Below, piece by piece: positions 1 to 64,000 of a DNA stretch of 64,000 nt. Position numbers and translations under genes: made by a program. Positions within the stretch are counted from its first letter, which is position 1, and every line of letters starts with the position of its first letter. A model generated the notes under the pieces. It was not told where the DNA came from and did no database searches. It saw nothing but the letters and a program-made list of their open reading frames with translations. Origin of the DNA: Aromatoleum diolicum (GTDB lineage: Bacteria; Pseudomonadota; Gammaproteobacteria; Burkholderiales; Rhodocyclaceae); assembly GCF_012910955.1 (NCBI RefSeq), contig NZ_WTVQ01000001.1, positions 186,001-250,000 of the forward strand, read 5' to 3'.

Positions 1-184
1 AGTAACGCACGTTCTGGATCATCGGCCACTTGAAGTTCAGACCCGGCTTGTCGATGACCTCCTTGATCTCTCCCAGCTGGAACACGACGGCAAACTGACG
101 CTGATCGACGGTGAACAGCGTCATCGAGGCCAAGGCCACGAGGAACAGCAAAAAACCTGCAAGAAGCGACATCTTGTCACGCAT
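1..184 (-). CDS. hflC: HflC, N-terminal part (cut by window edge)
   Basis: First 61 residues of HflC, the SPFH/prohibitin-type membrane protein that pairs with HflK and modulates the FtsH protease. The start ATG lies at 184-182 and overlaps the hflK stop by one base (TAATG), as expected for a translationally coupled pair. A single N-terminal membrane segment (about residues 6-24) is followed by VDQRQFAVVFQLGE, the start of the SPFH domain. The rest of the gene lies beyond position 1. Confidence 0.93.
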   Translation of the reverse strand, partial: MRDKMSLLAGFLLFLVALASMTLFTVDQRQFAVVFQLGEIKEVIDKPGLNFKWPMIQNVRY

Positions 185-1437
185 TACCGCTCTCCCCGCT
201 CACGATCGCGCAGCTCGCGATTGCGCGAATCCAAGGTATTGTCGGCGCGCGGCGCGGGTGCCGGCACAGCCGTACTGGTCGGGGGCGCTGACGACTCATG
301 CGCGCCCGAAGCACTGCCGGTTGCCTGCATCAGCTTGTCCAACGGCATGAACAACAGGTTACCGTTGCCCTTGGCGTCGACCATCACCTTGCTGGTCTTC
401 GACATCACCTGCTGCATCGTATCGATATACAGACGCTCGCGCGTGACTTCCGGCGCACGGCGGTATTCGGCCAGCACCTGGCTGAAGCGGCTCGCTTCGC
501 CCTCGGCGTTGGCGACGACACTGGCGCGATAGCCATTGGCTTCTTCGATCAGGCGCGACGCGGCGCCTCGCGCACGCGGAATCACGTCATTCGCGTAGGC
601 CTGACCCTCGTTGCGCAGACGCTCGCGATCCTGACCGGCCTTGACGGCGTCGTCGAATGCCGCTTGCACCTGCTCGGGCGGCTGGGCGTTCTGCATCGTC
701 ACGCGGCTGATCTGGATACCGGTATCGTAGCGATCGAGGATTTTCTGGATCGACTCGTGCGCGCTGGCCGCCATTTGCTCACGGCCCTCGTACAACACGA
801 AGTCCATCTTGTTCTTGCCGACGATCTCACGCATCGCCGACTCCGCCGCCTGAATCACCGACTCGTCAGGATAGCGGTTGTTGAACACGTATTTTTCGGG
901 GCTGGTAAGCACGTACTGAACGGCGAACTGGATGTTGATGATGTTCTCGTCGTCCGTAAGCATCAGGGCCTCGCGCAACACCTTGTTGCGCTCCGAGCCA
1001 CGATAGCCGACTTCCACCGTGCGCACGCCGGTCAGATCGACCACCTCGCTGCTTTCGACGGGATAGGGCAGGCGCCAACGCAGGCCAGGCTCGGTGGTTT
1101 CGACGAAGCTGCCGAAGCGCAGCACCACGCCGCGCTGGTTGGCCTCGACAATGTAGAAGCCGCTGGCAAGCCACACCACCAGGATCAGGACCAGCAATGC
1201 ACCGATACCGCCGCCGAACTGGCGGAACGACAACTGCGGCAGCTGCGGACCTCCGCCATTGCCGCCACCACCGCTGCGTGGACCGCGCTTGCCGAACATG
1301 GCGGAAAGACGCTGATTGAAGTCGCGCCACAGATCCTCGAGGTCTGGAGGGCCCTGATTGCCGCCGCGCTTGTCGTCGCCGCGCTTGTCGTCGCCATTCC
1401 CCTGGTTGCTGCCCCAGCGTGGGTCATTGAGAGACAT
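184..1437 (-). CDS. hflK: HflK, FtsH protease modulator
   Basis: Membrane-anchored SPFH/band-7 protein (417 aa) that forms a large periplasmic complex with HflC around FtsH. A Gly/Asp/Lys-rich cytoplasmic tail with two DDKRG repeats (about residues 17-25) precedes one transmembrane helix (about 76-95) and the SPFH domain starting VEANQRGVVLRFG. The frame is open upstream, but the ATG at 1437 (MSLNDPRWG) fits the family and leaves a 14-bp gap after hflX; a start further upstream would run into hflX. Part of hfq-hflX-hflK-hflC. Confidence 0.95.
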   Translation of the reverse strand: MSLNDPRWGSNQGNGDDKRGDDKRGGNQGPPDLEDLWRDFNQRLSAMFGKRGPRSGGGGNGGGPQLPQLSFRQFGGGIGALLVLILVVWLASGFYIVEANQRGVVLRFGSFVETTEPGLRWRLPYPVESSEVVDLTGVRTVEVGYRGSERNKVLREALMLTDDENIINIQFAVQYVLTSPEKYVFNNRYPDESVIQAAESAMREIVGKNKMDFVLYEGREQMAASAHESIQKILDRYDTGIQISRVTMQNAQPPEQVQAAFDDAVKAGQDRERLRNEGQAYANDVIPRARGAASRLIEEANGYRASVVANAEGEASRFSQVLAEYRRAPEVTRERLYIDTMQQVMSKTSKVMVDAKGNGNLLFMPLDKLMQATGSASGAHESSAPPTSTAVPAPAPRADNTLDSRNRELRDRERGER

Positions 1438-1451
1438 TAGAACGCCTGTAA

Positions 1452-2609
1452 TCACGTTTGAATTGGACCGATGTCGGAGAGATTCGGAGAAACGCCGAAA
1501 GGCGCTTCGGGCGCAGCTGTCACCGCGCATGCTACCTCAGCCAGGGCGTCGCGCAGCAAGCCAAGCCCTTCGCCAGTTCTGGCGCTCAAAAAAACGCGGA
1601 CGATCTTACCATAATCGTCGCGCTGGACCGCCGGCTCGACCCGCGTCAGGTCGATCTTGTTCATGACCATAATCTGCGGCACGTCGCCGGCACCGATTTC
1701 CGTCAGCACCCGGTTAACGGCTTCAATCTGCGCCTCGCGGTCCTCGCTTGCCGTATCGACCACATGCAGCAGCAGGTCCGCAGTTGCGGTTTCCTCGAGC
1801 GTGGAGTGAAAGGCGGCAACCAGCGAGTGCGGCAAATCGCGGATGAATCCGACGGTATCCGAGAGCACCACGTTGCCACCTTCGCCGACGTACAGGCGTC
1901 GCGAGGTCGTATCGAGCGTCGCGAACAACTGGTCGGCCGCATAAGCTCCGGCCTTGGTCAGGGAATTGAACAGCGTCGACTTGCCGGCATTGGTGTAGCC
2001 GACCAGCGACACCGACAGCACGTTACGCCCTTCGCGACCACGACGCCGCACACGCCGCTGCTTTTCGATCTGTGCAAGACGCTCCTTGAGCAGCTTGACA
2101 CGCTTGCCGAGGAGGCGGCGGTCGGTTTCGAGCTGGGTTTCACCCGGCCCCCGCAGACCGATGCCGCCCTTCTGCCGCTCAAGGTGAGTCCAGCCGCGTA
2201 CCAGACGAGTGGACAGGTGATCGAGCTGGGCAAGTTCGACTTGCAGCTTGCCCTCGTGACTGCGCGCACGCTGAGCGAAAATATCAAGGATCAGCGCCGT
2301 GCGATCGACGACGCGACACTGCAGCGCCCGTTCGAGGTTACGTTGCTGGGCCGGCGACAGGGTGTGATTGAAAATGACAAAGTCGGCCTCGTACGCACGC
2401 AGCGTTTCGGCAATTTCCTCGACCTTGCCACGGCCGGCGAACAGTGCCGGATCTGGCCGCGCACGGCGCCCACCCACCACCGCTTCGACGCTGGCGCCAG
2501 CGCTGAGGGTCAACAGCTTGAGTTCGGAAAGTCGCTCGTCCAGCGCGCCCTGATTCAGGTCGAGCTGGACGAGTACGGCGCGCTCACCGGAATCGGGGCG
2601 CTCAAACAT
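1452..2609 (-). CDS. hflX: HflX, ribosome-associated GTPase
   Basis: GTPase (385 aa) that binds the 50S subunit and splits stalled ribosomes. An N-terminal HflX domain with a glycine-rich LFAGRGKVEEI segment (about 57-67) is followed by a coiled helical stretch (about 165-190) and the G domain. The P-loop GYTNAGKS is at 204-211, followed by DTVGF (G3) and NKID (G4). The gene sits 44 bp downstream of hfq and upstream of hflK, the usual proteobacterial order. Length is near the short end of the family. Confidence 0.96.
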   Translation of the reverse strand: MFERPDSGERAVLVQLDLNQGALDERLSELKLLTLSAGASVEAVVGGRRARPDPALFAGRGKVEEIAETLRAYEADFVIFNHTLSPAQQRNLERALQCRVVDRTALILDIFAQRARSHEGKLQVELAQLDHLSTRLVRGWTHLERQKGGIGLRGPGETQLETDRRLLGKRVKLLKERLAQIEKQRRVRRRGREGRNVLSVSLVGYTNAGKSTLFNSLTKAGAYAADQLFATLDTTSRRLYVGEGGNVVLSDTVGFIRDLPHSLVAAFHSTLEETATADLLLHVVDTASEDREAQIEAVNRVLTEIGAGDVPQIMVMNKIDLTRVEPAVQRDDYGKIVRVFLSARTGEGLGLLRDALAEVACAVTAAPEAPFGVSPNLSDIGPIQT

Positions 2610-2653
2610 GGAGTCCTGCGGCGGTCGGCAGACGCCGCCGCAGCGGATGCTGT

Positions 2654-2899
2654 TCAGCTATTACCGTCACCCGAATCCTGCTGCTGGATATTGACCGGAC
2701 GAGCCGGCACGACCGTCGAGATGGCGTGCTTGTACACCATCTGCGTCACGGTGTTCTTCAGCAGCACAACGTACTGGTCGAACGATTCGATCTGCCCTTG
2801 CAGCTTGATGCCATTGACCAGGTAGATCGCCACGGGGACATGCTCCCTGCGCAGGGTGTTCAGGAACGGGTCTTGTAGTAGTTGCCCTTTGTTACTCAT
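2654..2899 (-). CDS. hfq: RNA chaperone Hfq
   Basis: Sm-like hexameric RNA chaperone (81 aa) that pairs small RNAs with mRNAs. The Sm1 core and the Sm2 signature [10 protein letters not shown] (Tyr56-Lys57-His58) are intact, with a short Gln/Asp/Ser-rich tail. The ATG at 2899 is chosen over an in-frame TTG six bases upstream because a GAGG ribosome site sits seven bases before it. First gene of the hfq-hflX-hflKC run and 99 bp downstream of der, so it probably has its own promoter. Confidence 0.97.
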
Positions 2900-2998
2900 T
2901 TTCAAACCTCGAAGCTTTGTCTTGTTGTGAATGTAAAGGATTTCATGCTGCGCCGCAACAAAGGCACGAACGCGACATCCCGGCGTGGAGTTGGATAA

Positions 2999-4327
2999 TT
3001 ATTCTTTTCCGATAAACGGATTGTGTGCGGTTCGGAACTGTATCCGCAAGGGGGTGCCCTGCAATTTGAACGCCTCCATGAAAGTACGTTCCAGGAAGCG
3101 GACGTAAGATGCCGGCACGTGGTCCAGCGCGGCACCGTGGATCACCACCACCGGCGGATTGTTGCCCCCCTGGTGCGCATAGCGCATCTTCGGGCGGAAA
3201 ATGCCGTGGCGCGGGGGCGCCTGCTTGGCCAGAGCGGCCTGCAGCGTGCGGGTAAGACGCGGCGTGGACAAATTGACCATTGCGGCAGCGTAAGCCGCGT
3301 CGACCGATTTCATGACGGCGGCGACGCCCGCGCCCTTCAGCGCCGAGATGTAGTGAAACCGCGCGAACGACAGGAAATTGAGCTTGCGCGCGAGATCCTG
3401 CTTGATGAGTTCGCGACGGTAGTCGTCGACGTCGTCCCACTTGTTGACGGCCACCACCAGCGCGCGGCCGGAATCAAGGATGAAGCCGGCAATATGGGCA
3501 TCCTGGTCGGAGATGTCCTGCGACGCGTCGAGCACCAGCACGACCACGTTGCACTCCTCGATGGCCTGCAGCGTCTTGATGACGGAGAATTTTTCCACCG
3601 CTTCGAAGACCTTGCCGCGGCGGCGCAGGCCGGCGGTGTCGATCAGCGTGTAGTTGCGGCCTTCGCGTTCAAAAGGAATGGCAATGGCGTCGCGCGTGGT
3701 GCCGGGCATGTCGAACGCAATCACGCGCTCTTCGCCGAGCAGACTGTTTACGAGGGTCGATTTGCCGACGTTGGGTCGCCCCACGATGGCGATGCGGGGG
3801 GAGCGCCCCTGCTCGTCTTCCGGCTCGGCGTCGTCGGGAAACTCCGCCAGCACGAGATCAACCACCTCTTTGACACCATCCCCATGCGTCGCCGACACGG
3901 GCAGGGGATCGCCGAGCCCAAGGGCGTGAAACTCGGCCGACACCATGGTCCGCTCCATGCCCTCGGCCTTGTTGACGACCAGATGCACCGGGCGACCGGC
4001 ACGGCGCAGACGCGTGGCGATCTGCTCGTCGTGCGGCGTCAGTCCGGCACGGCCGTCGACGAGGAACAGCAACACGTCCGCTTCGGCGATCGCCTGCTCG
4101 GCCTGGCGCGCCATTTCGTGCATGATCCCGCTCTTGGCGACGGGGTCGAAGCCCGCGGTATCCACCACCAGGTAATCGCGATCACCGACTCGGCCGATGC
4201 CGTAGTGGCGATCGCGCGTCAGGCCGGGCTGGTCCGCAACAAGCGCATCGCGCGTGCGGGTCAGGCGGTTGAAAAGGGTGGATTTGCCGACGTTGGGCCG
4301 GCCAACCAGAACTATGGTGGGTTTCAC
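2999..4327 (-). CDS. der: Der (EngA), tandem GTPase for ribosome assembly
   Basis: Essential GTPase (442 aa) for 50S maturation, with two G domains in tandem and a C-terminal KH-like domain. P-loops GRPNVGKS are seen at residues 9-16 and 183-190; DTAGF (56-60) and a later DTAGLRRRG are the G3 motifs, and VNKAEG and VNKWDD are the G4 motifs. The KH-like part covers about 360-442. It follows bamB after 14 bp, the usual order. Confidence 0.97.
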
Positions 4328-4341
4328 GCGCTCATTCCCGC

Positions 4342-5484
4342 TTAGCGGGCCTCATAGACGTGGACGCCACCGTCCCGCGTCTGGATGACAAAACCGTCGC
4401 GCCCGAAGCGGCGCGGGTCGGCAGCGATGGCGCTGCTGTCGGCACGTGTGCGCGCCACGAAAGCGCCGGTTTCGCGGTTGAGCAGATGAACATAACCCTC
4501 GAGATCGCCGATGGCAACAAAGTCGCCGACGATCACCGGACGCGACACCGCGCGCCGCGGCAAGGCATCCTGCTTCCACACGCTGGCGCCGCTGGCGCCG
4601 TCAAGCCCATGCACGGTATCTGCGTCGTCGGTAATGACGACGAAACGCGTATCCCGATCCATGCCGACACTGCTGGAAAAATCGCGCGACCACAGCGCGT
4701 TGCCGTTACTGGCGTCGAAACACCCGGCGCGTCCCTGATAGGACACGGCGCAGATTTCCTTGCGCCCGAGCACCGGCGTGCCGGCGATGTCAGCAACGCG
4801 TTCGAGTTCGGTCGCGCCACGCGGCGTGGCGACCGTCAGCTCCCACAGTTGCCCACCGTTGGCGAGGCTCACGGCGACGAGCTTGCCACCCGGATAGCCG
4901 GCCAGCGCGGCGCCACTCTCGAGCGTGACGCCGGCAAAACTGCGCAACGAGAGGGGCGGCGTGGCGCGCTGGAATACCCAGCGGCGCGCGCCGGTGCTGG
5001 CATCCAGACCAATCAGACGGCTGTCCGAGGCACGCACCACAACGATCGCATCGCCGACGGCAGGCGGCGCGAGAACCTCGGCGCCGACCGGGGAGCGCCA
5101 GCGCTCCGATCCATTTTCGGCGTCCAGGGCAACGATCTCGCCGGCGGTCGTCGCCACGACCGCCAGGCGCCCGTTGCTGCCCACACCGGCCGAAAGGCGC
5201 TTGCCGGCGTTCGCCGTCCACACCGGACGGCCATCCTTGTATCGCGCAACAACGCCGTCATGCGCTGCGGCATAGACGTCCTCGCCCACGACCGCCGGCT
5301 GGAACACGTAGGGGCCGGACGCGCCGACGCGCACCTGCCACACCGCACGCAGTTCCGCCGAAGGCTGGATCGCCGCGAGCGGCGCAGGCTTGGGCGTCGA
5401 CGACGCAAACGGGTTGAGCGAGGAGCAGCCGGCAAGCAGGGCCAGCGAGCCCGAAAACACCAGGGCGGAGAGGGGTCGCATCAT
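4342..5484 (-). CDS. bamB: BamB, outer-membrane assembly lipoprotein
   Basis: Lipoprotein of the BAM complex that inserts beta-barrel proteins into the outer membrane; it folds as an eight-bladed propeller of PQQ-like repeats. The signal peptide ends in the lipobox LLAGC (lipidated Cys at residue 20 from this start). Repeated AL(D/N)AENG-type and GLDASTGA-type strands mark the propeller. Start choice: GTG at 5487, ATG at 5484 and ATG at 5481 are consecutive, and the GGAGG upstream is best spaced for 5484. It abuts the yfgM-like gene. Confidence 0.94.
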
Positions 5485-5487
5485 CAC

Positions 5488-6138
5488 TCAGCCCTCCAGG
5501 GCTTGTTGCTTGACGCGAATCACCTCACGCAGGGTTTCGCCGCCTTCGGCACCCTCCACGCCCAACGCATCGATCGCCGCCTGATAGGCACTGCGGGCCT
5601 CGGCGATCTTGCCGCTGGCCGCCAGCACGTCACCGCGCAAGTCTTCGAAGCGTGCCTTGAGTGCAGGCGCCGGCGCCGTCCCGCCGAGACGCGCCAGCGC
5701 TTCGTCATGCGCCCCTTCATCGAGCAGCACGGCCGCCAGGCGCAGGCGTGCAATGTCCTTGAGCGCCGCATCGTTGCCCTTGTCGAGCAGCCACTCGAGC
5801 TGAGCCCGCGCGTTCTTGCCGTCGCCGGCGGACAGCTGCACACCGGCCGAGATCAGCGCAGCCATCTCGGCATACGAAGTTCCGGGGAACTTCTCGATGA
5901 TCTGCCCGGCCGCTTCGCGCGCCTTCTGTGCATTGCCCTGCTGCGCGGCAGACTGCACCGCGAAATACAGCGAACCCGCCTCGCCGGCCTGTTTGTTCTT
6001 GTAGTACTGGAACCCCTGCCAGCCGACCGAGGCCAGCGCGGCCACCACCGCGATCGCGGTCACCAAATTGCCATACTGGGCCCACCAGGCCTTCAGTTCG
6101 GAAATCTGTTCCTGCTCTTCCAGATCATAAACCGCCAT
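5488..6138 (-). CDS. yfgM: YfgM-like tetratricopeptide membrane protein
   Basis: Membrane-anchored TPR protein (216 aa), associated in enterobacteria with the Sec translocon and periplasmic chaperones. A cytoplasmic N-terminus ([11 protein letters not shown]) precedes one transmembrane helix (about 24-41) and an alanine-rich TPR-like periplasmic domain. The frame opens far upstream inside hisS. Of the two adjacent ATGs at 6141 and 6138, the second has better spacing from GAGG. It overlaps the 3' end of hisS by 14 bp and precedes bamB. Confidence 0.9.
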
Positions 6139-7441
6139 CATTTTCCTCTTCGTCAATGAACAGGCATTCGGCCACCGCATCGGCGATGCCTTCAAGCGCC
6201 ACACGTTGTTGCCCGCCGGGCCCACGCAGGGGCTTGAGTCCGACCTCACCGGTGGCGGCTTCGTCTTCGCCAATCACGACTGCCAGCTGCGCGCCGCTGG
6301 CGTCGGCCTTCTTCATCTGCGACTTGAAACTGCCACCACCGCAATGCGTCAGCACGGCGAAGCCATAGCCGCGCAGCGCTTCCGCCGCGCGGAACGCAAG
6401 GCGCTGGGCCTGTTCGCCGAGGTGCACGACATACACATCGGGCTGCGCCCGCTCGACTTCGCCACCGCCTTCACGCCACAAGGCCAGCAGACGCTCGACC
6501 CCCATCGCGAACCCGGCGGCCGGCGCAGGCTTGCCGCCGAGCTGCTCGACCAGGCCGTCGTAGCGCCCGCCCGCACACACCGTTCCCTGTGCGCCGAGAC
6601 GCGTGGTCACCCACTCGAATACCGTGCGGTTGTAGTAATCGAGTCCGCGCACCAGGCGCGGGTTGATGCGGTAGGGAATGCCGGCATCCTTGAGCAGGGC
6701 CTGCACGCCATCGAAATGCTTGAGCGATTCGTCGCCGAGGAAATCGATCAGTTTGGGCGCGGCTTCGACGAGATCCTGCAGATCAGGATTCTTGGTGTCG
6801 AGGATGCGCAGCGGATTGGTATGCAGGCGGCGCTTGGCGTCCTCGTCCAGGCGCTCCTGGTGCGCCGACAGATAGGTGATGAGCTCGGCACGATGGCGTG
6901 CTCGCTCCTCGCTGGAACCGAGCGAATTGAGCTCGAGACGCACGTCCTCGAGACCGAGATCGTCCCACAGCCGCGCGCACATCAGGATGTGCTCGGCGTC
7001 GATGTCGGGGCCATCGAAGCCCATCGCCTCGACGCCAATCTGGTGGAACTGACGATAACGCCCTTTCTGCGGACGCTCGTGCCGGAACATCGGGCCGTGG
7101 TAATACAGGCGCTGCGGGCCGGCAAACAGCATCTTGTGCTGGATCGCGGCGCGCACGCAGGAGGCGGTGCCTTCCGGACGCAGCGTCAGCAGCTCGCCGT
7201 TGAGGGCATCCTCGAAGGAGTACATTTCCTTCTCGACGATGTCGGTGACTTCACCGATGGCGCGCTTGAACAGCGGCGTCGGCTCGACGATCGGCATGCG
7301 GATGGGGCGATAGCCGTAGCTGCGCAGCCAGTCGCGAACAATATCCTCGAAATGTTCCCAGGCCTCGGCCTCGTCGGGCAGGATGTCGTTCATCCCGCGA
7401 ACGGCTTGCAACGTCTGATTGCTTTGTTTCTTTTCAGTCAT
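6125..7441 (-). CDS. hisS: Histidyl-tRNA synthetase
   Basis: Class II aminoacyl-tRNA synthetase (438 aa) charging tRNA-His. Motif 2 is seen as [15 protein letters not shown]; the histidine-specific loops [15 protein letters not shown] and GGRYDGL (motif 3 region follows with [10 protein letters not shown]) are intact, and the C-terminal anticodon-binding domain is present. The ATG at 7441 lies 11 bp after ispG. Length matches the bacterial family. Confidence 0.97.
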
Positions 7442-7452
7442 AAGGGGACGGT

Positions 7453-8709
7453 TCAGACCGCCTTTTTTGTGTATCTGGTCGCCACGTAGTTATCCACGAT
7501 GGCCTTGAATTCGGCGGCAATGTTATCGCCGCGCAGGGTAACCGTTTTTTCGCCGTCGACGAATACCGGCGCCGCCGGGGTTTCGCCGGTGCCGGGCAGC
7601 GAAATGCCGATGTTGGCATGCTTGCTTTCGCCCGGCCCGTTGACGACGCAGCCCATCACGGCGAGCGTCATGTTCTCGACGCCGTCGTACTGCTCGCGCC
7701 ACACCGGCATCTGCTCGCGCACGTAGTTCTGGATGCCCGAGGCGAGTTCCTGGAAGAAAGTGCTGGTGGTCCGCCCACATCCCGGACATGCCGTGACCAT
7801 CGGCGTGAACGCGCGCAAGCCCATGGTCTGCAGGATTTCCTGCGCCACGACGACTTCCTGCGTGCGGCTGCCGTTGGGCTCCGGCGTCAGCGAGATGCGG
7901 ATCGTGTCGCCGATGCCTTCCTGCAGCAGCACCGCGAGCGCCGCGGTCGATGCGACAATGCCCTTCGAGCCCATGCCGGCCTCGGTGAGCCCAAGGTGCA
8001 GCGGGTAGTCGCAGCGCGCTGCCATGTCGCGATACACCGCGATCAGGTCCTGCACGCTCGACACTTTCGCAGACAGGATGATGCGGTCCCCGCCGAGACC
8101 GTATTCCTCCGCCTTTACGGCAGATTCCAGCGCAGACACGACCAGCGCTTCGCGCATCACCGCGCCGGCGTCACGCGGCTCAGCGCGCTTGGCGTTCTGG
8201 TCCATGACGCGGGCAAGCACCGACGGATCGAGGCTGCCCCAGTTGACGCCGATGCGCACCGGTTTGTCGTACTTGCAGGCAATTTCGATGATCGAGGCGA
8301 ACTGCGGATCGCGCCTGGTGCCGGCGCCGACGTTGCCCGGATTGATCCGCAGCTTGGCGAGCGCCTCGGCGCAGGCCGGGTGATCGGCGAGCAGCTTGTG
8401 ACCGTTGTAATGGAAGTCGCCGACCAGCGGCACGTCCATGTTGAGCGCGAGCAGGCGGTCGCGGATATGCGGCACGGCCTTCGCGGCAGCCTCGTTATTG
8501 ACCGTGATGCGCACCAGTTCCGAACCGGCACGCGCGAGTTCGGCGACCTGCATCGCGGTCGCAAGCACGTCGACGGTATCGGTATTGGTCATCGACTGCA
8601 CCACCACCGGCGCATCCGAGCCGATCAGCACGCGTCCGACGCGGACTTGCCGCGTGCGGTGACGCGGCATCGCCGCGGCGGGGCGCTCTAGGGAGGGGTT
8701 TGTTGCCAA
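7453..8709 (-). CDS. ispG: IspG (GcpE), MEcPP reductase of the MEP pathway
   Basis: [4Fe-4S] enzyme (418 aa) converting 2-C-methyl-D-erythritol 2,4-cyclodiphosphate to HMBPP in isoprenoid synthesis. TIM-barrel start [20 protein letters not shown] and the cluster motifs [13 protein letters not shown] and [10 protein letters not shown] are present. The first start codon of the frame is TTG (8709), ten bases after a GGAG; an ATG at 8670 ([12 protein letters not shown]) is the alternative and would shorten the protein by 13 residues. Located between rodZ and hisS. Confidence 0.95.
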
Positions 8710-8715
8710 TTCAGC

Positions 8716-9720
8716 TTACTCCAGGGTCAATCTTGCGACGCTGACACGCACGTACGGCGTCATGTCGTAGGGCTTGCCGCGATACTCGAGCGACACCTGC
8801 CGGGCGTTGCCCACCACCAGGGCAAACGGCGGTTTGCCCTGCACGGTGCGGGTACCGCCGGCATGGCTGATGCCCGAATAAACGATCGAACCGCTGGCGT
8901 CACGCACCTCGACCCATGACTCCCCCTCGAAACGGAACACCATGTGCTCGACGCCGTCGGCGCGCGCGGCCACGGCGACTGGCGCTGCGGGGGCGACTGG
9001 CGCTGCGGGGGCGAGCGGCGCCGGCGCAGGCGGCGCGATGGCCGGGACGCTCGCGGGGGGCACGGAACCGGGCAGCGCCGGCACGAGCGGCGGCGGATTC
9101 ACCGTGGTTGCACTGTCGGGGACTGCAGGGGGCGTCGGCATCGGCGAAATTGCCAACGCCGTGCTGTCGGTGCCGGGCGACGTGACGCCGGGAGAAGGCA
9201 TGACGATGGGCTCGCCCGCCGGTGCTGCGTCGCCGGGGAGCGCCGCGTCAGGCGCAGGCTCGGTCACGGCGATGGATTCATCAGGCATCTGAAACCAGTC
9301 GAAATACCAGCCGGCGATCACCACCACCAGCAGCCCCCCGGCGATCAGCGCCGCCGGAAGCTGCACGGCACGCGACGCGCCGCCACTCGGCATGACGCCC
9401 TCGGCATTGGAAACCGGTACCAGCTCCACTACCTGCGCGCCCGCTTCGAACTCGAAAGCCGCCAGCACCGCTGACGGATCGACGCCGAGATAGCGCGCAT
9501 AATTGCGCAGGAATCCGCGTGCGAACGCCGGGCCCGGCAGCAGGTCGAGCCGCCCGGCCTCCATCGCTTCAATTTGCCTGCTGGTCAGTTTGAGGGCGTT
9601 TGCCACGTTGCCGGTCGTCTCGCCGCGGCTCTCGCGCAGACGGCGCAATTGCGCGCCGACCGCGGCGGCGTCGGCAGACGGCGCCGCACTCCCCTGCGGG
9701 TCCAGATGCACTTCTGTCAC
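8716..9720 (-). CDS. rodZ: RodZ-like cytoskeletal protein (HTH plus DUF4115)
   Basis: Bitopic protein (334 aa) linking MreB to the cell-wall elongation machinery. A cytoplasmic Cro/C1-type helix-turn-helix (about 24-84, with LRRLRESRGET and ARGFLRNYARYLGV) is followed by one transmembrane helix (about 124-142), a long Pro/Ala/Val-rich periplasmic linker and a C-terminal DUF4115 beta domain (VEVRDASGSIVYSG). The start is GTG at 9720, overlapping the stop of the preceding pilW-like gene (GTGA), which indicates translational coupling. Confidence 0.93.
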   Translation of the reverse strand: MTEVHLDPQGSAAPSADAAAVGAQLRRLRESRGETTGNVANALKLTSRQIEAMEAGRLDLLPGPAFARGFLRNYARYLGVDPSAVLAAFEFEAGAQVVELVPVSNAEGVMPSGGASRAVQLPAALIAGGLLVVVIAGWYFDWFQMPDESIAVTEPAPDAALPGDAAPAGEPIVMPSPGVTSPGTDSTALAISPMPTPPAVPDSATTVNPPPLVPALPGSVPPASVPAIAPPAPAPLAPAAPVAPAAPVAVAARADGVEHMVFRFEGESWVEVRDASGSIVYSGISHAGGTRTVQGKPPFALVVGNARQVSLEYRGKPYDMTPYVRVSVARLTLE

Positions 9721-10523
9721 TGGTATTTTCCCTGAATCATGGCCTGATATTCCGGGCTATCGGCAAAGCGCCCGCGCAACTGGGCCGCATAGCTCGCCTC
9801 CGCATCGCGGTTGCCCATGCGACGCTCGGTACGCAGGCCCAGCCATATCGACCGGGCACTCGGCTCGCCCTGCTGGTGCAATTTCACCAGATACGTACTC
9901 GCTACGCTGTAGGCGCCGCGGCGATAGGCAATTTCCGCGAGGTGATACATCGCCTGAGCGTTGCCCGAATCGAGTTGCACCGCGCGCTGGAACTCGTTTT
10001 CGGCCGCGGCATCGTTCCCCTCGCGCAGGTAGCACAACCCGGCATTGGTGTACGGCCGCGTCGGCGTGCGATAGTAAGGATTGCGCGCCGCCATCGAGAG
10101 CCGTGCAAGACCGTCCTGCGTTTGCCCGGTGACGCACTGGAACCAGCCGTAGCTGTTGTTGAATTCCGGATCATTGGGCGCCAGGCTCAGCGCGCGCTGG
10201 AAATTTTCGCGTGCGGCATTGGGGTCTTCGACATACATGTACACCAGCCCCATCAGGTGATAGGCCGGCGAATAGCTGGAATCGCTCTGGAGCGCGATGC
10301 GCGCCTCGTCGAGCGCGACGGCGTAGCGTCCGACCTGGAAATATGCGAGCCCCAGCTCGACGTGCACCTTGGCCGTGGCGGTCGTCTTGCCCGAAGCGGG
10401 CATATCCGATACGGGCCGATCGGCCAGCGGACCGCCCGCACCAGGGGCAAGGGGCGCGGTAACACACCCTGCCAGCGCCAGCGCGAACAGGGGAATTGAC
10501 AGCTTCGCGATCATCCGCTTCAT
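9717..10523 (-). CDS. pilW: Type IV pilus biogenesis lipoprotein PilW/PilF
   Basis: TPR lipoprotein (268 aa) that helps the PilQ secretin assemble in the outer membrane. The signal peptide ends in ALAGC (lipobox), then several TPR units follow, for example [22 protein letters not shown] and [15 protein letters not shown]. The start ATG overlaps the rlmN stop by four bases (ATGA), and its own stop overlaps the rodZ start. rlmN-pilW-rodZ-ispG-hisS is a standard betaproteobacterial order. Confidence 0.92.
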
Positions 10524-11653
10524 GCACGATCCTCGGTCGTTTTCACCAAACGTACGGTACGGCGCGTGCGATCCTGCACTTGGCCGGCGAGCTGGCCGCA
10601 GGCCGCGTTGACGTCATCGCCACGCGTCTTGCGGGTCGTGGTGACAATGCCCGCGTCAATCAGGATACCTGCAAAGCGGCGGATTCGTTCGGGGCTCGAG
10701 CGCTCGAATCCGGAGTTCGGGAAGGGATTGAACGGGATCAGGTTGAACTTGCATGGCACGTCACGCACCAGCGCCACCAGCGCCCGTGCATGGGCGTCCG
10801 AGTCGTTCACGCCGTCGAGCATGACGTACTCGAACGTCACGAAATCGCGTGGCGCGCGCTCGAGATAGCGCTGGCACGCGGCCATCAGCTCACGCAACGG
10901 ATACTTCTGGTTGATCGGCACCAGGCGGTCGCGCAGCGCATCGTCCGGCGCGTGCAGCGACACCGCCAGCGCCACCGGACATTCGTCGCGCAGGCGATCC
11001 ATCGCCGGCACGATGCCCGAGGTCGATACCGTGACCCGGCGGCGCGACAGGCCGTACGCATGGTCATCGAGCATCAGACGCAATGCGGTGACGACGTTGT
11101 CGAAGTTCGCGAGCGGCTCGCCCATGCCCATCATCACGACATTGCTGATGACGCGGCCATTGTCCGGCTCGCCTTCGGCATCCTTCGCGCCGGCCGGGGC
11201 GGCACTGCCGCCGAGCAGCTTGTTGGCGAGCCACAGCTGGCCGATGATCTCGGCCGCACTCAGGTTGCGGTTGAAACCCTGCTTGCCGGTGGAACAGAAG
11301 GCGCAGTCGAGCGCGCAGCCGGCCTGCGAGGAGATGCACAGCGTGCCGCGGTTGGTTTCGGGAATGAACACCGCCTCGACCGCATTCGCGCTGCCGACGT
11401 CGAGCAGCCACTTGCGCGTACCGTCACTGGACACCGTATCGCGGATGGCCTGCGGCGGGCGAATGCAGGCTTCCTGCGCGAGCTTTGCGCGCAGGCTCTT
11501 TGCGACGTCGGTCATGTTGTCGAAATCGGTTTCGCCGAAGCGGTGCATCCAGTGCATCACCTGGCGCGCACGAAAGGGCTTTTCGCCCCGTTCCGCGAAC
11601 CAGCTGACGAGACCATCGACGTCGAAATCGAGCAGATTGACCGGTATAAGCAT
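10520..11653 (-). CDS. rlmN: RlmN, 23S rRNA/tRNA adenine-C2 methyltransferase
   Basis: Radical SAM enzyme (377 aa) making 2-methyladenosine at A2503 of 23S rRNA and A37 of some tRNAs. The cluster motif [16 protein letters not shown] (CxxxCxxC) and the MGMGEPL glycine motif are present. The ATG at 11653 ([11 protein letters not shown]) is preferred over a TTG seven codons upstream, since AGGA sits close before it. It starts 28 bp downstream of the ndk terminator hairpin. Confidence 0.96.
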
Positions 11654-11680
11654 GTTTTCCTGTGCTGCCCTCAAAATGCA

Positions 11681-11714
11681 ATCGGCCCGCGACGCACGAA
11701 GTGCGCGGGCCGAT
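11681..11714 (-). terminator. Rho-independent terminator after ndk
   Basis: An 11-bp perfect stem (ATCGGCCCGCG at 11681-11691 against CGCGGGCCGAT at 11704-11714) lies 23 bp past the ndk stop. Read on the minus strand it is followed by TGCATTTTG. It separates ndk from rlmN. Confidence 0.8.
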
Positions 11715-11737
11715 CCGCGGGCATAGCCCTGAGAGGC

Positions 11738-12163
<426 letters not shown>

Positions 12164-12296
12164 TTGAAAACTCCGGATTGAATCGGTAAGCAGAAAGTGA
12201 GCGGAAAAAGCGTAGCTCGTGATTCTAGCAGTTTTTCGCGGGAGACTCTCGGCAAGGCCACCACCTAAAGGAATGCAACCGGATGCTGCGGTGCAA

Positions 12297-12311
12297 TGGC
12301 GCGGTTCTTGC
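12297..12311 (+). promoter_or_regulatory. Sigma-54 -24/-12 promoter candidate of nifA
   Basis: TGGCGC-N5-TTGC, with the invariant GG and GC twelve bases apart, lies about 40 bp before the nifA ATG. No TGT-N10-ACA site is seen in the ndk-nifA gap; only a GGTGCA half-site (12290-12295) overlaps. This suggests sigma-54-dependent nifA expression, possibly through an activator other than NifA itself. Confidence 0.5.
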
Positions 12312-12350
12312 GGAAGACCCTTGCCCCAACTCGGGAATACGGGATTCACC

Positions 12351-14015
<1,665 letters not shown>

Positions 14016-14029
14016 TCCGGTTGCAGTCC

Positions 14030-14070
14030 GGAGCCCCCGCAGCACGCGCTCACCGAGCGGCGGGGGCTCC
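14030..14070. terminator. Bidirectional hairpin between nifA and the convergent gene
   Basis: A perfect 11-bp stem, GGAGCCCCCGC (14030-14040) with GCGGGGGCTCC (14060-14070) and a 19-nt loop, sits between two convergent stops. No clear T-tract follows on either strand. Confidence 0.65.
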
Positions 14071-14085
14071 AGCGCGCAAGGCGGG

Positions 14086-14658
14086 TCAAACCGGCCGGTT
14101 GTCGGCCACCTTCACAGGCCCCATCTCGGCCAGCGCCTGACCGTAGTCCACACGCGGGAAGCCGCCACCCGAGACGTTCGCTGCAGCGTTGACGATGGCG
14201 TCGATCTTGCCTTCGGCGGACTTTTTCTTGAGATCGCCCTTTTCCAGATACAGCAGGTCGAGCAGTTCGTTGTAGACAGTGGCTTCGTCGAGCGGGAGCA
14301 CATGAAAACTCACGCCGTCGATGTCGAGCAGGTACTTCTTCGAGATATCGACATTGCCGGCGAAGATGAAGTACTTGCCGCCGGGGACCAGCGCGCTGCC
14401 GAAGGTGACACGCAATTCATCGAGATGCGCGAGCGAATCGACGTGCGCGGCAAGGAAGCTCAGCTTCTCGCCCTCGACCGCGAGGATCACCTGATCGGCC
14501 TTGATCTCGGGCGGGCGCTTTTCGCCTGCAAGGGAGGGCGGGAATTTGAGACCGAGTTCGCCGCGGAAGCCATAACGATCGGTTCTTCCGGTCGGGCCGG
14601 AAAAGGTCGGGGACAGCAGTGTGCCTTCGAGGGTGCTGAACAGGGTCGGCGTGGACAT
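14086..14658 (-). CDS. Unknown protein, nif-linked, divergent from nifB
   Basis: 190-aa soluble protein that I do not recognise. It has no signal peptide, membrane segment or cysteine cluster. It begins MSTPTLFSTLEGTLLSPTF, then has mixed alpha/beta sequence with a Lys-rich patch (GDLKKKSAEGKID) near the C-terminus. The ATG at 14658 is 42 nt after the predicted start site of a sigma-54 promoter on the minus strand (14712-14726), and a NifA-type upstream site lies in the gap shared with nifB. A role in nitrogen fixation is inferred only from this context. Confidence 0.75.
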   Translation of the reverse strand: MSTPTLFSTLEGTLLSPTFSGPTGRTDRYGFRGELGLKFPPSLAGEKRPPEIKADQVILAVEGEKLSFLAAHVDSLAHLDELRVTFGSALVPGGKYFIFAGNVDISKKYLLDIDGVSFHVLPLDEATVYNELLDLLYLEKGDLKKKSAEGKIDAIVNAAANVSGGGFPRVDYGQALAEMGPVKVADNRPV

Positions 14659-14711
14659 GATGTGGGTCTCTCGTGCAATGAAAAAAGGGGACTCGTGCCG
14701 ACGGGCTTTCC

Positions 14712-14726
14712 GCAAGAAGCGCGCCA
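14712..14726 (-). promoter_or_regulatory. Sigma-54 promoter candidate of the unknown 190-aa gene
   Basis: Read on the minus strand: TGGCGC-N5-TTGC, with GG and GC at the required spacing. Its predicted start site, near 14700, is 42 nt before the ATG. Same hexamer as the nifA promoter match. The NifA site at 14871-14886 is about 170 bp upstream. Confidence 0.55.
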
Positions 14727-14870
14727 CGCCACCGCCACGGTTTCTCAAAGCCCCTGCAAGACTGCGATGCGACTGGATTTTCGCGCCCGAACGGGGCACG
14801 TGCCACGCCTTCGTGCGATGCAAAGCTTGCCGTCGCGACAGGGCGGCATTCGGACACGACGCGACATTGC

Positions 14871-14886
14871 TGTCGCACATGCGACA
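14871..14886. promoter_or_regulatory. NifA upstream activator site (nifB and divergent gene)
   Basis: TGT-N10-ACA with full dyad symmetry: TGTCGCACATGCGACA. It lies about 95 bp upstream of the predicted nifB start site, the normal distance for a NifA enhancer. Confidence 0.82.
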
Positions 14887-14954
14887 TCGTCCGCGAAACT
14901 CGCACTCCCTGAAACATCGTTTATTTTTAATGACTTGCAAGCACACTGAGGCGC

Positions 14955-14969
14955 TGGCACAGGCATTGC
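14955..14969 (+). promoter_or_regulatory. Sigma-54 promoter of the nifB operon
   Basis: TGGCAC-AGGCA-TTGC, an exact -24/-12 consensus. The predicted start is near 14981, giving a 5' leader of about 70 nt before the nifB ATG. Confidence 0.88.
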
Positions 14970-15051
14970 AACGCCATTCGCAAACGCTGCCCCGAGCCGA
15001 ACGACGCGCGCCGGAGCAGCTCACGCCGGATCACTGCGAATGGAGCATTTC

Positions 15052-16557
15052 ATGTCACCGCACGGACTCTCCCTGCCCGAAGCCCCAACTGCCCGCAAGA
15101 TCATCCCACTCATCGTCGGCGGTCCCGCATCCGCAAAATCAGGCGCCTGCAGCACCGCCGTACAAGGGGGCTGCGGTTCGGGCAGCTCCGCCGGCCTGCC
15201 CCAGCACATCCGCGACAAGGTGCACGATCACCCGTGTTACAGCGCTGAAGCACATCACCACTTCGCCCGCATGCATGTCGCGGTGGCGCCGGGCTGCAAC
15301 ATCCAGTGCAATTATTGCAACCGCAAGTACGACTGCGCCAACGAAAGCCGGCCCGGCGTGGTGTCGGAAAAGCTCACGCCCGAGCTCGCAGCGAAGAAGG
15401 TCCTGGCGGTGGCGGCGCGGATTCCGCAACTGTCGGTGGTCGGAGTGGCCGGCCCCGGCGATGCGCTGGCCTTGCCGGAGAAGACTTTCCGCACCTTCGA
15501 TCTGATCAAGGCGGCGGCGCCGGACATCCGCTTGTGTCTGTCGACCAACGGCCTCGCCCTGCCCGACCACGTCGAGCGCATCAAGGCGCTCGGGGTCGAC
15601 CATGTGACGATCACGATCAACATGATCGACCCGGATATCGGCGCGCAGATCTACCCGTGGATCTTCTTCGACCACAAGCGCTGGCGCGGCGTCGAGGCCG
15701 CGCGCATCCTGCACGAGCGGCAGATGCTGGGCCTGGAGATGCTGGTGGCGGCCGATGTGCTGGTGAAGGTGAACTCGGTGATGATCCCCGGCATCAACGA
15801 CCGGCATCTGGCCGAGGTGAACGAGGCGGTGAAGTCGCGCGGCGCCTTCCTGCACAACATCATGCCGCTGATCTCGGATGCGGCGCACGGCACGCATTTC
15901 GGCCTCACCGGCCAGCGCGGCCCGACGCCGGCCGAACTCAAGGCCTTGCAGGACAGCTGCGAAGGCGAGATGCAGATGATGCGCCATTGCCGCCAGTGCC
16001 GCGCCGATGCGGTCGGCATGCTGGGCGAGGATCGCGGCGCCGAATTCACGTCGCACAACATCGACGCGATTGCCGCCGAGACTGATGCCGACAGCATGAT
16101 GGAGGCACGCGCTGCGTATCGCAGCTTTGTCGAGCGCGAGCGCGCCGACCAGAGTGCTGCGACAGATGCGGCAAAGGCGACGGTCGGCGCGACCGGCGAG
16201 ACGCGCCTGGTGGCCGTCGCGACCAAGGGATCGGGTCGCATCAACCAGCATTTCGGCCACGCCGAGGAATTCCAAGTGTACGAAATCTCAAGCGCGGGCG
16301 CGAAATTCGTCGGCCATCGCAAGGTGTCGCTGTACTGCCAGGGCGGTTACGACGACGACGAGGCGCTGCCCGGCATCGTCGAGGCGCTGGCGGGCTGTGT
16401 CGCGGTGTTCGTCGCCAAGATCGGCCACTGCCCGCGCAAGGACCTGACCGCTGCCGGCATCGAGACCGTCGAGACCTACGCCCACGAATACATCGAAGCC
16501 TCGCTGATCGACTGGTTCGCCAAGTCGATGCAGGCGCACCAAGTCAATGCTGCCTGA
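15052..16557 (+). CDS. nifB: NifB, radical SAM FeMo-co biosynthesis protein
   Basis: Fuses two [4Fe-4S] units and inserts the central carbide to make NifB-co, the precursor of FeMo-co (501 aa). The radical SAM motif CNIQCNYC is at Cys82, Cys86 and Cys89; VAGPGDAL is the glycine motif. From about residue 382 a NifX-like cofactor-binding domain is fused ([15 protein letters not shown]), the two-domain proteobacterial form. The ATG at 15052 has GGAG six bases before it; an ATG four codons upstream (15040) lacks a good site. First gene of a five-gene nif operon. Confidence 0.97.
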
Positions 16558-16569
16558 GGAGAATCAGCC

Positions 16570-16950
16570 ATGTGTGTAACCCTTACCCCTGCTGCCGCAA
16601 CGTTCATGAAACGCATCGTGCGCTTCGGCGGCGGCAAGGCCGACAGCGGCTTCCGTCTGTCGGTGAAAGCCGGAGGCTGCTCCGGTTTCGATTCGAGCTT
16701 CACGGTGGAGACCGCTCCCGGCGACGGTGACGCGGTGATCGAGCAGCACGGCGTGCGCCTGTTCCTGACCGCCGACAGCTGCACCCTGTTGCGCGGCTAC
16801 ACCGTGGATTTCACCGAAAGCCGCATGGACAGCAAACTGAGCTTCAGCAAGGCGGGAGCGCCCGAGGCCTGCGGTTGCGGCGCGGGAGCCCCGGGCAGCC
16901 AGACGACGATCGTGTTCATGCGGCCAAGTGTCGGCTGCGTGAAGAAATAG
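16570..16950 (+). CDS. HesB/IscA-family iron-sulfur protein, nif-associated
   Basis: A-type Fe-S carrier or scaffold (126 aa) of the kind often called IscA-nif or HesB. The conserved cysteines are Cys37 (GGCSGF) and a C-terminal CGCG pair (Cys101, Cys103), after which there is an unusual extra tail of about 20 residues (TTIVFMRPSVGCVKK). It starts 12 bp after nifB with a strong GAGGAG ribosome site. It could supply clusters to NifB or other nif proteins. No nifU or nifS is present in the window. Confidence 0.88.
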   Translation: MCVTLTPAAATFMKRIVRFGGGKADSGFRLSVKAGGCSGFDSSFTVETAPGDGDAVIEQHGVRLFLTADSCTLLRGYTVDFTESRMDSKLSFSKAGAPEACGCGAGAPGSQTTIVFMRPSVGCVKK

Positions 16951-16961
16951 GCGCAGCGATC

Positions 16962-17285
16962 ATGTTTGCGCGCGACTCGGACATCGTCGAACTCGATGGG
17001 CCGCCGGCCTTCGACTATGGCGAGAAAGTCATTTCGAGAAAAAACGTCAAGAACGACGGTACCTTCTACGGCAGCGACGTGGGCGACGTGCTGGTGAGGA
17101 AAGGCGACATCGGTTACGTCAAGAGCATCGGCAGTTTCCTGCAGCAGTTCTATATCTACGGCATCGACTTCGTCGATCGAGGCTACGTGGTCGGCATGAA
17201 GGGGCGCGAACTGCGCTCGCTCGATGCGCGCGATACCACGGACGATGCGGACGAAGCATTTTCCGACGAGGAAGCGATCACATGA
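16962..17285 (+). CDS. nifZ: NifZ, MoFe protein P-cluster maturation factor
   Basis: Small protein (107 aa) that in Azotobacter acts late in P-cluster assembly on NifDK. Family features are visible: DGTFYGSDVGDVLVRKGDIG, GYVKSIGSFLQQFYIYGIDF and MKGREL, then an acidic tail. The ATG at 16962 follows the hesB-like stop by 11 bp. Its last codons overlap the nifT start (ATGA). Confidence 0.92.
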   Translation: MFARDSDIVELDGPPAFDYGEKVISRKNVKNDGTFYGSDVGDVLVRKGDIGYVKSIGSFLQQFYIYGIDFVDRGYVVGMKGRELRSLDARDTTDDADEAFSDEEAIT

Positions 17286-17494
17286 AAGTCACGGTCCGCA
17301 AGGAAGCCACCGGCAATTATTCGATCTACGTGGCGAAGAAGGATCTGGAGGCGCGCGTCGTCAGCGCCGAACAACCCGCGATCTGGGGCGGCAAGGTCGA
17401 GCTGGATAACGGCTGGACGCTGGAGATGCCTGCGATGGCGGCTGACACCCGCCTGCCGATCACCGTCGAGGCACGCCGCCTGGGCGAAGCCTGA
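17282..17494 (+). CDS. nifT: NifT/FixU family protein
   Basis: 70-aa protein of the NifT family. Its function is not established, and it is dispensable in several diazotrophs. The family pattern KVTVRKEATGNYSIYVAKKDLE and a WTLEMP segment near the C-terminus are clear. Translationally coupled to nifZ by a four-base overlap. Confidence 0.92.
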   Translation: MKVTVRKEATGNYSIYVAKKDLEARVVSAEQPAIWGGKVELDNGWTLEMPAMAADTRLPITVEARRLGEA

Positions 17495-17513
17495 CCTACT
17501 GGAGAGCGCGACC

Positions 17514-18371
17514 ATGAACGCCCCGAACAGTCTCGCCATCAGCCTTGAAGGGATTCTTCGCGGCTTGAGCAACGACACCCTCATTCCCTACCTGGGGGCC
17601 GAAGCCGTCTTGCTCGACTCCGCCAACGCGGGGCTGCCGGTCAGCCATCCGGCGTTGATCGAGCGGATGAGCAAGAAGGTGCCGATCCCCGGCCGCCTGC
17701 GCACCAACCTGACCGCGGCGGCGCAATTCATCGAAACCCACCGGCACCGCAAGGTGCTGCGGGCGATCATGAACGAAAGTTTCGCGCAGCCGGCCATTCC
17801 GTCGCTGCTGCACCGCTGGCTGGCCGGATTGCGGCCGGCACTGATCATCGACCTCGGCTATGACGCCGCGACCGCCACGGCGCTCGCCGAGGGCTCGTCG
17901 TGGGGCCAGGTGCAGGGCGTCAGCCGCGCCGAGTCGCGGGCCGGCCAGGGAATCGAATGGGTGCGCTATTACGACGCCAGCGGGAAAGACTGCGAGCAAA
18001 GCGCCGCCCCTGACTGGCGGACATTGCTCTACAAGCCGCTGGGCAGTGTCGCGCCGGCGGGCAATTTCCTCGTTTCGGACGCCGACTTCGTCGAAGTGCT
18101 GACCGAAATCGACCTGCAGACGCCGATTCCGGCCGAAGTGCAGAAACGCCGTGCGACACGCGGCTTCGTGTTCCTCGGCTGCCGCTTCGACAACCAGCTG
18201 GCGCGCACCTATGCCCGCCAGGTGATCAAGCGCAGCAGCGGTCCCCACTTCGCGCTGATCGAGGACGAGCTCACCCGCAACGAGCGACAGTTCGTCGAGG
18301 AACAGGGCATTACGGTGATTCCGGGCTCGGTCCGACACCTGCTCGCCGCGCTCTGCCTCACCGTCGCCTGA
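17514..18371 (+). CDS. SIR2-like domain protein in the nifB operon
   Basis: 285-aa protein resembling SIR2-type (NAD-binding Rossmann) domains in layout: an N-terminal LIPYLGAEAVL in place of the usual GAG(I/V)S motif, a central LIIDLGYDAATATAL in place of TTNYD, and a late FVFLGCRFDNQLARTYARQ strand typical of SIR2_2 families. The usual catalytic His/Asn pattern is not evident, so NAD hydrolysis is doubtful. It is the last gene of the nifB-hesB-nifZ-nifT operon (19-bp gap, GGAGAG ribosome site) and converges on draG. The role is unknown; a link to NAD-dependent DraT control is conjecture. Confidence 0.75.
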   Translation: MNAPNSLAISLEGILRGLSNDTLIPYLGAEAVLLDSANAGLPVSHPALIERMSKKVPIPGRLRTNLTAAAQFIETHRHRKVLRAIMNESFAQPAIPSLLHRWLAGLRPALIIDLGYDAATATALAEGSSWGQVQGVSRAESRAGQGIEWVRYYDASGKDCEQSAAPDWRTLLYKPLGSVAPAGNFLVSDADFVEVLTEIDLQTPIPAEVQKRRATRGFVFLGCRFDNQLARTYARQVIKRSSGPHFALIEDELTRNERQFVEEQGITVIPGSVRHLLAALCLTVA

Positions 18372-18379
18372 CGCGCGGT

Positions 18380-18395
18380 GCGGCCGAAGGGCCGC
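18380..18395. terminator. Short GC hairpin between convergent SIR2-like gene and draG
   Basis: GCGGCC-GAAG-GGCCGC, a six-base stem with a four-base loop, lies in the 37-bp gap between the two stops. There is no T-tract, so its terminator role is uncertain. Confidence 0.45.
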
Positions 18396-18408
18396 CGGCA
18401 GGCAGCGC

Positions 18409-19335
18409 TCACGCACCGTCCGGGGCCTCCACAAGGCTAGCACCGAGCGCCAGCAGCGCCGGTGCCTGGTGCTCGATCTCCCGCCGCACGGCCCCATCGA
18501 GGCGGCGCAGCCAGCGTGCGGGAATGGCCTCGACACCATAGTGGGCGCCGGCAAGCATGCCGGCGATGGCGCCGGTGGTGTCGGCGTCGCCGCCCCAATT
18601 CACGGTCGTGATCACACAGGACTCGAAGCTGTCGGTGCTGAAGAAGGCATGCAGCACGGTCTGCACGGTATCGACGACATAGCCGGTGGCGCGCTTCGGA
18701 TAGGGATCGAAGCGGAACTGGCGGTGCGCTTCGACCAAGGCCAGCGCGGTGCGGCGGGTCTGCTGCAGATTGTCGCGCCAGTGCCCGCCGTGCAGCAGAT
18801 CCGCCAGCATGCGCGCAAAGCTCAGCGTGGCGGCATCGGACAGCGGGTGATGGTGGGTGACGTGGGCCTGTTCGATGGCGCAGCGCGCGAGCCGTTCGGC
18901 ATCACGAAAAGCGAACAGTATGGCGGGCAGGTTGCGCATCAGCGCGCCGTTGCCGGCATCCCCGTCGGAAAACGCCCCTGCGAGCGAGCCGTCGCGTCCG
19001 TATCGGACGAGCCCGCGGCGACAGGTGTTGCCGACGTCGATCGGCTTCGACTTCAGCCACGCCAGCCAGTGCGCGGCGATATTGCGCAGATCCCAGCCGC
19101 CCGACTCGAGGATCGCCGCGCCCAGCGCCAGCGACATCTGCGTGTCGTCGGTGACCTGCCCCGCCTTGAGCCTGAGCCAGCCGCCGCCGACGATGTCGCG
19201 CAGCTCTCCGTACTGCTGCCGGATCTCGTTGGGCGTCAGAAACTCGACCGTCGCGCCGAGCGCGTCGCCGACGGCGAGGCCGAGGTAGGCACCGAGGGCC
19301 CGTGAGTGCAGCGAGGCTTGCGCCGCGCTGTTCAT
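18409..19335 (-). CDS. draG: DraG, ADP-ribosyl-[dinitrogenase reductase] glycohydrolase
   Basis: Removes ADP-ribose from NifH and so reactivates nitrogenase (308 aa). Mn-binding ADP-ribosylglycohydrolase motifs are present: AVGDALGATVEF near the N-terminus, VTDDTQMSLALG, and NWGGDADTTGAIAGMLAGA near the C-terminus. The ATG at 19335 (MNSAAQASLHSRALG) overlaps the draT stop by four bases (ATGA), so the frame's upstream extension is not used. Forms a switch-off module with draT next to nifHDK. Confidence 0.96.
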   Translation of the reverse strand: MNSAAQASLHSRALGAYLGLAVGDALGATVEFLTPNEIRQQYGELRDIVGGGWLRLKAGQVTDDTQMSLALGAAILESGGWDLRNIAAHWLAWLKSKPIDVGNTCRRGLVRYGRDGSLAGAFSDGDAGNGALMRNLPAILFAFRDAERLARCAIEQAHVTHHHPLSDAATLSFARMLADLLHGGHWRDNLQQTRRTALALVEAHRQFRFDPYPKRATGYVVDTVQTVLHAFFSTDSFESCVITTVNWGGDADTTGAIAGMLAGAHYGVEAIPARWLRRLDGAVRREIEHQAPALLALGASLVEAPDGA

Positions 19336-20171
19336 AGCGTCGCCATCTTCACGCGATATTCGCCCCCCAGCACCAGCAGCTCGCCCTCGCCGCGCAGCAC
19401 CGGCCCCGGCATCAGCGCGTTGCAATACACGATCTTGCAGATCGGCACCTCGACTTCGAGGATGGTGTCGCCGAACTGGTCGGCAATCTCGCGTTGTGTC
19501 GTGAATGAGACAAGATTGTTCAGCCGCGCAATCGCCTCGCGGGGGCGGCAATGCAGTTTGCCGTCGGCGCGCGGCAGCCATGCGACCACCTGGTGCTCGG
19601 CAAAGTCGTTGACGCCGCGATACAGCCTCAGATGACGAAGCCCCGGAAACAGCCAGCGCCGGAACACGTGCTGCGCGTACTCGTAGAGCAGGTCGAGCTG
19701 CAGGTGGATGCAGTTGTTGTGAAAGCGCGCGCTCATTTTCTCCTCGACATAGGTCATCCACGCCGCCGACGGGTACCGCCCGAGCACCATCCTGTGGAAG
19801 GTCGGTTGCAGCCCGAAGCGCGATTCGACCCAGCCTTTCAGGACCGCCGCCTCCTTGCCGTTGGCATTGAAACCCCAGCCACGCAACAGGCGCAGATAAC
19901 TCGCGCGAAAGCGCTTGCGGCCGAGGGCGTCGCGCTCGGACGGGGCGTCGAGCTCGAACACCGAGCGCATGTAGATCTGGAACGCGAGCACCGCCTCGTC
20001 GCCATTCGTCGCGTCCTGCAGCATCGCGAACAGCGCACGATTGGTTTCGCTCACCCCGTGGATCGTCAAGGCAAGCGGATTCTCGTTGAAGACCGCGCTG
20101 GCGAGCAGCCCCGTCGGAATGCCGACGAGGTTGGTCGAATGCCCGTATGCCGCGTCCAGGCGCGCGCTCAT
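19332..20171 (-). CDS. draT: DraT, NAD-dinitrogenase reductase ADP-ribosyltransferase
   Basis: Inactivates nitrogenase by ADP-ribosylating an arginine of NifH (Arg101 here) after ammonium or dark/energy shifts (279 aa). The N-terminus GHSTNLVGIPTGLLASAVFN and LRHLRLYRGVNDF are characteristic of the family. The ATG at 20171 (MSARLDAAYG) is chosen; the frame runs further upstream into the fmdB-like gene without homology. Order fmdB-like, draT, draG, all minus strand, divergent from nifH. Confidence 0.95.
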   Translation of the reverse strand: MSARLDAAYGHSTNLVGIPTGLLASAVFNENPLALTIHGVSETNRALFAMLQDATNGDEAVLAFQIYMRSVFELDAPSERDALGRKRFRASYLRLLRGWGFNANGKEAAVLKGWVESRFGLQPTFHRMVLGRYPSAAWMTYVEEKMSARFHNNCIHLQLDLLYEYAQHVFRRWLFPGLRHLRLYRGVNDFAEHQVVAWLPRADGKLHCRPREAIARLNNLVSFTTQREIADQFGDTILEVEVPICKIVYCNALMPGPVLRGEGELLVLGGEYRVKMATL

Positions 20172-20190
20172 CGGCCGCGTCGCCACGAGC

Positions 20191-21599
<1,409 letters not shown>

Positions 21600-21623
21600 T
21601 AACGGCGCGCAAGGAGAATTGAC

Positions 21624-23069
21624 ATGAGTGCAGTTCTGGATGGCAAGACGCGCAACAAGGCGTTGATCAATGAGGTGCTCGAGGTCTACCCCGAGAAGGC
21701 CGCGAAGAAGCGCGCCAAACACCTCAACGTGTATGAAGAAGGCAAGCCCGACTGCGGCGTGAAGTCGAACATCAAGTCGCTGCCCGGCGTGATGACCATC
21801 CGCGGCTGTGCCTACGCCGGTTCCAAGGGCGTGGTGTGGGGCCCGGTCAAGGACATGATGCACATCAGTCATGGCCCGGTCGGCTGTGGCCAGTACTCCT
21901 GGTCCACGCGCCGCAACTACTACAACGGCACCACCGGGGTGGACGCCTTCGGCGCCATGCAGGTCACCTCCGACTTCCAGGAAAAGGACATCGTCTTCGG
22001 CGGCGACAAGAAGCTGGACAAGGTGATCGACGAGATCACCCAGCTCTTCCCGCTCGCCAAGGGCATCTCGATCCAGTCGGAGTGCCCGATCGGCCTGATC
22101 GGCGACGACATCGAGGCGGTGTCGAAGAAGAAGTCGAAGGAAATCGGCCTGCCGCTGGTGCCGGTGCGCTGCGAAGGTTTCCGCGGCGTGTCGCAGTCGC
22201 TCGGTCACCACATCGCCAACGACGCGATCCGCGACTGGGTGTTCGACAAGGCCGACTACAACGCGCCTTTCGAATCGACGCCGTACGACGTCGTGCTGAT
22301 GGCCGACTACAACATCGGCGGCGACGCGTGGTCGAGCCGCATCCTGCTCGAGGAAATGGGCTTGCGCGTGATTGGCCAGGGCACCGGCGACGCGACGCTC
22401 AAGGAAATCGAGATGATGCCGCGCGCCAAGCTGCTGCTGCTGCACTGCTATCGCTCGATGAACTACATCGCGCGGCACGTGGAAGAGAAGTACGGGGTGC
22501 CCTGGTTCGAGTACAACCTCTTCGGCCCGACCAAGATCGCCGAATCGCTGCGCGGCATCGCTGCCTTCTTCGACGACACGATCAAGGAAAACGCCGAGAA
22601 GGTCATCGCCAAGTACACCGCACTGTCGCAGGCGGTCATCGACAAGTACAAGCCGCGTCTGGCCGGCAAGACGGTGATGCTCTACGTCGGCGGCCTGCGT
22701 CCGCGTCACGTCATCGGCGCGTACGAAGACCTCGGCATGGAAGTGGTCGGCACCGGCTACGAATTCGGCCACGGCGACGACTACCAGCGCACCACCCACT
22801 ACGTGAAGGACGGCACGCTGATCTACGACGACGTTTCCAGCTTCGAACTGGAGAAGTTCGCCGAGAAGATCCGCCCCGACCTGATCGGCTCCGGCGTCAA
22901 GGAGAAGTACATCTTCCAGAAGATGGGCATCCCCTTCCGCCAGATGCACAGCTGGGATTACTCCGGCCCCTATCACGGCTTCGACGGCTTCGCCATCTTC
23001 GCCCGTGACATGGACATGGCGATCAATTCGCCGGTATGGGGCATGACCAAAGCCCCCTGGAAGAAATAA
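21624..23069 (+). CDS. nifD: NifD, nitrogenase MoFe protein alpha chain
   Basis: Alpha subunit (481 aa) that holds FeMo-co and shares the P-cluster. The cofactor ligands fall at Cys275 ([12 protein letters not shown]) and His442 ([10 protein letters not shown]), the same numbers as in Azotobacter. P-cluster segments [23 protein letters not shown] and [12 protein letters not shown] are intact. RBS AAGGAG; 24-bp gap after nifH. Confidence 0.99.
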
Positions 23070-23080
23070 GGAGATTCATC

Positions 23081-24610
23081 ATGCCTCAGAGTGCAGACAA
23101 GGTACTTGACCACTCCGACCTGTTCCGGGAGCCCGAATATCAGGAGATCTTCGAGCGCAAGAAGGGCTTCGAAGGCGGCTGCGGCGCGGCCAAGGTCACG
23201 GAAATCGCCGACTGGACCAAGTCGATGGAATACCGCGAGATCAACTTCAAGCGCGAAGCCCTCGTCGTCAATCCGGCCAAGGCCTGCCAACCGCTCGGCG
23301 CGGTACTGTGCGCGTCGGGCTTCGAAGGCACCCTGCCCTACGTGCATGGCTCGCAGGGTTGCGTCGCCTACTTCCGCTCGCACTTCAACCGTCACTTCAA
23401 GGAGCCGTGTTCGGCGGTGTCCGACTCGATGACCGAAGACGCGGCGGTGTTCGGCGGCCTCAACAACATCGTCGATGGCCTGGCCAACGCCCACGCGCTG
23501 TACAAGCCGAAGATGATCGCGGTGTCGACCACCTGCATGGCGGAGGTCATCGGTGACGACCTCGACGGCTTCATCAAGACGGCCAAGGCGAAAGGCTCGA
23601 TCCCCGAAGACTTCCGCGTGCCGTTCGCGCACACCCCGAGCTTCGTCGGCAGCCATGTCACCGGCTACGACAACATGCTCAAGGGCTTCCTGACGAACTT
23701 CTGGGAAGGCAAGACGCGGGTTGAAACGTCCGCTCCGGCGATCAACATCAACGGCGGCTTCGACGGCTACTGCGTCGCCAACAACCGCGAGATCAAGCGC
23801 CTGATGAAGGAAATGGGCGTCGCGGCGACGATCATCTCGGACCCGTCCGAGGTGTTCGATACCCCGGCCGACGGCGAATTCCGCATGTATGCCGGCGGCA
23901 CCACCGCCGAACAGATGGACGCCGCGCTCAACGCCAAAGGCACCGTCTTCATGCAGGGCATCTCCGCCGTCAAGTCCGCCGAGTATGTGGAAAAGGCCGG
24001 ACAGAAGACCATCTCGCTGCACTGCCCGGTCGGCGTCGCCGGCACCGATGCCTTCCTGATGGCAGTCGCCGAACTCACCGGCCAGGCGATCCCCGCCTCG
24101 CTGGAAACGGAGCGCGGCCGTCTGGTGGACGCCATCACCGACTCGCAGGCCTACCTGCACGGCAAGAAGTTCGCGCTGTTCGGCGACCCCGACATGCTGC
24201 TCGGGCTCACCGCCTTCCTGCTCGAACTCGGCGCCGAGCCGGTGCATATCGTGTGCACCAACGCCACCAAGGAATGGACCGCGAAGATCACCGAACTGCT
24301 CGCGGCCAGCCCCTTCGGCAAAGAAGGCAAGGCCTGGCCTGGCAAGGATCTGTGGCACATGCGTTCGCTGCTCGCCACCGAGCCGGTCGACTTCCTGATC
24401 GGCAGCTCGCACGGCAAGTACCTCGAACGCGACACGGATACGCCGCTGATCCGTATCGGTTTCCCGATCTTCGACCGCCACCACCATCACCGCTTCCCGA
24501 TCTGGGGCTACCAGGGCGGTCTCAACGTCCTCGTCAAGATCCTCGACAAGATCTTCGACACCCTGGACGCGACGACCACCGATTCGGCCAGCTTCGATCT
24601 GGTGCGCTAA
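23081..24610 (+). CDS. nifK: NifK, nitrogenase MoFe protein beta chain
   Basis: Beta subunit (509 aa) of dinitrogenase. P-cluster cysteines are seen in [28 protein letters not shown] and [13 protein letters not shown]. The ATG at 23081 ([13 protein letters not shown]) has AAGGAG before it, 11 bp after nifD. The N-terminal extension is of the Azotobacter/betaproteobacterial type. Confidence 0.99.
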
Positions 24611-24622
24611 GGAGAACCCGGC

Positions 24623-24970
24623 ATGCCCAACATCACCTTCAGCTCACCGAAGATGCGCAAGGACGTCACGGTCTATGCGGCTGCCGGGGATCGCACGACG
24701 ATCCTCGGCGTCGCCAAGCACCACAGCGTCGAGATCGATTGCGAGTGCGAAAAAGGCGAGTGCGGCTCTTGCACGGTCGAAGTCATCCACATCGGCAACA
24801 AGCCGCCGATGGCGGTGCACGTCACCGAAAAGGAGAAGCTCACGCTGCTGACCTCGGGCAAGCTCAAGAAGTCGGAATTCGACGAACTCGAACTCCTCGA
24901 CCTCGCGCCGCGCTACCGACTGGCCTGCCAGTACATGCTGCTCGACGAGGACATCGTGGTGAAGTTCTGA
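24623..24970 (+). CDS. fesII: FeSII (Shethna II)-like [2Fe-2S] ferredoxin
   Basis: 115-aa plant-type [2Fe-2S] protein. Cluster ligands would be Cys42-x4-Cys47-x2-Cys50 and Cys102. From memory of the Azotobacter FeSII sequence, the start (xIxFSSPxM), GVA, CGSC, LTxKEK, GKLxKSE, PxYRLACQ and DED all correspond, and length is similar. FeSII gives conformational oxygen protection by binding oxidised NifH and NifDK; that role here is inferred. It lies 12 bp after nifK with GGAG, so it is likely co-transcribed with the structural genes. A general ferredoxin role in electron transfer is the alternative. Confidence 0.82.
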   Translation: MPNITFSSPKMRKDVTVYAAAGDRTTILGVAKHHSVEIDCECEKGECGSCTVEVIHIGNKPPMAVHVTEKEKLTLLTSGKLKKSEFDELELLDLAPRYRLACQYMLLDEDIVVKF

Positions 24971-25023
24971 GCGCCTGAACCCCGCTCACGGCATCCAGCG
25001 ATCTCTCCGCGTCGCTTGCCGCC

Positions 25024-25051
25024 CGGCCCGCCCGCAAGGTGGGCCGTTTTT
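25024..25051 (+). terminator. Rho-independent terminator of the nifHDK operon
   Basis: GC-rich stem CGGCCCGCC/GGTGGGCCG (one mismatch) with a five-base loop, followed by TTTTT, 54 bp after the ferredoxin stop. The remainder of 24971-25216 shows no gene. Confidence 0.82.
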
Positions 25052-25216
25052 CTTTGGCGACACCGAAATCCGGAACTACCACAGACAACCCGAAACCGAC
25101 ACTTTGATCGTGTGCGTAGCGGACGCACAAGGTGGACGCAACAGGCGCCCGCACTGCGACGCACGATGCTAAGCGCCCCGCTTACCGGGCGTCTTGTTGA
25201 CTCATGAGATGGCCGT

Positions 25217-25942
25217 TCAGACCTTGATGATAGGAGCTTGCCCGCACTGCGCACTTCCGTAGTGAATTGCCATGACCTTCTCGACGTTTCCCCTCTGAAA
25301 GATCATTCCGCCGGGGCGATACAGGTAGTCTGAGCCAGACTCCACTCTTTTCGTATGCAGGTGAAATACGAACCCCAAGAATGAAGTGGTGACCCCGACG
25401 CACTCTTCATCCATCCAGTTTAGGCGAATGGTGAACTCGGGCATCATCTCAGTGGTGCCGCACGCCGGGCGTTCCAGGAACAGACCGCAACCCTCGCTGA
25501 AGTCCGCCTTCCGCATAAGTATGCTTGGCCACGTCGGATTGAGGCTTGACCGAATGACTTGGCCGTTCCTTGTTGCGTTTCCCGACGCGAGCAGAGTTGC
25601 GGCAGTCTTGAGCATCCATCTTTCAACGTTCAGACCATTTACAACGCATTCTTCGCGTTGTTCGGTTTCCACGATGCGTTTGGGCAGCTGATGCAGACAG
25701 CGAAACAACAGGCTGGCTGACGAATCGAAGTCCGACAGCTGACTGTTGTGCAAACGACATAGAACGCGTCCCGTAATGCTGTTGACACCGACTCGCTTCA
25801 AGCCCTTGCACCAAGGCAGGCCCTCAATATATACAGCGTTGTCCCCGAGTTGAGAGAGGAGACTCTTCGAAATGAGGTGATCTCCGCTCAATTTGGCGTC
25901 GCAGGGAGAGTAGCCGCTCAAGTAGCAGGCAGGGTTTTTCAC
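25217..25942 (-). CDS. HNH-like protein of unknown function
   Basis: 241-aa protein, start GTG at 25942. The N-terminal part has a Cys/His arrangement resembling zinc-binding HNH nucleases: CYLSGYSPC (Cys6, Cys14), GDHLISKSLL (His22), then VLCRLHNSQLSDFD (Cys62, His65). The rest is mixed alpha/beta and not recognised. Base composition is visibly poorer in GC than the nif genes on either side, suggesting acquisition by transfer. No partner gene is adjacent; the next gene on this strand is the broken secreted-protein gene. Confidence 0.6.
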   Translation of the reverse strand: MKNPACYLSGYSPCDAKLSGDHLISKSLLSQLGDNAVYIEGLPWCKGLKRVGVNSITGRVLCRLHNSQLSDFDSSASLLFRCLHQLPKRIVETEQREECVVNGLNVERWMLKTAATLLASGNATRNGQVIRSSLNPTWPSILMRKADFSEGCGLFLERPACGTTEMMPEFTIRLNWMDEECVGVTTSFLGFVFHLHTKRVESGSDYLYRPGGMIFQRGNVEKVMAIHYGSAQCGQAPIIKV

Positions 25943-26065
25943 GACGGGTGTCTCAACTTGCGCAGTTACGCGGCCTATCGAAGTTCAGGGGCAGACGGAC
26001 AGCGAAGCTGGCTGGCTGCCCCGAACGGAATGTTGGGCGGCACCGCGCGAGATGCGTATGAGGAG

Positions 26066-26422
26066 TCAATTTACTCTCTTGCGGCAGTAGTCTATTGCTG
26101 ACTGCACCGACTCCCGGAATCCCATTGTCGGGAGACGCACTCGCTCACCATATGGCGTGACATATTCGAGAGAGTCCAGATTGACGAGGAACTGCAGCAG
26201 AACGTCATTCGTGACACCGAAACCTGCCTCGTATCCATTGTCATACTTGGTCATGGCAGCGTGCCAAGTATGGAACTTTCCATTCAGAACCACCCCGATC
26301 TTCGAGTCGTTCAAGACTGATTGACTGATTGGGGTACCGAGACGGCTCCCAGTGACCTCGGCAAACGAGAAGATAGGGTCACATCGGCGTGCGTACTCAA
26401 ATACGATTAACGCTGTTCTTCC
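26066..26422 (-). pseudogene. C-terminal part of a secreted-protein gene split by IS66
   Basis: Encodes the last 118 codons of an ORF whose first 55 codons lie across the IS element (28854-29020). Reading through one copy of the 8-bp target duplication restores a continuous frame of 172 codons including the stop. Visible sequence: FAEVTGSRLGTPISQSVLND, then VLNGKFHTWHAAMTKYDNGY. No known domain was recognised. The ORF as it stands continues into the IS end, but that extension is an artefact of the insertion. Confidence 0.75.
26415..26422. repeat. Target-site duplication, left copy
   Basis: GTTCTTCC directly precedes the left IS66 end. The right copy is GTTCTTCT (28854-28861), seven of eight identical; eight bases is the IS66 family norm. 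Confidence 0.75.
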
Positions 26423-26507
26423 GTAAGCACCCGGGGAAGTCATCTGTGATGGAGCGCCGCGATTGAGGAGGATGGTGTCCACCATCAACTTGATCGTGGA
26501 CACCATC

Positions 26508-26867
26508 ATGGAGATTGCGAAACCGCAACGCCAGAAGCGGCAGCACAGCGAGGAATTTCGGCAGGCGGTTGTTCAGGCGTGCGGCGAGCCGGGCGCGTCG
26601 GTGGCTGGGGTGGCGCTGGCCAACGGCGTGAATGCCAACCTGGTGAGGAAATGGATGGCCAAGCGCGGCGTGAGGCCGCCAGGCCAAAGCGTGCGGCGGG
26701 GTGAATTGCAGGCTGCCGTTTCCGAATTTGTTCCGCTCCACGTTGCGCCGGCATCGCCCCCGGACATCCGCATCGAGCTTTGCCGGGGCAACACGACGGT
26801 GCGCATCGAGTGGCCTGTGCAGGCGGCCGGCGAATGCGGCGCCTGGTTGCGTGAGTGGCTTCGATGA
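26508..26867 (+). CDS. IS66 TnpA (Orf1)
   Basis: Small accessory protein of IS66 elements (119 aa from this start) with a helix-turn-helix of the transposase-8 type: RQKRQHSEEFRQAVVQAC, then GVALANGVNANLVRKWM. The ATG at 26508 (MEIAKPQRQKR) is likely; an in-frame ATG at 26472 would add 12 residues read from the terminal region. The stop overlaps the tnpB start (ATGA). Confidence 0.88.
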   Translation: MEIAKPQRQKRQHSEEFRQAVVQACGEPGASVAGVALANGVNANLVRKWMAKRGVRPPGQSVRRGELQAAVSEFVPLHVAPASPPDIRIELCRGNTTVRIEWPVQAAGECGAWLREWLR

Positions 26868-27193
26868 TCCGGATCGACGCGGTCTGGCTGGCGGTGCAGG
26901 CGCTGGACATGCGGGCCGGCACCGACACGGTGCTGGGTCGGGTGGTTCAGGTGTTCGGTGAAGCGCGGCCGCACCATGCCTACCTCTTCGCCAACCGTCG
27001 AGGCAACCGAATGAAGGTGCTGGTCCATGACGGCTTCGGCATCTGGCTGGCGGCGCGCCGACTCCAACAGGGGCGCTTCCATTGGCCGGCCGGCGAGACG
27101 ACGGCAACGCTGAGTCGGGCGCAGTTCGACGCCCTGGTGCTGGGGCTGCCGTGGCAGCGGATCGGCGACGACGGCATCATCCGGGTGCTGTGA
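26864..27193 (+). CDS. IS66 TnpB (Orf2)
   Basis: 109-aa IS66 Orf2 protein: MIRIDAVWLAV, NRRGNRMKVLVHDGFGIWL and LQQGRFHWP are characteristic of the family. Needed together with TnpA and TnpC for IS66 transposition; biochemical role unknown. The start overlaps tnpA by four bases. Confidence 0.93.
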   Translation: MIRIDAVWLAVQALDMRAGTDTVLGRVVQVFGEARPHHAYLFANRRGNRMKVLVHDGFGIWLAARRLQQGRFHWPAGETTATLSRAQFDALVLGLPWQRIGDDGIIRVL

Positions 27194-27254
27194 GCCGCGG
27201 CAATTCTGACCTACCCTAATAGCCAACGAGCATCAGGGCGGGCATCATGCCCGC

Positions 27255-28811
27255 ATGCTTCTTCCTGCCCGGCTTGACGAACTGAATGCGGATGAACTGC
27301 GCCACCTGGTGCAGGAATTGGCCGCCGAAGTCAGCCAGCAAGCGGCGCTGATCGGCCAGAAGGATCACGAGCTGAACTGGCGTCAGGCCAAGATCGACAA
27401 GCTCACGCATGAACTGGCGTTGCACAAGCGCTGGCGGTTCAGTGCCCGATCCGAGCAGCTGTCGGCCGAGCAGGCGCGACTGTTCGAGGAAACCGTCGAC
27501 ACCGACCTCGCCGCAATCGAAACAGAACTCGAACAGCTGTCGAGTCCGAAGCCACCGGACGAGAAAGCCAAGCCGCGTCGGCAGCCGCTGCCGCCGCATT
27601 TGCCACGCCACGACATCCACCACGAACCGGAGCAGAGGACCTGCCCCTGCGGCTGTCAGCTCAAGCGCATCGGCGAGGATATCGCCGAGAAGCTCGACTA
27701 CACGCCGGGCGTCTTCACCGTCGAGCGGCACATTCGCGGCAAGTGGGTCTGTGCCCAGTGCGAGACGCTGTTCCAGGCCCCGGTGCCGGCGCAAGTGATC
27801 GACAAGGGCATTCCGACCGCCGGCCTGCTGGCGCACGTGATGGTCGCCAAGTTCGCCGATCATCAACCCTTGTATCGGCTGAGCGGCATCCTCGATCGGT
27901 CCGGCATGACGATTCCGCCCTCGACGCTCGGCCAGTGGGTCGGCGTAACCGGCGTCGCGCTGCAACCGCTGGTCGACGCGCTCAAGGAGGCGTTGCTCGA
28001 GCGTCCGGTATTGCATGCCGATGAGACGCCGGTGGCGATGCTCAATCCCGGTGCCGGCAAGACGCATCGGGCGTATTTATGGAGTTACGGCACGCCGGTC
28101 TTCGAAACGATGAAGGCGGTGATCTACGACTTCGCTGACAGCCGGGCGGGCAAGCACGCGAAAGCCTTCCTCGGCGACTGGCGAGGGACACTGGTCTGCG
28201 ACGATTACGCGGCCTATAACGCCCTGTTTGCCCACGGGATCACCGAAGCAGGATGCATGGCCCATGCGAGGCGACGCTTCTTCGACCTGCATGCCAACCA
28301 CCAGAGCCAGATTGCCGGCGAAGCGCTCGAGATCTTCGGCCAGATCTATGGCGTCGAGCGCGACGTGGCCGACCTGACCGCCGATGAACGGCTCCGAATA
28401 CGACAGGCGAAAGCGCGACCGATCGCCGATGCCTTGCATACCTGGCTGATGACGCAACGACAACGCGTGCCAACCGGTTCGGCGACGGCCAAGGCCATCG
28501 ATTACAGCCTGAATCGATGGGTGGCACTGACCCACTATCTTGACGACGGCCGGGTGCCGATCGACAACAACTGGATCGAGAATCGAATCCGGCCGGTGGC
28601 CCTCGGCCGTGGGAACTGGCTATTCGCGGGCAGCCTGCGCGCCGGCCAGCGGGCGGCGGCGATCATGAGCCTGATTCAGTCGGCCAAGCTCAACGGCCAC
28701 GATCCGTATGCCTATCTGAAGGACGTCCTCGCCCGGCTGCCGACCCAACCGGTCAGCCGGATCAGCGAATTGCTGCCGCATCGCTGGCAGCCCCAATCTC
28801 GCGCCTGCTGA
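27255..28811 (+). CDS. IS66 transposase TnpC (DDE type)
   Basis: Full-length transposase (518 aa): N-terminal leucine-zipper-like coiled coil (about 10-60), a zinc-finger segment (CPCGCQLKRIGED, CAQCETLF), then the DDE catalytic domain with LHADETPV, LVCDDYAAYN and the glutamate in NNWIENRIRP. The C-terminal tail is the usual IS66 one. No frameshift is seen. Confidence 0.95.
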   Translation: MLLPARLDELNADELRHLVQELAAEVSQQAALIGQKDHELNWRQAKIDKLTHELALHKRWRFSARSEQLSAEQARLFEETVDTDLAAIETELEQLSSPKPPDEKAKPRRQPLPPHLPRHDIHHEPEQRTCPCGCQLKRIGEDIAEKLDYTPGVFTVERHIRGKWVCAQCETLFQAPVPAQVIDKGIPTAGLLAHVMVAKFADHQPLYRLSGILDRSGMTIPPSTLGQWVGVTGVALQPLVDALKEALLERPVLHADETPVAMLNPGAGKTHRAYLWSYGTPVFETMKAVIYDFADSRAGKHAKAFLGDWRGTLVCDDYAAYNALFAHGITEAGCMAHARRRFFDLHANHQSQIAGEALEIFGQIYGVERDVADLTADERLRIRQAKARPIADALHTWLMTQRQRVPTGSATAKAIDYSLNRWVALTHYLDDGRVPIDNNWIENRIRPVALGRGNWLFAGSLRAGQRAAAIMSLIQSAKLNGHDPYAYLKDVLARLPTQPVSRISELLPHRWQPQSRAC

Positions 28812-28853
28812 TCCGCGTTACCGGCCGTCAAGATGAGATGGCCGGTTGGATAC

Positions 28854-28861
28854 GTTCTTCT
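28854..28861. repeat. Target-site duplication, right copy
   Basis: GTTCTTCT directly follows the right IS66 end and differs from the left copy only in the last base. Confidence 0.75.
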
Positions 28862-29020
28862 TTTGGTACCGGCGTCTGGTAGCGCCACTTGGGCAAGAGG
28901 TCCATTGGCCCCTCTGCTGTCGACACGCCAGGAGGCTTGAGCATGAGCAACGGTGGTGGCGCCTGCGAGTGCAATAGCGGCAAACGCGTAGGCGATAGCA
29001 CGAGCGCGAGAGAAGTTCAT
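28854..29020 (-). pseudogene. N-terminal part of the secreted-protein gene split by IS66
   Basis: Start ATG at 29020. The first 27 residues form a typical Sec signal peptide (basic N-terminus, IAYAFAAIALAGATTV core, cleavage after AHA), followed by QASWRVDSRGANGPLAQVAL and then the IS66 junction. The frame continues exactly in register in 26422-26066. The intact protein would have had 171 residues and been exported. Present function is probably lost. Confidence 0.75.
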
Positions 29021-29186
29021 AGCTCGATCCGGTCAACGTGGGGAGATTGTGACGTCCAACGTCCAAGCTCAGGGGCGCTGCGGGGCATTATTGTGCAGCG
29101 TCCCTTGGAGGCAGTATTAGGCAAAATGTCGCCGTCTTGCAGGCGCCAACTTTCGATGACGTGCGTTTGATCTCTTGTGTTCTAAT

Positions 29187-29384
29187 TCACCAAATACCCA
29201 ACCAAACCCCGAAACCATGAATGATTGCAACGGGAAAGAAGATGGCTCCCGCAATGAGGAACCCCCACTTTGCCGTAGTGAAACAAACATAGAGATGGGT
29301 GAGCCAGGCGGCAACGCAGGCGATGCCTATTAGCAACGCTATTTCAGCTTCGCCTTTCTGACGATTGAAGATATTTTTTAGCAT
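29187..29384 (-). CDS. Small two-helix membrane protein
   Basis: 65-aa protein with a basic, Asn-rich start (MLKNIFNRQKGEAE) and two hydrophobic helices (about 15-35 and 40-62, the second ending HGFGVWLGIW). The ATG at 29384 has GGGAG at good spacing; the longer open frame upstream lacks a convincing start. I do not recognise the family. It lies in the lower-GC accessory patch with no co-oriented neighbour close by. Confidence 0.6.
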   Translation of the reverse strand: MLKNIFNRQKGEAEIALLIGIACVAAWLTHLYVCFTTAKWGFLIAGAIFFPVAIIHGFGVWLGIW

Positions 29385-29581
29385 ACGGTTTCTCCCTCGA
29401 GGCTTAAAAAAAGCACGACGAATATTCATGATGACGTGATTGCTGCCCAATGTGCTGTAGACGGCAAGAGTGACGATTACCCTTGTCAGTGACGCATACG
29501 CCGGAACGCGTTGCAGTGTAAGCGATTGTTCTAAACCAACAAGCCTAAGGAACATGATCTTATACGTCAATCATAGAGGGC

Positions 29582-30184
29582 ATGACGTCGAGATTTGCCC
29601 CGACCGGCGCGCCAATCCAGAATCGGCGCACACGAGAGATCAACGCTGTGTACCGAGATATCCTGGAATTCTGGTTCGACGAGGCGTCGCCGGCGCAATG
29701 GTGGAAGAAGGACGCAACGTTCGACCATCTGGTCGCTGATCGCTTCGGTCACGTGCACGCGCAGGCCGCGCGCGGCGAGTTGTTCGAGTGGCGCGGCACG
29801 GCGTCCGGGCGGCTGGCGGAGGTGATCGTGCTGGATCAGTTTTCGCGCAACGTGTTCCGCGACTCTGCGGCGGCCTTCGCCTGTGACGGGATGGCGCTGG
29901 TGCTCGCGCAGGAGGCCATCGCGGCAGGGGCGGAGCAGGCGCTGCGGCCGGTCGAGCGCAGCTTCCTGTACATGCCCTTCATGCACAGCGAGTCGCTGAA
30001 GATCCACGAGATTGCGGTGCAGCTGTTCGAACGCAATTCCATCCGGGACAACCTGGACTACGAGCTGAAGCACAAGGCGGTGATCGAGCGCTTCGGGCGC
30101 TATCCGCATCGCAATGCAGTACTGGGAAGGGAATCGACCCCGGACGAGGTCGAGTTCCTGAAGCAGCCGGGTTCGCGTTTCTAG
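29582..30184 (+). CDS. DUF924 family protein
   Basis: 200-aa soluble helical protein of the widespread DUF924 family, whose biochemical role is not established. Family features: ILEFWFDEASPAQWWKKDATFD, VIVLDQFSRNVFRDSA, FLYMPFMHSE and RFGRYPHRNAVLGRESTPDE. The start is uncertain: ATG at 29582 is given, while a GTG at 29648 (just before YRDILEFWF) would match the conserved region and remove 22 unconserved residues. Confidence 0.88.
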   Translation: MTSRFAPTGAPIQNRRTREINAVYRDILEFWFDEASPAQWWKKDATFDHLVADRFGHVHAQAARGELFEWRGTASGRLAEVIVLDQFSRNVFRDSAAAFACDGMALVLAQEAIAAGAEQALRPVERSFLYMPFMHSESLKIHEIAVQLFERNSIRDNLDYELKHKAVIERFGRYPHRNAVLGRESTPDEVEFLKQPGSRF

Positions 30185-30203
30185 ACCCGTTCGGTCCGGC
30201 AAT

Positions 30204-30223
30204 CCCGCGAGGCGGGCCGTTTC
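30204..30223 (+). terminator. Hairpin after the DUF924 gene
   Basis: CCCGC-GAG-GCGGG followed by CCGTTTCT, 20 bp past the stop. Lies between two convergent genes. Confidence 0.5.
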
Positions 30224-30236
30224 TCTATGAGACCGA

Positions 30237-31244
30237 TCAGAGAATCATGCTGCCGAGATACCACGCAAGACCGGCCATCAGCGCACTGCACGGGATCGTC
30301 AGGACCCAGGCCCAGACGATGCTGCCCGCCACGCCCCAGCGCACGGCCGAGACCTTGCGCGAGGAGCCGACGCCGACGATGGCGCCGGTGATGGTGTGCG
30401 TGGTCGACACGGGGATGCCGAGCGCGGTGGCGAGGAACAGTGTGATCGCACCGCCGGTTTCGGCGCAAAAGCCGCCGATGGGTTTCAGCTTGGTGATCCG
30501 CTGGCCCATGGTCTTGACGATGCGCCAGCCGCCGAACATGGTCCCCATGCCGATCGCGAGATAGCAGGCGATGATGACCCAGGTGGGCACCGGGTCCGAA
30601 CTCTGGCTGATGCCGGCCGCGATGAGCAACATCCAGATGATGCCGATGGTCTTCTGCGCGTCGTTGCCGCCGTGGCCGAGGCTATACAGCGACGCCGACA
30701 CGAGCTGCAAGCGGCGGAACCACTTGTCGACCTTGCGCTGCGAGGTGCGGAAGCAGATCCACGACACCGCGACCATCAGGATCGACCCGAGGAGGAAACC
30801 CAGCAGGGGCGACACCAAGATGAAGGCGATGGTCTTGATCAGGCCCCCGGCGAGCAGCGAATCAAAGCCGCCCTTCGCGACCGCGGCGCCGACCAGGCCG
30901 CCGATCAATGCGTGCGACGAGCTCGACGGAATGCCGTAATACCACGTGATGACGTTCCACACGATCGCCCCGACCAGTGCGCCGAAGACGACGATGTGAT
31001 CGACGATGGCGGGGTCGATGGTGCCCTTGCCGATCGTCGTCGCCACCTTCAGCTGGAAGACGACGATGGCGAGGACGTTGAAGAATGCGGCCCAGGCGAC
31101 GGCCTGATGCGGCTTGAGCACGCCAGTCGAAACGACCGTCGCGATGGAGTTGGCCGCATCGTGGAAACCGTTCATGAAGTCGAACAGCAGTGCCAGCACC
31201 ACGAGGAATATCACCGTGGCGAGGCTGATCTCCAGAGTTGTCAT
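30237..31244 (-). CDS. pit: PiT-family inorganic phosphate transporter
   Basis: Inner-membrane low-affinity phosphate (metal-phosphate) symporter, 335 aa, about ten membrane helices. The two PiT repeats carry the signatures FDFMNGFHDAANSIATVVST (N-terminal) and GHGGNDAQKTIGI plus PVSTTHTITGAIVG (C-terminal). It follows the DUF47 gene after 24 bp, the standard pit accessory arrangement. Confidence 0.94.
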   Translation of the reverse strand: MTTLEISLATVIFLVVLALLFDFMNGFHDAANSIATVVSTGVLKPHQAVAWAAFFNVLAIVVFQLKVATTIGKGTIDPAIVDHIVVFGALVGAIVWNVITWYYGIPSSSSHALIGGLVGAAVAKGGFDSLLAGGLIKTIAFILVSPLLGFLLGSILMVAVSWICFRTSQRKVDKWFRRLQLVSASLYSLGHGGNDAQKTIGIIWMLLIAAGISQSSDPVPTWVIIACYLAIGMGTMFGGWRIVKTMGQRITKLKPIGGFCAETGGAITLFLATALGIPVSTTHTITGAIVGVGSSRKVSAVRWGVAGSIVWAWVLTIPCSALMAGLAWYLGSMIL

Positions 31245-31268
31245 ATTGTTTTCCGGGGAGATCGCAGG

Positions 31269-31907
31269 TCAGGAGTTTTCGAGAACGACGGCCTCGAGGA
31301 TTTTTGCGACGTCCTTGCAGCGATCGGTGACCGATTCGAGAAGTTCGTACACGCCTTTCATCTTGAGCACCTGGCGGACGTCCTGCTCCTCGCGGAACAG
31401 GCGCGACAGAGCCGTACGCAGGACACGATCGGCATCGGATTCGAAACTGGAGATTTCGCGACAGATGCGCAGGATTTCGTGGCCGTTGTCCATGTTCGAC
31501 AGCAGGACCACCGCGGAGCGCACGCGCTCGGCGCAGTACAGGGAGAGGTCGGCGAGCTTGCGCGCCTCCTCGGTGACCTCGACGATGTCGTACAGGGAGA
31601 CCGTCTCGGCGACGTCCTGGATGGTGTCGAGCACGTCGTCCATGCGCGAGATCAGCTGATGAATTTCGTCGCGATCGAGCGGCGTGATGAAGGTGGAGTG
31701 CATCAGCGCCATCACGTCGTGAGTCAGCGTGTCTGCCCGTGTTTCCGTTTCGTCGATGTCGGCGATGGTCCTGGCGACCAGAGCTTCGTCCTTGCCGACT
31801 GCCTGCATCAATGCGGCCAATGACTTGGCACCGATCATGATCTCGTCGGCATGGGCGTCGAAAAGCTTGAAAAACTGTCCCTCTCGGGGCATGAAGCGGG
31901 AGAACAT
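31269..31907 (-). CDS. DUF47/PhoU-like pit accessory protein
   Basis: 212-aa all-helical protein of the DUF47 (PhoU-related) family, which is encoded upstream of PiT transporters and thought to control them. The sequence FFKLFDAHADEIMIGAKSLA, then RADTLTHDVMALMHSTFITPL, is typical. The ATG at 31907 (MFSRFMPREGQF) is chosen; the upstream open frame is unconserved. Confidence 0.93.
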   Translation of the reverse strand: MFSRFMPREGQFFKLFDAHADEIMIGAKSLAALMQAVGKDEALVARTIADIDETETRADTLTHDVMALMHSTFITPLDRDEIHQLISRMDDVLDTIQDVAETVSLYDIVEVTEEARKLADLSLYCAERVRSAVVLLSNMDNGHEILRICREISSFESDADRVLRTALSRLFREEQDVRQVLKMKGVYELLESVTDRCKDVAKILEAVVLENS

Positions 31908-32050
31908 GATGGTATGTGCCTGAAGGCGGATAAAAATAGCTGCGGATTCTACCACCGGCGGTAAGCAGACTTCTTGACCCATGCCAAACGCCGCAACCGT
32001 GTACATGGCTTACGACGTTGCGGCGGCGGCGATCCGACCGCGCCCCCGGT

Positions 32051-33163
32051 TCAGGACGCCCTCCAGCGCCGCAAGGACATTGCCTTTCGGACACGCGCCC
32101 CGGCCAGTTCCAGCGCCGCGTCGCGCGGCAGCAGCCTGCGTGAGGTGGCGGCCACCAGTACCTCGCGGGTGTTGCGCCGGACCTTCTCGGCGATCGTGTC
32201 CAGCGCGGCGGTTTCGATACCCCCGCGATATTCGACCGCGGCACAGATCACCCCGCCGGCGTTGGCGATGAAATCGGGCACGCACAGTACGCCGTGGTGA
32301 TGGAGATATTCCTCCGCGGCCCGCGTAAACGGGATGTTGGCGCCCTGAATGACGAGACGCGTTTTCAGGCGACCGACATTGTCTTCATGCACCACGTCGG
32401 GACGGGCGGCGGGAATCCAGATGTCGCATTCAAGGTCGATCACCGCGTCGCGACCCGACTTTACCCCGCGGGGGTAGTCGAGCACCGATTTCCCGTCGGC
32501 CTTGAGCAGATCCAGCACTGCCAGGTCGATGCCCGCCGGATCGAACAGCGTTCCGCGAGAATCCGACGCGCCGACCAGGACGGCCCCTTTCTGCGCCAGA
32601 AAGCGGGCGGCATGCCTGCCCACCGCACCATAGCCCTGGATCACGACGCGCGCGCCGGCCAGCGGAAAGTTGCAGTAAGACAGCGCCACCTCCGCCGCGT
32701 TGGCAACGCCCCAGCCGGTGGCGCCGATCTCGTCCAGCGGAATGCCGCCGAACTCGCGCGGCAAGCCGACGGCGCGACCGATTTCGTCCTTGACCCACGC
32801 CATGCAGGTCTCGTCGGTCCCCATGTCGGGACCGAAAATGTAGTCGCGGATATCGCCGAGCGCGCACGCCAGGCCGCGGATCAGGCGTTCCTTGTCGGCG
32901 ACGGGCATTTTCGGGTTGCCGTAGAGCACCACCTTGCCGCCGCCATGCGCGAGCCCTGCGGCGGCGTTCTTGAAGGTCATCGCGCGCGCGAGGCGGAAAC
33001 ATTCTTCCGTGCTGACGTCGGGCGCCATGCGCACGCCGCCGATCGCCGGTCCGGCGGCAACGTTGTCGACCACCAGTACGGCCTTCAGGCCGATCGCCGG
33101 CTCATGGACATGGATGACTTTGGCCGGGCCCAACTCGTCCGCAAAGCGAAATTCGTCGCTCAT
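32051..33163 (-). CDS. Glu/Leu/Phe/Val-family amino-acid dehydrogenase
   Basis: NAD(P)-dependent oxidative deaminase (370 aa) of the leucine/valine/glutamate dehydrogenase family. The catalytic lysine segment GLAHGGGKVVLYGNP and Rossmann motif GYGAVGRHAARFL are present, and length fits the shorter leucine/valine-type enzymes rather than a classic GDH. The ATG at 33163 (MSDEFRFADELG) is preferred over a nearer-upstream ATG (33175) and a TTG. The exact substrate cannot be told from sequence by eye. Confidence 0.88.
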   Translation of the reverse strand: MSDEFRFADELGPAKVIHVHEPAIGLKAVLVVDNVAAGPAIGGVRMAPDVSTEECFRLARAMTFKNAAAGLAHGGGKVVLYGNPKMPVADKERLIRGLACALGDIRDYIFGPDMGTDETCMAWVKDEIGRAVGLPREFGGIPLDEIGATGWGVANAAEVALSYCNFPLAGARVVIQGYGAVGRHAARFLAQKGAVLVGASDSRGTLFDPAGIDLAVLDLLKADGKSVLDYPRGVKSGRDAVIDLECDIWIPAARPDVVHEDNVGRLKTRLVIQGANIPFTRAAEEYLHHHGVLCVPDFIANAGGVICAAVEYRGGIETAALDTIAEKVRRNTREVLVAATSRRLLPRDAALELAGARVRKAMSLRRWRAS

Positions 33164-33220
33164 TGCAATCCCCATGATCCGGTCGATCAAGCCCCTGCGT
33201 CGCCGGGGCGAAGCGGCCGC

Positions 33221-33249
33221 CCTGATCCAGCCCGAACGGCCGGATCAGG
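33221..33249. other. Long inverted repeat between tlpA-like and dehydrogenase genes
   Basis: CCTGATCC-A-GCC ... GGC-C-GGATCAGG: an 8-bp plus 3-bp stem with a five-base loop. It could be a factor-assisted terminator for the tlpA-like gene or an operator for the dehydrogenase; no T-run follows. Confidence 0.5.
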
Positions 33250-33278
33250 CACCCGATGCAAAAACTGCGTTCACATCA

Positions 33279-33785
33279 TCACAGCTTGATGCCAAAGGCC
33301 TTGCCGATCGCTTCGGCGGCTTCCGGGCTGTCCCACTCCTTGGCACCATAGACCTTGTGCAGCACCCGTCCTTGCGCGTCGATCAGCAAGGTAAGGGGCA
33401 GTCGGTCGGCACCGAGCATGTTTTCGAGGAACAGCTTGCTGTCGATGAAGTGCGGGAACGACGTGTCGGCCTGTTGCAGGAAGGCCTTGGCACGATCGCT
33501 GTAGTCGTCGGTCGAAATACCGATTACGTTGAAGTGTTTGCCGTGGCGGCGCGCGAGGCGGTCGAGCGATCCCATTTCTTCGCGACACGGGGCACACCAG
33601 CTCGCCCACACATTGATGATCAGCGGCTTGCCGCGGTATTCGGACAGCAGCGTCGAGTTGCCCGACAGGCCCTGCATCGGGGCCTCGCGCAGGATCCCGC
33701 CGACCGGCACCTCGCCCGGCGTGGCGGCTGACGCTGTCGTCGATAGCAGGGACAGGCACAGAAGGAGGGAATAAAGTGTCTTCAT
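33279..33785 (-). CDS. TlpA-like periplasmic thiol-disulfide oxidoreductase
   Basis: 168-aa exported thioredoxin-fold protein. The signal peptide is MKTLYSLLLCLSLLSTTASA; the AhpC/TSA-Redoxin type core has the redox motif WASWCAPCREE and the cis-Pro loop RLPLTLLIDAQG. Such proteins reduce periplasmic disulfides, for example in cytochrome c maturation; the partner here is unknown. The ATG at 33785 is set by the signal peptide. Single gene, divergent from the Anbu operon. Confidence 0.9.
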   Translation of the reverse strand: MKTLYSLLLCLSLLSTTASAATPGEVPVGGILREAPMQGLSGNSTLLSEYRGKPLIINVWASWCAPCREEMGSLDRLARRHGKHFNVIGISTDDYSDRAKAFLQQADTSFPHFIDSKLFLENMLGADRLPLTLLIDAQGRVLHKVYGAKEWDSPEAAEAIGKAFGIKL

Positions 33786-33891
33786 GCGGAAGAGTTTACC
33801 AGCCGATCGCCATTGCTCGACAGGGACACGGCAACCGCCGGCACAATTTCCGCGGCGGGCCGTGCATGCGCCGCACAGCGCCGGAGCGTCA

Positions 33892-33921
33892 CGCACGCCT
33901 TTGGTGCGCATTACTGGTGCA
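33892..33921. promoter_or_regulatory. Two overlapping NtrC-like binding sites upstream of the Anbu operon
   Basis: Against the NtrC consensus TGCACY-N5-GGTGCA, 33905-33921 reads TGCGCA-TTACT-GGTGCA (10 of 12 positions) and 33892-33908 reads CGCACG-CCTTT-GGTGCG (9 of 12). They sit about 50-80 bp upstream of the sigma-54 promoter match, a normal distance for an enhancer. Judged by eye only. Confidence 0.45.
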
Positions 33922-33970
33922 TTTTTCCCATTAGCAGTCTAATACTCTGAAAATACGGCAATCCGCGCAC

Positions 33971-33985
33971 TGGCACAGTATTCGC
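33971..33985 (+). promoter_or_regulatory. Sigma-54 promoter candidate of the Anbu operon
   Basis: TGGCAC-AGTAT-TCGC, with a perfect -24 half and correctly spaced GC in the -12 half (TCGC instead of TTGC). The predicted start is near 33997, 24 nt before the first ATG of the operon. No TGT-N10-ACA NifA site is found upstream. Confidence 0.55.
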
Positions 33986-34020
33986 TGATACTTGTTGAAA
34001 CGTTTCTGGACTGAATCATC

Positions 34021-35457
34021 ATGACGCCGACGTTCTACGACGAGATGCACGATACCGCCGGCACAACCCGGCCGCACTATGCCCACTTCGAAGCCTGGGC
34101 AAACGCCTTGCCGCCCGAGTTGATGGCACGCAAGCGTGCCGAAGCCGACCTGGCCTTTCGCCGCCTGGGCATCACTTTCGCGGTGTATGGCGAGGAAGCC
34201 GGGACGGAGCGGCTGATTCCCTTCGACACCATCCCGCGCATCATTCCCAGCGCGGAATGGAAGACCTTGCGTGCCGGACTGAAGCAGCGCGTCAAGGCGC
34301 TGAACATGTTCCTCGACGATATCTATCACGGGCAGGACATCCTACGCGCGGGCAAGATTCCGCCCGAAGAGGTGCTCAACAACGCGCAATTCCGCCCGGA
34401 GATGCGTGGCTTCAAGGTGCCGAACGGGATCTACGCGCACATTGCCGGGGTCGATGTGGTGCGCGCCGGCGAAGGCGAGTTCTACGTGCTGGAGGACAAC
34501 CTGCGCGTGCCGTCCGGCGTGTCGTACATGCTCGAGGACCGCAAGATGATGATGCGGCTGTTCCCGGAACTGTTCGCACACCAGAAGATCGCGCCGGTCG
34601 AGCATTACCCCGACCTGCTGCTGGAGACGCTGCGTGCGGTGGCTCCCAACGGCGTCGATGATCCGACGGTGGTGGTGATGACGCCAGGGGCGTTCAACTC
34701 GGCCTATTTCGAACACTCCTTCCTCGCGCAGCAGATGGGCGTGGAACTGGTCGAGGGGCGCGATCTCTACATCGACCATGATGTGGTGTATATGCGCACG
34801 ACGCACGGGCCGAAGCGCGTAGACGTGATTTACCGCCGCATCGACGACGACTTCCTCGATCCGGAGGCCTTCCGCGCGGATTCGATGCTCGGCGTGCCGG
34901 GTCTGTTGAAAGCCTATCGCGCCGGCCGGGTGACGCTGTGCAACGCGATCGGCACCGGCGTCGCGGACGACAAGTCGATCTATCCGTATGTCGGCGAGAT
35001 GGTGCGCTTCTACCTCGGCGAGGAACCGATCCTCAACAACGTGCCGACCTGGCGCTGCCGCGAGCGGCATGACCTGAAATACGTGCTGGACCACCTGGCC
35101 GATCTGGTGGTGAAGGAAGTCCACGGCGCCGGCGGCTACGGCATGCTGGTGGGACCGGCGGCGACGAAGGCGGAGATCGAGCAGTTCCGGCAGGCGCTGA
35201 TCGCCCATCCGGAAAAATACATCGCCCAGCCGACGCTCGCGCTGTCGACCTGCCCGACCTACGTCGACAGCGGCATCGCCCCGCGCCACATCGACCTGCG
35301 GCCGTTCGTGCTCTCGGGCAAGGAGGTGTCGCTGGTGCCCGGCGGCCTGACCCGCGTGGCGCTGCGCGACGGCTCGCTGGTCGTCAATTCGTCACAGGGC
35401 GGCGGCACGAAAGATACCTGGGTTCTGGAGAATGGCCATGCTGAGCCGCACCGCTGA
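34021..35457 (+). CDS. Circularly permuted ATP-grasp type 2 protein (Anbu operon)
   Basis: 478-aa member of the circularly permuted ATP-grasp family (DUF404/DUF407), predicted peptide-ligase-like enzymes. Features: ADLAFRRLGITFAVYGE near the N-terminus, the conserved FYVLEDNLRVPSGVSYMLEDR, YRRIDDDFLDPEAFR, and the late KEVHGAGGYGMLVGP loop. It opens the Anbu operon and overlaps the alpha-E gene by 20 bp. Anbu operons pair this enzyme with an alpha-E protein and transglutaminases, suggesting synthesis and removal of a peptide tag; the substrate is unknown. Confidence 0.9.
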   Translation: MTPTFYDEMHDTAGTTRPHYAHFEAWANALPPELMARKRAEADLAFRRLGITFAVYGEEAGTERLIPFDTIPRIIPSAEWKTLRAGLKQRVKALNMFLDDIYHGQDILRAGKIPPEEVLNNAQFRPEMRGFKVPNGIYAHIAGVDVVRAGEGEFYVLEDNLRVPSGVSYMLEDRKMMMRLFPELFAHQKIAPVEHYPDLLLETLRAVAPNGVDDPTVVVMTPGAFNSAYFEHSFLAQQMGVELVEGRDLYIDHDVVYMRTTHGPKRVDVIYRRIDDDFLDPEAFRADSMLGVPGLLKAYRAGRVTLCNAIGTGVADDKSIYPYVGEMVRFYLGEEPILNNVPTWRCRERHDLKYVLDHLADLVVKEVHGAGGYGMLVGPAATKAEIEQFRQALIAHPEKYIAQPTLALSTCPTYVDSGIAPRHIDLRPFVLSGKEVSLVPGGLTRVALRDGSLVVNSSQGGGTKDTWVLENGHAEPHR

Positions 35458-36403
35458 TCATCTTTTCTGGATGGCCCGCTATACCGAGCGGGCCGAGAAT
35501 CTGGCGCGCCTGCTCGACGTCACCTACCAGATGTCGCTGGTGCCGCACGATGCGCAGACCGAGCGCAGCAGCTGGAATGCGGTGCTGGTGCTCAACAGCC
35601 TGGAAGCGCCGTACGCCAAGCGGCACCGCGAAATCACCGCGGCGAACGTGCTGCATTTCATGGTGCGCGACGATACGCATGCTTCGTCGATCTACAGCTG
35701 CCTGCGCAGCGCGCGCGAGAACGCGCATGCGGTGCGCGGCACGCTCACGGCGGAGATGTGGGAGACGATCAACGAGACCTGGCTGCAGGTGAGCAGGCTG
35801 AGCATCGTGGAGATCAACCAGGGCGGCATCGCGGCCTTCTTCGACTGGGTCAAGCAGCGCGCCTCGCTGCTGCGCGGCGCAATGTTCGGCACGATGCTGC
35901 AGGATGAAGCCTTTCAGTTCATCCGCCTCGGCACCCTGCTCGAACGCGCGGACAACACTGCCCGCATCCTCGACGTGAAGTACCACAGCCTGGCCAGCGC
36001 CGGGCAGCAGCAGAGCCAGGAACAGGGCGAAGAGCTGGTCGGGGCCAACGACTTCTACCACTGGGGCGCGCTGCTGCGCTCGGTGTCGGCGTTCGAGGTG
36101 TATCGCAAGGTGTATCGCGACGCCATTACGCCGGAGCGCGTCGCGGAACTGCTGATTCTGCGCGATGACCTGCCGCGCGCGCTGCATTCGTGCCTGCACG
36201 GCGTCGTGACGATTCTCGACCGCGTGCGCAACAACCGGTCCGACGAAACCCTGCGCCGCGCCGGGCAGATCTACGCCTCGCTGCAGTACGGGCGCATGGA
36301 GGACATTTTCGAAATGGGATTGCACGCGTGGCTGGATGATTTCATCGAACGGGTCGGCGATCTGGGCGGGCGCATCAGCAAGGATTTCCTCGTCGGCAGT
36401 TGA
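35438..36403 (+). CDS. Alpha-E domain protein (Anbu operon)
   Basis: 321-aa all-helical alpha-E (DUF403) protein, starting MLSRTADHLFWMARYTERAEN, the family hallmark; the function is unknown but it always accompanies the permuted ATP-grasp. The ATG at 35438 has GGAGA at seven bases; an in-frame ATG at 35432 is the alternative. Its start lies inside the end of the ATP-grasp gene, implying translational coupling. Confidence 0.9.
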   Translation: MLSRTADHLFWMARYTERAENLARLLDVTYQMSLVPHDAQTERSSWNAVLVLNSLEAPYAKRHREITAANVLHFMVRDDTHASSIYSCLRSARENAHAVRGTLTAEMWETINETWLQVSRLSIVEINQGGIAAFFDWVKQRASLLRGAMFGTMLQDEAFQFIRLGTLLERADNTARILDVKYHSLASAGQQQSQEQGEELVGANDFYHWGALLRSVSAFEVYRKVYRDAITPERVAELLILRDDLPRALHSCLHGVVTILDRVRNNRSDETLRRAGQIYASLQYGRMEDIFEMGLHAWLDDFIERVGDLGGRISKDFLVGS

Positions 36404-36480
36404 ATCCGGCGTTTCCCCGCGCACCGCCCTCCGGGGCCGGTCGTACCGACGGCCCGCACATTTTTTTGCGAGCGAAGACC

Positions 36481-37209
36481 ATGACCTATTGTGTTGCGAT
36501 GAACCTCGAGGCGGGGCTCGTCTTTCTGTCCGATTCGCGCACCAACGCGGGCGTCGATCACGTCAATACCTTTCGCAAGATGACGGTGTGGGAACGCACC
36601 GGCGAGCGCGTGCTGGTGATGATGACGGCCGGCAACCTGTCGGTCAGTCAGTCGGTGATCAATCTTCTCAATGAGCACCTTGCCAGTGCCGAATCGCCGA
36701 ACCTCTACAACGCCGCCAACATGTTCGAAGTCGCACGCCGGGTTGGCGAGGCGGTGCGCGAGGTGGACCGACGCGATGCGGCGGCGCTGAAGGAATTCGG
36801 CGTCGACTTCAACCCCTCGCTGATCATCGGTGGCCAGATCCGTGGCGAAGCGCCACGCCTGTTCCATATCTACGCGGCCGGCAATTTCATCGAAACCACC
36901 AACGACACGCCCTACATCCAGATCGGCGAGGCCAAGTACGGCAAGCCGATCGTCGACCGCATCGTCAGGCGCACCACGACACTTTCGGATGGCGCCAAAT
37001 GTGCGCTGGTGTCGATGGATTCCACGATCCGCTCGAACCTGTCGGTCGGCCTGCCGCTCGATCTGTGCGTCATCGAGCGCGACGCCCTCGCGGTGAAGTC
37101 GCATATATCGATCGGCCAGGACAACACCTACTACGCCCAGATTCGCGGCCAGTGGGGCGAGCGGCTGCGAGAGGCGTTCACGGAACTGCCGAATCCCGAG
37201 TGGCTGTAG
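36481..37209 (+). CDS. Anbu, proteasome-like N-terminal-nucleophile protein
   Basis: 242-aa beta-type proteasome homologue (ancestral beta subunit, Anbu). After Met removal the N-terminus would be Thr1 (TYCVAMNLEAG), with Asp17 in LSDSRTNAG and Lys32 in TFRKM matching the Thr/Asp/Lys catalytic set of proteasome subunits. The ATG at 36481 is fixed by this motif. Anbu forms spiral or ring-like assemblies with no AAA+ partner in the operon; in vivo substrates are not established. It lies in the middle of the ATP-grasp/alpha-E/transglutaminase cluster. Confidence 0.92.
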   Translation: MTYCVAMNLEAGLVFLSDSRTNAGVDHVNTFRKMTVWERTGERVLVMMTAGNLSVSQSVINLLNEHLASAESPNLYNAANMFEVARRVGEAVREVDRRDAAALKEFGVDFNPSLIIGGQIRGEAPRLFHIYAAGNFIETTNDTPYIQIGEAKYGKPIVDRIVRRTTTLSDGAKCALVSMDSTIRSNLSVGLPLDLCVIERDALAVKSHISIGQDNTYYAQIRGQWGERLREAFTELPNPEWL

Positions 37210-37261
37210 GCGCCGTGCCGACTCATTCGCCCCCTTGAATTGAAGCAAACGGAGAACTGCC

Positions 37262-40200
37262 GTGTCGATCCACGTCGCCCTGAACCACGTCACGCACTAC
37301 CAGTACGACCGGCAGGTGAACCTCGGCCCGCAGGTGATTCGCCTGCGACCGTGCCCGCACAGCCGCACACGCATCCTGTCGTATTCGCTGCGGGTGCTGC
37401 CGGGAAATCACTTCATCAACTGGCAGCAGGATCCGCAGGGCAATTACCTGGCCCGCCTCGTCTTCCCGGAACCGACGCGCGAATTCCGCGTGGAGGTCGA
37501 CCTGGTCGCCGAGATGGCGGTGCACAACCCTTTCGACTTCTTCCTCGAGCCGGAGGCGGAGGACTTTCCGTTCGCCTACAACGACGCCCAGCGGCACGAG
37601 TTGCAGCCTTACCTGGAGAAGGTCGCGGACAAGGCCGCTGCCGGCGATAAATTCTCCGCATATCTTGCGGGCATTTCGCGCGAAAAACAGCGCACGGTGC
37701 CGTTTCTGGTCGCGCTCAATGCGCAACTGCAGAAGGACATCGGCTATCTGATCCGCCTCGAACCCGGCGTGCAGACGCCGGAGGAAACACTGCAGAAGGC
37801 CAGCGGATCGTGCCGCGATTCGGCGTGGCTGCTGGTGCAGTTGCTGCGCCATCTGGGGCTGGCCGCGCGCTTCGTGTCCGGTTACCTGATCCAGCTGACG
37901 GCCGACGTCAAGTCGCTCGACGGCCCCTCCGGCCCCGAGGCGGACTTCACCGACCTGCACGCCTGGTGCGAAGTCTATTTGCCCGGGGCGGGCTGGGTCG
38001 GACTCGATCCGACCTCCGGCCTGTTTGCCGGCGAGGGCCACATCCCGCTGGCGTGCAGCCCGGAGCCGTCGTCGGCGGCGCCGATCAGCGGGGAGGTCGA
38101 CGAGTGCGAGTGCGAGTTTGCGCACGCGATGAAAGTCGAGCGCGTGTGGGAGGCGCCGCGCGTCACCAAGCCGTACAGCGAGGAACAATGGGCGGCGATC
38201 GAGGCGCTCGGCCATGAGATCGACGCCAAGCTCTTCGGTAGCGACGTGCGCCTGACGATGGGCGGTGAGCCGACCTTTGTCTCGGTCGACGACCCCGATG
38301 GCGAAGAGTGGAACACCGCCGCACTGGGGCCGGCGAAGCGCGTGCTGGCGACCGACCTGTATCACCGGCTGCGCGACAAGTACGCACCGCGAGGGCTGAT
38401 GTTCTTCGGCCAGGGCAAGTGGTATCCCGGGGAGCAGTTGCCGCGCTGGTCGCTCAACGCATACTGGCGGCGCGACGGCGAGCCGATGTGGAGCGACACC
38501 GCGCTGTATGCCGACGAGCGCCACCCGGGGACAGCCGACGCGGCGCTTGCGAATCGCTTCCTGTGCGCGGTGGCCGGGCGCCTGGCGCTGGATCCGAAGC
38601 ATGTCTTCGATGCCTACGAGGACGCCTTGTATTACCTGTGGCGCGAACGGCGCCTGCCGGCGAACGTCAATCCCTTCGACGCGCGGCTCGACGAGCCGAT
38701 GGAGCGCGAGCGCCTGGCGCGCGTGTTCTCACAGGGTTTGTCCAGCGCCGTCGGCGCGGTGCTGCCGGTGGCGAAATCCCCCGCGGGACGATGGATGAGC
38801 GGCCAGTGGTTTCTGCGCAGCGAGCGCTGCTACCTGATTCCCGGTGATTCGCCCCTCGGCTATCGTCTGCCGCTCGATTCGCAGCCCTGGGTGCGCAAGA
38901 CCGATTTCCCCTATCTGCATCAACCCGACCCGACACAGAGCTTCCCGCCCTTGCGCAGCTACGCCGACCTGCGCCAGGATGCGGCTTCGGGTGCCGCCAT
39001 ACGGCTTACCGACGCGCACCCGGCAGCCGGCAGCGAAGCTTCGTCCGGACGCGTGCCGCAGGCGGGGGAGTCGGCAGACTGGGTCACGCGCACGGCGATG
39101 TGCGCGCAGGCGCGCGAGGGCACGCTGTATATCTTCATGCCGCCTACGGACGCACTCGACGACTATCTCGACATCGTCGCCGCCGTCGAGGCCACCGCGG
39201 CAGAGCTGCAGCAGCCGGTGATTCTGGAAGGCTACGAGCCGCCGTCGGACCCACGCATCACGCACTTCCGCATCACGCCCGACCCCGGCGTGATCGAGGT
39301 GAACATCCACCCGGCGAGCAACTGGGATGAACTCGTCGAGCGCACGACGCACCTCTACGAAGCGGCGCGCGAGTCGCGGCTGTCGACCGAGAAGTTCATG
39401 ATCGACGGTCGCCACACCGGCACCGGCGGTGGCAACCATTTCGTGCTCGGCGGCGCCACGCCGAACGATTCGCCCTTCCTGCGGCGGCCGGATCTGCTGC
39501 GCAGCCTGGTGAGCTACTGGCATAACCACCCCTCGCTGTCGTATCTCTTTTCCGGACTCTTCATCGGACCGACCTCGCAGGCGCCGCGCATCGACGAGGC
39601 GCGCAACGATTCGGTCTATGAGATCGAGATTGCCTTCCGCGAGATGGAGCGGCTGCGCGGTCTCAGTGATCAACCCGCCGGGCAGTGTCCGCCGTGGCTG
39701 GTCGACCGGCTGCTGCGCAACCTGCTCATCGACGTCACCGGCAACACGCACCGTGCCGAGTTCTGCATCGACAAGCTGTACTCGCCGGACACCGCGACCG
39801 GCCGCCTCGGCCTGCTCGAATTCCGTGCCTTCGAGATGCCGCCCCACGCGCGCATGTCGCTCACCCAGCAGTTGCTGCTGCGCAGCCTGATCGCGCGCTT
39901 CTGGCAGCAACCCTATGCGCCGCCGCGGCTGGTGCGCTGGGGCACCGAACTGCACGACCGCTTCCTGCTGCCGCACTTCGTCGAGCAGGATTTTGCCGAC
40001 GTGATCGAGGAGATCAATGCGTTCGGCATTCCGATGCAAACGGAATGGTTCGCGCCGCACTTCGAGTTCCGCTTCCCGAAAGTCGGCGACTTCGCCGTGC
40101 GCGGCATCGAAGTGGATCTGCGGCACGCCCTCGAACCGTGGCATGTGATGGGCGAGGAAGGCGCCGCGGGCGGTGCCGTGCGTTATGTCGACTCCTCGCT

Positions 40201-40621
40201 CGAACGCCTGCAGGTCAAGGTCCGCGGCATGCCGCCCGACCGCTACGCGCTGACGGTCAATGGTCACCCGCTGCCGCTGCAAACGACCGGCACCGTCGGC
40301 GAGGCGGTGGCCGGCGTGCGCTACCGTGCATGGCAACCGGCCTCGTGCCTGCATCCGACCATCGGCGTCGATGCGCCGCTGGTGTTCGACCTGGTCGATA
40401 CCTGGATGCAGCGCTCGCTGGGCGGTGCCCAGTACCACGTCGCCCATCCCGGCGGGCGCAACTACGACAGCTTCCCGGTCAATGCCTTCGAAGCGGAAAG
40501 CCGCCGCCTGGCACGCTTCTTCCGCTTCGGTCACACGCCGGGGGCAGGCACTTTTGCACACCTGCCTCCTTGCGAACCCAACGCCACCTTCCCCTTCACG
40601 CTAGACTTGCGCGCATTCTGA
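37262..40621 (+). CDS. Transglutaminase-like protease fused to DUF2126
   Basis: 1119-aa cytoplasmic protein, start GTG at 37262 with GGAGA upstream. An N-terminal beta domain (about 1-100) and a transglutaminase/papain-like core carry Cys184 (GSCRDSAWLL), His233 (DLHAWCEVYLP) and Asp249 (GLDPTSG), the expected triad. From about residue 325 the large DUF2126 region follows (LTMGGEPTFVSVDDPDG; IDGRHTGTGGGNHFVLGG). Presumed peptidase or amidase of the predicted tagging system. Largest gene of the window. Confidence 0.93.
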   Translation: MSIHVALNHVTHYQYDRQVNLGPQVIRLRPCPHSRTRILSYSLRVLPGNHFINWQQDPQGNYLARLVFPEPTREFRVEVDLVAEMAVHNPFDFFLEPEAEDFPFAYNDAQRHELQPYLEKVADKAAAGDKFSAYLAGISREKQRTVPFLVALNAQLQKDIGYLIRLEPGVQTPEETLQKASGSCRDSAWLLVQLLRHLGLAARFVSGYLIQLTADVKSLDGPSGPEADFTDLHAWCEVYLPGAGWVGLDPTSGLFAGEGHIPLACSPEPSSAAPISGEVDECECEFAHAMKVERVWEAPRVTKPYSEEQWAAIEALGHEIDAKLFGSDVRLTMGGEPTFVSVDDPDGEEWNTAALGPAKRVLATDLYHRLRDKYAPRGLMFFGQGKWYPGEQLPRWSLNAYWRRDGEPMWSDTALYADERHPGTADAALANRFLCAVAGRLALDPKHVFDAYEDALYYLWRERRLPANVNPFDARLDEPMERERLARVFSQGLSSAVGAVLPVAKSPAGRWMSGQWFLRSERCYLIPGDSPLGYRLPLDSQPWVRKTDFPYLHQPDPTQSFPPLRSYADLRQDAASGAAIRLTDAHPAAGSEASSGRVPQAGESADWVTRTAMCAQAREGTLYIFMPPTDALDDYLDIVAAVEATAAELQQPVILEGYEPPSDPRITHFRITPDPGVIEVNIHPASNWDELVERTTHLYEAARESRLSTEKFMIDGRHTGTGGGNHFVLGGATPNDSPFLRRPDLLRSLVSYWHNHPSLSYLFSGLFIGPTSQAPRIDEARNDSVYEIEIAFREMERLRGLSDQPAGQCPPWLVDRLLRNLLIDVTGNTHRAEFCIDKLYSPDTATGRLGLLEFRAFEMPPHARMSLTQQLLLRSLIARFWQQPYAPPRLVRWGTELHDRFLLPHFVEQDFADVIEEINAFGIPMQTEWFAPHFEFRFPKVGDFAVRGIEVDLRHALEPWHVMGEEGAAGGAVRYVDSSLERLQVKVRGMPPDRYALTVNGHPLPLQTTGTVGEAVAGVRYRAWQPASCLHPTIGVDAPLVFDLVDTWMQRSLGGAQYHVAHPGGRNYDSFPVNAFEAESRRLARFFRFGHTPGAGTFAHLPPCEPNATFPFTLDLRAF

Positions 40622-40645
40622 CCGGTCCTGCTCCGCCACCCGAAG

Positions 40646-43240
40646 ATGCCGCACACGCTGCTTTCGCTTTACTCCCGCCCGACCGGCCGCTACGACGAGT
40701 TGCTGGCCGCCGGCGGGGGTTTGCGGGCGCACTGGCGACCGCTGTTCGACGCCCTCAACGCCTCGACGCCGGATCAGATGCGCGCGCGGCAGATGTTCGT
40801 GTCCGAGCGCATCCGCGAAAATGGCACGACCTACAACATCTACGCAGATCCGCGCGGCACCGACCGCCCGTGGACGGTCGATCCGCTGCCCTTCATCCTG
40901 CCGGCGGCCGAATGGGCGCACATCGAGCACGCCGTGAGCCAGCGCGCGGCACTGCTCGATCGTGTGCTGGCCGATCTCTACGGCCCGCAAACGCTGATCC
41001 GCAGCGGCGCGCTGCCGGCCGCGCTGGTGTACGGTCACAACGGTTTCCTGTGGTCCTGCCAGGGCAGCCGGCCGCCCTCCGGGCATTTCCTGCACGTGTA
41101 CGCCGCCGACCTCGCACGTTCGCCGGACGGCAATTGGTGGGTGATCGCCGACCGCACGCAAGTCCCGTCCGGGGCCGGCTACGCGCTGGAAAACCGGCTC
41201 ATCGTGTCACGGCTGTTTCCCGATCTGTTCCGCGATCAGCAAGTGCATCACCTGGCGGCCTTTTTCCGCCATCTGCAGGACAGCCTCACCCACTGGGCGC
41301 CGGTGGACGCCGGAGAGGCGCCGTTCGTCGTGCTGCTGACGCCGGGGCCGTACAACGAGACGTACTTCGAACAGTCGTACCTGGCTCGCTATCTGGGCTT
41401 TCCGCTGGTCGAGGGGCAGGATCTGACGGTTCGCGGCAACACGGTCTACCTCAAGACACTGACCGGCCTGCGACGCGTGCACGCGATCCTGCGCCGGCTC
41501 GACGACGACTACGCCGACCCGCTCGAACTGCGCGGCGAATCCTCGCTCGGCGTGCCGGGTCTGGCCGAGGCGGCGCGCGCGGGCCGCGTGCTGCTCGCCA
41601 ATGCGCTGGGCAGCGGCGTGCTGCAATCGGCAGGCTTGCTCGCCTTCATGCCGGAACTGGCCGAACATCTGCTCGGCGAACCGCTGGCGATGCAGGCGGT
41701 GGCCAGCTGGTGGTGCGGCGAAACGCCCGCGCTCGACTATGTCACCGAACATCTGGATACGCTGGTGATCAAGCCGGCCTATCCGTCACAGCACATGGAG
41801 CCGGTATTCGGACGCACCCTCAGCGCCACCGAGAAGGCCCGCTGGATCTCGCGCCTGCGTCAGCGCCCGCATGCCTACGTCGGACAGGAGCTGGTCGAGT
41901 TGTCGCAGGCGCCCACGCTGCCGCCGGCGACTTCGTCGGGCCTCGACCGCAGACTGCTGTCGCGCGCCATCGGCCTGCGCGTGTATGCCGTCATTACCCC
42001 TGACGGCTGGCGCGTGATGCCCGGCGGCCTGACCCGCGTGGCCGGCGGCGGCGAAGTCGACATCCTGTCGATGCAGCGCGGCGGCTCGTCGAAAGATACC
42101 TGGGTGCTGTCGGACCTGCCGGTGAGCCAGTTCACGATGTTGAAAGGCGAACTCGGCGCCCGCGACATCGTCCGCGCCACGCCGCAACTGGCCAGCCGCA
42201 CGGCGGAAAACCTGTTCTGGATGGGGCGCTACGGCGAGCGCGTGGAAAACACCGCGCGACTGCTGCGCATGGCCTGCGAGCGCCTGTTCGAGGAAGGCGA
42301 CTCGTCCGCGCCACGCAAGCATGCGAAGGCCGGTCAGCCCCTTGTCAGCCCGCCGGGGCAGCTCGCGGCGGCACTGCGTTATTGCGAACTGTTCGGTTTG
42401 CTGCCCGACGAGAAAGGGCGATCGACCGGGCGAAGACTGGTCGAGGGCGTGCACAGCAGCGAACTCGCCAGCAGCCTCTCCAATACCCTGCGCCGTACCC
42501 TGTGGGCCGCGACCCAGGTACGCGACCGCTTGTCGCTCGATCACTGGCACTCGCTCAACCGCCTGCAGGACATCCTGCGCCACCCGCCCAGCGCCGGTGT
42601 CGCCCTCCCCAGCCTGCCGGTGACGCTCGACCGCGTGTTGTTGAACTGTGTCTCGCTGGCCGGATTTGCGATGGACGACATGACGCGCGACGCCGGCTGG
42701 CAATTCCTGATGATGGGGCGGCGCATCGAACGCATGCAGTGTCGCGCGCTCGCCGTGGCGCGCTTTCTCGACGACTGCATCGGCAACCCGGGTGGCATCG
42801 AGAGCCTGCTCGAACTGGGCGACAGCACCGAAATCTATCGTCAGCGCTACCTGCGCACGCCCGACCTGCTGCCGACGCTCGACCTCATCGTCTTCGATCC
42901 GGACAACCCGCATTCGGTGATGTTCCAGGCCGAAATGCTGTTGCGCTACCTCGAACCGCTGCAGCGCCAATGCTTTGAAAGCACCGACGTGGAGGTTGAA
43001 CTCGACATCGCGGCCTTCCGGCGTGCGAGCGAAGCGGTGAGCGGATTCTCGCTGCTCGATCTGGAACGCGGACGTCCGGAGCCTTGCGCGACGGAGCAGC
43101 AGTGCATCAATTGCGGCGGCTGCACCGAACTCGCGGGCCACCTGCGGCTGCTGCACGATGCCGCCGGCGTACTGTCCAATCGCATCGCGGCGCGTTTCTT
43201 CACGCACGTTGTCGCCACGTCGCGCGTCATGTCGGCCTGA
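40646..43240 (+). CDS. Fused ATP-grasp/alpha-E protein
   Basis: 864-aa protein combining a second permuted ATP-grasp (about 1-480; ISRAPTL-like end replaced here by LSQAPTLPPATSSG, with GRTLSATEK before it) and a second alpha-E domain (about 500-840; SRTAENLFWMGRYGERVENTARLLR). It is thus a one-chain version of the two genes at 34021-36403. A Cys-rich patch near the C-terminus (CATEQQCINCGGC) is unusual for the family. It starts 24 bp after the DUF2126 gene. Confidence 0.9.
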   Translation: MPHTLLSLYSRPTGRYDELLAAGGGLRAHWRPLFDALNASTPDQMRARQMFVSERIRENGTTYNIYADPRGTDRPWTVDPLPFILPAAEWAHIEHAVSQRAALLDRVLADLYGPQTLIRSGALPAALVYGHNGFLWSCQGSRPPSGHFLHVYAADLARSPDGNWWVIADRTQVPSGAGYALENRLIVSRLFPDLFRDQQVHHLAAFFRHLQDSLTHWAPVDAGEAPFVVLLTPGPYNETYFEQSYLARYLGFPLVEGQDLTVRGNTVYLKTLTGLRRVHAILRRLDDDYADPLELRGESSLGVPGLAEAARAGRVLLANALGSGVLQSAGLLAFMPELAEHLLGEPLAMQAVASWWCGETPALDYVTEHLDTLVIKPAYPSQHMEPVFGRTLSATEKARWISRLRQRPHAYVGQELVELSQAPTLPPATSSGLDRRLLSRAIGLRVYAVITPDGWRVMPGGLTRVAGGGEVDILSMQRGGSSKDTWVLSDLPVSQFTMLKGELGARDIVRATPQLASRTAENLFWMGRYGERVENTARLLRMACERLFEEGDSSAPRKHAKAGQPLVSPPGQLAAALRYCELFGLLPDEKGRSTGRRLVEGVHSSELASSLSNTLRRTLWAATQVRDRLSLDHWHSLNRLQDILRHPPSAGVALPSLPVTLDRVLLNCVSLAGFAMDDMTRDAGWQFLMMGRRIERMQCRALAVARFLDDCIGNPGGIESLLELGDSTEIYRQRYLRTPDLLPTLDLIVFDPDNPHSVMFQAEMLLRYLEPLQRQCFESTDVEVELDIAAFRRASEAVSGFSLLDLERGRPEPCATEQQCINCGGCTELAGHLRLLHDAAGVLSNRIAARFFTHVVATSRVMSA

Positions 43241-43242
43241 AA

Positions 43243-44178
43243 ATGCGCTACCACGTCGCCCACACTACCGATTACGACTATGAAGCGCCGGTGCAGACGG
43301 CGCGGCATCTGCTGCACCTCGCCCCGCGCGACTGCGCGTGGCAGCATGTCGAAACACACACGCTGCGCATCAAACCGATGCCGACAAGCCAGGCTGACGG
43401 CGAGGACGCGTTCGGCAATCCGGTGCACCGCATCGAATTGGCCGTCCCGCATGAGCACCTGCATGTCACGAGCGAAGTGACACTGTGCGTCGAGCCGCGC
43501 CCGTGGCACGGCGGCGTCGAGCCCCAGGCATCCTGGGAAAGCGTCCGCGAGGCGCTGCGCTACCATGCCAGGCCGGTCGCGGACGCGACGATCGATGCAC
43601 AGCGCATGCTCTTCGAATCACCCGGGGTGCGCGTCAAGCGCGAACTGGAGGAGTACGCGACGCCCTCCTTCGCCCCGCGGCGGCCGCTGCTGGACGCCAC
43701 CCGCGACCTGATGGAGCGCATCCACCGCGAGTTTCGCTACGATCCCGAGGCCACCGAAGTCGGTACCTCGGTGCTCGAAGTGCTGCAGAAGAAGCACGGC
43801 GTGTGTCAGGACTTTGCGCACCTGATGATTGGCTGCCTGCGCTCGCAGGGGCTGGCGGCGCGCTACGTGTCGGGCTACCTGCGCACCGATCCCCCGGCGG
43901 GACAGCCGCGCCTGGTGGGCGCCGATGCGTCGCACGCGTGGGTGGCGGTTTTCTTTCCGCAGCTGGGCTGGATCGAGTTCGATCCGACCAACAACTGTCT
44001 CGCCGACGAAAGCCATATCGTCCTCGGCTGGGGGCGCGACTTTGGTGACGTGTCGCCGGTCCGCGGCGTCATTCAGGGTGGCGGCGAACACACGCTGGAA
44101 GTTGGCGTGACGGTGACGCCGCTCGACGACGACGCGGAGGCTCCCGCCGCAGCCGCGCCTGCACGCAAGCGGCGCTGA
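43243..44178 (+). CDS. Stand-alone transglutaminase-like protease
   Basis: 311-aa transglutaminase-superfamily protein with an N-terminal beta domain (MRYHVAHTTDYDYEAPVQTA) and triad Cys188 (HGVCQDFAHLM), His231 (ASHAWVAVFF) and Asp247 (FDPTNNC). Second such enzyme in the operon, two bases after the fused ATP-grasp/alpha-E gene. Last gene before the nifE control region; the tail is Ala/Pro-rich and basic. Confidence 0.92.
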   Translation: MRYHVAHTTDYDYEAPVQTARHLLHLAPRDCAWQHVETHTLRIKPMPTSQADGEDAFGNPVHRIELAVPHEHLHVTSEVTLCVEPRPWHGGVEPQASWESVREALRYHARPVADATIDAQRMLFESPGVRVKRELEEYATPSFAPRRPLLDATRDLMERIHREFRYDPEATEVGTSVLEVLQKKHGVCQDFAHLMIGCLRSQGLAARYVSGYLRTDPPAGQPRLVGADASHAWVAVFFPQLGWIEFDPTNNCLADESHIVLGWGRDFGDVSPVRGVIQGGGEHTLEVGVTVTPLDDDAEAPAAAAPARKRR

Positions 44179-44199
44179 TCCGGCCTGGCTGTCGGGCGC

Positions 44200-44238
44200 T
44201 GTCGCCTTTCGTACAAACGCCCTGTCTCAAGCCCGACA
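44200..44238. promoter_or_regulatory. Tandem NifA upstream sites of nifEN
   Basis: Two TGT-N10-ACA sites: TGTCGCCTTTCGTACA (44200-44215) and TGTCTCAAGCCCGACA (44223-44238), offset by 23 bp, about two helical turns, placing them on the same DNA face. Both are 50-90 bp upstream of the promoter. Confidence 0.78.
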
Positions 44239-44288
44239 CGGCGTAGCGGCGCCCCCCCAACACACTGATTCAAAACGGCTTTCATAAC

Positions 44289-44303
44289 TGGCACCGTTCG
44301 TGC
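44289..44303 (+). promoter_or_regulatory. Sigma-54 promoter of the nifEN operon
   Basis: TGGCAC-CGTTC-GTGC: perfect -24 half and correct GC spacing, with one change (GTGC) in the -12 half. The expected start is near 44315, giving a leader of about 42 nt. Confidence 0.82.
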
Positions 44304-44356
44304 AATGGGATTCCTGTCCCCGACACTTGTGCCACAAGCGCAGACAGGAAGCCACC

Positions 44357-45775
44357 ATGAGCGCACTGAAACAGAGAATCGACAGCCTGCTGATCGAACC
44401 CGGTTGCGCCACCAATCAGGGCAAGAGCGACAAGGCGCGCAAGGAAGGCTGCAAGAAGCCGCTGACGCCGGGTGCCGCGGCCGGCGGCTGTGCTTTCGAC
44501 GGCGCCAAGATCGCGCTGCAGCCGGTGGTCGATGTCGCCCATCTGGTGCACGGCCCGATCGCCTGTGAGGGCAATTCGTGGGATTCGCGCCACGTCTATT
44601 CCTCCAGCCCGCAGACCTACCGCACCGGCTTCACCACCGACATGGGGGAGTTCGACGTCATCTACGGTGGCGAGAAGCGCCTGTACCGCGCGATCAAGGA
44701 AATCATCGACAGGGTGAATCCGCCCGCGGTGTTCGTGTACCAGACCTGTTTGCCGGCGATGATCGGCGACGATGTCGAAGGCGTGTGCCGGGCGGCCAGC
44801 GCGAAGTTCGGCACGCCGGTGATTCCGGTGAACGCACCGGGCTTTGCCGGCAGCAAGAACCTTGGCAACAAGTTGGGCGGCGAGGCGCTGCTCGACCACG
44901 TCGTCGGCACGATGGAGCCGGAGTTCACGACGCCGTGCGACATCAACCTGATCGGCGAATACAACGTCGTCGGCGAGTTCTGGCAGGTGAAGCCGCTCTT
45001 CGACGAACTGGGCATCCGCGTGCTGGCGACTTTCTGCGGCGACGCGCGCTACAAGGACATCGCCAGCTCGCACCGCGCGAAGGCCGCGATCATGCTGTGC
45101 TCGCAGGCGCTCATCAACATCGCGCGCAAGATGCACGAGCGCTACGACATCCCGTTCTTCGAAGGCAGCTTCTACGGCATCGCCGACGTGTCGGACTGCC
45201 TGCGCAAGATCTCGCAACTGCTGGTGGAGAGAGGCGCCCCGGCCGACCTGCCGGCGCGCGCCGAGGTGCTGATCGCGCGCGAGGAAGCCCGGGCGTGGGC
45301 GCGCCTCGAGCACTACAAGGCACGGCTCAAGGGCAAGCGCGTGCTGCTGTTCACCGGTGGCGTGAAGTCGTGGAGCGTGGTATCGGCGCTGCAGGAAGTC
45401 GGCATGGAGATCGTCGGCACCTCGATGCGCAAATCGACGCACAACGACCGCGCGAAGGTCATCGAGATCATGGGCACCGACGCGCACATGTTCGACGAGC
45501 TGCCGCCGCGCGAGATGTACAGGATGCTCAAGGAATCGAAGGCCGACGTGATGCTGTCGGGCGGCCGCTCGCAGTTCGTCGCGCTGAAAGCCAAGACACC
45601 GTGGGTCGAGATCAACCAGGAACGCCACCACGCGCTGGCCGGCTACGACGGCATCGTCAATCTCGTCGCCGAGATCGACAAGGCGCTCTACAACCCGATC
45701 TGGGCGCAGGTGAAGCAGCCCGCGCCGTGGGAGATCGAGGAACTCGAACTGCGGGGGACTGCACATCATGGCTGA
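44357..45775 (+). CDS. nifE: NifE, FeMo-co scaffold subunit
   Basis: NifD-like subunit (472 aa) of the NifEN scaffold on which NifB-co matures to FeMo-co. Cluster-binding segments GGCAFDGAKIALQPV, HGPIACEGNSWDSRH and YQTCLPAMIGDD are seen. The FeMo-co-ligand histidine context of NifD is absent, as expected. The ATG at 44357 (MSALKQRIDSLL) follows AGGAAG; upstream in-frame codons lie within the promoter leader. Overlaps nifN by eight bases. Confidence 0.97.
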   Translation: MSALKQRIDSLLIEPGCATNQGKSDKARKEGCKKPLTPGAAAGGCAFDGAKIALQPVVDVAHLVHGPIACEGNSWDSRHVYSSSPQTYRTGFTTDMGEFDVIYGGEKRLYRAIKEIIDRVNPPAVFVYQTCLPAMIGDDVEGVCRAASAKFGTPVIPVNAPGFAGSKNLGNKLGGEALLDHVVGTMEPEFTTPCDINLIGEYNVVGEFWQVKPLFDELGIRVLATFCGDARYKDIASSHRAKAAIMLCSQALINIARKMHERYDIPFFEGSFYGIADVSDCLRKISQLLVERGAPADLPARAEVLIAREEARAWARLEHYKARLKGKRVLLFTGGVKSWSVVSALQEVGMEIVGTSMRKSTHNDRAKVIEIMGTDAHMFDELPPREMYRMLKESKADVMLSGGRSQFVALKAKTPWVEINQERHHALAGYDGIVNLVAEIDKALYNPIWAQVKQPAPWEIEELELRGTAHHG

Positions 45776-47153
45776 GATCATTGCGGGCAAGAAAGCCTGT
45801 ACCGTCAATCCACTCAAGATGAGTGCGCCGATCGGCGCGGCGCTCGCCTTTCTCGGCATGGACCGCGCGGTACCGCTGCTGCACGGCTCGCAGGGCTGTA
45901 CCGCCTTCGGGCTGGTGCTGTTCGTGCGCCACTTCCGCGAGACGATTCCGCTGCAGACCACCGCGATGAGCGAGGTGACGACGATCCTCGGCGGTCAGGA
46001 AAACATCGAGCAGGCGCTGCTGAACATCAAGAAGCGCGCGAATCCGGCGCTGATCGGGCTGTGTTCGACCGGCATCACCGAAGCCAAGGGCGACGACGTC
46101 GGCGGATTTCTCAAATCCATCCGCGACAGGCACGCCGAACTCGCAGGCACCGAGGTGGTGTTCGCGCCGACGCCGGACTTCATCGGCGGCTTCTCGGACG
46201 GCTGGGCGAAGGCCGTCACCGCAATGGTCGACGCGCTGGTGCCGCGCAGCAAGGTGCGCACGCCGTGGCAGGTGAACATCCTCGCCGGCTGCCACCTGAC
46301 GCCGGGCGACCTCGAGGAGATCCGCGAGACGGTCGAAGCCTTCGGCCTGACGGCTATCATCCTGCCGGACATCTCGGGCTCGCTCGACGGCCACATTCCC
46401 GAGACCTTCCTGCCGCACACGCTGGGCGGCACGCGCATGGAGGACGTCAAGCGCATGGGCGAGTCCGCGCTGACGATCGCGATCGGCGAACAGATGCGCC
46501 CGGCGGCGGAACTGCTGGAGAAGAAGACCGGCGTGCCCGTCCGCGTATTCGAGCGCCTCAACGGGCTCGCCGCATGCGACGCCTTCATGGCGCTGCTGTC
46601 GGACCTGTCCGAGAACGAGGTGCCGAGCAAGTACAAGCGCCAGCGCAGCCAGTTGCAGGACGCGATGCTCGACGGCCATTTCTACTTCGGCGAACAGAAG
46701 GTGGCGATTGCCGCCGAGCCGGATCTGCTATACGCGCTGTCGCACTTCTTCGCCGACATGGGCGCGCAGGTGACGTGCGCGGTCGCGCCGCAGGACGCAC
46801 CGGTGCTGACGCGCGTCGCCGCCGACACGGTGCGCATCGGCGACCTGCAGGATTTCGAGGACCACGCCGCCGGCTGCAACCTGCTGGTGACGCATTCGCA
46901 CGGCCGCCAGGCGGCGGCGCGGCTGGGCATTCCGCTCCTGCGCGCCGGACTGCCGACTTTCGACCGGCTCGGCGTCGCACACAAGCTCACGGTCGGCTAT
47001 CGCGGCACGCGCGATTTCATCTTCGAGGTGGGCAATGTCTTCATGGAGCAACTGCACGCACATGAGCAGCACATCACCCCCGCCAGCCTGCGGGCCAACG
47101 CCACTGCGGCCTCCGCGCCGGCCGTGGATGCGCCGGCTTGCGCTGGTCACTGA
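45768..47153 (+). CDS. nifN: NifN, FeMo-co scaffold subunit
   Basis: NifK-like subunit (461 aa) of NifEN. Characteristic parts are KACTVNPLKMSAPIGAALAF, LLHGSQGCTAFGLVLFVRHF and GLCSTGITEAKGDDV. The C-terminal tail is Ala-rich. Its 3' end overlaps the nifX frame by 26 bp if the longer nifX start is used. Confidence 0.97.
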   Translation: MAEIIAGKKACTVNPLKMSAPIGAALAFLGMDRAVPLLHGSQGCTAFGLVLFVRHFRETIPLQTTAMSEVTTILGGQENIEQALLNIKKRANPALIGLCSTGITEAKGDDVGGFLKSIRDRHAELAGTEVVFAPTPDFIGGFSDGWAKAVTAMVDALVPRSKVRTPWQVNILAGCHLTPGDLEEIRETVEAFGLTAIILPDISGSLDGHIPETFLPHTLGGTRMEDVKRMGESALTIAIGEQMRPAAELLEKKTGVPVRVFERLNGLAACDAFMALLSDLSENEVPSKYKRQRSQLQDAMLDGHFYFGEQKVAIAAEPDLLYALSHFFADMGAQVTCAVAPQDAPVLTRVAADTVRIGDLQDFEDHAAGCNLLVTHSHGRQAAARLGIPLLRAGLPTFDRLGVAHKLTVGYRGTRDFIFEVGNVFMEQLHAHEQHITPASLRANATAASAPAVDAPACAGH

Positions 47154-47592
47154 TTCGTCCCTGGGAGAACTCGGCATGAAAGTCGCCTTTGCAACGGAAA
47201 ACCTGATCGACGTCGATGCCCACTTCGGCTGGGCGAGGAAGATCGCGATCTACGAAGTGCAGCCCGAATCGAGCCGACTCGTCGAGGTCGTCGAATTCGC
47301 CGGCGACCTCGATGAGGACGGCACCGAGGACAAACTGGTGCCCAAACTCGACGCGGTGCGCGACTGCGCGATCCTGTACGTCGCCGCGATCGGTGGTTCG
47401 GCGGCGGCGAAGGTGGTGAACCTGCGCGTGCATCCCGTGAAGGTGCCAACGCCACAGCCGATCGCCGGGATCGTCGAACGCCTGCAGGAAGTGCTGCGGG
47501 GCACGCCGCCACCATGGCTGCGCAAGGCCCTGCTCAAGGGCAAGGAGCGCAGTTTCGATTTCGACACCGAGAGCGAGGCCGAACATGTCTGA
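47128..47592 (+). CDS. nifX: NifX, NifB-co/VK-cluster carrier
   Basis: Small cofactor-binding protein (154 aa from this start) that shuttles FeMo-co precursors to NifEN. Core: [20 protein letters not shown], then [21 protein letters not shown]. The start is ambiguous. The ATG at 47128 gives [16 protein letters not shown], which resembles the N-terminus of other NifX proteins, but it lies inside nifN. The ATG at 47176 (MKVAFATEN, 138 aa) has a better GGGAG site. It overlaps the DUF269 gene by eight bases. Confidence 0.9.
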
Positions 47593-48061
47593 AGTGATGA
47601 CTCCCGACGCCGCCAAGGCGATCATCGGCGCCTCCCCCTTCCTCGGCCAACTGGTCACCATGCTGCGTGCGCAGGACACCTATGGCAGCTGGGACGGCAA
47701 GTCGGACGCCGAGGTACTGATGCCCTACATCGTCGACAAGGCAGCGCGCAAGCTCATCCCCATCATCGACGATCCCGACCCGGACGTGCTGTGGCGCGTC
47801 GAACTGTTCTACAACGCGGCAGGACTCGCGATCGAGCGCAAGACCGGCATCATTGCCGCGCCGATGATCAAGATCAATCACGAAGGCTTCGGGCGCGCGA
47901 CCCTCGTCGTCGGGCGCCTGATCGCCTATTCGAAATACCACCGCGACATCCACCGCTTCGGCTTCGACAGCCTGCAGGCACTGGCCGAGGGCGGCGACCG
48001 CATCGTCGACGAGGCCGCCGCACTGATCGGCCGTTTTCCCGATGTAGCCAATTTCGGTTGA
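47585..48061 (+). CDS. NifX-associated nitrogen fixation protein (DUF269)
   Basis: 158-aa protein of the DUF269 family, found next to nifX in most diazotrophs. The sequence [19 protein letters not shown], then [19 protein letters not shown], is typical. Role not established; context implies FeMo-co assembly. The start overlaps nifX by eight bases. Confidence 0.94.
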
Positions 48062-48069
48062 GGTCTGCG

Positions 48070-48261
48070 ATGACGAGCGACGAACTCAAAGTGCTGGTGA
48101 AGAAGCTCAACGCCCAGGCCACCCAGGCCAAAATGGACCTGCACGACCTGTCGGAAGAACTGCCGATCGGGTGGGAGCGCATTCCCGAGCAGGCGCAGAA
48201 GACCTGGGAGGCGTATGCCCGCCTGACCGAGGCGCGCAAGCAACTCGCCGCCCTCGGTTGA
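48070..48261 (+). CDS. CCE_0567/DUF683 family small nif protein
   Basis: 63-aa helical-hairpin protein of the nif-linked family CCE_0567 (DUF683, Rop-like): ELKVLVKKLNAQATQAKMDLHDLSEELP, then a second helix ending TEARKQLAALG. Homologues are reported to bind metal; function unknown. It lies eight bases after DUF269. Confidence 0.9.
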   Translation: MTSDELKVLVKKLNAQATQAKMDLHDLSEELPIGWERIPEQAQKTWEAYARLTEARKQLAALG

Positions 48262-48310
48262 CTGCACCGCGACCGGCCGCTAAGCCGCAGACATTTTCAC
48301 GGAGCCATCG

Positions 48311-48610
48311 ATGTCTTACTACACCGTCACCCTGCCGTCCGGGGTCGCCTGGACGCCCAATTTCATCGCCGCGATCAACCACGAAAAATGCATCGGCTGT
48401 GGCCGCTGCTACAAGACCTGTGCGCGCGACGTGCTGCAACTGATGGCCGTCGACGACGAGGGTGCGATGTTCGCCATCGACGACGGCGACGATGACGAAT
48501 ACGAGAAGAAGGTGATGCACGTCGCCCACCCGGAGAACTGCGTCGGCTGCGAATCGTGCAACAACAACTGCGCGCGGCGCTGCATTTCCTACTCGCCCAA
48601 GGCTCTCTGA
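48311..48610 (+). CDS. fdxB: FdxB, nif-specific ferredoxin III
   Basis: 99-aa ferredoxin with two [4Fe-4S] motifs: CIGCGRCYKTCARD near the N-terminus and CVGCESCNNNCARRC near the C-terminus, separated by an acidic insert (DDGDDDEYEKK) typical of ferredoxin III. Presumed electron donor to nitrogenase or to cofactor synthesis. nifQ begins one base after its stop. Confidence 0.94.
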   Translation: MSYYTVTLPSGVAWTPNFIAAINHEKCIGCGRCYKTCARDVLQLMAVDDEGAMFAIDDGDDDEYEKKVMHVAHPENCVGCESCNNNCARRCISYSPKAL

Positions 48611-48611
48611 C

Positions 48612-49046
48612 ATGCGCCCCGCGGCCGATTACCTCGCGATGATCGACGCGCGCTGGAAACCCGGCGGCAGCATGGCCGCGCCGGGCGAGCGGCACGAGGA
48701 ATATCACGACGTGTGCCGCCTGCTGCTCGACGGCGCACCGGCCCGCTGCAACCCGGCCGTCATCGCCCTGGCGGAATGCGTCGCGCGCGCCTGCATGGGC
48801 GAAGACCACCTGTGGCACGACCTCGGCCTGCCGTCGCGCGCCGAACTGTCGGCGCTGCTGCACGAGCACTTCGCGCCGCTCGCCGCGCGCAACGTGAATG
48901 GCATGCGCTGGAAGAAGTTCTTCTACAAGCAGCTGTGCGAGCAGGTCGGGATTGCCGTGTGCCGCGCCCCCTCCTGCGGCGTGTGCGCGCACTACGCCGA
49001 TTGCTTCGGCAGCGAGGACGTCTCCTTGCTCGCCGTCATCGCCTGA
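48612..49046 (+). CDS. nifQ: NifQ, molybdenum donor for FeMo-co
   Basis: 144-aa Mo-Fe-S cluster protein that supplies molybdenum to NifEN. The signature C-x4-C-x2-C-x5-C is present as CRAPSCGVCAHYADC near the C-terminus, preceded by WKKFFYKQLCEQVGI. On the short side for the family, but the essential region is complete. Confidence 0.95.
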   Translation: MRPAADYLAMIDARWKPGGSMAAPGERHEEYHDVCRLLLDGAPARCNPAVIALAECVARACMGEDHLWHDLGLPSRAELSALLHEHFAPLAARNVNGMRWKKFFYKQLCEQVGIAVCRAPSCGVCAHYADCFGSEDVSLLAVIA

Positions 49047-49060
49047 ACACGAGTCATCCC

Positions 49061-49444
49061 ATGAAAATCGCCATCGCCACCGACGACTTCGCCAACGTGT
49101 CCGGGCATGCCGGCCAAGCCGCCCGCTGGCTGCTGTACGACTGCACGCCGGGCGCGGCGCTGCCCTCCGCGCAACGCATCGAACTCGCGCGCCCGCAGGT
49201 GTTTCATCACTGGGAATCCGACGCTCCGCACCCGCTCGACGCCGTCGAGGTGATGGTCGCGCGCAGCGCCGGCGACGGCTTCCTGCGGCGCATGCAGAAA
49301 CGCGGCGTGACGGTGCTGCTGACCGGCGAAACGCAGGCCGAGGGCGCGATCCGCAAAGTGCTCGACGGTGAGGCCCTGCCCGATCCGCGCTGGGATGCGT
49401 CGCAGCTGCTGTGCCGCTTGCGCGACCTGTTCTCGCGCCACTGA
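49061..49444 (+). CDS. NifX/NafY-family cofactor-binding protein
   Basis: 127-aa protein of the dinitrogenase iron-molybdenum cofactor-binding family: MKIAIATDDFANVSGHAGQA, then FLRRMQKRGVTVLLTGET. It lacks the DxHFG motif of NifX (GHAGQA instead). A third NifX-type domain in the window besides NifX and the NifB C-terminus. Last gene of the nifE operon, 14 bp after nifQ. Confidence 0.85.
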   Translation: MKIAIATDDFANVSGHAGQAARWLLYDCTPGAALPSAQRIELARPQVFHHWESDAPHPLDAVEVMVARSAGDGFLRRMQKRGVTVLLTGETQAEGAIRKVLDGEALPDPRWDASQLLCRLRDLFSRH

Positions 49445-49494
49445 ATCACGCCGTCCGCGGACACGCGCTGCGCTGTCGCCGCAGCACGACCGCC

Positions 49495-49920
49495 TCAGCG
49501 GCGCGGCTGCAGTGAAAGAGGCGCCGCGGCAGCGCTGAAAAAGAACGGTATGGCGCGCGTCAGGATCAGCGCGAAAACGAGTCCGAGACAGGCACCGAGC
49601 GCCGCCGCCACATCGCTGCGCCCTACGCGGTCACCGACCACCGCGCCGATCGCGATCAACAGCGCGGGCAACAAATACCCGAGCAAAGCCGCGCGGTTGA
49701 TGGCGCCTTGTTCGGCACTGAGCGTCACGCTGTCGCCGGCCTTCAATCCGTCGCACGCCGCCACCCGCAGCAGCGTGGTCCGGCCGCCTCCCGCAAGCTT
49801 GCCGACACCGCAAGCCTTGCGGTGCCCGCAGCTCGCGCAGCCCTGGACGGGAACGGCGACGAGCGCCTCGCCATCGGCAATCGACCGCACGATAGCAGCG
49901 TGAGTGACGGAATCGGACAT
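49495..49920 (-). CDS. rseC: RseC/SoxR-reducing-type membrane protein
   Basis: 141-aa RseC family protein: cytoplasmic Cys-rich N-terminus (Cys28, Cys31, Cys37 in GCASCGHRKACGVG), two membrane helices (about 77-97 and 103-124) and a short tail. RseC proteins co-occur with rsx/rnf complexes and help reduce SoxR in enterobacteria. Here it is the third gene of a minus-strand operon behind fdxN, opposite rnf, so a role in Rnf assembly or electron transfer is inferred. The ATG at 49920 (MSDSVTHAAIV) is chosen. Confidence 0.87.
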   Translation of the reverse strand: MSDSVTHAAIVRSIADGEALVAVPVQGCASCGHRKACGVGKLAGGGRTTLLRVAACDGLKAGDSVTLSAEQGAINRAALLGYLLPALLIAIGAVVGDRVGRSDVAAALGACLGLVFALILTRAIPFFFSAAAAPLSLQPRR

Positions 49921-49933
49921 CGCAACGCTCCAG

Positions 49934-50941
49934 TCAGAAGGCGTAGGGCCGGTGCAGCCATTGCCTGACCACCATGAGGTCACGGTCGGGCAGGTAGGAA
50001 AACCCGGCGGCAGCGTCCGAGGCCACGGCCACCGCCACCCAGTGCGCGACCGCCTTGCCGGTCAGCAGGCTGAAATACCACGCCATCGGATAACCGACGG
50101 CCCGGTCGAAGGCGAGCAACGCGGCGTGCAGCGACAGACCGCTGGTGCCTTCGCGGGCGCCGAAGCGCGGCGCTTCGCCGGTCACCGCGGCAACCGGCGT
50201 GGCACGCACGATCGTTTGCCGATAACGGTCGAGATGTTCGCGCAGCGCGACCGCCCAGTGGTTGCTGAAGGCCGTCGCCGGCCCGGCGCTGGACGCATCC
50301 CAATCGGCGACGAAACGATGGATCGGCTGGGCGTCGAGCGACTGTGTGCGCATGCTTGCGAGCAGATCGCCGATGTGCGTGAGGCGCCGGAACTGGTAAT
50401 GCGCCGCTTCGATCGGCGTGCCGCAGCGGCGCGTATCCGCTTCGCCGCAACCTGCACAATCGTTGCAGCGCGCATCGACCAGCTCGTCAAGCGTGCCGGG
50501 CGTCGCGCCCTGCGCGAACAGTCGCTGCGCCCAGGTCTCCTGCAACTCCTCGACTTCCAGCTGCAGGAAATCCGTGCTGCCGCCACTGCCTGTCGCCGCT
50601 GCAAAGTAGTGCGTGCGCCCGGTCAGACGCGTGGCACGCAGCGCCGAGCCGGCATGGTCCTCGAGCAACAGCGCCATGTCGCCGTGGCGTTCATCCAGCG
50701 CATCGGACGCCCACTGTTCCAGATTGTCCGAAATGCGCGAGCCGTCGCCGCCGAGCACGCCGCCCAGGCGGTACCAGCCGCCGCGACACAAGACTTCGCG
50801 GAACGACCAGTCGGGCAGGTATTTCGATATCTCGCGCGCCAGCACGGCCGGCCCGGCGGCGACCGGCGTCACGGTACAGGCTTCCACGATGGGCTCGGCG
50901 AGCAGGCGACAACGCTCGCTCCAGGCGGTGGGTGCGTTCAT
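49934..50941 (-). CDS. Unknown nif/rnf-linked protein with a CxxCxxC cluster
   Basis: 335-aa soluble protein I do not recognise. Central cysteines Cys159-x2-Cys162-x2-Cys165-x7-Cys173 (DARCNDCAGCGEADTRRCG) could bind an Fe-S cluster or zinc. There is no signal peptide; the C-terminal third has a hydrophobic stretch (AAFDRAVGYPMAWYFSLL-like) that does not look membrane-spanning. The ATG at 50941 (MNAPTAWSERC) is chosen over one 12 codons upstream. It lies between fdxN and rseC, 13 bp from rseC, in an operon headed by a NifA/sigma-54 promoter. A role in ferredoxin or Rnf function is likely. Confidence 0.7.
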   Translation of the reverse strand: MNAPTAWSERCRLLAEPIVEACTVTPVAAGPAVLAREISKYLPDWSFREVLCRGGWYRLGGVLGGDGSRISDNLEQWASDALDERHGDMALLLEDHAGSALRATRLTGRTHYFAAATGSGGSTDFLQLEVEELQETWAQRLFAQGATPGTLDELVDARCNDCAGCGEADTRRCGTPIEAAHYQFRRLTHIGDLLASMRTQSLDAQPIHRFVADWDASSAGPATAFSNHWAVALREHLDRYRQTIVRATPVAAVTGEAPRFGAREGTSGLSLHAALLAFDRAVGYPMAWYFSLLTGKAVAHWVAVAVASDAAAGFSYLPDRDLMVVRQWLHRPYAF

Positions 50942-50998
50942 GCAGGCAGGCTTCCGGAAAGGCCGGACGCACTGCATCCGGCCACAGTGGCGAGGGAA

Positions 50999-51196
50999 TC
51001 AGAGGTAGACGATGCAGTTGTCCCCGCCGGGGCACACGGCCACGCACTGGGGCGAGTCGGCATCGCCTTCGCACTCGGTACAGGTATCCGCGTTGATGCG
51101 GAAAATGCCGCTTTTCTCGGTGATCGACTTGCTCGGACAAGCCGGCTTGCAGTCGCCGCAAGCGGTGCATTCGTCGGCAATAATCTTCATGGCCAT
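50999..51196 (-). CDS. fdxN: FdxN-type 2[4Fe-4S] ferredoxin
   Basis: 65-aa bacterial ferredoxin: CTACGDCKPACPSKSI (first cluster) and CTECEGDADSPQCVAVCP (second, with the long loop typical of Allochromatium-type and nif ferredoxins). The likely electron carrier between Rnf and NifH. The ATG at 51196 has AAGGAG at six bases; an in-frame ATG lies two codons downstream. It heads fdxN - Cys-cluster protein - rseC. Confidence 0.93.
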   Translation of the reverse strand: MAMKIIADECTACGDCKPACPSKSITEKSGIFRINADTCTECEGDADSPQCVAVCPGGDNCIVYL

Positions 51197-51309
51197 GGTG
51201 AGCTCCTTCGCAATGAGGGGAAACGCGTGACGGCCCCGCTCAGTCACGATGCGGTGTGCGCCCAGCGCGACACCCGCACCCGACCAACCGGGGGGACAAG
51301 ACCCTCAAT

Positions 51310-51324
51310 GCAAGGACGGTGCCA
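51310..51324 (-). promoter_or_regulatory. Sigma-54 promoter of the fdxN operon
   Basis: Read on the minus strand: TGGCAC-CGTCC-TTGC, an exact consensus. The expected start is near 51298, a leader of about 100 nt before fdxN. Confidence 0.88.
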
Positions 51325-51403
51325 AAACCCTCAACCCGCCGCAAACGCCTGAAAACACGTCAGAAATGCGCTGAGCGCCAACACCAGGGTGGAATGCCGT
51401 CAA

Positions 51404-51419
51404 TGTCGCATCTGCGACA
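51404..51419. promoter_or_regulatory. NifA upstream site of the fdxN operon
   Basis: TGTCGCATCTGCGACA, a TGT-N10-ACA site with almost perfect dyad symmetry, 80 bp beyond the -24 element of fdxN and 76 bp before the intradiol dioxygenase ATG. Confidence 0.84.
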
Positions 51420-51494
51420 GGCCTTACAGTCATCCATCCCGGAACCAGCTCGCCCCGCCGCTATCGAAAGGACATGCGACAACAGGAGAACAGC

Positions 51495-52157
51495 ATGGAA
51501 CATACCCCGCCGAGCCACGGATCGATGCGCCGCCGCCTGATGCACTGGCTCTCGGGCATGTCACTGCTGCCACTCGCCGGCGGCCTGCTCGCCCAGGCAC
51601 CGGGCCGCAGCGTCACGCCACTGCGCACGACCCCCGAAGACGATCTCGGCCCCTTCTATCCGCCCGACTGGGGCGGCGACATCGATGCCGACCTGACGCG
51701 CCTGAACACCGCCACCACCCGCGCCGAAGGGCAACATCTGCAGCTCGGCGGCGTGGTACGCGACACCAACGGCCACCCGGTCGCCGACGCAGCGGTCGAA
51801 ATCTGGCAGGCCGACTCGGGCGGCCGCTATCGCCACCCCGGCGTCGATCCGCGCACGCGCGACGCCGGCTTCCAGGGCTACGGCCGCACGATGACCGATG
51901 CCGACGGCCGTTACATCTTCCTCACCATCATGCCCGGCAAATACGGCAGCCGTCCGCCGCACATCCACTTCCGCGTCGCCCAGCCCGGCCGCGCCGAGTT
52001 CGTTACGCAGATGTATTTCCGCGGCAACAACCGCGAAGGCAACGGCTTCGCCCCACCGGAACGCGAAGCGCTGACGGTCGATCTGGTCCCTGAAGACCAA
52101 TCCAGGCCGGGCGGCACCCTCTCGGCCCGTTTCGATCTGGTGCTCGCGGCGCGCTGA
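51495..52157 (+). CDS. Exported intradiol ring-cleavage dioxygenase
   Basis: 220-aa intradiol dioxygenase-like protein. The N-terminus has MRRRLMHWLSGMSLLPLAGG, a possible Tat/Sec signal. Fe(III) ligands are in place: Tyr112 (GRYRHPG), Tyr150 (PGKYGS), His156 and His158 (RPPHIHF). Length and LGPFYPPD start resemble secreted protocatechuate 3,4-dioxygenase relatives whose substrates are mostly unknown. The ATG at 51495 is set by AGGAG six bases before it. Lies between the divergent fdxN operon and rnf; no sigma-54 promoter was found in front. Confidence 0.85.
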   Translation: MEHTPPSHGSMRRRLMHWLSGMSLLPLAGGLLAQAPGRSVTPLRTTPEDDLGPFYPPDWGGDIDADLTRLNTATTRAEGQHLQLGGVVRDTNGHPVADAAVEIWQADSGGRYRHPGVDPRTRDAGFQGYGRTMTDADGRYIFLTIMPGKYGSRPPHIHFRVAQPGRAEFVTQMYFRGNNREGNGFAPPEREALTVDLVPEDQSRPGGTLSARFDLVLAAR

Positions 52158-52216
52158 GCCACCGTAGCGCCCGCTCGAGACCTTCCCAAGCACGCCATTC
52201 CCGCGCCTCCGCCGCC

Positions 52217-52232
52217 TGTCGTTTTTGCGACA
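52217..52232. promoter_or_regulatory. NifA upstream site of the rnf operon
   Basis: TGTCGTTTTTGCGACA, a TGT-N10-ACA site, about 120 bp upstream of the rnfA -24 element. Confidence 0.8.
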
Positions 52233-52352
52233 GGCGCGTCGCGCTTTGTCGGTCTTGTGCCGCCGCGAAGCAACGCGCGCGCGCACCGACGGCACCCCGC
52301 AATGCGTCGCAATGCCAGCAACCATAAGGGTTTTCGCGATTGGTGCAGCGCA

Positions 52353-52367
52353 TGGCACGGTCCATGC
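52353..52367 (+). promoter_or_regulatory. Sigma-54 promoter of the rnf operon
   Basis: TGGCAC-GGTCC-ATGC: perfect -24 half, correct GC spacing and one change in the -12 half. The expected start is near 52379, leader about 45 nt. Confidence 0.78.
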
Positions 52368-52423
52368 GAAATGCAGTCCATCCCGGCTGCCGCCGTGACT
52401 GCGCAAGCGACGAACCGACAACC

Positions 52424-53011
52424 ATGACCGCCACCACGGAAATCCTCCTGTTGCTGCTCTCCACCGCCCTCGTCAACAACGTCGTGCTGGTGAAGTTCCT
52501 CGGCCTGTGCCCGGCACTGGGCGTGTCGAAAAACATGGACGCCGCGCTCGGCATGGGCCTCGCCACCACCTTCGTCATCACGCTCGCCTCCGCGCTGTGC
52601 TGGATGCTCGATCACTGGCTGCTGGCCCGGTTCGGCCTCGGCTTCCTGCGCATCCTCACCTTCATCCTGGTCATCGCTGCGGCGGTCCAGTTCGTCGAGA
52701 TGGTCATCAGGAAGACCAGCCCCGGCCTCTACCAGAGCCTCGGCATTTACCTGCCGCTGATCACCACCAACTGCGCGGTGCTCGGCGTCGCGCTGCTCAA
52801 TGTCCAGCAAAACGCCGGCTTCATGAAAAGCGTGCTCTACGGCTTCGGCTCCGCGCTCGGCTTCACGCTGGTAATGCTGATCTTCGCCGGACTGCGCGAA
52901 CGCCTCGCGCTGGCGCGGGTTCCCGCCGCCTTCACTGGCGCACCGTCCGCCTTCATCACCATCAGCCTGTTGAGCCTCGCCTTCATGGGCTTCTCCGGCC
53001 TGATTTCCTGA
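52424..53011 (+). CDS. rnfA: RnfA, membrane subunit of the Rnf complex
   Basis: 195-aa integral membrane protein with six predicted helices. The Rnf complex uses ion-motive force to drive electrons from NADH to ferredoxin for nitrogenase. The pattern [21 protein letters not shown] and the cysteine in [16 protein letters not shown] (a proposed intramembrane cluster ligand) are present. The ATG at 52424 ([11 protein letters not shown]) fits the family; the frame upstream covers the promoter. Confidence 0.95.
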
Positions 53012-53021
53012 GGAGCGCAAC

Positions 53022-53549
53022 ATGCTGATCGCCGTCATCAGTCTCACTACCCTGGGTGTCGTGCTTGGCACTCTGCTCGGGCTCGCCAGCCGCCATTTCC
53101 GCGTCGAAGGCAACCCGGTGGTGGCCGAAGTCGAAAGCCTGATGCCCGGCTCCAACTGCGGCCAATGCGGTTTTCCCGGCTGTGCCGGCGCCGCCGCAGC
53201 GATCGTTAACGGCAACGCCCAGCCCACCTGCTGCCCGCCCGGCGGCAAGGCGCTGGCGCAGGCCGTCGCGGCCAGGCTTGGTCTGTCGCTCGACCTGTCC
53301 ACAGTCGCCGACGCCGGACCACAACTGGCGATGGTCGCCGAAGAGATCTGCATCGGCTGCTGCCGCTGCATCAAGTCCTGCCCCTCGGACGCGATCCTCG
53401 GCGGCGCCAAGCAAATCCACAACGTGCTGCGCGAAGCCTGCAACGGCTGCGCCAGCTGCATCGAGCGCTGCCCGACCGGCGCCATCGGCCTGAAGCCAGT
53501 CCCGGTCACGCTGCAGAACTGGGTGTGGCCGAACCCGACCAGCGCGTAA
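53022..53549 (+). CDS. rnfB: RnfB, iron-sulfur subunit of the Rnf complex
   Basis: 175-aa protein: N-terminal membrane anchor (about 4-22), a four-Cys cluster [12 protein letters not shown]...CCPPGG and a double [4Fe-4S] ferredoxin domain ([32 protein letters not shown]). Accepts or donates electrons at the soluble ferredoxin side. It follows rnfA by 10 bp. Confidence 0.96.
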
Positions 53550-53569
53550 CCGCCACGGACTCCGACATC

Positions 53570-55096
53570 ATGGGAATCTTCGACAAGATCTTTCGCCAAC
53601 TCGGCCGCGGCGAGCCCTGGGGGGTACACCCCGACGAACACAAGCGTCCCGCATCGGAGGCGCCGATCCGGACGCTCCCGGTGCCGCCGCTGCTCTATAT
53701 CCCCTTCTCGCAGCACGTCGGCGCGGCAGCCGAGCCGATCGTGCATGTCGGACAGAAGGTCCTCAAGGGTGAGTGCCTGGCCGTCGCCAAAGGCACCATT
53801 TCGGCGCCGGTGCACGCCTCGACCTCCGGCGAGATCATTGCCATCGGGCCGATCACCGCGCCGCACCCGTCCGGTCTGGAAATCATGGCGATCACCCTGC
53901 GCAGCGACATGGAAGATCGCTGGCTGCCGCTCGAGGCCATCGTCGATCCCCTTGCCGCCGCACCGGAAGTGCTTGCGCGGCAAGTCGCCGACGCCGGAAT
54001 CGTCGGCCTGGGCGGCGCCACCTTTCCCGCCTCGGTCAAGCTCGGACTCGGTCGCCGTTCCGGCATCAAGACCCTGATCCTGAATGGCAGCGAATGCGAG
54101 CCGTATCTATCGTGCGACGATCGCCTGATGCGCGAGCGCGCCGACGGCGTCATCCGCGGAGCCGTGCTGATGCGCCACGCCACCGGCGCGCGCGAAGTCC
54201 GCATCGGCATCGAAGACAACAAGCCCGAAGCTATCGTCGCAATGCGCGCTGCGGCGGCCGGCGTCGCCGACGTCAGCATCTGCGTGGTTCCCGCGCGCTA
54301 TCCGATGGGATCGGACCGCCAGCTGATCATCGAACTCACCGGCATCGAAGTGCCCGCCGAGGCACGCGCAGCCGATGTCGGCGTGCTCGTGCATAACGTC
54401 GGCACCGCCCACGCCATCCACCAGGCCATCGACCTCGGCCGCCCCCTGGTGTCGCGCGTCATGACCCTCAACGGCGCCGCGCTGCGCCAGCCGGGCAACT
54501 ACGAAGTCCTGATCGGCACGGTAGTCGATGACCTGATCGCCTTCTCCGGGGGCATGCGCAACACCCCCGCGCGGCTGGTGATGGGCGGCCCGATGATGGG
54601 CCAGGTGCTCCCCTCGCCGCTGGTGCCGGTCGTCAAGGGCTGCAGCGGCATCCTCGCCCTGTCCGCCGAAGAAGTGGCCCAGGGCGAACCGGGCCCGTGC
54701 ATCCGCTGCGGCAGCTGCACGAAAGCCTGCCCGGTGGGCCTGCTGCCGCTCGAAATGAACGCCCGTATCGCCGCCGGCGCGCTCGACGGCGCCGTCGGAC
54801 TGGGCCTCCACGACTGCATCGGCTGCGGCTGCTGCGCTTACGTCTGCCCGTCGCACATTCCGCTGGTACAAGCCTTCAACCACGCCAAGGGCGAACTCGC
54901 CGCGCAGGCACGCATCAGGCAGCGCAACGAGGCCACGCGCAAGCTCGCACAGGCACGCACCGAACGTCTCGAACGCGAAGCGCGCGAAAAGGCCGAAGCC
55001 GCGGCGCGGCGCGCAGCCGAACGCAAGGCACAGAAAGCCCGGGACGCCGCTTCAGCCGCCCCCGAACAAGCAAACAGCGAAGGAGCGCCGGCATGA
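53570..55096 (+). CDS. rnfC: RnfC, NADH/FMN-interacting subunit of the Rnf complex
   Basis: 508-aa peripheral subunit with an NuoF-like nucleotide/flavin region (GLGGATFPASVKLG), an SLBB-type segment and two [4Fe-4S] motifs (CIRCGSCTKACPVGLLP; CIGCGCCAYVCPSHIPL). An Ala/Arg/Glu-rich coiled tail (about 455-508) is typical of proteobacterial RnfC. The ATG at 53570 (MGIFDKIFRQLG) is 20 bp after rnfB. Confidence 0.96.
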   Translation: MGIFDKIFRQLGRGEPWGVHPDEHKRPASEAPIRTLPVPPLLYIPFSQHVGAAAEPIVHVGQKVLKGECLAVAKGTISAPVHASTSGEIIAIGPITAPHPSGLEIMAITLRSDMEDRWLPLEAIVDPLAAAPEVLARQVADAGIVGLGGATFPASVKLGLGRRSGIKTLILNGSECEPYLSCDDRLMRERADGVIRGAVLMRHATGAREVRIGIEDNKPEAIVAMRAAAAGVADVSICVVPARYPMGSDRQLIIELTGIEVPAEARAADVGVLVHNVGTAHAIHQAIDLGRPLVSRVMTLNGAALRQPGNYEVLIGTVVDDLIAFSGGMRNTPARLVMGGPMMGQVLPSPLVPVVKGCSGILALSAEEVAQGEPGPCIRCGSCTKACPVGLLPLEMNARIAAGALDGAVGLGLHDCIGCGCCAYVCPSHIPLVQAFNHAKGELAAQARIRQRNEATRKLAQARTERLEREAREKAEAAARRAAERKAQKARDAASAAPEQANSEGAPA

Positions 55097-56235
55097 ACCT
55101 GAACCCCCTTCCCGACGGCGACGCCGAACTCGCCCCCCTCGCTCCTGCCGCCACCCTCGTCGCCGTCACCGCCTCGCCTCACGCCCACGGCGGCGGCTCC
55201 GTCGCGCGCGTCATGCAGCGCGTGATGCTGGCGCTCACCCCCGCCACCCTGTTCGGCCTGTGGCTGTTCGGCTGGCCCGCGATCAACCTCTTCGTCCTGA
55301 CCATCGGCGGTTGCCTCCTCGCCGAACGCATCTGCCAGCGGCAAATGGGCCACAAAAGCAGTCTTGGCGACGGCTCCGCCGTCCTCACCGGCTGGCTGCT
55401 CGCCCTGTCGCTGCCGCCGTGGGCGCCCGGCTGGATCGCAGTCCTCGGCGGCTTCATCGCCATCGTCATCGGCAAGCAGGTATTCGGCGGACTCGGCCAG
55501 AACCTGTTCAATCCGGCGATGGTCGCACGCGTCGCACTGCTCGTCTCCTTCCCGGTCGTCATGACCCAGTGGGTCGTGCCGCAGCCGCTGTTTTCCACCG
55601 AAGCCCCCGGCTTCATCGACAGCCTGCGCATCACCCTGCAGGGCCCCGAGCTACCCGATGCCATCGCCTCCGCTTCGCTGCTGGGCCACACCAAGACCGA
55701 ACTGTCGCGCGGCGTCGAGCTCACGCACGCGCTCGCCGCCGGGCCCGCCGCGCTCTTCGACTGGGCCGGTCTGCGCAGCGGCAGCCTCGGCGAAACCGGC
55801 GCCCTGTTACTGCTGGTGGGCGGTCTGTACCTGCTCGCCACCGGCGTAATCCGCTGGCACATTCCCGCCGCCGTGCTCGCCGGCATTGCCCTGCCCGCGC
55901 TCATCGCCCACGCTGCTGATCCGGAACGCTACCTGTCGGCACCCCAGCACCTGCTGTCGGGCGCGGCGATCCTCGGCGCCTTCTTCATCGCCACCGATTA
56001 CGTCACGTCCCCCAACACCGGCCGCGGGCAACTGATCTTCGGTTTCGGCACCGGCCTCATCACCTGGATCATCCGCAGCTGGGGTGGCTACCCGGAAGGC
56101 ATGGCCTTCGCGGTACTGCTGATGAACGCGATGACACCAGTGATCGACCGCTACTGCAAGCCGCGCATCCTTGGTCGCCAGACGAACGGTCAGGCGCTCG
56201 AACCGAAACTGATCGACAACACCGGGGGCGCATGA
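55093..56235 (+). CDS. rnfD: RnfD, membrane subunit of the Rnf complex
   Basis: 380-aa integral membrane protein of the NqrB/RnfD family with about ten helices. The segments GKQVFGGLGQNLFNPAMVAR, FFIATDYVTSPNTGRGQ and SWGGYPEGMAFAVLLMNA are characteristic. A soluble N-terminal stretch of about 35 residues precedes the first helix. The start overlaps the rnfC stop (ATGA). Confidence 0.95.
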   Translation: MNLNPLPDGDAELAPLAPAATLVAVTASPHAHGGGSVARVMQRVMLALTPATLFGLWLFGWPAINLFVLTIGGCLLAERICQRQMGHKSSLGDGSAVLTGWLLALSLPPWAPGWIAVLGGFIAIVIGKQVFGGLGQNLFNPAMVARVALLVSFPVVMTQWVVPQPLFSTEAPGFIDSLRITLQGPELPDAIASASLLGHTKTELSRGVELTHALAAGPAALFDWAGLRSGSLGETGALLLLVGGLYLLATGVIRWHIPAAVLAGIALPALIAHAADPERYLSAPQHLLSGAAILGAFFIATDYVTSPNTGRGQLIFGFGTGLITWIIRSWGGYPEGMAFAVLLMNAMTPVIDRYCKPRILGRQTNGQALEPKLIDNTGGA

Positions 56236-56879
56236 TGACCGCCGAAATTCAGCGCCGATTCACGCTCGAATCCGTCCGCGAGAAGCTCCCCTACCAGCCG
56301 CTACTGCTCGGCACCGTCGCCCTCGCCGCCGGCGCCGCGCTGACCCTTGCCAACAACGCCACGCGCGAACCGATCGCCGCCGCCGAAGCGCACGACATGC
56401 AGATGACCCTCGCGCAGGTGCTGCCAAGTGGCATCGCCGACAACGATCTGCTGCAGGACACGCTCGAGCTGCCCGGCCCGCAAGCGGGCAGCACGCGCAA
56501 GATCCACCTCGCGAAAAAGGCCGGCGCGATCACCGGCGCGGTCTTCAACGTCTCCGAGCGCGGCTATGCCGGCGAGATCCGCCTGCTGATGGCCGTCGAC
56601 ACCGACGGCAAGGTCCTCGGCGTGCGCGTCCTCAAGCACAGCGAAACGCCGGGGCTGGGCGACAAGATCGAGATCACCCGCCATCCCTGGATCACCGGTT
56701 TCAACGGCAAGTCGCTGGGCGAGCCGGCGGCCGACAAATGGGCTGTCAGGAAGGACGGCGGCATCTACGACAGCTTCGCGGGCGCCACCATCACCCCGCG
56801 AGCCGTGGTCAAGGCCGTCAAGGGCGGACTGGATTACTTCGCCACCCATCGCAACGCAATCCTCGGAGACCCGCAATGA
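56232..56879 (+). CDS. rnfG: RnfG, covalent-FMN subunit of the Rnf complex
   Basis: 215-aa subunit with one membrane helix (about 24-42) and a periplasmic FMN-binding domain. The flavinylation motif appears as FAGATITPRAVVKAV; the threonine after AGAT-I is the expected attachment residue. SETPGLGDKI is a further family mark. Overlaps rnfD and rnfE by four bases each. Confidence 0.95.
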   Translation: MMTAEIQRRFTLESVREKLPYQPLLLGTVALAAGAALTLANNATREPIAAAEAHDMQMTLAQVLPSGIADNDLLQDTLELPGPQAGSTRKIHLAKKAGAITGAVFNVSERGYAGEIRLLMAVDTDGKVLGVRVLKHSETPGLGDKIEITRHPWITGFNGKSLGEPAADKWAVRKDGGIYDSFAGATITPRAVVKAVKGGLDYFATHRNAILGDPQ

Positions 56880-57559
56880 GCGCCGGAAAACTGATGCGCG
56901 ACGGCTTGTGGGACAACAACATCGTCTTCGCCCAACTCCTCGCCATGTGCCCCGCCATGGCCGTCACCACCTCGGGCACCAACGGCCTCGGCCTGGGGCT
57001 CGCCACCACCGCAGTGCTGGTCGTTTCCAACCTGCTCGTCGCCTCGATCCGCCACACCGTCAGCTCGCAGGTGCGCATTCCGGTGTTCGTCGTGCTCATC
57101 GCGACCCTTGTCACCATCGTCGACCTCGTGCTCAACGCCTGGCTGCACGAACTGTACAAAGTGCTCGGCCTGTTCATCGCCCTGATCGTCGTGAACTGCG
57201 CCATCCTCGGCCGCGCCGAAGCCTTCGCCGTCAAGAACACCGTCGCCGCATCCGCCGTCGACGGCCTGGCCATGGGCCTCGGCTTCACCTTCGCGCTGAC
57301 CGTGATCGGACTGATCCGCGAGATCCTCGGCAGCGGCACCGTGTTCAGCCAGGCCAGCGCGCTCCTCGGCACCAGCTTCGCCTTCCTCGAAATGAAGATT
57401 CCCGCCTGGGACGGCGCCCTGCTGATGATCCTGCCGCCCGGCGGCTTCGCCGTGCTCGGCTTCCTGCTCGCCGGCAAGCGCGCTTGGGAACTGAAACAGC
57501 AACGCGCCGCCCGCAGCGCCGCATCCGGCTGCACCCTGCCCGATCACGCATCGGCCTGA
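56876..57559 (+). CDS. rnfE: RnfE, membrane subunit of the Rnf complex
   Basis: 227-aa six-helix membrane protein homologous to RnfA. LWDNNIVFAQLLAMCPAMAV and LGLFIALIVVNCAILGRAEAF carry the cysteines that pair with those of RnfA. The ATG at 56876 overlaps the rnfG stop. Confidence 0.96.
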   Translation: MSAGKLMRDGLWDNNIVFAQLLAMCPAMAVTTSGTNGLGLGLATTAVLVVSNLLVASIRHTVSSQVRIPVFVVLIATLVTIVDLVLNAWLHELYKVLGLFIALIVVNCAILGRAEAFAVKNTVAASAVDGLAMGLGFTFALTVIGLIREILGSGTVFSQASALLGTSFAFLEMKIPAWDGALLMILPPGGFAVLGFLLAGKRAWELKQQRAARSAASGCTLPDHASA

Positions 57560-57576
57560 TTCGAAGGAGCGCCCCC

Positions 57577-57852
57577 ATGCAAGTCGGCATCGCCTACTCC
57601 GAACCCGCCCAGCAGGTCTGGCTCAACATCGACGTACCGGACGACGCCACCGTCCGCGACGCCATCGAACACTCCGGCATTCTCCGACAGTTTCCGCACA
57701 TCGACCTGGCGACGCAGAAAGTCGGCATCTTCAGCAAGGTCGTCAAGCTCGACAGCCCCCTGCGCGCCGGCGACCGCATCGAGATCTACCGCCCGATCAC
57801 CTGCGACCCGCAAACCGTGCCGCGGCGGGATGTCGCGGACGATGACGAATAA
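57577..57852 (+). CDS. rnfH: RnfH, small ubiquitin-like-fold protein
   Basis: 91-aa protein of the RnfH (UPF0125) family, beta-grasp fold: MQVGIAYSEPAQQVWLNIDV, then GIFSKVVKLDSPLRAGDRIE and IYRPITCDPQ. It follows rnfE by 17 bp with AAGGAG. Needed for Rnf function in some diazotrophs; mechanism unknown. Confidence 0.92.
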   Translation: MQVGIAYSEPAQQVWLNIDVPDDATVRDAIEHSGILRQFPHIDLATQKVGIFSKVVKLDSPLRAGDRIEIYRPITCDPQTVPRRDVADDDE

Positions 57853-57853
57853 T

Positions 57854-57883
57854 CTGTCGCGGACGCCTCCGCCGGCGCGACAG
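57854..57883 (+). terminator. Hairpin after rnfH
   Basis: CTGTCGCG (57854-57861) pairs perfectly with CGCGACAG (57876-57883) around a 14-nt loop, immediately after the rnfH stop. There is no T-run. The rest of 57884-58144 shows no gene and no clear -24/-12 promoter. Confidence 0.5.
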
Positions 57884-58144
57884 ACCGCACCATGAAGCGG
57901 CGCACAGTGCACCGCAACCAAAGCAGATTTCGCGATACGACAATCGACATATCGACACGCGCCACGCGATGCGCCATCGGGCAGGCTCACGCAAAGTGCA
58001 GTCGCGGGTCCCGAGGAAACGCTGCTCATGTTGCCGACATTACCCGGTAACACCTGTTGCTGACACGCAGGACAGCGGCCAAGCGGCTAGAATGCGACGA
58101 CTCTCCTCGGGGTCGCCCCGTCCATTCTCGAACGGTAGCCCGAC

Positions 58145-59767
58145 ATGAAAAAATTCAATGATCTCGGCATCGGCACGCGACTCGTGATTGTCGTTCTCGC
58201 CATGCAGCTTGTCGCCTGGACAGGATTGTTGTTCTGGGTCGCCCACGAGCAACGGGCCGTCGCCACGAAACTCTCGCATGACATGGCCGAGACCGTGAAC
58301 CAGCTGGCCATGGCGCAGCTCATGTTCATGAAGGAAACCAAGACCATCGAGAAGCGCAAGATCTTCTACGCGCAGATCGAGGAATCGCTGGGCGTCAAGC
58401 GTCTTCGTGTCATCCGCGGCGAACTGGTCAGCGACGAAATGGGCGAAAGCGACGACCCCGATGCGGAGAAGATGGACGCGCTCGAAAGCGAAGCAATGAC
58501 GTCCGGAAAAACCGTCTCCCATCTCGTTCAACGCAACGGGGAGGAGTTCATGCGCACCGTGATTCCGTCGCTGGCGGTCAAGAACTATCTCGGCAAGGAC
58601 TGTCTGGAATGCCACGCAGCCGACGTCGGCCAGGTCCTTGGCGCGGTCAGCATGGAAATCAGCCTCGCGAGCGCCAATGAACAGGCGCGCAAGTCAACGG
58701 TTGGCGTAGTGCTGGCGGCCGCGGCGCTGACCATTCTCCTGGTTGCGGCGGTGACGGCATACGTTCGCGTGTCGGTGACGCGTCCGCTGCGGGACATGAC
58801 GCGCGGCCTGCAGGACATCGCCCAGGGCGAAGGCGACCTGACCCGGCGACTGCATGCCGGCAGCGACGACGAATGCGGTCAGGCGGCAACGGCGTTCAAC
58901 CGCATGATGGACAAACTGCAGCCGCTGATCGGGTCTGTCGGTCACTCGGCCGCGGAGGTCGTCGAACAGGCCGAAGTCCTGGCACGCGATTCCGCCAGAC
59001 TGCGCGACGACTCGGTGCGACAGAGTCAGGAAACCGCCTCGGTCGCCTCGGCGGTCGAACAGATGGTCGCCAGCATCGCGAGCGTCGCGAAGACCAGCGA
59101 GGACGTGCGAGCCCTGTCCGATCGCAGCCGCAACACGACCGGGCAGGGCAACGAGCGCCTGCACGAACTGGACACGCGCATCCGCGAGGTCGAATCGGCG
59201 GTTGGCCAGATCACCGAACAGGTGCGCGAATTCCTCGCCCGCACCCGGTCGATATCGAACATCACGCAGGAAGTGAAGGACATCGCCAACCAGACCAATC
59301 TTCTCGCGCTCAACGCCGCCATCGAGGCCGCACGCGCCGGCGAGGCCGGGCGAGGCTTCGCCGTGGTGGCCGACGAGGTCAGGAAACTGGCCGAGAAGTC
59401 CGCAAACTCTGCTGCCGAAATCGACCAGATCACGACCGGCCTCGAAACCGACTCCGCAACGGTTCAGCACGCGATCGATCGCGGCCTGCGGGTGCTGCAG
59501 TCCAGCCGCGCATCGATGGAGGCCGTGGCGAGCATCCTCGACGAAGCGCGCCGCGCCGCCGAAGACGCCGCCAGTGGTGTCACCGCCATCAGCGACGCGA
59601 CCGAAGAACAACACCAGACCAGCACCTTCATGGCCGGAAAAGTCGAATCCATCGCGGCTTTGGCCGAGGAGAGCCGCGCTTCGCTGCAGGCGGCGTCGGA
59701 AGCCGCGGCGCGCATGGCCGATCTGGCCAAGACGCTGCAGGCGGAAATGCATCGATTCCGTACCTGA
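58145..59767 (+). CDS. Methyl-accepting chemotaxis protein with a haem-c motif
   Basis: 540-aa chemoreceptor: first membrane helix (about 13-33), periplasmic sensor domain (about 34-180) with a CxxCH haem-attachment motif DCLECHAAD (Cys153, Cys156, His157), second helix (about 182-203), HAMP (to about 257) and a signalling domain with [20 protein letters not shown]. The sensor resembles Tll0287/DUF3365-type haem domains, so redox, oxygen or NO sensing is plausible. No C-terminal receptor-methylation pentapeptide is seen. It lies between rnf and nifW. Confidence 0.9.
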
Positions 59768-59796
59768 ACGGCGTGCGCCCCACGGGCGCGCGCCGT

Positions 59797-60123
59797 TCAG
59801 GCGGAGACCACGCGCCGCAGCCCCCCCACGGCCACGCGATGCTCCCCGCGTGCCGTCTGAAACACCTTGAACACCTTCTGCTCGATCCCGTTCGACGCAA
59901 TGAAATCGCCATACGCCGTCGCCAGCATGTCGCGGCACGCGGCATGGGCAGAGGCCGGCGGCAGTCCTTCGACCCCACCGCGCGTTGCCAGGTACTGATA
60001 AAAGCGCTTCAGAATGTGCAGGCGGCTCACATGCACCACCGCCGCATCGTAGGGAATCGCAAAATAGTCGAGAAAATCCTCGGCACTTTCCAGGCGTTTC
60101 ATGTCCTCCACCAGCGCGCTCAT
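59797..60123 (-). CDS. nifW: NifW, nitrogenase-stabilising/protective protein
   Basis: 108-aa protein linked to MoFe protein maturation and oxygen tolerance. The pattern [20 protein letters not shown] and [14 protein letters not shown] is diagnostic. The ATG at 60123 overlaps the nifV stop by four bases, so it is translationally coupled behind nifV. Confidence 0.95.
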
Positions 60124-61256
60124 ATCAGGACTCCTTCAGGAATGGCCGCACGACTTTCGCGATGGAAACGCATCACGTCGCGCAGATCGGGATTTTTCTT
60201 GGTCCGCATCGCATGCTCGCGCACACGCTCCAGAATCTGCTGGGCGGTCGCGGCATCCACTGTCAGCCCGAGCTCACGGCAGGCATTGACCACCGCCGCG
60301 GCTCCGGAATGCTTGCCCAGCACGAGACGATGGCTGCGCCCCAGTTCGGCCGGATCGAAGCTCTGATAATTGCCCGCATCCTTGACCAGGCCGTCGACAT
60401 GGATACCCGCCTCGTGGGTAAACACCCACCCGCCAACGATCGGCTTGTTGGCCGCGACGGGCCGCCCCGACGCTTCCGCCACCAGTTCCGAGATCAGGGG
60501 CAGCTGCCGCGTGTCGATCCCCATGTCGATCCCGTGCAGATGGCGCAGCGCCATCACCGCCTCTTCCAGCGCGGCATTGCCGGCGCGCTCGCCGAGGCCG
60601 TTGACGGTCGTGCTGATATGCGTCGCCCCGGCCTTCACCGCCGCCAGCGTATTGGCGGTCGCCAGCCCGAGGTCATCATGGGCGTGCATCTCGATATCCA
60701 GATCACTCGCCGCGCGTAGGCGCGCAATCGCCTGATAGGTCGAAAACGGATCCAGCACACCCAGCGTATCGGCATAGCGGAAGCGCACCGCCCCCGCCGA
60801 CTGCGCGGTTTCCAGCACACGGCACAGGAAATCGGGATCGGCGCGCGAAGCGTCCTCGCCGCCCACCGAAACGACCAGACCGCGCGCTTGCGCGAGCATC
60901 ACCGTGTCGCGCAGACGCGCCAGCGCCCAGTCGCGGTCCCGCCCGAGCTTGTGACGAATCTGCTGATCCGACACCGGCACCGCAAGATGGATGATGTCGG
61001 CGCCACAGCCCGCCGCGGCCTCGAGATCGGCCACACACAGCCGGCACCACACCATCAGGCGCGCCGGCAGGCGCAACGCGACGATCGCGCGAATCACCTC
61101 ACGCTCGGCCGCGCCCATCGCCGGTACGCCGATCTCCATCTCGCGCACCCCGGCACCAGCCAGCGCCTGCGCAATCGCCAGCTTCTCGTCTGCCGTGAAG
61201 GCGACGCCGGCCGTCTGTTCGCCGTCGCGCAGCGTAGTGTCGTTGATTGTCAGCAT
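60120..61256 (-). CDS. nifV: NifV, homocitrate synthase
   Basis: Condenses acetyl-CoA and 2-oxoglutarate to R-homocitrate, the organic ligand of FeMo-co (378 aa). The DRE-TIM barrel start [17 protein letters not shown], the metal-binding [14 protein letters not shown] and [14 protein letters not shown] are intact. The ATG at 61256 is chosen; the open frame upstream spans the promoter. It heads nifV-nifW. Confidence 0.97.
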
Positions 61257-61289
61257 GATCGTTCCACAGGGCAGGGACACCATCACATT

Positions 61290-61304
61290 GCAAGGACAGT
61301 GCCA
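61290..61304 (-). promoter_or_regulatory. Sigma-54 promoter of nifV-nifW
   Basis: Read on the minus strand: TGGCAC-TGTCC-TTGC, an exact consensus, about 35 bp before the ATG. No full TGT-N10-ACA site was found in the gap up to sucD; an imperfect TGT-N10-CCA (minus strand, 61467-61452) is the nearest. Confidence 0.82.
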
Positions 61305-61495
61305 CCCCGTCGGAACGCCTGCCGGAGCCCCGAAACACCTGCAAACGGACACCGAACTGCCCCAATCCCGCCGCACAACCGGCCGACGTCACCCTGTCGC
61401 CGCCACCATGGTCACGAAGGCGACAAACGGGCGCTTGCCGACGCCGACAATTGGTCGAAAGCCGACAAGCACGCAAAGCCGTCAAACGCAGGTCG

Positions 61496-61525
61496 AAAAA
61501 AAAGCGCCGGACCAGCCGGCGCTTT
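61496..61525 (-). terminator. Rho-independent terminator of sucCD
   Basis: Read on the minus strand: GCGCCGG-loop-CCGGCGC (61522-61504) followed by a run of eight T. Strong, about 25 bp after the sucD stop. Confidence 0.9.
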
Positions 61526-61548
61526 CTCCGCAACAGATCAGGAAGCTG

Positions 61549-62442
61549 TTACAGCATGGCCTTCAGCAGCTTGGCCATTTCCGACGGGTTGCGCGTCACC
61601 GTGAAGCCGCACTCTTCCATGATGGCGAGCTTGGCGTCAGCGGTGTCGGCACCACCGGAAATCAGCGCACCGGCGTGGCCCATGCGCTTGCCGGCCGGCG
61701 CGGTCACACCGGCGATGAAGCCGACGATCGGCTTCTTCATGTTGGCCTTGCACCACTGCGCGGCTTCGGCCTCGTCCGGACCGCCGATCTCGCCGATCAT
61801 GATCACCGCGTCGGTGTCCGGATCGTCGTTGAACATGCGCATCACGTCGATGTGCTTCAGGCCGTTGATCGGGTCGCCGCCGATACCGACCGCCGACGAC
61901 TGGCCCAGACCGATTTCGGTCAGCTGCGCCACGGCTTCATAGGTCAGGGTGCCGGAACGCGACACCACGCCGATGCGGCCCTTGCGGTGGATGTGACCCG
62001 GCATGATGCCGATCTTGATCTCGTCCGGCGTGATCAGGCCCGGGCAGTTCGGTCCCAGCAGCAGGGTTTCCTTGCCGCCCTTGGCAACCTTCTCTTTCAT
62101 CTTGTTGCGCACCACCAGCATGTCGCGGACCGGGATGCCTTCGGTGATGCAGATCGCCAGATCCAGGTTGGCCTCGCAGGCTTCCCAGATCGCGTCGGCA
62201 GCACCCGCCGGCGGCACGTAGATCACGGACACGGTCGCGCCGGTTTCAGCGGCAGCTTCCTTCACCGAAGCGTAGATGGGGATGTCGAAAATCTTCTCGC
62301 CCGCTTTCTTCGGATTCACACCGGCGACGAAGCAGTTCTTGCCGTTCGCGTATTCCTGGCACTTTTCGGTGTGGAACTGGCCGGTCTTGCCAGTGATACC
62401 CTGGGTGATGACCTTGGTGTCTTTGTTGATCAGGATGGACAT
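61549..62442 (-). CDS. sucD: SucD, succinyl-CoA synthetase alpha subunit
   Basis: 297-aa alpha subunit of the TCA-cycle enzyme interconverting succinyl-CoA and succinate with nucleotide triphosphate formation. CoA-binding Rossmann domain (QGITGKTGQFHTEKC) and active-site histidine in MGHAGALISGG. It follows sucC by 11 bp. Confidence 0.98.
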   Translation of the reverse strand: MSILINKDTKVITQGITGKTGQFHTEKCQEYANGKNCFVAGVNPKKAGEKIFDIPIYASVKEAAAETGATVSVIYVPPAGAADAIWEACEANLDLAICITEGIPVRDMLVVRNKMKEKVAKGGKETLLLGPNCPGLITPDEIKIGIMPGHIHRKGRIGVVSRSGTLTYEAVAQLTEIGLGQSSAVGIGGDPINGLKHIDVMRMFNDDPDTDAVIMIGEIGGPDEAEAAQWCKANMKKPIVGFIAGVTAPAGKRMGHAGALISGGADTADAKLAIMEECGFTVTRNPSEMAKLLKAML

Positions 62443-62453
62443 TCAGACTCTCC

Positions 62454-63614
<1,161 letters not shown>

Positions 63615-63884
63615 GGTTGCCCTTCGATCGAAGTCGCGACGCTCAAGTCGCCGCGGACAGGTTGATGGGACGCTTCGGAGCTTCGCTCCACGATATACGC
63701 CGTCTCCCTCGTCCGACGCATACCGCTGCCGACCGGTCATGCGCTGACCAGCCCGACCTCATGACCCGCCCCCGAATCGGGCGCGATGGCCGCAAGATCG
63801 CGGGATTATAACCGGAATTGCGCAACGCAGAATCGCCCGTGCCACAAGCCCGCCAGTGCCGGACACCCGCCACGGTGCACCGCA

Positions 63885-64000
63885 TCATGCCTCGGGTGGC
63901 GGCTTGCGGTACCACTGCGGGTAATAGCGCCGCACCGTCTCGCTCGAACTCTCGAGCGCGTGACACTTGTCGAGCTGAAAGGGCTTCTCGGCACTCTCCT
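63885..64000 (-). CDS. C-terminal end of an unidentified gene (cut by window edge)
   Basis: Open frame entering from beyond 64000 and stopping at 63887-63885. It reads ...ESAEKPFQLDKCHALE, then TVRRYYPQWYRKPPPEA. The short piece is reminiscent of the tail of DUF2889 proteins, but too little is present to be sure. The 270 bp from here to sucC shows no gene. Confidence 0.5.
   Translation of the reverse strand, partial: ESAEKPFQLDKCHALESSSETVRRYYPQWYRKPPPEA

Follow-up and report, generated by a model that had tools for sequence, protein, structure and literature searches.

A predicted sigma54 promoter with an NtrC-type enhancer precedes a six-gene peptide-ligase and Anbu operon of Aromatoleum diolicum and recurs in many relatives

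The proteasome-like protein Anbu is described as up in nitrogen-starved Pseudomonas putida in PMC6376114 and PMC5666114, both citing Hervas 2008 (publications are cited throughout for the passages excerpted from them). The P. putida Anbu operon was attributed to NtrB/NtrC in PMC7801951, where PP_2686-2688 of the wild type were up 11- to 15-fold. When nitrogen was depleted, the promoter of PP_2688 (ATP-grasp) was induced 3.7-fold, whereas the PP_2685 (Anbu) promoter was nitrogen-agnostic (PMC8050072). At the transcript level, PP_2688 and PP_2685 were both up on nitrate versus ammonium (log2 3.99 and 4.44; PMC8050072) and PP2685 was up 11.1-fold under nitrogen limitation (PMC3325844), but PP_2685 changed only 1.12-fold in the wild type and 1.45-fold in an rpoN mutant in PMC7801951; thus, Anbu follows the ATP-grasp module in two data sets and not in the third. 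In the same rpoN mutant, PP_2686, PP_2687 and PP_2688 were still up 14.16-, 16.02- and 19.61-fold, like the urt genes (PMC7801951, Table 2), indicating either that this mutant is not a true null or that a different promoter is at work in P. putida.

In Burkholderia cenocepacia H111, genes I35_5080-83 changed by log2 -6.0 to -9.4 in an ntrC mutant and are listed among the common sigma54/NtrC targets of PMC5491218, the text of which tables the top 150 genes only. Additionally, the proteasome-type protease COG3484 falls in a sigma54-linked cluster of groups (PMC12316311), and the domains of this system co-vary with urea-metabolism domains in marine metagenomes (PMC3597751). A P. phymatum paper on NifA and a Bradyrhizobium paper on RpoN also mention ATP-grasp, but we could not connect these mentions with the present family.

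Here we analyse a 64,000-nt stretch of A. diolicum, the window, in which the sequence before a six-gene peptide-ligase/proteasome-like operon very probably forms a true switch for nitrogen starvation that many relatives share.

The operon and the elements upstream of it

The operon comprises six genes within 34021-44178, preceded by a divergent neighbour that lies outside it:

33279..33785, minus strand: TlpA-like redoxin, divergent neighbour (PF08534)
34021..35457, plus strand: circularly permuted ATP-grasp ligase, first gene (PF14403, 559.5 bits)
35432..36403, plus strand: alpha-E protein (PF04168, 326.6 bits)
36481..37209, plus strand: Anbu, proteasome-like Ntn hydrolase (ORF opens at 36400; likely start 36481, MTYC...)
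37262..40621, plus strand: transglutaminase-like and DUF2126 amidoligase protein (PF08379, PF01841, PF09899)
40646..43240, plus strand: ATP-grasp/alpha-E fusion protein (PF14403 and PF04168)
43243..44178, plus strand: small transglutaminase-like protein, last gene (PF08379 and PF01841; likely ATG at 43243, by reading)

The occurrence of Anbu together with ATP-grasp, alpha-E and transglutaminase genes makes this an Anbu operon as defined in PMC6376114. The Anbu product scored 19.8 bits against PF00227, under the cut-off of 22.4, and its translation has Thr1, Asp17 and Lys32 as candidate catalytic residues, Thr1, Asp17 and Lys32(33) being those named for Anbu of Y. bercovieri (PMC6376114). NCBIfam assigned no family to the five operon proteins submitted. 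The nearest named relative of the ATP-grasp protein is from Aromatoleum tolulyticum (91%). A record titled Mycobacteriaceae bacterium (L228) contains an ATP-grasp/alpha-E/transglutaminase-DUF2126 operon 74% like that of the window, and is probably a mislabelled assembly.

The mechanical call of the redoxin ORF (33279-33911) is over-extended and, as listed, overlaps the enhancer sites described below. Judging from a signal-peptide-like N-terminus, the gene probably starts at 33785, which would make these sites intergenic, within the 235 bp (33786-34020) that separate the minus-strand redoxin gene from the plus-strand operon. The candidate elements are:

33872..33888, plus strand: third NtrC-like site, weak, CGCACAGCGCCGGAGCG, lying 20 bp ahead of the main palindrome
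33892..33908, plus strand: NtrC-type palindrome, CGCACGCCTTTGGTGCG, main enhancer candidate, with a perfect GCAC-N7-GTGC core
33905..33921, plus strand: second NtrC-like palindrome, TGCGCATTACTGGTGCA, overlapping the first (10/12 consensus positions)
33971..33986, plus strand: sigma54 -24/-12 element, TGGCACAGTATTCGCT, a conserved block in the genus alignment

The initial annotation had placed a -24/-12 match before the first ATG, two overlapping NtrC-like sites upstream of it and no NifA site. Indeed, 33971-33986 contains this match, which lies 50 bp upstream of the first ATG (34021), with GG and GC correctly spaced and 10/12 consensus positions; its -12 box is TCGC instead of TTGC, one position off, which we counted against a sigma54 reading. 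Likewise, no TGT-N10-ACA sequence, the NifA upstream activating site, occurs in 33786-34020. Both NtrC-like sites are present, although they fared differently in an alignment of five Aromatoleum sequences, window included. From otherwise diverged sequence, the -24/-12 block and the 33892 palindrome stand out, the latter with GCAC-N7-GTGC at the equivalent position in 5/5 sequences, whereas conservation of the 33905 site was not found in this alignment. The alignment, therefore, does not support the idea that both overlapping sites are in use. The left half, GCAC, of the third site is aligned in 5/5 sequences, and this site (33872-33888) is a possible second dimer site. In one relative (L033), a perfect core lies 22 bp upstream of its main NtrC site.

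The palindrome at 33892 begins 129 bp upstream of the first ATG, and its centre is 72 bp upstream of the sigma54 GG; among 71 relatives with an NtrC site of at least 10, the median distance from the best palindrome to the GG is 62 bp. In relatives anchored on the sigma54 match, 14 of 72 pairs of NtrC-like sites are 13 bp apart, an excess that may arise from the palindrome overlapping itself, since two copies at this offset have TGCA in common. Nine of the 72 pairs, from related loci, are 31 bp apart, or about three helical turns, a spacing that may be real.

A composite pattern (GCAC-N7-GTGC, 48-78 bp, TGGCAY-N5-TYGC) matched the 5.15-Mb genome once, at the present site, and its reversed control did not match at all; however, the spacing range was picked after the window had been seen, so that the conservation tests below are a fairer test of chance. 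The pattern TGGCACNNNNNTYGCW had 23 matches in the genome versus 8 for the reversed pattern. The NtrC pattern by itself is weak evidence because it is common in the genome, with 457 + 460 matches at up to two mismatches against 206 + 198 for the control. We chose consensus strings and weights manually, with the NtrC string taken from the initial annotation and a sigma54 string that agrees with the one printed in PMC5491218.

Conservation upstream of orthologous ATP-grasp genes

Searches for relatives of Anbu were positive for 76/150 genomes from the order, 82/199 from the family and 36/143 from the class. Upstream regions were taken from part of these relatives, as 120 stretches, 80 named loci and 40 further ATP-grasp starts; stretches and named loci together yielded 154 usable regions, 145 of them non-redundant, of 250 bp upstream of ATP-grasp genes.

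A sigma54 score of at least 10 was reached in 52.4% of the 145 regions, compared with 1.9% of shuffled sequences and 1.2% of windows drawn at random from those loci, and an NtrC palindrome of at least 10 in 57.2%, compared with 4.9% and 3.0%, respectively. Both motifs at this threshold were found in 55/145 regions, against 1/2900 shuffles and 3/2897 random windows, and the pair was absent from the other 90. Comparison with orthologous operons, to which the initial annotation had pointed, thus shows that the motifs recur upstream, and their frequency relative to shuffles and random windows led us to reject a chance match. In the relatives, the sigma54 element lies mostly 40-80 bp upstream of the ATP-grasp start.

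Within the family of the window, 42/49 loci contain a sigma54 match of at least 9 at -35 to -95, and an NtrC-like site at -100 to -180 scores at least 9 in 47/49 and at least 10 in 35/49. At the expected places, the rest of the order gave 12/21 for sigma54 (at least 9) and 8/21 and 5/21 for NtrC-like sites of at least 9 and 10; outside the order, the three loci with ATP-grasp first had neither a sigma54 match nor an NtrC-like site there (0/3 each, at 9 or 10).

We also examined an order sample, consisting of 57 of the 64 genomes with a close ATP-grasp relative and leaving out 14 of 78 genomes, more distant or fragmentary. A sigma54 match of at least 10 was present in 42/57 genomes and 24/28 families, and was accompanied by an upstream NtrC site of at least 10 in 23/57 genomes and 17/28 families. 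With an NtrC-like site of at least 9, a loose test passed by 24% of random windows, the figures were 33/57 genomes and 22/28 families. Random windows combined a sigma54 score of at least 10 with NtrC scores of at least 9 and 10 in only 6/2893 and 2/2893 cases, respectively. In nine of the 57 genomes, the sigma54 element is present but no upstream NtrC-like site reaches a score of 9. No sigma54 match was found at the expected place in 3/3 tested genomes of one family (f8), nor in four of the 14 left-out genomes (L269-L272), and in a record from Aeromonas a sigma54 match of 11 goes with NtrC-like sites that score no more than 9, plus a more distant one that scores 10. Several loci (L080-L084, L106, L108, L239 and L276) keep a TGGCAC-type element with TTGA or TTGT in place of TTGC in the -12 box; these may be variants or products of decay, and were scored negative. 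Conservation of the motifs upstream of orthologues is, therefore, widespread and not universal.

Regulators and rival readings of the promoter

The genome encodes NtrC (694.6 bits) and contains two RpoN genes (C54:23067-24482 and C55:40529-41917; 467.6 and 432.4 bits). We consider it highly likely that phosphorylated NtrC activates a sigma54 promoter at 33892-33986 that drives the six-gene operon, in line with the sigma54/NtrC reading of the initial annotation; conservation, resemblance to the glnK- and amtB-type promoters of the genome and agreement with the nitrogen-limitation induction in P. putida and the ntrC/sigma54 dependence in B. cenocepacia all speak for such control, the P. putida rpoN-mutant data set being in conflict with it. 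On nitrogen starvation, NtrC would occupy the 33892-33908 palindrome, probably aided by a weaker site next to it. Bound NtrC would then oligomerise and reach, by DNA looping, sigma54 RNA polymerase waiting at 33971-33986. A single transcript would start near 33997 and extend over all six genes, from that for ATP-grasp to that for the small transglutaminase, and its induction by nitrogen shortage would be expected in A. diolicum.

Seven stretches were taken for comparison within the genome, and two of them, both at nitrogen genes, show a sigma54 and NtrC arrangement like that of the operon. One precedes the gene directly before a PII gene (sigma54 match 11, NtrC site 11) and the other an AmtB-like gene, identified by reading of its translation (sigma54 match 11, NtrC sites of 10). 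The second PII gene had no such promoter in the stretch taken, and the ntrB-ntrC stretch contains an NtrC site and a sigma54 match in a different order.

That the sigma54 promoter answers to another enhancer-binding protein, and hence to a different signal, is unlikely. About 26 further strong matches (E < 1e-50) in the genome reach the NtrC-type AAA region, and the nine order-sample genomes with an element and no NtrC-like site agree with such an activator; nevertheless, the palindrome conforms to the NtrC consensus, is found together with the element in 17 of 28 families at 10 or more positions, and occurs in the glnK- and amtB-type promoters as well, and the B. cenocepacia cluster requires ntrC (PMC5491218). 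The operon sits between nif blocks, as the initial annotation had it, with nifB on one side and nifE on the other. Its enhancer is, however, of a different kind, and NifA control was rejected for lack of an upstream activating site in the intergenic stretch, whereas the nif promoters of the window have NifA sites: the nifB promoter (14871-14970) contains a sigma54 match at 14955 and a NifA site at 14871, and the region upstream of nifE (44200-44304) a sigma54 match at 44289 and NifA sites at 44200 and 44223. An NtrC-type activator, presumably NifA, is encoded near nifB (12219-14015, plus strand; C58:198849-199688; 321 bits).

Less probable still is that the operon is read mainly from an ordinary sigma70 promoter, the -24/-12 match being a relic or a product of chance. 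The stretch contains one sigma70-like match (33995-34022; 9/12 positions, where shuffles give 0.3), and induction persisted in the P. putida rpoN mutant (PMC7801951). However, this match runs into the start codon and so cannot start a message ahead of the ATG, and motif conservation far exceeds that in shuffles and random windows. Finally, it is hardly credible that the sites serve the divergent redoxin gene, with which they share the 235-bp intergenic stretch, since the -24/-12 element is oriented to the operon and its counterparts keep their place before ATP-grasp starts.

The module probably under control and its known counterparts

We compared loci with and without Anbu. The motif pair was no less frequent in the second group, being present in 54/120 regions with Anbu downstream and in 16/25 non-redundant loci without Anbu in reach, that is, within a flank of up to 5 kb, some contigs ending earlier; with the stricter NtrC threshold, the counts were 42/120 and 13/25. 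A whole-genome search found Anbu to be absent from 21 of 22 genomes, that of L212 containing it elsewhere. Seventeen of these genomes, of unstated completeness, represent 17 of the 26 loci without Anbu in reach and were chosen after the promoter had been seen, whereas the other five are complete genomes of the order sample picked only for a close ATP-grasp relative and no Anbu. The count of 18 of 21 is consequently biased by selection, 16/25 loci and 3/5 complete genomes being the fairer figures. Of the five genomes picked blind to the promoter, three have both motifs, a fourth has an NtrC site of 11 with the TTGA variant, and one has neither.

Conversely, Anbu genes that do not follow ATP-grasp had the motif pair in 0/44 cases within 250 bp upstream, a span that would miss a promoter further away, and a lone sigma54 match of at least 10 in one case. 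Four loci were set aside from this count (L072, L102, L114 and L128), their upstream ATP-grasp being cut, broken or at the stretch edge; L102 was already counted among the ATP-grasp operons. Directly before Anbu within ATP-grasp operons, the pair was found in 0/120 cases. In the genus of the window, genomes G246 (L062) and G283 (L055) contain Anbu with no ATP-grasp in the preceding 6 kb and no such promoter. Of nine loci with ATP-grasp directed away from Anbu, two have a sigma54 match of 10 pointing towards ATP-grasp.

A replicon of B. cenocepacia CMCC(B)23006 contains three ATP-grasp/alpha-E operons (L285, L291 and L292); it is labelled a plasmid, of 3.2 Mb, and the partners of the three operons differ. 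Its Anbu operon (none of at least 9) and a second operon were without matches, whereas in the third, L292, a sigma54 match and an NtrC site both score 11. L292 encodes, in order, ATP-grasp, alpha-E, a weak transglutaminase match, transglutaminase-DUF2126 and the fusion, with no Anbu within the 12.5-kb stretch, and from this gene order it appears to be the counterpart of I35_5080-83. The contents of two of these three operons are united in the operon of the window.

Together, these results indicate that the nitrogen-controlled unit is most likely the ATP-grasp/alpha-E peptide-ligase module, with transglutaminase and DUF2126, and that Anbu is most likely an optional passenger whose control is set by its position. 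We lean, with some reserve, towards a broader reading in which this module, and not Anbu, is the member of the regulon; Anbu would have repeatedly joined and left the promoter, and the window would represent the union, under a single NtrC promoter, of two modules that form separate operons in the B. cenocepacia replicon. Repeated joining and leaving would direct the search for the function of the system to a peptide or isopeptide product that is tied to nitrogen and that Anbu would optionally hydrolyse. Following published proposals, the role of the module is most likely in a product of this kind, made or recycled when nitrogen is short.

The initial annotation had the Anbu system induced by nitrogen limitation, linking protein or peptide turnover to nitrogen supply. 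Nitrogen control, known from P. putida, and the link to nitrogen supply are supported, but control seems to go with ATP-grasp/alpha-E instead of Anbu, and protein turnover is unsupported because the Anbu proteins tested in PMC6376114 showed no activity on the peptide substrates used. In the open-licence papers searched, we met no statement linking the promoter to the ATP-grasp module instead of Anbu; nitrogen control itself is already published, and the new element is that emphasis moves away from Anbu and onto the peptide-ligase module. Presence of the switch in most sampled families of the order suggests that the system is needed in nitrogen shortage, and switch-bearing operons without Anbu, together with Anbu genes without the switch, tell which proteins to assay first.

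Within the same genome, the closest likeness is with the glnK- and amtB-type promoters, which also have a -24/-12 element with NtrC palindromes upstream, although with wider spacing and serving PII and ammonium-transport genes. In P. putida KT2440, PP_2688-PP_2685 has ATP-grasp at one end, as here, and Anbu at the other, and comprises four genes instead of six; it is induced by nitrogen limitation, attributed to NtrB/NtrC, and its ATP-grasp-gene promoter responds (PMC8050072), whereas one rpoN-mutant data set contradicts sigma54 dependence (PMC7801951). Finally, although it has no Anbu among its four genes, unlike the operon of the window, I35_5080-83 of B. cenocepacia H111 shares with it ATP-grasp (DUF404/407), alpha-E (DUF403), a transglutaminase and a large transglutaminase (PMC5491218).
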